Shown in pieces: positions 1 through 32,085 of a DNA stretch of 32,085 nucleotides. The notes under the pieces were generated by a model, which searched no databases, had not been told where the DNA came from, and was given only the letters and a program-made list of their open reading frames with translations. Within the stretch, counting starts at the first letter, position 1, and every line of letters starts with the position of its first letter. A program made the position numbers and the translations under genes. The stretch lies in contig JAIRME010000017.1 in NCBI GenBank assembly GCA_031258945.1, positions 1 through 32,085 on the forward strand, written 5' to 3'. Origin of the DNA: Mycoplasmataceae bacterium. Lineage in GTDB: Bacteria > Bacillota_I > Bacilli_A > Mycoplasmatales > Mycoplasmoidaceae.

Positions 1-122
1 AAAATTCTTGGATCTATAGGTGAGGGGGGGGGGGAAGAGTTACAAGATGTGGTACTGATACTAACTAGAAGCGAATTACTCGTTAACAAACCATATAGTA
101 AATACCTCTTAATTCGCATCAT
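1..122 (-). CDS. Lipoprotein signal peptide, gene truncated by window edge; poly-C tract after lipobox
   Basis: Reading leftwards from ATG 122-120 (a second ATG at 119-117) gives a typical mycoplasma lipoprotein start: a basic N-terminus (MMRIKRY), a hydrophobic stretch and a lipobox-like STTSC with the cysteine at residue 27. The codons directly after the cysteine (Asn-Ser-Ser) run into a homopolymer of 11 C on this strand (plus-strand G 24-34), encoding prolines. With 11 C the frame is open to the edge (PPPSPIDPRI). One C fewer would shift it, and one C more brings a TAG at once. The gene is divergent from rpmG, and TACAAT at 151-146 could be its -10 box. The mature protein lies outside the window, so its function is unknown. 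Lipoproteins of this kind are usually surface antigens in Mollicutes. Confidence 0.6.
   Translation of the reverse strand, partial: MMRIKRYLLYGLLTSNSLLVSISTTSCNSSPPPSPIDPRI
24..34. repeat. 11-bp poly-G (poly-C on minus) tract
   Basis: Eleven G in a row in very AT-rich DNA. On the minus strand the tract falls just behind the lipobox cysteine of the edge lipoprotein. It is the longest of three such tracts in the window, all inside lipoprotein starts. Confidence 0.9.
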
Positions 123-145
123 ATTTTTTTAAGCTAACAATTCCT

Positions 146-184
146 ATTGTAAGATAACTATTCATTTTGTTGATATACTATAAG
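146..184. promoter_or_regulatory. Divergent promoter region of rpmG and the edge lipoprotein
   Basis: On plus, TATACT at 174-179, with an overlapping TATAAG at 179-184, lies about 30 bases before rpmG. On minus, TACAAT at 151-146 lies 23 bases before the lipoprotein ATG. Both are read by eye. Confidence 0.4.
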
Positions 185-209
185 TCATTTAAAAAATAGG
201 AGAATATTT

Positions 210-371
210 GTGGCTGAAAAAAGATATGTAAGATTAGAATGTACTGTTTGCCATAGTATTAATTACTTAACAAAAAGAAATCCAAAATCTGCCCCTGAAA
301 AATTAGAATTAAAGAAATATTGTAAAAAATGTCGTAAAGTTACTATGCACAAAGAGACTAAATCTAAATAA
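210..371 (+). CDS. rpmG: 50S ribosomal protein L33
   Basis: A 53-residue protein with the L33 layout: MAEKRYVRLECTVC start, the NYLTKRNP core, and a second cysteine pair in YCKKCRK. The two CxxC pairs (C-T-V-C and C-K-K-C) form the zinc-binding version of L33. It belongs to the large ribosomal subunit, near the tRNA exit site. The start is GTG at 210 with an AGGAG Shine-Dalgarno at 198-202, one of few clear ones in this window. pepP begins six bases after the stop without its own ribosome site, so the two are probably co-transcribed. Length is normal for the family. Confidence 0.95.
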   Translation: MAEKRYVRLECTVCHSINYLTKRNPKSAPEKLELKKYCKKCRKVTMHKETKSK

Positions 372-376
372 TATAT

Positions 377-1420
377 ATGGACATAAAGCATCAAATAATT
401 TTTGATTTAATTAAAGAATATAAAGCTGATAGTTTTATTTCTACATCACCTGTAAACCGTGAATGGTTGTTAAATAATGTTGCAATAGATTTTTCTTTGA
501 TTTTAGCTAAGAATAATAAAATTCATGTTTTTGTGGATGAACGTGATATTGCTAGTTTAAAAAAAAATAATCCTAAAATTATTGTTCATTTGTACAAAGA
601 TGTAAATTCTTGGTTAGATTTTTGTAAAGCGCAAAAATTACATACTACATTATTTGAATCCAATGCAATTACTTATGATCAATATGATATATATGCTAAA
701 CCATTAAAAACTAAATTAGTTAGTATTAATGCAGATGATTTGAGAATAGTTAAAACAAAAGAAGAATTATCTAAATTACAAAAATCTGCAGATATTATTT
801 GTAAAGCTATCGAACATTTAAAAAAATGGGTTAAAGTTGGTGTTAGCGAAAAAGAAGTGGCTAAGGAACTTTATAAATTTGTAATTAAAAATGGGGCAAC
901 TAATGTATCGTTCCCAACGATTGTGTCATTTGGTTCTAATAGTGCTGATATTCACAGTTCACCAACAGATCGTAAATTAAAAAGGAATGAGATTATCTTG
1001 GTAGATGCTGGTTGTATTTATGAAGGTTTTTGTTCCGATATTACAAGAATATGATGAATTGGGAAACTTTCTCCTATGCTAATGAAAATGTATCAAACTG
1101 TTTTACATGCCAATAAATTAGGGATTCAATCTATTAAGGCTAATGTAATTGGTTCAAAAATAGATAATATTTGTCGTACATACATTAAGAAAAATTGAAA
1201 TAACTATGACATTCCTCATGGTGTAGGTCATGGGGTAGGTATGCTTATCCATGAGAATCCAAGAATAAATAAAATTTATCATAAACCATTATTAGAAAAT
1301 AGTGTAGTAACTATTGAACCTGGGATTTATGATCCGTCAATTGGTGGTGTAAGAGTTGAAGACACTATTGTTGTAACTCGCAATGGGGCTAAAGTTCTAA
1401 CCAGTAAATCGCTAAAATAA
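377..1420 (+). CDS. pepP: Xaa-Pro aminopeptidase (M24 metallopeptidase)
   Basis: A 347-residue cytosolic aminopeptidase that removes N-terminal residues before proline, used in amino-acid scavenging. The N-terminal half is a creatinase-like domain; the C-terminal half is the M24 pita-bread domain. All five metal ligands are visible: Asp210 (VDAG), Asp221 (SDITR), His285 (HGVGHG), Glu314 (TIEPG) and Glu328 (RVEDT). In-frame UGA codons (1052-1057, 1196-1198) are Trp. Length is typical for the small M24 peptidases of Firmicutes and Mollicutes. It follows rpmG by five bases and is convergent with pepF, whose stop lies 18 bases further on. PepQ-type dipeptidase is an alternative assignment within the same family. 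Confidence 0.9.
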
Positions 1421-1438
1421 ATGTTTAGTATAAGTCTC

Positions 1439-3250
1439 TTAACTGTAAGTGCTAAGTTTTTTAATTCAACCATTTAATATATTTTTGGCATCTTGATATA
1501 CTTTAGGTTTGTTTAAATCTACACCCAGTAATTTTATGGTATCAAGTGGAGACAACGATGAGCCACTTGATAAAAAACGAAAATATTTTTGAATCATATC
1601 TTGATTACCACGATAAATTTCATTAGCCACTAAAATTGCTACAATCTGTCCGATGGCATATTTATATACATAAAAGTTACCAGCATAAAAATGTGGGATT
1701 CTCAAAATAGTAGATAAAGAATATGAGTAAGGTTGCTTGTTAATTTTGGTTCGCATTTCTTTATTAATGCCTTGATATTTATCAATCATCTGTCAATATA
1801 TTTTTTTAATCATTTCTTTAGTGAACGGTTGTGATTCATTGACTAATTTGTTTAATTCATATTCGGTATGACTAAAAATAATTTGACGTGAAACTGTAGC
1901 AAAAAAGTTATTAATCATTTCATCTAAAATAAACTTATTCATTTCTACATGATTTTTATATGTATCTAATAAATAATATGACAACAACATTTCATTGACA
2001 ATAGAAGCTATTTCTGCATAGAAAATGGAAACTTCATGGTAGATTTTTTGTTTTTTATTAATGTAATGTGAATTTAATGAATGCCCCAATTCATGTGCGA
2101 TTGTAGATACCGAATGTATCGTATAATCAAAATTCATAGAAATATAATATTTATTCAATCCTTTTGTGTTACCAATAGAATATGCACCTTGTTGTTTCCC
2201 GGGTTTGGCTAATCAAGATATTCAATTTTCATTAAAAGCTTTTTTTACATTTGCAATATATTCAACACCCAAAGGTTTGAAAGCTTGTAAAATTATTTGC
2301 TTAGTTTGTTCAATGCTGAAATGAACGGTTTTTTTGGTTAAATCAACAGTTTTATCCCATGGTTCTAATTTATCCAATTGCAATTGTCTTTTCAATAATT
2401 TTTCAAAAATTTTACGGTAATTTATAAAGCTATCTTTAAATAATTCTGTATATTTGTATAGATTAGTAATTAATTCAACATTTACTTCATCTTCAAAAGC
2501 AACGGCAGTTATGTAATCTTTGAATTTATGAATTTTACTATTAGTATTCAACATTAGGTAGTTGTAATATAAAGTTTGAGTGAATGTATTTTCATAATTA
2601 CTGTAAGCTTTATTAAAATTAATTCAAGTAGTTTTACGTATATTACGATCTTTGTCTTTCAAATTACGAGTTATGTCGGCAATAGTTTTCAATGGAATGT
2701 TTGTACCTTTTGAATCAACAGCATCTAAGAATTTAATTTCCGTGTCATTTAAAGTAGAAAAGATTGTGGCAAAGCCACTGTTAATGATACCGATGGTGGA
2801 CAATACTTTTTGTTCATTATCAGCAAGGATATGAGGTTTATTACGAAAAACAAGTTCAAATTCTCGCTGATATTCTTTAATTTTTTGATTTTTTAGATAT
2901 GAACGAATTTTGCTCTCATTTCTAATAACCTTTTGATTGTAATCAGAAATTGAAACATAAAATTTATTGCTATCATTACTAAGTTTTTGTGACCAAGCTA
3001 TTCATTTTGGTGAGGTTTGTTCTTCATTGTAGTTATTACTGACATAATTACTTAGACGATTAGAAATAATTTCATATTCTTGATGTAATGCCAATCATTT
3101 TTGAAAATTATTTAAACTATTTGTAAAAAAAGGATAAAGTTTAAGAATTTGATTTTGCTTGTTCAGCCATGATTGATGAAGTTGTTCCAAAGTGCCATTA
3201 TTTAAAAGTGGTTCTAAATCTCATGAATATTTTTTGTTATCTAATGTCAT
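1439..3250 (-). CDS. pepF: Oligoendopeptidase F (M3 family)
   Basis: A 603-residue cytosolic zinc oligopeptidase of family M3, which cuts imported peptides of roughly 7-17 residues. The zinc motif HELGH is at residues 386-390, in the M3 context TIAHELGHSLNSHY. The length matches PepF (about 600). ATG at 3250-3248 opens the frame (MTLDNKKYSW), and many UGA codons are read as Trp. The last codons continue past a UGA at 1468-1466 to the true stop TAA at 1441-1439. The gene is divergent from ybaB, with 46 bases between starts. With pepP and the permease at 9194 it forms the peptide and amino-acid supply side of this window. Confidence 0.93.
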
Positions 3251-3265
3251 AAATTATTAATTTAA

Positions 3266-3271
3266 TATAAT
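3266..3271 (+). promoter_or_regulatory. -10 box of ybaB
   Basis: A consensus TATAAT, 25 bases before the ybaB ATG in the short gap between divergent pepF and ybaB. No convincing Shine-Dalgarno follows. Confidence 0.45.
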
Positions 3272-3296
3272 GATTTTAAATCAAAAACGGTAAATT

Positions 3297-3599
3297 ATGA
3301 ATATTAATCAAATGATGCAGCAAGCACAAAAAATGCAACGTGAAATACAAAAAAAAATTGAAGAGTTTGAGCAGAAAGAATTTGAATTTAATTACAAGAA
3401 CGGTTCAGTAGTAGTAAATATGACTGGTGCTGGTAAAATTACGAAGCTAGTAGTGAATCCTACTTTAATTGACCCCGAAGATAAAATAACTATGGAAGAA
3501 ATGATTGCTGAAGCTATTAACTTGGGATATGATTCTATTCAAGAGGATAAGAATGTTATTCAACAATCGGCGGTACCAAAAACACCGGGCATATTCTAA
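3297..3599 (+). CDS. ybaB: YbaB/EbfC family nucleoid-associated protein
   Basis: A 100-residue protein of the YbaB/EbfC family, a small dimeric DNA-binding protein that usually sits between dnaX and recR. Seen: start MNINQMMQQAQKMQ, the family core GSVVVNMTGAGKITKLVVNP, and the helical end with TMEEMIAEAINLGYD. Length is typical. No dnaX lies upstream; pepF is there instead. Downstream, recR is displaced by about 770 bases by an inserted lipoprotein gene. The 3' end of this gene (PKTPGIF, stop, ATG) appears a second time, diverged, directly before recR at 4299-4370. Confidence 0.92.
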   Translation: MNINQMMQQAQKMQREIQKKIEEFEQKEFEFNYKNGSVVVNMTGAGKITKLVVNPTLIDPEDKITMEEMIAEAINLGYDSIQEDKNVIQQSAVPKTPGIF

Positions 3600-3645
3600 T
3601 GAACTCTATCCCCTTTTAAATGTTTAGTAGATAAGTTTATAGACT
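3552..3645 (+). repeat. Left copy of the duplicated ybaB-recR junction (decayed recR start)
   Basis: After the ybaB stop the sequence carries on as a broken copy of the recR start. It reads M-N-S-I-P-F, stop, where recR reads M-K-P-I-A-F, and the following bases (tttagtagataag) still resemble recR's atttggtagatgc. The matching right copy is at 4317-4410. The two copies flank the lipoprotein gene, whose last codons lie antisense on this decayed copy. Confidence 0.65.
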
Positions 3646-4262
3646 GGGGAAAACAACGTTTGTTCAATCATATGGGGAAATTGGTAATGTTTGTTTAATC
3701 TCTTTACCTTCATAATCCTTTTCATAAAAGAGAATTAATCTATCGCCTAAATATTCCATCCCATTTATATAATGCGCACCATCGGTATATCCAATTTTAA
3801 AGTCATAATTAAGTGAATAATCAGACCTTAAACCTGTAGTGATTATTTCAGAATTGAGATATTGGATATTAACATCGTTTTTCTCTTTGTTTTTGTAAGT
3901 AAGAAGAATTTCGGCATTATTTTCCAAAAAGTTAGCTTTGATAGAGGATAGTTCTTCAGTTCCATCCCTTCATTTAGGGATTAAATATGACAATAAACCA
4001 TTTGATATCGTTTTAATGTTTAAATTATTTTGAACAAATATGTAATCATCATCTGTTGATGATGTAGCGGCATTAAAAGTATAACTTGATGGATTAGTAG
4101 TATTTTGGTTATTGTCTTGTAACAAAGTCTCGGCTTGATCTGGCGAAGTGATTGTATACTGTCAATGTTTAGAACATGAAGTAAGAAGAATTAATGAACT
4201 ACTCCCCCCCCACTAATAACCATTGTAGGTATAAGAATAGTTAACAATTTTATCTTTTTCAT
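3637..4262 (-). pseudogene. Lipoprotein gene, phase-OFF by a poly-G tract in the signal peptide
   Basis: ATG 4262-4260 with a GGAG Shine-Dalgarno at 4273-4270 starts a lipoprotein signal peptide (MKKIKLLTILIPTMVIS). The next bases are eight G (plus-strand C 4204-4211). As written the frame ends after GGGVVH, giving a 23-residue peptide. With nine (or six) G it continues as GGSSSLILLTSC, a proper lipobox with Cys30, and stays open to TAA at 3639-3637. That makes about 208 residues, including Trp-UGA codons. The mature part is polar and Asn/Thr/Ser-rich with a β-like C-terminal part (EYLGDRLILFYEKDYEG). No known family was recognised. The intact downstream frame argues for a reversible switch rather than decay. 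It sits between duplicated ybaB-recR junction copies. Confidence 0.8.
4204..4211. repeat. 8-bp poly-C (poly-G on minus) phase tract
   Basis: Eight C on plus, or G in the coding direction, right behind the Ser17 codon of the lipoprotein signal peptide. One extra G restores the full reading frame. Confidence 0.9.
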
Positions 4263-4278
4263 ATTTATCTCCATTTAA

Positions 4279-4290
4279 AGTATATATAAT
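4279..4290. promoter_or_regulatory. Back-to-back -10 boxes: lipoprotein (minus) and recR leader (plus)
   Basis: TATACT on minus (4284-4279) precedes the lipoprotein ATG by 16 bases. TATAAT on plus (4285-4290) precedes the mini-ORF ATG at 4299 by eight bases. The two boxes touch, so the polymerases should compete. Confidence 0.5.
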
Positions 4291-4298
4291 AAATTATC

Positions 4299-4370
4299 AT
4301 GGAAGGTGTTAATTTTCAAAACAACTTCATCAAACAATCTACAATGTCAAAAACACTAGGAATGTTTTAA
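4299..4370 (+). CDS. Mini-ORF made of a second ybaB 3' end, translationally coupled to recR
   Basis: A 23-codon ORF starting at ATG 4299. Its end, KQSTMSKTLGMF, clearly resembles the true ybaB end QQSAVPKTPGIF, and its stop overlaps the recR start as TAATG. It is probably a leftover of the old ybaB-recR junction, separated from ybaB when the lipoprotein gene came in. The TATAAT at 4285-4290 lies eight bases upstream, so the transcript would be nearly leaderless and the mini-ORF could bring ribosomes to recR. The peptide itself need not have a function. Origin is well supported; role is inferred. Confidence 0.55.
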   Translation: MEGVNFQNNFIKQSTMSKTLGMF

Positions 4371-4966
4371 TGAAACCAATTGCTTTTGAATATTTGGTAG
4401 ATGCATTAAAATCATTACCAGGTGTTGGTAAAAAACAAGCTGAACGGATAGCTTATTTTTTAATTTTGAAAGATGAAAAATATATTAAGGAATTCATAGA
4501 ACGCATTAATGAAAGCCATCTAAAAATTCATTTTTGTAAACAATGTAACAATTTTGCTGAAAGTGAGTTATGCGATATATGTTCAAATAAAATGCGTCAA
4601 CTAAATAAATTATGCGTCGTTTCTTCTATTGAAGATTTACAAAAGATTGAAGAAACAAATTCATATCTGGGTTTGTATTATGTATTACAAGGCGAAATAG
4701 ATGTAAAAACTAAAACGAACTTAGATCAGCATATTATTCGAAAATTTATGAATTTGTTGCAATCACATTCATTTGATGAAGTTATTTTGGCTACTAATTG
4801 AACCATTAATGGTGAAGCAACTGCTACATTTATTAAAAAAATTGTTAATGAGTTATCAAAGGCTAATGTGTATCGTTTGGCATTGGGGTTGCCTATTAAT
4901 TCAGCGCTTGACTACGCTGACAATACGACATTAAAATATGCAATTCAAAACAAAACTAAATATTAA
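4370..4966 (+). CDS. recR: Recombination protein RecR
   Basis: A 198-residue RecR, the DNA clamp that with RecO loads RecA on gapped DNA. Domain order is normal: an N-terminal helix-hairpin-helix (LPGVGKKQAERIA, residues 16-28), the C4 zinc motif with Cys56, Cys59, Cys68 and Cys71, then the Toprim domain and the C-terminal segment with LGLPINSALDYAD. UGA at 4799-4801 is Trp. The start overlaps the stop of the preceding mini-ORF (TAATG). The stop TAA overlaps the stop of convergent trmB by two bases. The usual partner ybaB lies about 770 bases upstream. Confidence 0.95.
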
Positions 4967-5598
4967 TGTTTACTAAATTGAAATTTTTTGATTGCAATAT
5001 TCTGTTTAATGAATTTTTGTTCATATTCAGTTTGAATATTATGCTGAAGTTGGTTGGGATGTTGGTAGAGATTGCTAGTAGCAAAATCTTGTTTAAACTT
5101 ATCAAATTCATTAAAACTATTTAGTGAATATTCGTACAAATCTATATTATCAGTTTTAAATTCAATTATTCCTTTATCTACTAATAAACCATGATAAATT
5201 TGAAGAAAATAGGAATTTGTTAATCGATTTTTCATATGTCGCTTTTTTGGTCATGGGTCAGGAAAATTAAGATAAATGGCCCCAATACTTTTTTTATTAA
5301 GTCATTGATTTAAATTTATAGCACTATCGTTAACGAACAATAAATTATTTAATTTTGTGTTTAATATATTAATTTTTCTCAATGCTTTTAATACTATCGT
5401 AGAATCTTTTTCAAAACCAATAAAATTTATATCTGGATTTTTTATGGCTTTAGTAATCAAAAATATGCCTTTACCAGCGCCTATTTCAATTTCAAGTGGA
5501 TTATGATTATTAAAGTATGCATTTTTAGGTTTAGAAATAAAATTAGGATAATCTCTTATTAACTCACTGGCATTTTTAATTTTACGAATACGTCCCAT
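4963..5598 (-). CDS. trmB: tRNA (guanine-N7-)-methyltransferase
   Basis: A 211-residue SAM-dependent enzyme that methylates G46 of tRNA. Seen: the SAM-binding motif LEIEIGAGKGIFL near residue 35, the acidic end of the next strand (NFIGFEKD), and the family signature FPDPWPKKRH, whose Trp is encoded by UGA. Length agrees with bacterial TrmB. The start ATG 5598 lies three bases after the mgtA stop, so it is probably translated from the mgtA message. The end overlaps the recR stop. Confidence 0.95.
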
Positions 5599-5601
5599 AA
5601 A

Positions 5602-8259
5602 TTACAATCAACTGTGAAATGTTTTGATGTATGCTACTTTTGATAATTGTGCCATTACAATGTATCCTATTACGATTGCAACAATGTAAGCAATTACGAT
5701 GGCATTATCGTTAATGGATAATGGACTAAAGATAGGGTTGAATCCTGGTGTCAATACTAAAATTAAACCAATTAATAAGATGGCAATTAATGATAATACT
5801 ACCGGCAAAGAAGGAGTAGTATTATGGAATGGGAATTTATTGCTTCGTAAAATAATAACTACTGCAGTTTGCGTTAATAAACTTTCTAAAAATCAACCTG
5901 TTTGAAATAAATTTTCGGTAGTACTAGTGTTTCATTTCATGGCATAGAACATTATTAGAAAAGTAGCAATATCAAAAATAGAACTAATTGGTCCAATGCA
6001 TAACATAAACTTTAAAATAGAACGAGCATTTCAACTCCGCGGTTTATTCACAAAATCTTTATCAACATTATCTCACGGCATAGCTAGTTGTGCAAAATCA
6101 TATATTAAATTGAGAATTAAAATTTGTTCAGGTCGCATTGGTAATATGCCATAAGTTGCCAATCAAATACTCGCAACCAACATACTAAGCATATTACCAA
6201 AATTACTAGAAACAGTCATTTTTATGTATTTAATAATATTGGCATATGTCTTTCGTCCTTCTACACAACCATTGCCTAGTATGGTTAAATCTTTCTCTAG
6301 TAAAATGATATCTGCACTTTCCTTTGCCACATCCACTGCCGTGTCAACAGAAATACCTAGATCAGCTGTTCGCATGGCACCGGCATCATTAATACCGTCA
6401 CCCATAAAACCTACTACATGTTTGTTGGCCTTGATAGCATCTACTACGCGTACTTTTTGCTCAGGTGATAATTTGGCAAAAATAGTAACAAACATAACTT
6501 TCTTAATTAATTGGTCTTGTGTCATCATTTCTACATCATCACCCAGTAATATTTTTTTGCCTTTTAATCCTACTTGGTTACAAACATATTTAGCTACAGC
6601 ATCATTGTCTCCAGTGAGGACTTTAACTTGCACACCACGTTTTTGTAAATCTAGAATTGCTTTTCGAGCAGATAATTTAGGTGGATCAAGCAAAGAGATA
6701 TAACCAATTAATTTCATTGCATCTTCATCTTTAACGTGAAATGAACGGTTAGTTGGTAATGGTTGATGATTTGTGGCGATAGCGATAACACGCATGCCTT
6801 GTTCGTTTAAATCACGTACAATATTTCGAATTTGTGTACGCATTTTAGAGTCGAGTTTAATGGTTTTACCTTTGTATTCAGCATAATCGCAAATCGCAAG
6901 AATCTCTTCTGGTGCCCCTTTAGTAATTAATTGTGTATTTTCATTAGGATCTTTTAAAATTACGGACATACGACGTCTTTGGAAATCAAACGGGATTTCG
7001 TCAATTTTATTAAATTCATTAGCCGTATAATCAAAACCAGCTTCTTTGGTTTTCTCAATAATTGCTAAGTCTAATAAGTTTTTCAATCCAGTTTGGAAAT
7101 GACTATTCAAAAAACCGTAGATTAAAACGCGATTGTCTTCTTTACCTTCTACATTAATGTGACGTTCTAAAATAATACGATCTTCAGTTAATGTACCGGT
7201 TTTATCGGTACACAATACATCCATTGCGCCAAAACTTTGGATAGAATTAATGTTTTTCACAATTGTTTTTTGCTTGGACAACCGGAATGCTTCTTTAGCT
7301 AGATTTACGGTTACTACCATTGGTAATAATTCAGGAGTTAATCCAATCGCCAATGCTAAAGAAAAAGTAAGACTAGTGAATCAACGGTTTTCACTAGTAC
7401 CTAAACTACCTTGTAAAACAAAAACCACTATAACCATGAGGATGGTAGTAATTAATAGTAATAAGCTAACTGATCTAATACCTTTGTCAAAATTTGTTTT
7501 TGGTCTTTTTTTGGAAATAGAACGAGCTATCCTACCAAAAAAAGTATTATTGCCAGTATTTAAAACAATACCTTTAGCCGAACCTGAAGAAACAGAAGTA
7601 CCCATAAAACATAAGTTATTAGCTTCAATGGCATTTTTATAGTCATAATTTTTATTTAATCCTGTAGTTTTTTCAACAGGTTCTGATTCGCCAGTTAAAG
7701 TCGATTGAGTAATAAATAAGTCTTTAGCATTTAATATCATTAAATCTGCTGGAATCATGTCACCAGCTACTAAATGAATGATATCACCCGGTACAATTTC
7801 ATCAATCGGAATTTCTTTACGAATACCATTACGTTCGACAGCTGCCGTAGTTTCAATCATGTCGTGTAATTTTTCACTCGCTCTATTAGAACGTACTTCT
7901 TGGAACATTCTTACAAATGATGTTATTAATAAAATACCAATAATAATGCCAAAAGATGGTCAATCTCGCACACTAGGAATAGCTGCATCTAAAATAGCAA
8001 TAATGATTAAAATAATGGAAAATGGATTAAATATGGCATCAAATAATGAATGATACCACTGATGTTGTTTATGTCCACTAATAGAATTAGGCCCATATAA
8101 TTCTTTTAGTTTTTCATATTGTTCTTGATCAATACCATGGATAGAACTATGAAATAAATCTAATATTTCATCATTAGACTTATGAGCATTTTTTAGCAGT
8201 TTCTGGTTTAGTTCTCCAGATATTTGAGGTAAACGTTTTATTCGTTTCTTTTTGGCCAT
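5602..8259 (-). CDS. mgtA: Magnesium-transporting P-type ATPase
   Basis: An 885-residue type IIIB P-type ATPase importing Mg2+ across the cell membrane. Motifs in order: TGESEP of the actuator domain, the transmembrane ion site TPELLPM, the phosphorylated Asp352 in CTDKTGT, the nucleotide domain (ITKGAPEEI), the hinge GDGINDAGAM, then ADLGISVDTAVDVAKESADIIL, which is very typical of MgtA/MgtB. A C-terminal bundle of membrane helices follows. Length compares with E. coli MgtA (898). The start was set at ATG 8259-8257 (MAKKKRIKRLPQ); a TTG at 8301 in the same frame is possible. Upstream lies a 24-codon ORF (8305-8379). All UGA codons are Trp and the frame is continuous. Confidence 0.95.
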
Positions 8260-8304
8260 TGTTAGATTATTTTCATCTACACCATGGATAATTAACGACA
8301 AGAT

Positions 8305-8379
8305 TTATACAATTAGGATTAAGAAAAAATAACGAGTCATATATTCATCTTGTTGCGAATTATTCGTGAGAGGGTCCAT
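8305..8379 (-). CDS. Possible leader peptide of mgtA
   Basis: ATG 8379-8377 with an AAAGGT Shine-Dalgarno (8396-8391) opens a 24-codon ORF: MDPLTNNSQQDEY, then MTRYFFLILIV and TAA. It begins about 28 bases after the expected transcription start and ends 45 bases before the mgtA ATG. Enterobacterial mgtA also has an acidic/proline-rich leader (mgtL), whose stalled or destabilised translation senses Mg2+. Here only the Met-Asp-Pro start and an acidic stretch are reminiscent. It may also just be chance. Confidence 0.35.
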   Translation of the reverse strand: MDPLTNNSQQDEYMTRYFFLILIV

Positions 8380-8413
8380 GAAATTATCGTTACCTTTCTT
8401 TTATATTAAACGA

Positions 8414-8419
8414 ATTATA
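8414..8419 (-). promoter_or_regulatory. -10 box of mgtA transcript
   Basis: TATAAT on the minus strand, 34 bases before the leader ORF. The resulting 5' region before mgtA would be about 150 nt, the longest on any minus-strand gene here. Confidence 0.5.
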
Positions 8420-8582
8420 GGTGGTACTTTAAAATAATAAAAAATAAATTTTTAATATGTTAATTAAATAAACATTTTGGGAAATATTCATTCAATGAAT
8501 GTATGTGGTTTAGTATTTGTATATTATTCAGATTTTCTAATGAACTTTTTAGAGAGGAAGAGTGAAAGTTTTTAAGCACCTG

Positions 8583-8588
8583 TATAAT
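8583..8588 (+). promoter_or_regulatory. -10 box placing the start site at the ATG
   Basis: TATAAT directly preceded by TG and six bases before ATG 8595. Initiation about seven bases downstream would give a leaderless mRNA. Confidence 0.6.
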
Positions 8589-8594
8589 ATATGT

Positions 8595-8915
8595 ATGAAA
8601 AAAGTAAAAATCATTGCCTCAGATCATAACCCAGTACAAGTTGGTGATGGTGTTGTTGTTAGTTGAAAAACAAAAATATCACCCAAACCAAAACCTGGTC
8701 CTAAGCCAACGCTTAAACCAAGAAAAAGTTTAGATGAGCGTATTGCTGAAGCTTTAACAAAAGCTTTAGAGCCAGTAATGTCTCGCCTAAATGAACAAGG
8801 TAACGACATTAAAAACATCGATGCTCGTTTAGATAAACAAGATGAGTTCAATCGTAAACAAGAGAAATTCAATCGCGAAGTTAGTCAAAGACTTACTAAA
8901 CTCGAATCACGTTAA
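8595..8915 (+). CDS. Hypothetical coiled-coil protein with Pro/Lys hinge
   Basis: A 106-residue protein with no recognised family. The N-terminus (MKKVKIIASDHNPVQVGDGV) looks like a small β domain. It is followed by a Pro-Lys-rich hinge (SPKPKPGPKPTLKPR, residues 29-43) and a charged C-terminal helix with heptad-like RLNEQ, ARLDKQDEFNRKQEKF and QRLTKLESR. This is likely a coiled coil for oligomerisation. No signal peptide or membrane segment is seen. Such repeated RLD-type coiled-coil proteins are common in mycoplasmas. It stands alone, with its own TATAAT and a terminator behind it. One UGA (8664-8666) is Trp. Confidence 0.75.
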
Positions 8916-8949
8916 TAAAATTCATTAAGCCAAAACTATTAAAATATTC

Positions 8950-8995
8950 AAATCATGGGTTAAGCCCTTAAAAGCCTACATCCCATGATTTTTCT
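8950..8995 (+). terminator. Terminator after the coiled-coil gene
   Basis: A ten-base-pair stem (8950-8959 with 8982-8991, AAATCATGGG/CCCATGATTT) followed by a T-rich tail. The loop holds a second small hairpin (TTAAG-CC-CTTAA, 8960-8971). Confidence 0.8.
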
Positions 8996-9156
8996 TTTCT
9001 ACAATAGTATTAATATAAAATGCGTTATAGGCAAAAGAAGACACAAGTGCAACATTTAGGCTATAAAAGTTAGTTTATGACAATGATTGCTGAAAAGATT
9101 GGTAAATATGAGCTAATTTTTTACCAATGTTTTTTAAATTTAAACAACCATTATTG
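8996..9156. other. Intergenic stretch, no convincing gene
   Basis: It holds two tiny ORFs (17 and 33 codons, at 9029 and 9077) without ribosome sites. A weak stem GGTAAA/TTTACC near 9100-9124 is followed by T's. Nothing else was seen. Confidence 0.4.
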
Positions 9157-9186
9157 ATTACAAATTTATTGTAATTAGACTAAAAT
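9157..9186 (+). promoter_or_regulatory. Permease promoter with an inverted repeat over the -35 region
   Basis: TAAAAT at 9181-9186 is seven bases before ATG 9194, so the mRNA is expected to be leaderless. Just upstream a perfect inverted repeat ATTACAA-n5-TTGTAAT (9157-9175) covers the -35 region, a fitting place for a repressor operator. Confidence 0.45.
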
Positions 9187-9193
9187 ATACGAC

Positions 9194-10765
9194 ATGATTG
9201 TTGGAAAACAAAATAAACCAAACAAAACAACGGCAAAAATTGGTTTATTTTCTTCTATTACTATTTTGATTAGTGCCGTTGTTGGTATTGGTATTTTTTT
9301 TAAAAATAAAAGTATCCTAAATAACAATGGTAGTGATGGATGATGAGTATTAGTATCTTGAATTATTGCAGTTATTATTACTTTAACCACGGCTTTAGCC
9401 TTTGCAGAGATTATTAGTAGCGACAAAAAACATGATGGCTCAGGATTGGCGGGATGAGCATATAAGATTTGCGGACATAGAGTGGGCCGTTTTGTTTTGA
9501 TTGTAATGCCACTTTTCTATTTCATTTTTAAATTGGTGGATACTTCGTTCTTTGCAGGAGAAGCAGTATTGTTAGTATTTAATAAACCAGTGACTAGTAG
9601 TGATGGTTCTGTTACAATGACTATTCAACAGAACACTTATATTATTGTATTGGTAGCATATGCAATTATGATAGCCTTTATTGCGATTAACACTTTTTCT
9701 ACTAAAGCGGCTAAAAGTATTTCTTGAGTAGCAACTCTGTGCAAATTTACACCTTTAATTTTAATTGGTATTTTAGGTATTACTTTTGGAGCTCTAGATG
9801 GATTTAATAATTCTTTTTTTCATATAGTTGCATCTAATAATGTTCCCACCATTACAACTACAGCATCGCGTTCCACATCTGATGTTGCTTTGGGTATATT
9901 TGCTTCTTTGCCAGCTTTATTATTCACCTTTGATTCTTTTTTAACTGTTGGTAACGCTGCAGTTAGCATGGAAAAACCGGATAAACAAGTACCAAGGGCT
10001 ATTTTAATTGGTATTCCTATTGTAGCTGCTCTTTATTTATTAGTTACAGTTGGGCAATTATTAACGGGTCAACGAGACGTTTATGCTTTTTTTGAATATG
10101 TTGTCGGTAAATGTGGTGGCAATGATAATGCTAAGATGATTATTAATATAATTGTAGGATGTGTCATTATGCTTTCTTTATTTGGGTCTGTTAATGCAAT
10201 GACTATTGGAGCAGTACGTTCCATTCAAGCAGGAATAGATTCTGAAAATATTGTGGGAGCAGTAATTTTCAAAAGATGAGGTAAAAGAAAACCATTACGT
10301 GCTGGTTGTTTGTATGCCTTAGTCATAAGTAGTATTATTTGTGGATTAATGGCAGTTCCTACGATTATTTTGAATAGTGATTCGGTTTATGATGGCGTTT
10401 CCAATTTACCAACATTATTTTTCTTTGTTGTTTATGCAACGGTAGTATTATTCGGTTTAATAAATCACTACACGCATAAAATAGAAGTAAAACGTATGAA
10501 AATTTATCCCATAATTGCAATCATATCAATTATTGGGTGTGGGTTTGCTTTTGGGTATAACTTATTTTATGAATTTCTTGGTCGCTGCTTCATAGATAAT
10601 GTCAATGTTAAATGAGGCATGTTTAAAGGTCAATCTATTGATCGTTCTATTGCTGCAATAATTGTTTGAATCGCTTTTATTATTTTTATGGCATTACCTT
10701 TTATCAATGACCTATGCATTGCTAAAATTCGTCGTCAGCATTCTCAAAAATTAATCTGACAATAA
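9194..10765 (+). CDS. APC-family amino-acid permease
   Basis: A 523-residue membrane protein with about 12 hydrophobic segments. The first helix carries the APC glycine motif as SAVVGIGIFFKNKS, which lines the substrate site in this superfamily. Later segments hold FASLPALLFTFDSFLTVGNAA and PRAILIGIPIVAALYLLVTVGQL, typical of the amino acid-polyamine-organocation family. Seven or more UGA codons are Trp. It imports or exchanges amino acids; the substrate cannot be read from sequence. A leaderless transcript is expected. The stop TAA (10763-10765) abuts the stop of convergent ezrA with no space between. Confidence 0.88.
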
Positions 10766-12496
10766 TTAATTGAGATTAATTCTAGATTCTTTAGCAGAAG
10801 ATAAAATAGTGGAAATAGTTTCAATCATTTGTTCAATTGTATTTTGATATTGACCTTTTTGGTAAAGATTTTCTGCTATGTTTAGTGACTTATTAATTTC
10901 TTCATGTTCATTGCGATATTTATTTGCATAATAAATTAAGCGCTGAGCATAAATTTTGAGGGTCTGATTATAAGCAGCAGATGAAATTAATAAACTTGTT
11001 TGCTCACGGATTTGAACAAGCTCATTATTTACATTTGCATAATTTTGGGAATAATTTTGCGATAGTTGTTCTTGTAGTAACTTAATATGTGTAATAATAT
11101 TTTTAATAGTGTCAATTTCTTTTTGATCTATTTGAGTATGTTGTAATTTTAAGCCCAACAACTGTGTCAATGTTAATTTAATATCTGCAAGTTCATCATT
11201 GATAAAAATAGCATCTTTATATTTGGTTTCAACTTCTTTGTTCAAATTAAACAGTTTTAATTTTCATTCAATTATGTGATCACTCAAGTCTTTAATCTTG
11301 ACTAAAAATTCGGTTCTTTGAATAACACTATAATTGTTAAATTCAGCTTCTAAATTTTGATAGGTTAAAACAATTGTCTTAATTTCATTATTTAAATTTG
11401 TTATTTTGTTAATAACTGAACTATCTTTAACATTACCAAAATAACGTTGGATATTGCGAAATGCTGAATTTAAAATATTGAATTCTTTATTTAAAATAGT
11501 TACTTGAGCTTTTAAAGCACTCATATCCTTTTGAATTAAGACATTAGTGCGATCTCCCATTTCAATTTTCATTAAAACATCTGTTAGTTGTTTGGCGGCT
11601 ACAATGGCATTATTTTTAGCAGCACTAAATGTTAATGATTTAAGATTTTTTTCCAAAAGGGTAATGTTATTAGAACCATTAGCAAAAGTAGTTTCAATTA
11701 AATTATAGTCAGCACTAGATAGTATTTTAACGGCACTATCTAAATTATCTTTAATACGTTTTCGCAATGATTCTAGATACATCAAAACTTTATCCAAAGT
11801 ATATAGTTGTAAAACTATTCGATAATATACAGATATTTTGTCATTTAATTCATGCAAAATATTAAGTAATTTTTCATTATCAAACTTAATAATATATTCG
11901 GTGGCTTGGGAAATGGTATTTCTGATTGTATCGTACATTCGATAAAACATTGGATGTCGATAACGCAGCGATAAATTAAATTCATAAAAATAGTTGATAT
12001 CATCAGTGATTTGGCGGTATTCCACTAGTAAATCGGAAATGTTTTTACTATATTCAGTTGCTGAAACAGAAACATTACGTAAATTTTGAACCATTAATTC
12101 ACATTTTTTTAAATCATTTTTAATTTCTTTGGTTAAACGATAACTACGTAAATAAAGATAACGAACATTAATTAGAGTTAATGAAATAATTTTTTGACGA
12201 ACGATTTCCAATTGTTTATCAAATAATTGTTTGCCTTCATTAATTTTAGCCATTAGATTTTCTAATTGGACATTATTCTTTGATAGTATTTCTAAATGTT
12301 TGAATTTATTAACTGCTAAAAATTGGGCAATTTGATTAAATTTTTCTTCAATTTGATATTGATTTTGTAATAAACGACGATGAATAACAAATACAATGCT
12401 AAAAAGGAAAAAAAATACTAAAAAACAAATACCTATTATTAATAATGAGATTACTATAGGATGAATGGATAATTGTATCGTTAAAGGGGCAGACAC
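10766..12496 (-). CDS. ezrA: Septation ring formation regulator EzrA
   Basis: A 576-residue protein with one N-terminal membrane helix (about residues 14-36, very hydrophobic) and then a long cytosolic, mostly helical region. This is the EzrA layout (spectrin-like repeats that bind FtsZ and tune Z-ring assembly). The C-terminal AENLYQKGQYQNTIEQMIETI fits the family's repeated ending AE-LF--G-YE-A. Length is close to Bacillus EzrA (562). A UGA at 11263-11261 is Trp; without it the gene looks like two. The start GTG at 12496 is the first usable codon after the in-frame ackA stop, 12 bases away. Confidence in the family is good, in the exact role less so because Mollicute division differs. Confidence 0.78.
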
Positions 12497-12508
12497 GATG
12501 ATTAAATT

Positions 12509-13705
12509 TTACCCTTTTTTATTTTCAATAGTTTTATTAACATCTTGTGCAATCATTAATTCTTCATCTGTGCGTACACAGTATATGGGATAGGCACTAT
12601 CGCTAGTAGATATTAATTTATATTCATGATATTTATTTGCTAATGATGGTTCGTCAAGATGGAATTTAATCAAATGAATTTTATTAATAATTTGTTTGAT
12701 AGTAAACATACTATTTTCACCAATACCTGCTGTAAATACTAGTGCATCCACTTGGTTATTTAGTTGATTAGCATAATCAATGATATAACGAGCAACTTGA
12801 TTTGCATACATTGTTATAGTCAAAATGGCATTTTCATCATGAGCGTCATATTTATTTTGTACATCACGCATATCGCTGGAACCGCACAATGCTTGTACGC
12901 CAGATTTTTTATTTAATATATCATCAATGGTATCAATGGAAATTTTTTGGCGTGCAAGATAGATTGGGATAGAAGGATCAATATCACCACTACGTGTCCC
13001 CATAATTAAACCTTCCAATGGGGTTAACCCCATACTAGTTGCATAGGAATGATTTTGTTTAATAGCTGTAATACTAGCTCCGTTACCTAAATGGCAAACA
13101 ATTAAATTGACTTTGTCTCGTTTTAGTATTTTTTGCATCTGCAAAGTAATAAAACGATATGAATTACCATGGAAACCATATCGTCTAATAGCATAATCAT
13201 TGGTTACTTTTTGGTCGATGGGATATAAGTAGTTATGTTTAGGCATTGTTAAATGAAAAGTATTATCAAAAGAAGCAACGCTAATAGCATGAGGTAATAG
13301 TTTTTCAAAAATTTCAATGACTGTTAATTCAGGTTCATTATGTAGTGGAGCTAGTTTAATGTTTTCGCGAATTTTATCTTTTACTCATTGAGTAGTTTCG
13401 ACACTTTCTTTGATTTCTGCCCCACCTAAAACTGTACGATGACCTACACCAACAATTTCGTTGAAATCAATAATAATTTTATTATTTTTTAATTGTTCTA
13501 AAACACATTCAATGGCTTTAGTATGATTTGGCATAGAAACATTTAAATCAACAACTTGGTCATTACCAAATTTCATAGTAAAATGTCCATCAAGAAATAT
13601 TCTCTCACATAGCCCACTAGCTATAACTCGTAAGTTATCTTGTTGAAAAATTTTGAATTTAATTGAGCTACTCCCGGCATTAATGACTACAATTTTCTTA
13701 TTCAT
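12509..13705 (-). CDS. ackA: Acetate kinase
   Basis: A 398-residue kinase of the ASKHA fold that makes ATP from acetyl phosphate and ADP, the energy-yielding end of the pyruvate to acetate route. Seen: the N-terminal phosphate loop VINAGSSSIKFKI, GHRTVLGG, the substrate region RRYGFHGNSYRFI, VCHLGNGASI, MGLTPLEGLIMGTRSGDIDPSI and FTAGIGENS. Start ATG 13705 (MNKKIVVINAGSSS) is preferred over an in-frame ATG 24 bases upstream, because the TATAAT at 13721-13716 lies between them and the family starts here. It probably runs into ezrA. It works with the pyruvate formate-lyase at 19803-22151 through phosphotransacetylase, which is not in the window. Confidence 0.96.
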
Positions 13706-13715
13706 AATGTTTTCT

Positions 13716-13721
13716 ATTATA
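13716..13721 (-). promoter_or_regulatory. -10 box of ackA
   Basis: TATAAT on minus, ten bases before the ATG, giving a leader of only a few nucleotides and no Shine-Dalgarno. Confidence 0.5.
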
Positions 13722-13783
13722 GTAAACAAGATTTTTGGATTGGTTAATATTAATTAAATCAGTAGTTAAAAATTTTTGTTCAT

Positions 13784-13818
13784 TTTTTTTATTGAAATAA
13801 CCAATTTCAATAAAAAAA
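13784..13818. terminator. Strong 15-bp hairpin with T/A arms between ackA and the peptide gene
   Basis: The stem pairs 13784-13798 with 13804-13818 perfectly (arm ends ATTGAAAT/ATTTCAAT, loop AACCA) and has seven T and seven A at its outer ends. It looks like a bidirectional terminator, but it sits between two divergent genes, where neither needs one. It could shield the two promoters from each other or attenuate the peptide gene. Confidence 0.55.
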
Positions 13819-13857
13819 TCAAACATATTTCAAATATTTAACATTTTAAATAATTTA

Positions 13858-13892
13858 TTTTTCAAAAAAATATTTAAGTCATTTTTGAAAAA
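13858..13892 (+). promoter_or_regulatory. Second inverted repeat upstream of the peptide gene
   Basis: Perfect 11-base arms TTTTTCAAAAA (13858-13868) and TTTTTGAAAAA (13882-13892), 13 bases apart, ending 21 bases before the Shine-Dalgarno at 13914-13920. It may be an operator or an RNA hairpin in the 5' region. A possible -10 (TAAATAAT, 13846-13853) precedes it. Confidence 0.35.
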
Positions 13893-13926
13893 ACATGTCT
13901 ATTACTATATGAAAGGAGGTGAACTA

Positions 13927-14184
13927 ATGAAACTAATGACAGAACAAGACAAGAAAAAAACTAATGGTGGAATTGCTCCAATGCTTTTATGAGTAATCAT
14001 CATGGGAGTGACAATGGCAATAAGCACTATTACACATACGACAACTTCAATTATAGAAGCGAAACATGCTAATTCTAATCAACCATATAAGAAAAAGAGT
14101 CAATACTATGCTTCTAAGCAAAATAATGGTTACATTCGAATGTCTGCATATCCGTCACGTTCAACAATGATGACCCCGATATAA
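13927..14184 (+). CDS. Small membrane-active peptide candidate with double-glycine-like leader
   Basis: An 85-residue product with the best ribosome site in the window (AAAGGAGGTG, 13913-13922; ATG 13927). The first 15 residues, MKLMTEQDKKKTNGG, resemble a double-glycine leader: hydrophobic at -12, Thr at -11, acidic at -8, Gly-Gly at -2/-1. Then comes a hydrophobic helix (IAPMLLWVIIMGVTMAI, residues 16-32). A polar, basic, Tyr/Ser/Asn-rich tail rich in Lys and Arg follows. One UGA is Trp. It could be a bacteriocin-like or signalling peptide, or a small type II membrane protein whose GG is chance. No C39 peptidase/ABC exporter or immunity gene is near. It is followed by a terminator within the rlmN 3' end. 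No homologue was recognised. Confidence 0.6.
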
Positions 14185-14237
14185 TGAACTAAAGCACGTA
14201 ATATATTTTTTATCAATAATTTCTACATTCTTCAATA

Positions 14238-14277
14238 AATACCAAGGCTTATAATTTTTCCTTGGTATTATTTTTTT
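14238..14277 (+). terminator. Terminator of the peptide gene, overlapping the rlmN stop
   Basis: A ten-base-pair stem AATACCAAGG/CCTTGGTATT (14238-14247 with 14260-14269), loop of 12, then ATTTTTTT on plus. The right arm and the tail are coding sequence of the last rlmN codons on the other strand. Confidence 0.8.
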
Positions 14278-15307
14278 GTAGAGCACGAAGTTGACCACAA
14301 GCGGCATTGATTTTGATGCCGCGTTCTAATCGTTTGGTAGTCATAACACCGTATTTCTTTAATATTTCCATAAATATCAAATAACGATTAGATGGTATAA
14401 ACTCTTTTTTGTTGATGGGGTTATAAACAATAATATTTACGTAGCATAACAATCCTTTTAATAATTTACCTAATTGCTCAGCATGTTGATTGCTGTCATT
14501 AATATGTTTTAACAAAATGTATTCAAAGCTAACACGACGATTGGTGATGTCAATGTATTGTTTTACAGTATCAATTAACATAGATAAATTGTAATTTTTA
14601 TTAATAGGCATTAATTGATTACGCAATTCGTCAGTAGGTGCATGTAGCGAAATGGCTAAATTTGTTTGCGGAAAATCTTTGGCGAATTGCAAAATTTGAG
14701 GAGTTAATCCACAAGTTGATACTGTGATGTGTCGATTACCTATACCAATACCATAATGGTTGTTGAATATATTTAGCGCTTGCTTTAAATTATCGTAATT
14801 ATCAAATGGTTCGCCAATTCCCATAATAACAATATTTTTAATATGAACATTGTGTTTTTTAACAAGATAGTTTTGTACTTCCAAAAATTGTAAGACAAAT
14901 TCATCCGTTGTTAAATTACGTTTTTTCTTTAATAATCCTGAAGCACAAAATTTGCATCCCATGTTGCATCCTATTTGACTAGAAATGCAAACACTATAAC
15001 CGTAGTCAAATTTCATTAGTACGGTTTCAATGCATTGTTTATCATGAAATTCAAACAAGAATTTGATGGTATCTTCTTTCGCATCTGATTCTTTTTTAAT
15101 CATTTTTAAATGATTAAAATAATAATGTTGATTTAAAATTTTATAATTTAACTTAGCGATATTGCTCATTTGTTCAAAAATTTTAGTTTGCTTTTGATAA
15201 ATTCATTGATAAATTTGAACAGCATTATGTTTTTTTAAACCCAGCTTTACTAATTGCTTTGTTAATTCTTCTAATGCTAGAGCATAGATAGAAATTTTAT
15301 CTTTCAT
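14249..15307 (-). CDS. rlmN: 23S rRNA (adenine2503-C2)-methyltransferase / tRNA methyltransferase RlmN
   Basis: A 352-residue radical-SAM enzyme that methylates C2 of A2503 in 23S rRNA and A37 in some tRNAs. Seen: an N-terminal helical domain, the 4Fe-4S motif CNMGCKFC with Cys114, Cys118 and Cys121 (CxxxCxxC), VIMGIGEPFDNYDN, the SAM-binding region AISLHAPTDELR, and the C-terminal catalytic Cys337 in INAACGQLRA. The true start is ATG 15307 (MKDKISIYALALEEL), upstream of a UGA-Trp, not the internal Met. It overlaps the gmk end by 11 bases, so translation is coupled. Confidence 0.95.
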
Positions 15308-15887
15308 TATTTTTAATTTCTCTCAAAAGAATATTTTTTAATTCATCTCTAGCTCTTTTGATTTCATTATTCACGATGCGATATTTGTAATATTTGGATT
15401 GTTTAATTTCTCATTTAGCTTGTTTGATACGAGTATCAATAATTTTTTTGTCTTCTGTACCACGTAAACGTAAACGTTTAATTAAATCATTAGTGGAAGG
15501 AGGTAGAATAAAAATAGTAATAAAACCTAAGTCTGTTTTTTGTTTAAATTGTTTAATCAAATTTAAACCACCTTGTGCTTCAATTTCTAATAAAACATTA
15601 AAACCTTTTTTTCGCAGGTCATCTACATATTTTTTAGGGGTACCATAGTAATTGTTGCAATAGGTAGCATATTCTAACATTTTATTATTTTTAATCGCTT
15701 GTTCAAATTCAGGTTTAGTAACAAAAAAATACTCTTTACCATGTTTTTCGTCAAAGCGTTTTGGTCTAGTGGTCATAGAAATGCTATATCTCAAATGGAA
15801 GCGTTTATTTTTCAACAAATTTAGTCAAAGTGTGCGTTTACCTACCCCACTAGGTCCGCTTAATACAATTAATAAACCTTTTTTCAT
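15297..15887 (-). CDS. gmk: Guanylate kinase
   Basis: A 196-residue kinase that turns GMP into GDP with ATP. The P-loop GPSGVGK is at residues 11-17, followed by the GMP-binding segment YSISMTTRPKRFDEKHGKEYFFV and the lid and core region LEIEAQGGLNLIKQF, IFILPPS and RLRLRGTEDKKIIDTRI. The residue after the P-loop Lys is Arg-Thr instead of the common Gly/Ser-Thr. Length is normal. The start ATG 15887 lies five bases after the ktrB stop. The end overlaps rlmN. The order ktrB-gmk-rlmN suggests one minus-strand operon. Confidence 0.96.
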
Positions 15888-15892
15888 ATGGT

Positions 15893-17596
15893 TTAACCAA
15901 TCCGAATACTTTCTTCAGCGTAATGAACCCGATTACCTTTTGGATCTTTTTTAGTTCAAGATAATAGCATTGATGAAACACCTAATTGACCAACGAACAT
16001 CACAAAACATAAAATGATTTGACCAAAGTGGTTTATGTAAGAAGTGATACCCATAGAAAACCCTACAGTACCGAATGCGCTAGTAGCTTCATACACACAT
16101 TGAAGCACTGTATATTTTTCAGGCACATTTTTATCTGGATCTAAGCTAATAGTATAGAACACAACGATTGCTGATATAGCTACCAACATAATAGCAGTTA
16201 ATGTGACTAAGTATGACTCGCGAATAGTATCATCTGGAATTTTTTTATGAAAAATATTTACATCTTTGCGCCCTCTAGCTTTAGCAATAATAGTGAATAT
16301 GATAACAGCTAGCGTGGTGGTACGAATACCACCAGCAGTTGAAGATGGTGATCCTCCTATAAACATTGTGACAATGTACAGTCATTGTGAACCAGGGGAT
16401 AGAATAGATTGATTGATTGTACCTAACCCAGCACTTCTAGTAGACATGGAATTGAAAAAAATAGCTCAACATTTATTAAACATGACATTCTTGCCAAATT
16501 CGTTAGCATATTCTTTGTAATGAGCAATGTCATAAATGGGAACTGATAATGTAGCAGTAGCATTTACTCCTACAGTGTCATCTGAAATTGTAGAGGTATA
16601 TTGAAAACCTGTATAACCAAATTCGAATGCAAAAGCTGCAGCCGCCGTTAAAATTGCAATGGTGAAATAACTGACCAATGCCACTCTACTAAACAATGAA
16701 AGTTTATATGTCAGCCCTTTTCGTTTGAATTTAATTTTTTCAATTAAGTCATAGATGAGAGGAAAACCAATGCCTCCAATAATAATTTGAATTAATGCCA
16801 TAAATTGAAAAATTACATTTCAATCATTTCTAAAAGCGGCAATGGAAATACCTCCATTAAAGTTATCGAAACCGGCATTATTAATTGCAGATACTGTGAA
16901 AAATAGTCCTTGTCATAATGCATAACCATAGTTATTGTGTGCAGGGATATATGATGCAGTATTATCAGTAGTTAATGAAGAAATGGTCGAAACAGTATAA
17001 CCGTCAAATGTAACAGGTATTTGTTCGTGGACTGGGCCCCAACATAATCAAAACGAATATAAAAACATAAAAAATATTTGGCACCCTAAAATAAAAAGCA
17101 CACTTATTTTTAAAGAATTAAATGTACTTGCAATTTTTTCATTACCTCGCTCTGATTGCAACATAATGATTTGATTTAAGTTACTACGTTTATTTTTAAA
17201 ACGAAATAAGTTTCATATCAAATATATGACAGTCATTAAACCAATGCCTCCAAACTCCATCAATACAATCATGACAACTTGGCCAAATGTACTGAGAGTT
17301 TCACTAATTACAGCAGGGGTTAAACCAGTATTAGTTAAAGCTGAAACTCCAATAAATAAAGCATCTCAATAAGTATAAGCTCTGGTATTAATATCATTAT
17401 CTAATACCATTTTGTATTCGCCATTATGAAGAGAAATGGGCAAATACAATAAAATTGAACCTAAGAAAATTACAACGATATAAGCACGAAATAATTTTTG
17501 TGGGATAGTTTGACCAAACAAAACACGCCAAAGCACTCTTCATCATTTAGGTCGAATAGTCTTTGTGTCATGATCAAAGGGTGATTTCTTAGCCAT
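15893..17596 (-). CDS. ktrB: Potassium uptake protein KtrB/TrkH family (membrane subunit)
   Basis: A 567-residue polytopic membrane protein forming the K+ channel part of a Ktr/Trk system. Four selectivity-filter repeats are visible: SALTNTGLTP near the N-terminus, the AINNAGFDNF-type stretch around 16860, STRSAGLGT with TAGGIRTTT after it, and SAFGTVGFSMG. The N-terminus (MAKKSPFDHD) is cytosolic and basic. Several UGA codons are Trp; with them the frame is continuous. ktrA lies divergently 72 bases away, with its own promoter, so membrane and regulatory subunits can be made independently. A TATAAT at 17615-17610 precedes the ATG by 13 bases. Confidence 0.93.
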
Positions 17597-17609
17597 ACAA
17601 ATTGGAGTA

Positions 17610-17642
17610 ATTATAGTATTGTAGTATCTTACTTGCTATAAT
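17610..17642. promoter_or_regulatory. Divergent promoters of ktrB and ktrA
   Basis: TATAAT on minus at 17615-17610 (ktrB) and on plus at 17637-17642 (ktrA), 21 bases apart. ktrA also has a GGAAG ribosome site at 17655-17659. Confidence 0.55.
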
Positions 17643-17668
17643 TATGCACATTAACGGAAGTATAAAAT

Positions 17669-18349
17669 ATGGCAAAAAATGATTATTGTATCATCGGGTT
17701 AGGACGATTCGGGGCAGAAGTAGCTAATCAACTAAATAAGATGGGTAAGAACGTCATGGTAATTGATAAAGATCCTAATTTAGTACAAAAGGCAAGTAAG
17801 ATTCATGAGTTAGCAATCGTTTGTGATGCGAGCGATATTAATTCCTTAGCCGAAACAGGTATCACTGGGGTTAATACTGTTATTGTGGCAGTAAGTAATA
17901 TTGAATCTAGTATTATGATTTGCGCTAACTTAAGAGAATTAGGGTTAAAAGATATTATTGCTAAAGCCATTAACAATATCCACAAACGAGTTTTAAAAAC
18001 AATGGGTATTTCGCGTGTTGTCATTCCTGAAATTGAAATTGCTGATCGCATAGCTTTTCAGGCATTGTTCAATATCGGTGTGGACATTGTTAATATTGGT
18101 AGTGGTTTTAGTTGAGTAAAGGTAACCGTTAATAATAAAATTATTTTGAATAAAACATTAGCAGAATTAAATATTCGTAATAAATATGGGGCTACTATTA
18201 TGATGATTCAACGACAAGGCCAAGTTATTTTCCCACCTACTAACGATACTAAATTTGAACTAGGTGATGTAGTAACATTTATGTGTCATGATGAGAAAAT
18301 TAACAATATTTTAAAATTCTTCGTCCGTGATACTAATTTAGACAAATAA
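17669..18349 (+). CDS. ktrA: Potassium uptake regulatory protein KtrA/TrkA (RCK domain)
   Basis: A 226-residue cytosolic subunit that gates KtrB by binding nucleotides. The N-terminal Rossmann fold has IIGLGRFGAEVANQL (glycines 10, 12, 15) and the acidic end of the second strand in VMVIDKD. The RCK-C domain begins after UGA-Trp at 18113-18115 (SWVKVTVNNKII) and contains LGDVVTFM. Length is standard for KtrA. rpe begins two bases after its stop, so the two are co-transcribed, and a terminator follows rpe. Confidence 0.95.
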
Positions 18350-18351
18350 TA

Positions 18352-19002
18352 ATGAAAGTAATTGAACCATCATTATTAGCTTTTAATGTGCATACATTAA
18401 AAGCTCAATTAGTAGAAGTGAAGCAAGCTGGGGCAGTTTACATTCATTACGATGTAATGGATGGTGTGTTCGTAACTAATAAAGCTTTTGGACCACAACA
18501 GCTATTAGATATTCATCAACAGGGGTTACTTGGTAATGTTCATATGATGGTACAAGACCCCATCAAATGAATTAAAGATTTTATAAATTTCCCCATTCAT
18601 GCATTAACTTTTCATCCTGAAGTTATTACTAATAGAACATGTTTGGAAGCTTTTAATTTATTGAGGACTAAAAAAATCAAATGTGGAATAGCTTTAAAAG
18701 TACATGTTGATGCCAATCAATACCAAGACTTATTGAAAATATGTGATTATGTTTGTGTGATGAGTGTAGAACCAGGCAAAGGTGGTCAATCATTCATACC
18801 AGAAGCAATGAGCAATTTACAAAAAGTAAAAAAAATTAAAGATTTATATAATACTAAATTAGTCATTCAATTAGATGGTGGCGTTAATTTTGATGTAATG
18901 CAAAATACTAAAAATTATGTAGATCATTTTGTAATAGGTTCATTCTTGATGAAACAAGAAAACAAAAAAAATGTTTTCGAATTTTTAGAAAAACTAAAAT
19001 AG
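18352..19002 (+). CDS. rpe: Ribulose-phosphate 3-epimerase
   Basis: A 216-residue TIM-barrel enzyme of the pentose phosphate pathway, interconverting ribulose 5-phosphate and xylulose 5-phosphate. Signatures: IEPSLLAF at the start (usual IAPSIL), HYDVMDGVFVTNKAFGP (usual HxDxMDGxFVPN), NVHMMVQDP, a phosphate-binding segment MSVEPGKGGQSFIP (usual MSVNPGFGGQ) and the late catalytic QLDGGVN. UGA at 18568-18570 is Trp. Placed directly behind ktrA. Confidence 0.94.
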
Positions 19003-19016
19003 TGAGTTAATTTAAA

Positions 19017-19057
19017 AAACAGAAATAGTAATGAACCATTTCTGTTTATTTTTTTAA
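19017..19057 (+). terminator. Terminator of ktrA-rpe
   Basis: A ten-base-pair stem AAACAGAAAT/ATTTCTGTTT (19017-19026 with 19038-19047), loop of 11, then ATTTTTTT. From here to 19134 nothing else is seen. Confidence 0.85.
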
Positions 19058-19134
19058 AGTAAAATGAATAATATAAAAACTTATTCTTAAGAATTAACTA
19101 TATCTTTATTTGCAATCTTCAAAGTTGATTTATT

Positions 19135-19646
19135 TTAAACTAGAGTAGGAGTATTGTAAGAGATAACAAAGTTAAGTTTAACTTTTTTGAAGGTGGTAGT
19201 GGATGTAGGTTCATCTTTATCTTTGGAACCTCAGCATTCAACAGTAACTTTATGGTCTGGCAAATAGTAAGGATTAGAATCGGGTCTTGGGAAATTTACA
19301 ACCAAATGAGGATTTGCCTTATCTTGATTGTAAGTCACAACATATGAAACATCCACTTTTTGTGACATACTAATACCAATGTTTGCTTCAACTGATCCAT
19401 TGCTATTAGGCGCTTGATCATCTTTAGTTGTAAAGATGTAATTGTAGTCTCCGAAACTTGGAGCTACACTTGAACCTTGTAAGTCTGCTTCCCATTCACT
19501 GGCTTCTGCATTTCATTCAAGGGTGATGGTAGCACTATAAGAATCTACTTTACTACAAGATGTAGAAATACTAGCTACTGCCCCCCCACAGCCAACACAC
19601 CAAAAATTGGTGCAATTGTACTTAATAATATTTTTTTCTTATTCAT
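19135..19646 (-). pseudogene. Second lipoprotein gene, phase-OFF by a poly-G tract
   Basis: ATG 19646-19644, preceded by an AAGAGAG-type purine stretch, starts a signal peptide (MNKKKILLSTIAPIFGVLAV). The tract of seven G (plus C 19581-19587) puts the frame into TAG after GGQ, leaving a 23-residue peptide. With eight G it reads GGAVASISTSC, with the lipid-carrying Cys31, and stays open for 170 residues to TAA 19137-19135. The mature part looks β-rich: GDYNYIFTTKDDQ, VDVSYVVTYNQDK, HKVTVECWG and KKVKLNFVISYN. Both Trp codons there are TGA or TGG. No known family was recognised. It lies convergent to rpe and downstream of the pfl operon. Confidence 0.8.
19581..19587. repeat. 7-bp poly-C (poly-G on minus) phase tract
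   Basis: Seven C on plus inside the signal-peptide region of the second lipoprotein. Addition of one G restores the frame. Confidence 0.85.
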
Positions 19647-19694
19647 TTTTTATTTCTCTCTTTGAAATTCTTATTTTGTTCATTGAATAATTTG

Positions 19695-19733
19695 AAAAAT
19701 AATAATGCTTCCAAATTATTCGGTAAGCATTAT
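19695..19733 (-). terminator. Terminator of the pyruvate formate-lyase operon
   Basis: On minus: a nine-base-pair stem ATAATGCTT/AAGCATTAT (19733-19725 with 19710-19702) around a 14-base loop, then a T-rich tail (ATTATTTTTC). Confidence 0.7.
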
Positions 19734-19802
19734 ATTATTAAAGATGGTTTATTCGCTAACTAAAAAAAATATTTGGATTGGATGTTAATCCTACTTTTAT
19801 TT

Positions 19803-20042
19803 TTACAAGTGTTCATGGAAGGTACGCTTAATAATATCGTTTTGTTGATCTTTTGATAGTTTAATGAAATTAACAGCATAGCCACTAATACGTACAGTTA
19901 GTTGTGGATATTTTTCAGGATGTTTTTGAGCATCTATTAATGTTGCGCGATTTAGGACATTGACATTTAAATGCTGCGCTCCTTTTTCAAAATAACCATC
20001 TAATAAATCTACTAAATTTTCTTGTTGTTTTTTACTTATCAT
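19803..20042 (-). CDS. Separate glycyl-radical subunit of pyruvate formate-lyase (GrcA-like)
   Basis: A 79-residue protein equal to the last domain of pyruvate formate-lyase. [21 protein letters not shown] is followed by [23 protein letters not shown], with the radical glycine at residue 54 in RISGYAVNF, and a typical end RTFHEHL. In E. coli PflB the same segment is the C-terminus of one 760-residue chain. Here it has its own ATG (20042), in the same frame as the barrel gene, one stop codon plus one codon downstream. E. coli GrcA (YfiD) is a comparable stand-alone part, but there it only rescues a complete enzyme. An extra N-terminal stretch ([11 protein letters not shown]) precedes the domain. 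The Gly must be activated by PflA, not found here. Confidence 0.88.
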
Positions 20043-20045
20043 AAT

Positions 20046-22151
20046 TTATTTTTTGCCTTTCTTATGTTTTGATTTCTTGATTTTGTCTAAATTAAATGTA
20101 TCACCATGAGTTACAGTGAATTCATTTTCATTTCCTAACGCATGAGGGACAATACTAAACGTATTAGAAATGCCATCTGAAGCATGTTTAAATGGTATTT
20201 TAGCAACTGATGATAATGAGGCTACTGCTCCTAATTGGTCGCGTCCATGCATTGGATTAGCTCCTGGTGCAAATGGTTCGCCTCTTTTACGTCCGTCAGG
20301 TGTAGAACCCGTGTTACGGCCATACATTACATTAGAAGTGATAGTTAGGACAGATGTAGTTAGTTCTGAACGACGATATGTACTATGACGTCTTAACATA
20401 TTGACAAATAACTTTAAAACATCTTGGGCTAGATTGTCAACTGTATCGTCATCATTGCCATATTTAGGATAATTACCTTCAACACGATAGTCGATTGCAA
20501 TATACCGATCCGAATTAGGAATTTGTTTTCAAATAGGATAAACTTTAGCATACTTAATAGCTGATAAAGAATCTGCTACCACGGATAAACCCGCTATACC
20601 AGTTGCAAAAAAACGATGAATATGAAAATCATAAAGTGCCATCTGGCAAGCCTCGTAATAATATTTATCATGCATGTAGTGAATGATATTAAGCGTTTTG
20701 ATGTATAGAGAAGCTAATCAACGTAATACAACTAAATAACGGTCTCAAATTTCACTAAAGTTTAAAGGTTTAGTAATATCTAATTGCCCTTGGCGAGGTC
20801 CAATTTGATATTCAGGATGAATTTCATCAAACCCACCATTAATGGCATACAATAATGCCTTGGCTAAATTAGCACGCGCTCCAAAAAATTGCATTTGCTT
20901 GCCAATTTTCATGGGTGATACACAACAAGCAATGCCATAATCATCTCCATGAGTTACGCGCATTAAATCATCAGATTCATATTGAATAGACGAATAAAGA
21001 ATAGAATATTTGGCACAAAATTCTTTAAATTTTTGAGGTAGTCGTTTTGATCATAATACAGTTAAGTTGGGTTCGGGAGCTGGGCCCATGTTGGCCAATG
21101 TATGTAGCATACGAAATGATGTTTTAGTTACCAAAGTTCTGCCATCAATTCCCATTCCTGCGACTGACTCAGTTGCTCAGACTGGATCACCTGCAAATAT
21201 ATCATTGTATTCAGGTGTACGCATAAAACGAATAATTCGTAATTTCATAACGAGATGATCAATCAATTCTTGGGCTTGTTTTTCATTAATAATTCGCTTA
21301 TTCAAATCACGTTGTAAATAAATGTCTAAAAAAGTGGAAATACGTCCCACTGACATAGCAGCTCCATTTTGATCTTTGATAGCTGCAAGGTATCCATAAT
21401 ATGTTCATTGCACAGCTTGTTGAGCATTTTTAGCAGGCAAAGAAATATCGTGTCCATAAGCAGCTGCCATTTTTTTCATAGCTTCTAATGCTCTAATTTG
21501 ATCGGAAGATTCTTCGCGCAAACGAATTACGTCATCATTCATATCATATGGGATAAGATTACGAGTTGCTTTTTTTTCTGCAATTAAATAGTCTACGCCA
21601 TATAGAGCGATGCGACGATAGTCACCAATGATACGTCCACGTGAATAAGTATCAGGTAAGCCAGTAATAATGTGTAAGTGTCGTGCTTTACGCATTTCTT
21701 CTGTATATGCATCAAATACACCTTGGTTATGAGTTTTACGATATTTAGTATAAATTTCATCCGCCATTGGATCAGTTTTAAAACCAAAAGCATGTGCTGC
21801 TTGTTGTGCCATTCGCACACCACCGATAGGCATATATGCTCGCTTAAACGGTTTATCTGTTTGGACACCAACAATTTTTTCTAATTTTTTGTCTAAATAT
21901 CCAGGGCCATAAGCATCAATGAAAGAAACTCGTTGATCCATGTCCAAAACGCCACCATGTTTTTGTTCGTCTTGCATGAGTTTTAATACTTTATTTCATA
22001 ATTTTTTTGTATTTTCTGTAGGAGGAGATAAAAAACTGTCGCCATCTTCATATGGTTGATAATTGGTTTGAATAAAATCTCTGACATCTACTTCGTCACA
22101 TCAGAATCCCGGAGTAAAACCCTCTCATTGTTGGAATCATTTTCTAGACAT
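20046..22151 (-). CDS. pflB: Pyruvate formate-lyase, catalytic barrel subunit without glycyl-radical domain
   Basis: A 701-residue protein converting pyruvate and CoA to acetyl-CoA and formate. Seen: [27 protein letters not shown] (Trp partly UGA), [30 protein letters not shown], the catalytic Cys409-Cys410 pair in [10 protein letters not shown], and the barrel end [29 protein letters not shown] with [20 protein letters not shown]. Instead of continuing into the radical domain it ends with a basic tail ([15 protein letters not shown]) and TAA; the radical domain follows as its own gene. ATG 22151 with a GGGGAG site at 22167-22162. Promoter TATAAT at 22197-22192. Acetate kinase elsewhere in the window uses the downstream acetyl phosphate. 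Confidence 0.93.
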
Positions 22152-22191
22152 GTTTTTATCACTCTCCCCTCTTTATAAAAGAATTAAAACA

Positions 22192-22218
22192 ATTATACTT
22201 TTTATCAAAGTATCTTTG
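22192..22218 (-). promoter_or_regulatory. pfl promoter with small palindrome
   Basis: TATAAT on minus at 22197-22192. Upstream, CAAAG-TAT-CTTTG (22206-22218) lies between the -10 and -35 positions, a possible operator. Confidence 0.4.
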
Positions 22219-22453
22219 TAGAATGTTTGGTAATTAATATTACAAAAAATAAAGTATTTTTTCAAATATTTATAGTGTTTCGATAAGAAATTAAATGGGT
22301 GATGTTGGCGTTTGATTATTTAAATTAGTGAATGGTGCAGTGTTTCAATAATTTTAGTTTTGTGTCTTATATAGTGAGGTATGTCTTTTGTGTATAACTG
22401 TGAGTAGGACATTACGACAAAAAAATCAAATCATGGTTAACACCTAATTATTG
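22219..22453. other. Intergenic region between divergent pflB and ispG
   Basis: No ORF longer than about 20 codons. No hairpin with a T-run was found. It probably holds only the two promoters at its ends. Confidence 0.4.
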
Positions 22454-22469
22454 TATAGTATAAGTCATA

Positions 22470-23501
22470 ATGTTTAAACGTTGGCAAACTCATAAAGTTT
22501 TAGTTGGTAATGTTCCCATTGGTCATCAGAATAAAGTGGTGATTCAGAGCATGACTAATACTAAAACTAGTGATGTTAATCAAACAATTAAACAAATACG
22601 AACATTAGTTCAATATGGTGTTCAGTTAGTAAGGATAGCAGTATTAGATGAGGATGATGTCATTGCTATTAAGCGTATTGTCAAACTAGCACCATGTCCC
22701 ATTATTGCTGATATTCATTACAATTATCGCTTTGCAATAGAAGCAATTAAAAATGGTGCAGCTAAAATTCGCATCAATCCTGCCAACATTGATATTAAGT
22801 ACTTGCATAAAATTGTAGAAACTGCCAAGCAACATAAAACTGTTATTCGTATTGGTATTAATCAGGGTTCAAAATTAAATAAACGTATTTTTAATACTTC
22901 TTTGTCAATGATTAATTGTGCTTTGAAATTTGTTAAATTATTTGAACAATGACATTTTTATGATATTGTAATAAGTCTTAAATCATCTGATCCGATTTTA
23001 ACTATTTCTTTATATGAATTAGCAGCCCAAAAAATTAAATATCCTCTACATCTAGGTGTGACCGAGGCAGGAGCATTTACTAACGCTATTATTAAAAGTA
23101 CGATTGGATTAGCACCATTACTACTTAAAGGTATTGGTGACACAATTCGTATTTCTATTAGTGGTGACCCAACGACTGAACCAATCATTGCTAAAAAATT
23201 ATTACACAATGTTGGTTTGTACAAAAATATAGCTAATATCATTTCATGCCCTACTTGTGGTCGATTACAATGGGATTTATTGAATCTTCTAAATAAAGTG
23301 GAAACACATACTAATACAATTAATCTATCTAAGACTATTGCTATTATGGGATGTGCTGTTAATGGGATTGGTGAATGCGAGCATGCTGATGTTGGTGTGT
23401 ACGGGAATAAAGATAAATTGTTTGTATATAAAAATGGTAAATTAATGAAACGGCTTAGGCATAAAGATGGATTTAATGAAATTAAAAAATTAATTAAATA
23501 A
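22470..23501 (+). CDS. ispG: 4-hydroxy-3-methylbut-2-en-1-yl diphosphate synthase (IspG/GcpE)
   Basis: A 343-residue Fe-S enzyme of the MEP isoprenoid pathway, reducing MEcPP to HMBPP. Family segments: IQSMTNTKTSDVNQTIKQI, VRIAV, PIIADIHYNYRFAIEAI, KIRINPANI, VTEAGAFTNAIIKS, GIGDTIRISISGDPTTE, then the cluster ligands Cys260, Cys263 (SCPTCGR), Cys295 (MGCAVNG) and Glu302. The spacing is the same as in E. coli (270, 273, 305, 312). UGA 22950-22952 is Trp. It is preceded by TATAGTATAAG, so the leader is at most a few bases. Most Mollicutes lack this pathway, so its other genes, electron donor and Fe-S assembly must be elsewhere in the genome. Confidence 0.95.
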
Positions 23502-23574
23502 AAATAAGGCCCATTAAATATATGTCCCAAAATATTGTTTATAACTAACGAAGTTGTGACGGAGGTTGGGATTT

Positions 23575-23784
23575 ATGATTCAAATAACTGTAAAAATTAA
23601 TGAAAACAAAATTGCTGGTGAATTTACTAATGTAAATATAGCTAAGCAATTTATTGATAAAGTTGTTGGTTTAAAGAGCAAGCGATAGCTATATAGATTA
23701 AATATTACTTGAGAAGGCTCTAAGAAAATGAAAAAGTCTGAAGCTATTTCTTTGCAAGAAGTGCACAATCGTATAAATGCCTAA
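23575..23784 (+). pseudogene. Small ORF interrupted by one in-frame TAG
   Basis: ATG 23575 with a GGAGG-type site (23561-23565) opens an ORF of 69 codons that is broken only by TAG at 23686-23688 (codon 38). Before it: MIQITVKINENKIAGEF, NVNIAKQFIDKVVGLKSKR. After it: LYRLNITWEGSKKMKKSEAISL and EVHNRINA, with UGA as Trp, then TAA. The downstream part is in the same frame and looks protein-like. It is therefore either a recent nonsense mutation or a short 37-residue product with read-through. No family was recognised. A weak stem with bulge (TAGCT) follows. Confidence 0.5.
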
Positions 23785-23900
23785 GAGCTATATTTTTTAG
23801 CTTAGATTTTCAATCTGACATTTAAAAATGAAAATTTGGACATAATCAAAAAAATTTAAATTTATTTATGTTGTATTAGATGACATAGATAAACATTAAT

Positions 23901-23928
23901 TTGACAAAAATAACACACTCCATATAAT
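23901..23928 (+). promoter_or_regulatory. Consensus promoter of rplK-rplA
   Basis: TTGACA at 23901-23906 and TATAAT at 23923-23928, 16 bases apart, the best full promoter in the window, as fits a ribosomal-protein operon. Start near 23935. Confidence 0.85.
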
Positions 23929-23934
23929 TAATGT

Positions 23935-24035
23935 CCTATTTTGAAATGAATAGAAAAGTAAGATTGTCAGCATGTGGAAGGATAACATATATCCGTTAAA
24001 CCACGTAGAGATACATAAACATAGGAGGTATACTT
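23935..24035 (+). promoter_or_regulatory. rplK leader RNA, probable L1 autoregulatory site
   Basis: About 100 nt of 5' leader holding two nested stems: GTGG/CCAC (23974-23977 with 24001-24004) and inside it GGATA/TATCC (23980-23984 with 23990-23994). A strong AGGAGG site follows (24023-24028). In many bacteria L1 binds such a leader, which mimics its 23S rRNA site, and shuts off rplK-rplA. The L1 role is inferred from position and shape only. Confidence 0.45.
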
Positions 24036-24494
24036 GTGGCTGCAAAAAAAGAAGTTGTTCGCATTGCTAAAATTCAATTAATTGGTGGTCAAGCTAAACC
24101 AGGGCCGGCTTTAGCCTCTATTGGTATTAACATGGGAGAATTTACTAAGCAATTTAACGACAAAACGAAAAATCGTATTGGTGAAGTTGTCCCATGTGTT
24201 ATTACAGCATTCAACGATAAGTCGTTTACTTTTATTACTAAAACTTCACCAACTAGTGTTATGTTAAAAAAGACTGCTAAATTAGAAACCGCTGGTAAAA
24301 ATCAATTAACTGATCATGTAGCAACTATTACTAAAGAACAGGCTTTAGAAATTGCTAGATATAAATTAACTGATTTGAATGCTTATGATGAGGAAACAGC
24401 TTTAAGAATGGTTGCTGGAACTGCTAAACAAATGGGTATTAAAATTGAAGGCGTAGATTTAGCACCAAAGAAAACAGCAAAGGGTGGCAAATAA
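24036..24494 (+). CDS. rplK: 50S ribosomal protein L11
   Basis: A 152-residue L11, part of the factor-binding stalk base. Seen: [30 protein letters not shown], with the proline-rich N-terminal domain, then [15 protein letters not shown] and the C-terminal RNA-binding domain ending in [18 protein letters not shown]. The C-terminal tail ([12 protein letters not shown]) is slightly longer than usual. GTG start at 24036, seven bases behind AGGAGG. First gene of the rplK-rplA operon. Confidence 0.97.
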
Positions 24495-24498
24495 TATT

Positions 24499-25185
24499 AT
24501 GGCTAAAAATAAAAAATATCTTGCAGCTAAAGCATTGGTTGACAATAAAAAGCTTTATTCCATCAATGAAGCTGTAACTTTGGCTAAAAAAACATCTACT
24601 ACCAAATTTGATGCTTCTATTGATATTGCTATCAAATTAAACTTAGATACCACTAAAGCTGAGCAACAGTTAAGAGGCACTATTGCTTTGCCTCATTATT
24701 TTGGGAAACAAACCAGAGTGTTGGTTTTGAGCGATGACATCACTTCAACTCAAGCTAAAGAAGCAGGAGCGGATTATTTTGGAGGCAAAGATAAAATTGA
24801 TGAAATTAAGGGTGGTTGATTAGAGTTTGATGTGATTATTGCCTCTCCTAAATTTATGCCTGAATTATCAAAATTAGGAAAAGTCTTAGGCCCAAAGGGT
24901 TTGATGCCTAATCCTAAATTAGGTACAGTTACACCAGATGTATTAAAAGCTACTAAAGAATTCAAAAAAGGTAAGATGAATTATCGCACTGATACTTATG
25001 GTAACATTCACATGATTGTCGGCAAGGTATCAGCAGCAGGTGAAAAAATTGTGAGCAATATTCAAACATTGTTGGATTTTATTAAATCCAAACGTCCATC
25101 TACAGTAAAAGGTGATTACATTCAAAAAGTTTGTATTTCTTCCACTATGGGACCATCGATTAAAATAGCTTTTAATCAAATTTAA
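24499..25185 (+). CDS. rplA: 50S ribosomal protein L1
   Basis: A 228-residue L1 of the E-site stalk. Seen: DASIDIAIKLNLDTTKAEQQLRGTIALPH, the second-domain signature FMPELSKLGKVLGPKGLMPNPKLGTVT, and GKMNYRTDTYGNIHMIVGK. UGA 24817-24819 is Trp. The start ATG 24499 (MAKNKKYLAAK) lies four bases after the rplK stop. The stop overlaps the next gene's ATG (TAATG). Besides its ribosomal place, L1 usually represses its own operon. Confidence 0.97.
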
Positions 25186-25640
25186 TGTTTCAGTCCATTG
25201 TCAATCGTATAAAAACTAAAAAAATATTGCGTAAACAATATTTTTCTGATTTGAAGTTATTACAAAAGAAATATGATAAATTATTAGCTATTGATGAAAA
25301 AAAACATCACATTGTTATTAAAGAAGATAAAAAAATATTAGAAAATAAACCAAATTATCCATGTTTTAGCAGTGAATTACAACAATTGACAAAAGATTAC
25401 CGCAGCGAATTAAATCGATTGTCAACTTTACTAAAACAAGCTAAAAAAAATAGGGATTATCAGAATATTAATAATTTTAAATTACAACTGAAAATACTAA
25501 CAAGACAATTTAAACAACGTAAAAAAAAATTACGTAATAAGTACTACTTACAAACACTTGATCCAATTAGAGCAAGTTATGTTAAAGAACGTAATTTACT
25601 TACTGAAAATTATCATCAGAAGTTAAGGTGTAATTAAAGT
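25185..25640 (+). CDS. Very basic coiled-coil hypothetical protein, coupled to rplA
   Basis: A 150-residue protein beginning in the rplA stop (TAATG), so it is translated at the same rate. It is extremely Lys/Arg-rich and mostly helical: MFQSIVNRIKTKKILRKQYF, then YRSELNRLSTLLKQAKKNRDY, then RQFKQRKKKLRNKYYLQ. A central break (KPNYPCFSSEL) separates two helical parts. No membrane segment or known motif is seen. Charge and place in a ribosomal operon suggest that it binds rRNA or ribosomes, but that is inference. No UGA codon is used. The next gene, metG, has its own promoter. Confidence 0.75.
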
Positions 25641-25692
25641 GATTAATTTAGTCAAATTGTTGTTAATTGATCTACAAACTCAACCCAAATAA

Positions 25693-27291
<1,599 letters not shown>

Positions 27292-27726
27292 TTAATAATA
27301 TTTTCTTGCTTCTCTTTTAATATCTCTCACTTTTATATCTTGGCGTTTGTCTCTAGCATTTTTAGATTTGCATATAGCAATTTCCATTTTGATTTTACCT
27401 TTTAGTAAATATATTTTGTTAGGGATAATGGCTAATCTATCTTTTTTAGCTTGGTGTTCAATTTTAATTATTTGGTTTTTATGCAACAACAATTTTCTGC
27501 GACGGTATGCATCGACATTATTAATATTACCTTGGGCAAAAGGGGCAACATACATGTTAATAACAAAAGCTTCCTGGTTTTTGAAAATTACAAATGATTC
27601 ATCAATGCTGCCGTTTGCTTTAATTAATGATTTTACTTCTGTACCAACTAATGAAATACCACTTTCATAAGTTTCAATAATATGATTGTTAAGTTTAATT
27701 TTCTTATTGGGTAGAAGTAATTTCAT
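27292..27726 (-). CDS. smpB: SsrA-binding protein SmpB
   Basis: A 144-residue partner of tmRNA in freeing stalled ribosomes. Seen: NKKIKLNNHIIETYESGISLVGTEVKSLIKANGSIDESF, the core VAPFAQGNINNVDAYRRRKLLLHK, and the basic C-terminal tail (RDKRQDIKVRDIKREARKYY) that enters the decoding site. It lies three bases behind the rnr stop in the secG-rnr-smpB operon, which is conserved in Firmicutes and links tmRNA rescue with RNase R decay of the faulty message. The tmRNA gene is not in the window. Confidence 0.97.
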   Translation of the reverse strand: MKLLLPNKKIKLNNHIIETYESGISLVGTEVKSLIKANGSIDESFVIFKNQEAFVINMYVAPFAQGNINNVDAYRRRKLLLHKNQIIKIEHQAKKDRLAIIPNKIYLLKGKIKMEIAICKSKNARDKRQDIKVRDIKREARKYY

Positions 27727-27729
27727 TTG

Positions 27730-29907
27730 CTATTTTTTTAAATATGATAGCATACTAAATTCTATTTTTCTTGTCTCTTTATTAGCACCGATAACTTTAA
27801 TTTTTAATTTGGTTCCTAATGAAAAGCGTTGCCCAGTTTTTTGACCAACTAACTCATTGGTTTTGTCATTATAGGTGTAGAAATCATTTTTCATATTCTC
27901 TAGCTTAATAAAACCTTCGATGGTATTCGGTAATTGAACAAATAAACCAAACGGATAAATGGACGATACAAAACCTTCAAACTCTTCTCCGATATGTTGT
28001 TGCATATACTCTGCAAATTTCATGGCAGCTACATCACGTTCACATTTAATAGAACGTAATTCATTTTTAGAAGATAAGCTGGCTTGTTCAGCTAACAAAG
28101 ATTGCATTTCTCTACGATTACCTTCATTTGTTTTATTTTTTTCAAATTCACACATTCAATAAATTCGGTGAACCATTAAATCAGGGTAACGACGAATAGG
28201 AGAAGTAAAATGGGTGTAGTCCTTTAATGCTAACCCAAAGTGACCAATATTCTTGACATTATATTCGGCTTTAGCCATTGTACGTAATAGCATCATATGA
28301 ATTAAATCTAAATTAGGATTATCATGATTATCAGCAATCCATTTGGCTATATCATTGGGTTGAACATTTTTGAGATCAGTGTTAATTTTAAAACCCATTT
28401 TTTTAGCCTCTAGTGCAAAAGATTTTAGTCGATCAATATTAGGACGATCATGCACACGGTAAATAAAAGGTCATTTTTGTTTTTCGGCATAGATAGTAAC
28501 AGCTTCGTTTGCTGCCACCATAAAATCTTCAATCATATGTTGTGCTACACCTGATTCGTATTTCATAATTTCGGTTGGCACACCTTTATCATCCACAACA
28601 ATAACCGGTTGCGGCACTTCAAAATTAATATAACCACGTTGTTTTTTAGCTTTATCTAATATTTTATGAAGTTCTAATGCTTCTAATAACATTGTCTTTA
28701 TTTCACTACTATCTTGTACCAAATCATCTTTTTTGTCAAAAAATGCATTAACTTCATCATAGTTATAACGACGATGAGACTTAATGATAGCTGGATAAAT
28801 TTTAATATCTTCTATTTCGCCATTAGTGCGAATAATCATGTCACAAGTTAATGTCAATCTTTCTACATTTGGGTTTAACGAACAAAGATCATCGGAAAGA
28901 TTGTGCGGTAACATAGGGATTACGCGATCAACTAAATATATTGAACATCCACGCTTTAATGCTTCTTCATCCAAGATTGTTTTAAATTTCACATAATGGC
29001 TAACATCAGCAATAGAAACCGATAAATAAAATTTACCATCCGGTTTCTTTTGAACATAAATAGCATCGTCAAAGTCCTTAGAGGTTGCCGGATCAATTGT
29101 CACAATTGGTAAATTAGTCAAATCTTTACGAATTTTACGTTGATAGTCATCAATATCTAGTTTTAATGTACGAGCATAATCAATTACAGTGTCAGGGAAA
29201 TCTGGCTCTACCCCATTATCATAAACAATGGATAATATATCTACTCCGACATCACCTACATGTCCAATCACACGACTAACTGTACCGTAAGCCACTTTAG
29301 TTTCATATTTTTTAATTTGAATGAGAATTTTTTGACCTGATACTAAACCTTCAATGGAATCTAATTTAATATCTAGATAAAATTTTTCATCGTCTACTTT
29401 AATTTTATAGTTATTATGTTCATCAATCGTGATGAAACCCACATAAAAATCTTTGGCGTGTGAAATGATTTTTGTGACTACGACATCTTTTAAATCAGCC
29501 TTAGGTGGTTTTTGCATTTCGGCAAATTCCACACGATCTCCATTTTGAGCACCATTTAAATTAGTTCTAAAAACATAAAAAGAAGCTCTCTTTTCGTTAT
29601 CTAATGTAATAAAACCTGAACCTTTGCTATTAATCAAAATAATGCCTTGTTTCAATTTAGTTAAATCAATGGGAGCATTTATATATCCCATTACAATGGA
29701 TTTATTTTTTAATTGTTTTAATTCACCTGTTGAAACTAAATAATCTATCATGCGATAAATTACATTTTTGTAATTAGGTATTTCTTTATATTGTTCTTCT
29801 AATTTGCGCAAGATAATGCCAGAAGGAATCGGCCTTCCGTTTTCGTTAAGAACAATGTCGATCACATCTTGCTTGACCGACATTACACTTTTTTTATTGA
29901 TATTCAT
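27730..29907 (-). CDS. rnr: Ribonuclease R
   Basis: A 725-residue 3'-5' exoribonuclease, normally the only processive one in Mollicutes. Domains in order: an N-terminal helix-turn-helix-like segment, cold-shock domains (LTKLKQGIILINSKGSGFITL), the RNB catalytic domain with TIDPATSKDFDDAIYV and its metal-binding aspartates, YLVDRVIPMLPHNLSDDLCSLNP, FMVAANEAV, and YTHFTSPIRRYPDLMVHR, then the C-terminal S1 domain (GEEFEGFVSSIYPFGLFVQLP). UGA codons at 28470-28468 and 28158-28156 are Trp. The start ATG 29907 is directly behind the secG stop. Confidence 0.97.
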
Positions 29908-30144
29908 TTAATATTTTCCTGTGATAGTACCAATGATGGCGACTGTGAACATTATAAACATTAGGACAAACATAGTCATTTGTAATATTTTAACGAAGCC
30001 ACGATCTTTGGTTTTTTTAAATAATTCTAAATCTTGACCAGCTAATGCTGTCAGCCCAGTGGTTGAGCCAGAACCGGATAGCAAAAGACCAATCAACAAA
30101 CAGACGATTGATATTACTAACAATACGATACTTACTCATCCCAT
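29908..30144 (-). CDS. secG: Preprotein translocase subunit SecG
   Basis: A 78-residue membrane protein with two hydrophobic helices: one at the N-terminus (VSIVLLVISIVCLLIGLLLS) and one near the C-terminus (ILQMTMFVLMFIMFTVAIIG). They are joined by the SecG-type GSGSTTGLTALAGQDLELFKKTKDRG (usual GxG-GL-g-----f-k-----). The start is ATG 30144 (MGWV, UGA as Trp). TATAAT on minus at 30161-30156 is eleven bases upstream. First gene of secG-rnr-smpB. Confidence 0.92.
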
Positions 30145-30179
30145 AAAGGAATGATATTATATAAAAAAGTTTACTAACA

Positions 30180-30185
30180 TATAAT
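30180..30185 (+). promoter_or_regulatory. -10 box, leaderless arrangement
   Basis: TATAAT seven bases before ATG 30193. It is divergent from secG. Confidence 0.55.
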
Positions 30186-30192
30186 TTATTTG

Positions 30193-30498
30193 ATGCGATC
30201 ACGTAAATTTGATAATCCATTTAAAACAAGGCTTGATATTAAATTTCTTTCAAAAAAGAAATTTAATAAGTACGTTTATAAAGATGGTTATCAAATTGTT
30301 GATATTCGTTGAGATTATCAATACAATAAAAACCATATTTTATTTTCATCACATTTTACCCCCACTAATTTTAAATACCAATATGAACAAAAATTAAATA
30401 AAAATTCTAAGATTATTATTATTGGTAATTGAAGAAACATGGTACGTTTTTATCGCATTTTAGATTTTGCTAATTACAAAGTATATTTATTAAAATAA
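30193..30498 (+). CDS. Rhodanese-like domain protein lacking the active-site cysteine
   Basis: A 101-residue protein resembling a single rhodanese domain: YQIVDIRWDYQYNKNHILFSSHF (family IIDVR---EY--GHI--A), then KLNKNSKIIIIGNWRNMVRFYRILDFANYKVYLL (family K---I--YC--G-RS--A---L---GY-V--L). At the place of the catalytic Cys stands Gly (IIGNWRN), so sulfur transfer is unlikely; a binding or regulatory role is possible. Two UGA codons are Trp. A basic N-terminus (MRSRKFDNPFKTRLDIKFLSKKK) precedes the domain; it has no signal peptide. The family call is by pattern only and moderately sure. Confidence 0.6.
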
Positions 30499-30577
30499 TG
30501 TTTCTTTTGTCTAAATAAGAAATTAATTGCTTTATTACAGACTCCACAAATTATGAATACTAAATATTCTAACTTAA

Positions 30578-30618
30578 AGGATCAACGATTTTCCTTGAAC
30601 TTTTAGATTTTTTTTAAG
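30578..30618 (+). terminator. Weak terminator-like hairpin
   Basis: AAGGA/TCCTT around a ten-base loop (about 30578-30597), followed at a short distance by a run of eight T. It is weak, and also sits directly before the promoter of the next gene. Confidence 0.3.
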
Positions 30619-30633
30619 AATTAGCAAATAAAT
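30609..30633 (+). repeat. 25-bp direct repeat, left copy
   Basis: TTTTTTTAAGAATTAG-C-AAATAAAT. It recurs at 31865-31889 with one difference (T for C). The two copies bracket the toxin-antitoxin pair and the decayed gene. Confidence 0.7.
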
Positions 30634-30634
30634 T

Positions 30635-30640
30635 TATAAT
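30635..30640 (+). promoter_or_regulatory. -10 box of the toxin-antitoxin operon, leaderless arrangement
   Basis: TATAAT six bases before ATG 30647, directly behind the direct repeat. Confidence 0.55.
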
Positions 30641-30646
30641 CGTGTT

Positions 30647-30946
30647 ATGAAAATGAAACATACTGCATTAAAAACATTGATAGTGGGCGCAACATTACCA
30701 GCATTTGCCCAAGTTGGCGATAATTTTATAATTAGTGATACTTCTATTGTTAAAAATATTAGTAATGTAAATGCTCGTTACATTAGAACACAGCCTAATA
30801 TGATTATTATTTCTCACATTAATTTAATAAAGTTATTAAACAGTGGTAAATTACCTGAACATATTGTTAATAAGATAGAAGAAAAAATTACAGAATTGTC
30901 TTTCCAATGAACTAAAACGCACAACGGTTTAGAATTTAATATTTAA
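30647..30946 (+). CDS. Probable antitoxin partner of the YoeB-like toxin
   Basis: A 99-residue protein ending one base before the toxin ATG, the usual antitoxin-first order. N-terminus MKMKHTALKTLIVGATLPAFAQ is hydrophobic and could be taken for a signal peptide with an AFA-Q cleavage site. The segment PNMIIISHINLIKLLNSGKLP has a feel of the Phd/YefM VVLIS--EY--L strand-helix. UGA 30908-30910 is Trp, then TKTHNGLEFNI. No DNA-binding fold was recognised with certainty. The assignment rests on position and on the toxin downstream; a small secreted protein is the alternative. Confidence 0.45.
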
Positions 30947-30947
30947 A

Positions 30948-31225
30948 ATGAATGTTATAACATGAACTCCAGCGGCTATTGATGATTTTAAATACACGAG
31001 TATTTATGACAAACCTGTTCATGCCAAGCTATTACAAATTGTTGAATATTTAAAATTAAATAATCCACCGTATAAACCATTTCATGCAGAAAAATTTGGT
31101 AAATATATGATTGATTTTCCTAATTGCTGATCTATGCACTTGTCACAAAACATAGAATTATTTTTCACTATAAAGAAAACAAAATATTAATTATTCGTGC
31201 CTATACACACTATGGTAATCATTAA
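30948..31225 (+). pseudogene. YoeB/Txe-like mRNA interferase with one-base frameshift
   Basis: ATG 30948 reads MNVITWTPAAIDDFKYTSIY (Trp as UGA), KLLQIVEYLKLNNPPYKPFHAEKF, FPNCWSMHLSQ, then goes into a foreign frame and stops at 31188-31190 (80 residues). One A more in the run at 31147-31150 (CAAAAC to CAAAAAC) restores QKHRIIFHYKENKILIIRAYTHYGNH and a stop at 31223-31225. This is the YoeB pattern: W-SRRI--EHRLVY----D-LLI---YHY. The catalytic residues (Glu of HAEKF, Arg of KHRII, His-Tyr of THYGNH) all exist in the restored version. As written, the last third with Arg and His is lost, so the toxin should be inactive. Confidence 0.65.
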
Positions 31226-31536
31226 TTTAAATCGTTTTCTTGCCCTTGTCTAATTCTATACATGCCAATGTGCACATTTTCTAACGCATTTATGATGTCG
31301 TAAATTTTAGAGTTAAGTTTTTCATATCGCTATGTATCGCTTTGTTTAATTATTTGTTACGATAATATTTTAATTGAGAACTTAGTTCTAACACAAAATT
31401 GATTTTTTTGGTTTCAAATAGATCAATCCAAAACTTTTGACGGTTTTCTCCCTAAAATATTCAATGTTGTGTATGTTTTGGTTTTTATAATTTTTCCGAA
31501 CAGTCATTTACATTCAGGTTCCACTTTAATAGGCAT
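31222..31536 (-). pseudogene. Decayed gene with frameshifts, unknown family
   Basis: On minus, from ATG 31536: MPIKVEPECKWLFGKIIKTK (UGA as Trp), TYTTLNIL; then in another frame GENRQKFWIDLFETKKINFV, LELSSQLKYYRNK and a stop; then in a third NSKIYDIINALENV, HIGMYRIRQGQENDLN and TAA (31224-31222). Each piece looks like real helical protein, together about 105 residues, so this is an old gene broken by at least two frameshifts and a stop. It is convergent with the toxin pseudogene. Family not recognised. Confidence 0.5.
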
Positions 31537-31864
31537 ACCTTAATTGATTTAAGAAACATACTCGGTGTTAACGAACGAGGCATTCTTCTATGACGAAGTA
31601 CAATGTTAACAATGTAATACAAGTTAATAAATCATAGAGCAACATATGCTACTACATTACTATTTAAGTGTGAATATGAATGAATTTTAAACATTGTAAA
31701 TAAATTAAGTGACAATAATTAGAACGAAAATAAAAAAACACTCATCAAGGGCGCTAACGATTATCCCATCGTCGTGAAAAAATATAATAAAACACTTAAA
31801 CTAATAGAAAAATATAAAAACAACCTTAAATTTGTATTAAAAATTAAATAAAGTTGATAATTTA
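31537..31864. other. Intergenic, probably decayed sequence
   Basis: No intact gene. A plus-strand stretch 31723-31851, without start codon, reads TLIKGANDYPIVVKKYNKTL and on to TAA, perhaps the tail of a lost gene. A few short inverted motifs around TGTTAAC occur near 31570-31610. Confidence 0.35.
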
Positions 31865-31889
31865 TTTTTTTAAGAATTAGTAAATAAAT
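31865..31889 (+). repeat. 25-bp direct repeat, right copy
   Basis: Same as 30609-30633 apart from one base. It lies 87 bases before the last gene. Confidence 0.7.
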
Positions 31890-31962
31890 GCTAAATAAAA
31901 AACATATAGTGCCTGGATTCTTAGTCAGCAACCTATATATTCATTTTAATTATATACTCGTT

Positions 31963-31968
31963 TATAAT
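31963..31968 (+). promoter_or_regulatory. -10 box, leaderless arrangement
   Basis: TATAAT seven bases before ATG 31976 of the last gene. Confidence 0.55.
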
Positions 31969-31975
31969 ACTGAAT

Positions 31976-32085
31976 ATGCAACTATCTTACCGGTTAAAAG
32001 GGGAAGTGGTAGAAGTAACTGATGTTCGTTTTCAAGATCAGCATGTTTTACATAAATTGGACAACATCGGCATTACTAAAAACAC
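31976..32085 (+). CDS. Start of an unknown gene, cut by the window edge
   Basis: ATG 31976 opens a frame to the window end (36 codons): MQLSYRLKGEVVEVTDVRFQ, then DQHVLHKLDNIGITKNT. It begins with an alternating β-like pattern (LKGEVVEVTDVRF). It is too short for a family call. Its -10 box supports it as a real gene start. Confidence 0.5.
   Translation, partial: MQLSYRLKGEVVEVTDVRFQDQHVLHKLDNIGITKN

Follow-up and report, generated by a model that had tools for sequence, protein, structure and literature searches.

CTCTT repeats within the signal peptide of the Neisseria opa genes turn expression ON and OFF by slippage. In mycoplasmas, comparable switches have been described for several lipoprotein genes: the P48-like gene MAGa1620 of Mycoplasma agalactiae 5632 contains a G10 tract, and removal of one G results in an in-frame signal peptide with a lipobox; the tract of P68 in M. 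bovis varies from G8 to G10, with the full-length (ON) protein encoded at G9; and further lipoproteins with poly-G, poly-C or poly-A tracts were reported, together with the spma family, in which poly-G lies in the 5'UTR (PMC2824730). The vaa gene of Mycoplasma hominis is switched by poly-A, being ON with 8 residues and OFF with 7 or 9, at a rate of 10^-3 to 10^-4 (PMC524362), and the mod gene of Ca. M. girerdii is under G8 control (PMC5476646). Beyond mycoplasmas, slippage at the pilus G-tracts of Bifidobacterium breve turns a surface-protein gene ON and OFF (PMC9187656), while in pil1 of Streptococcus gallolyticus GCAGA pentamers are located in a leader ORF before an intrinsic terminator, at two pilus loci (PMC3894217).

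Here, we analyzed a lipoprotein gene located at 4262-3637 on the minus strand of a window of 32,085 nucleotides, which is the whole stretch of DNA under study. Like P68 and the P48-like gene, it carries a poly-G tract (8-10 in these genes) at the 5' end of the coding region, where a single G joins the signal peptide and lipobox to the mature part. Those two systems, however, comprise one or few genes of a ruminant pathogen, whereas the tracts described below are found in unrelated lipoproteins across an uncultured genus, the likeness considered here being one of tract mechanism. The placement in the signal peptide is shared with opa, although both opa and the B. breve pilus genes differ in organism and repeat unit. 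In vaa, too, a homopolymer near the 5' end switches a surface-protein gene, but the run is poly-A and a single gene is concerned. On its own, the window gene adds a new member to the known poly-G mechanism of mycoplasma lipoproteins. The original prediction had regarded both the gene and the placement of its tract as undescribed; this holds for the gene family, which is absent from Pfam and NCBIfam, but not for the signal-peptide placement, already published for MAGa1620 and P68 (PMC2824730).

Codons 1 to 17 of the signal peptide, the start codon included (4212..4262, minus strand; MKKIKLLTILIPTMVIS, encoded by ATG AAA AAG ATA AAA TTG TTA ACT ATT CTT ATA CCT ACA ATG GTT ATT AGT), specify a positively charged n-region and a hydrophobic core. 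A Shine-Dalgarno sequence, GGAG, is present at 4269..4272 (4272-4269 in the direction of the gene), 6 nt upstream of the ATG at 4262, in line with the ribosome-binding site and hydrophobic signal peptide that had been predicted. These codons are followed by the candidate switch, a G8 tract (GGGGGGGG; 4204..4211, minus strand, read 4211-4204), and then by AGTAGTTCATTAATTCTTCTTACTTCATGTTCT. As assembled, the gene reads MKKIKLLTILIPTMVISGGGVVH and stops: translation past the tract gives GGG-V-V-H-stop, and the premature TAA at 4193-4191 limits the product to 23 residues (genetic code 4), which agrees with the early stop formerly ascribed to the eight G. Two bases further on, a second frame encodes (GG)SSSLILLTSC-SKHWQYTITSPDQ and comprises 188 codons up to a TAA at 3637-3639. 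This post-tract frame (3637..4203, minus strand) spans the end of the signal peptide, the lipobox LLTSC (4188-4174) and the mature lipoprotein, is intact and has homologues in three species. It contains three TGA codons, read as Trp, as is TGA across the whole window. Both frames come into register with nine G, or with six, and at n=8 the gene is OFF. Re-reading of the frames thus bore out the coordinates, Ser17, the lipobox and the nine-or-six rule of the original prediction. With the tract in phase, the protein has a charged start (MKKIK...), a hydrophobic core and a lipobox Cys (LLTSC), as lipoproteins do, and, as in contingency genes, the number of G determines the frame in which an otherwise intact gene is read.

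The window copy has its tract out of phase, and a simple scan upstream of the gene found no sigma-70-type promoter, as might be the case for a pseudogene killed by a one-off frameshift and now decaying. Nevertheless, the gene shows no decay. Its 188 codons carry no further lesion, in accordance with the long open frame of about 180 residues initially claimed, and when the letters of the post-tract stretch were shuffled, this frame was open in 0 of 20000 trials. Stops number 8 and 16 in the two remaining frames of the same stretch, and log-odds per codon are positive in the lipobox frame alone (+0.11 vs. -0.55 and -1.12). AlphaFold2 modeled the post-tract mature part as a confident alpha/beta fold (pLDDT 82.6, pTM 0.80). 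A structure search with this part returned no PDB or BFVD match at E<=0.001, and profile searches of the mature protein gave no NCBIfam match and, from Pfam, only a sub-threshold hit to DUF5007 (E 0.008).

Runs of G or C are far in excess of expectation in this genome. Using a second-order Markov model built from the window, 0.43 runs of at least eight (0.28 G + 0.15 C) were expected in the 835-kb assembly, vs. approximately 70 found, so that, as in contingency genes, a repeat tract far above chance length lies inside the coding region. Within the window, the number of G and C runs falls steeply with length (one of five, none of six), with runs reappearing at 7, 8 and 11. To search for tracts in the same slot, we scanned the 36 genomes of the genus for ATG-AAN-AA-(22 to 52 nt)-G8, with the reversed pattern as a control. 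The pattern matched in 16 of the 36 genomes and the reversed control was almost nil; outside the genus, matches were few and in most cases the reversed control gave as many, a small set of paralogues in genome G011 being the exception. The full layout, i.e., a charged start, a hydrophobic core, G7-G11, 8-16 residues, a lipobox Cys and a long open frame, was found in 38 genes from 10 species, with a spacing from tract to lipobox Cys of 8-16 residues (10 residues in 23 genes). Including L001, L032 and L053, which appear to start with GTG, there are 41 slot genes in 10 of the 36 sister species, 26 of them in frame and 15 out, and their mature parts are mostly unrelated.

These counts bear on two alternatives. 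Decay following a chance frameshift would not be expected to break 15 of 41 genes at the same slot, nor to place the break in the window gene exactly at a tract that is also present in in-frame homologues from other species. Open frames tend to be a little shorter in the out-of-frame genes (median 155 aa compared to 204 aa for in-frame genes; p=0.03), and some OFF genes may therefore be decaying; for the window gene itself, we consider the pseudogene explanation very unlikely. The second alternative takes GGG-GGG as a glycine hinge that serves the signal peptide, the run having no role in switching, and it is true that the in-frame genes encode Gly-Gly(-Gly) at the slot. However, GGG is a minority codon that encodes just 12% of glycines, and none of the 23 conserved window genes contains GGG-GGG; further, 15 slot genes are out of frame, and a homologue without the run (L051) has lost the glycines along with it. 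A hinge function alone is hence extremely improbable.

Differences in tract length, with both phases represented, were observed between copies and homologues rather than at the window locus. Two copies of a single lipoprotein gene in the same genome as the window, L001 with an in-frame G8 and L032 with an out-of-frame G9, share 96.9% identity across the 163 bp past the tract; they are also nearly identical upstream of it, yet are in opposite phases. The family of the window gene, so far known in this genus only, has three members in this genome: the window gene itself (G8, out of frame), the paralogue C44 (G9, out of frame, requiring 8) and C33, which is truncated at the tract, where the contig ends. 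In the homologue from genome G037, a G9 tract keeps the gene in frame, while one member from G044 has G8 in frame and another lacks the tract. The tract glycines are accordingly not conserved as residues, being absent from a G044 homologue. The nearest homologues of the window gene share 35% identity with it, and synonymous sites are saturated.

Since homopolymers are error-prone and the window sequence is a consensus MAG, the true tract could always be in frame and the observed length an error of sequencing or assembly. Short-read MEGAHIT assemblies usually give the right consensus for G8 and G9, and the contig names of the relatives (k119_) suggest assemblies of this type. Errors can account neither for the tracts themselves nor for their conserved slot; moreover, lengths from 7 to 11 were found, and among the 14 tabulated out-of-frame genes 6 need +1 and 8 need -1. 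We regard a mere error as highly unlikely.

Both ribosomes and RNA polymerase are prone to slip on long G runs, and programmed ribosomal frameshifting or transcriptional slippage might yield the full protein from DNA with n=8, rendering the gene constitutive or leaky. Ribosomal shifting was mentioned by Nouvel et al. for the P48-like gene (PMC2824730). A programmed site, however, needs a fixed slippery sequence, one direction and one length, whereas the tracts of the genus vary in length and their genes need 0, +1 (6 genes) or -1 (8 genes). Because both directions of shift are needed, we rejected programmed frameshifting as the main explanation; that either kind of slippage yields full-length protein at n=8 is unlikely, if less so than decay or error, and phase variation may be accompanied by leakiness.

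Poly-G ON/OFF phase variation is by far the best-supported reading of the tract, since the same slot is occupied in 41 genes with mixed phases, two near-identical copies differ by one G and an in-frame homologue exists; the slipped-strand switching put forward in the original prediction gains support from the same comparisons. The window gene is thus very probably a phase-variable surface lipoprotein caught in the OFF state. Polymerase slippage on the G run within the signal-peptide codons would add or remove G. Nine G (or six) would place the signal peptide, the lipobox and a mature protein of approximately 190 residues in one frame, making lipidation and display possible, whereas with seven or eight G the protein would end soon past the tract. 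With the tract in one slot of unrelated lipoproteins of the genus, each cell lineage could display a different subset. Replication slippage and its reversibility, lipidation, surface display and a benefit to the cell are what we infer from sequence comparisons.

Poly-C tracts were also found in promoters. Runs of at least eight C ending 2-9 nt before TATAAT occur at 16 sites in the genome of the window and at about 28 in G054, with a reversed control that was nil in both. In G054, the spacer between a conserved CACAAA and TATAAT measures 16 to 20 nt, mostly 17, its length being set by the C run, and the ATG follows 6 nt past TATAAT, as in leaderless genes. The same genome has 17 lipoprotein genes (L066, L075, L080, L083, L087-L099) with a near-identical signal peptide and poly-G, sharing MNKTKIGFSLLGIALI-Gn-I(G/A)LSTSLTSC and diverging thereafter into different mature parts; most of them carry the spacer poly-C, and the promoter and signal-peptide tracts are approximately 60 nt apart in the same genes. 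This family resembles spma of M. agalactiae, which likewise combines a similar signal peptide and lipobox with a poly-G tract per gene and different mature parts (PMC2824730). The spma tracts, however, are located in the 5' untranslated region, in contrast to the promoter-spacer poly-C and signal-peptide poly-G that occur in the same gene in G054.

A third kind of tract is found in a leader family, R1, with at least 18 aligned copies in the genome of the window (20 by model; among them L003, L010, L011, L013, L014, L016, L017, L020, L022, L028, L030, L033, L034, L036, L039 and L040) and 11, 12 and 47 copies in G037, G041 and G044, respectively (including L102-L104 and L107-L126). In this leader of approximately 125 nt, TATAAT and an ATG that hardly varies between copies are separated by 5-8 nt. 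G7-11 follows the ATG, and behind it lie a hairpin, a stretch of pyrimidines and a second, terminator-like hairpin that carries T6; a Shine-Dalgarno sequence and a gene for a lipoprotein or another membrane protein follow downstream. The terminator-like hairpin gave z-scores of -4.9 to -7.1, and pairing-preserving double changes were observed in both hairpins (13 of 31 pairs). In the G037 leaders, (GA)n takes the place of the G run, which indicates that the repeat is conserved and not its letters. A frame from the tract to the terminator was present in 40 of 40 copies (the copies are related, and the shuffle null is 80% per copy), while the remaining frames nearly always stop early; in the current phase, 10 copies are long and 30 short. 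An Rfam search matched only tRNA and tmRNA. Three of the G044 leaders (L120, L122 and L123) precede members of the window lipoprotein family, in which the signal-peptide tract is found in G000 and G037 while several G044 members have the leader tract instead.

As in pil1, the repeat of R1 lies in a leader ORF that precedes an intrinsic terminator and, beyond it, a surface gene, with one frame reaching the terminator, and repeat number would decide between an early stop and an ORF running into the terminator. R1 differs from pil1 in its repeat (G7-11 or (GA)n), in the ATG directly past the -10 box and in its copy number, which is 11-47 per genome in four genomes. Judging from this layout, R1 looks like a phase-variable leader-peptide attenuator, although the fold also allows an alternative in which the purine run pairs with the pyrimidine stretch. 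Tentatively, and with somewhat more doubt than confidence, the lipoproteins of the genus may be under three layers of repeat switching: promoter poly-C acting on transcription start, leader poly-G or (GA)n on attenuation and signal-peptide poly-G on translation, the leader being a multi-copy, short-repeat version of pil1 with a leaderless ORF.

In the literature searched, which included few subscription papers, we found no description of a single genus-wide slot, of its coupling with promoter poly-C or of multi-copy repeat leaders, and the scale and layering of repeat switching in the genus look new. Phase variation is usually interpreted as escape from vertebrate antibodies. The relatives are presumably termite-gut MAGs, as judged from their isolate and sample codes, and the window gene carries the known poly-G phase variation of mycoplasma lipoproteins into uncultured symbionts; a repertoire this large in likely symbionts of insect guts or flagellates suggests other pressures, such as phage, recognition by a protist host or innate immunity. 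With 41 signal-peptide switches and about 100 leader elements, the genus moreover provides an extensive natural data set on slippage, tract-length selection and layered switching, and it seems that its very small genomes vary their surface through miscounting of G and C runs.

With regard to its locus, the window gene lies between ybaB/ebfC (3297..3599, plus strand; orthologues in L044 and L046-L048) and recR (4370..4966, plus strand), which has RecR matches in 'Mycoplasmataceae bacterium' MAGs at 82 to 56% identity. Low GC content and TGA read as Trp had initially suggested Spiroplasma, but these matches point to an uncultured lineage of Mycoplasmatales. In L044, L046, L047 and L048, recR directly follows ybaB, whereas the window has the lipoprotein gene between the two in antisense orientation. 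A second, diverged ybaB 3' end adjoins recR at 4320..4374 (plus strand; 38/55 bp shared with the original at 3549-3603, alignment score 21 vs. a maximum of 15 in 1000 shuffles), and the gene is therefore flanked by two ybaB 3' ends. The ybaB-recR adjacency in relatives and the second tail together indicate that the lipoprotein gene was inserted, probably by recombination that carried along a ybaB tail.

Other tracts were noted in the window and in the rest of the genome. A second lipoprotein gene of similar design (19135..19646, minus strand) encodes MNKKKILLSTIAPIFGVLAV, has G7 at 19581-19587 and continues as VASISTSC...; it is OFF at 7 and would be in frame at 8. A third, MMRIKRYLLYGLLTSNSLLVSISTTSC (1..122, minus strand), ends at the contig end and has C11 on the coding strand (24-34) just past the lipobox Cys. 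At L012, G8 at 1535 (minus strand) lies just past the Walker A region of an ABC-transporter ATPase gene, which is now out of frame, and a further G8 at 3460 (plus strand) is in frame in a membrane-protein gene approximately 2 kb away; switching may hence extend to transporters. A candidate invertible promoter between facing C8 and G8 tracts was rejected, its arms consisting of homopolymers only. In genomes G004-G010 (genus g3), 78 to 251 overlapping G8 matches per genome were unlinked to lipoprotein starts, the reversed control being as frequent. Finally, the paralogous set of G011, from another genus of the same family (C1:226673, 227148, 238107, 243650; C4:1566; C15:9281, 11245), starts with ATGAAYAAAAAATTAATNGGTAGTTTGTTAG8 and repeats the design with a shorter N-terminal part.
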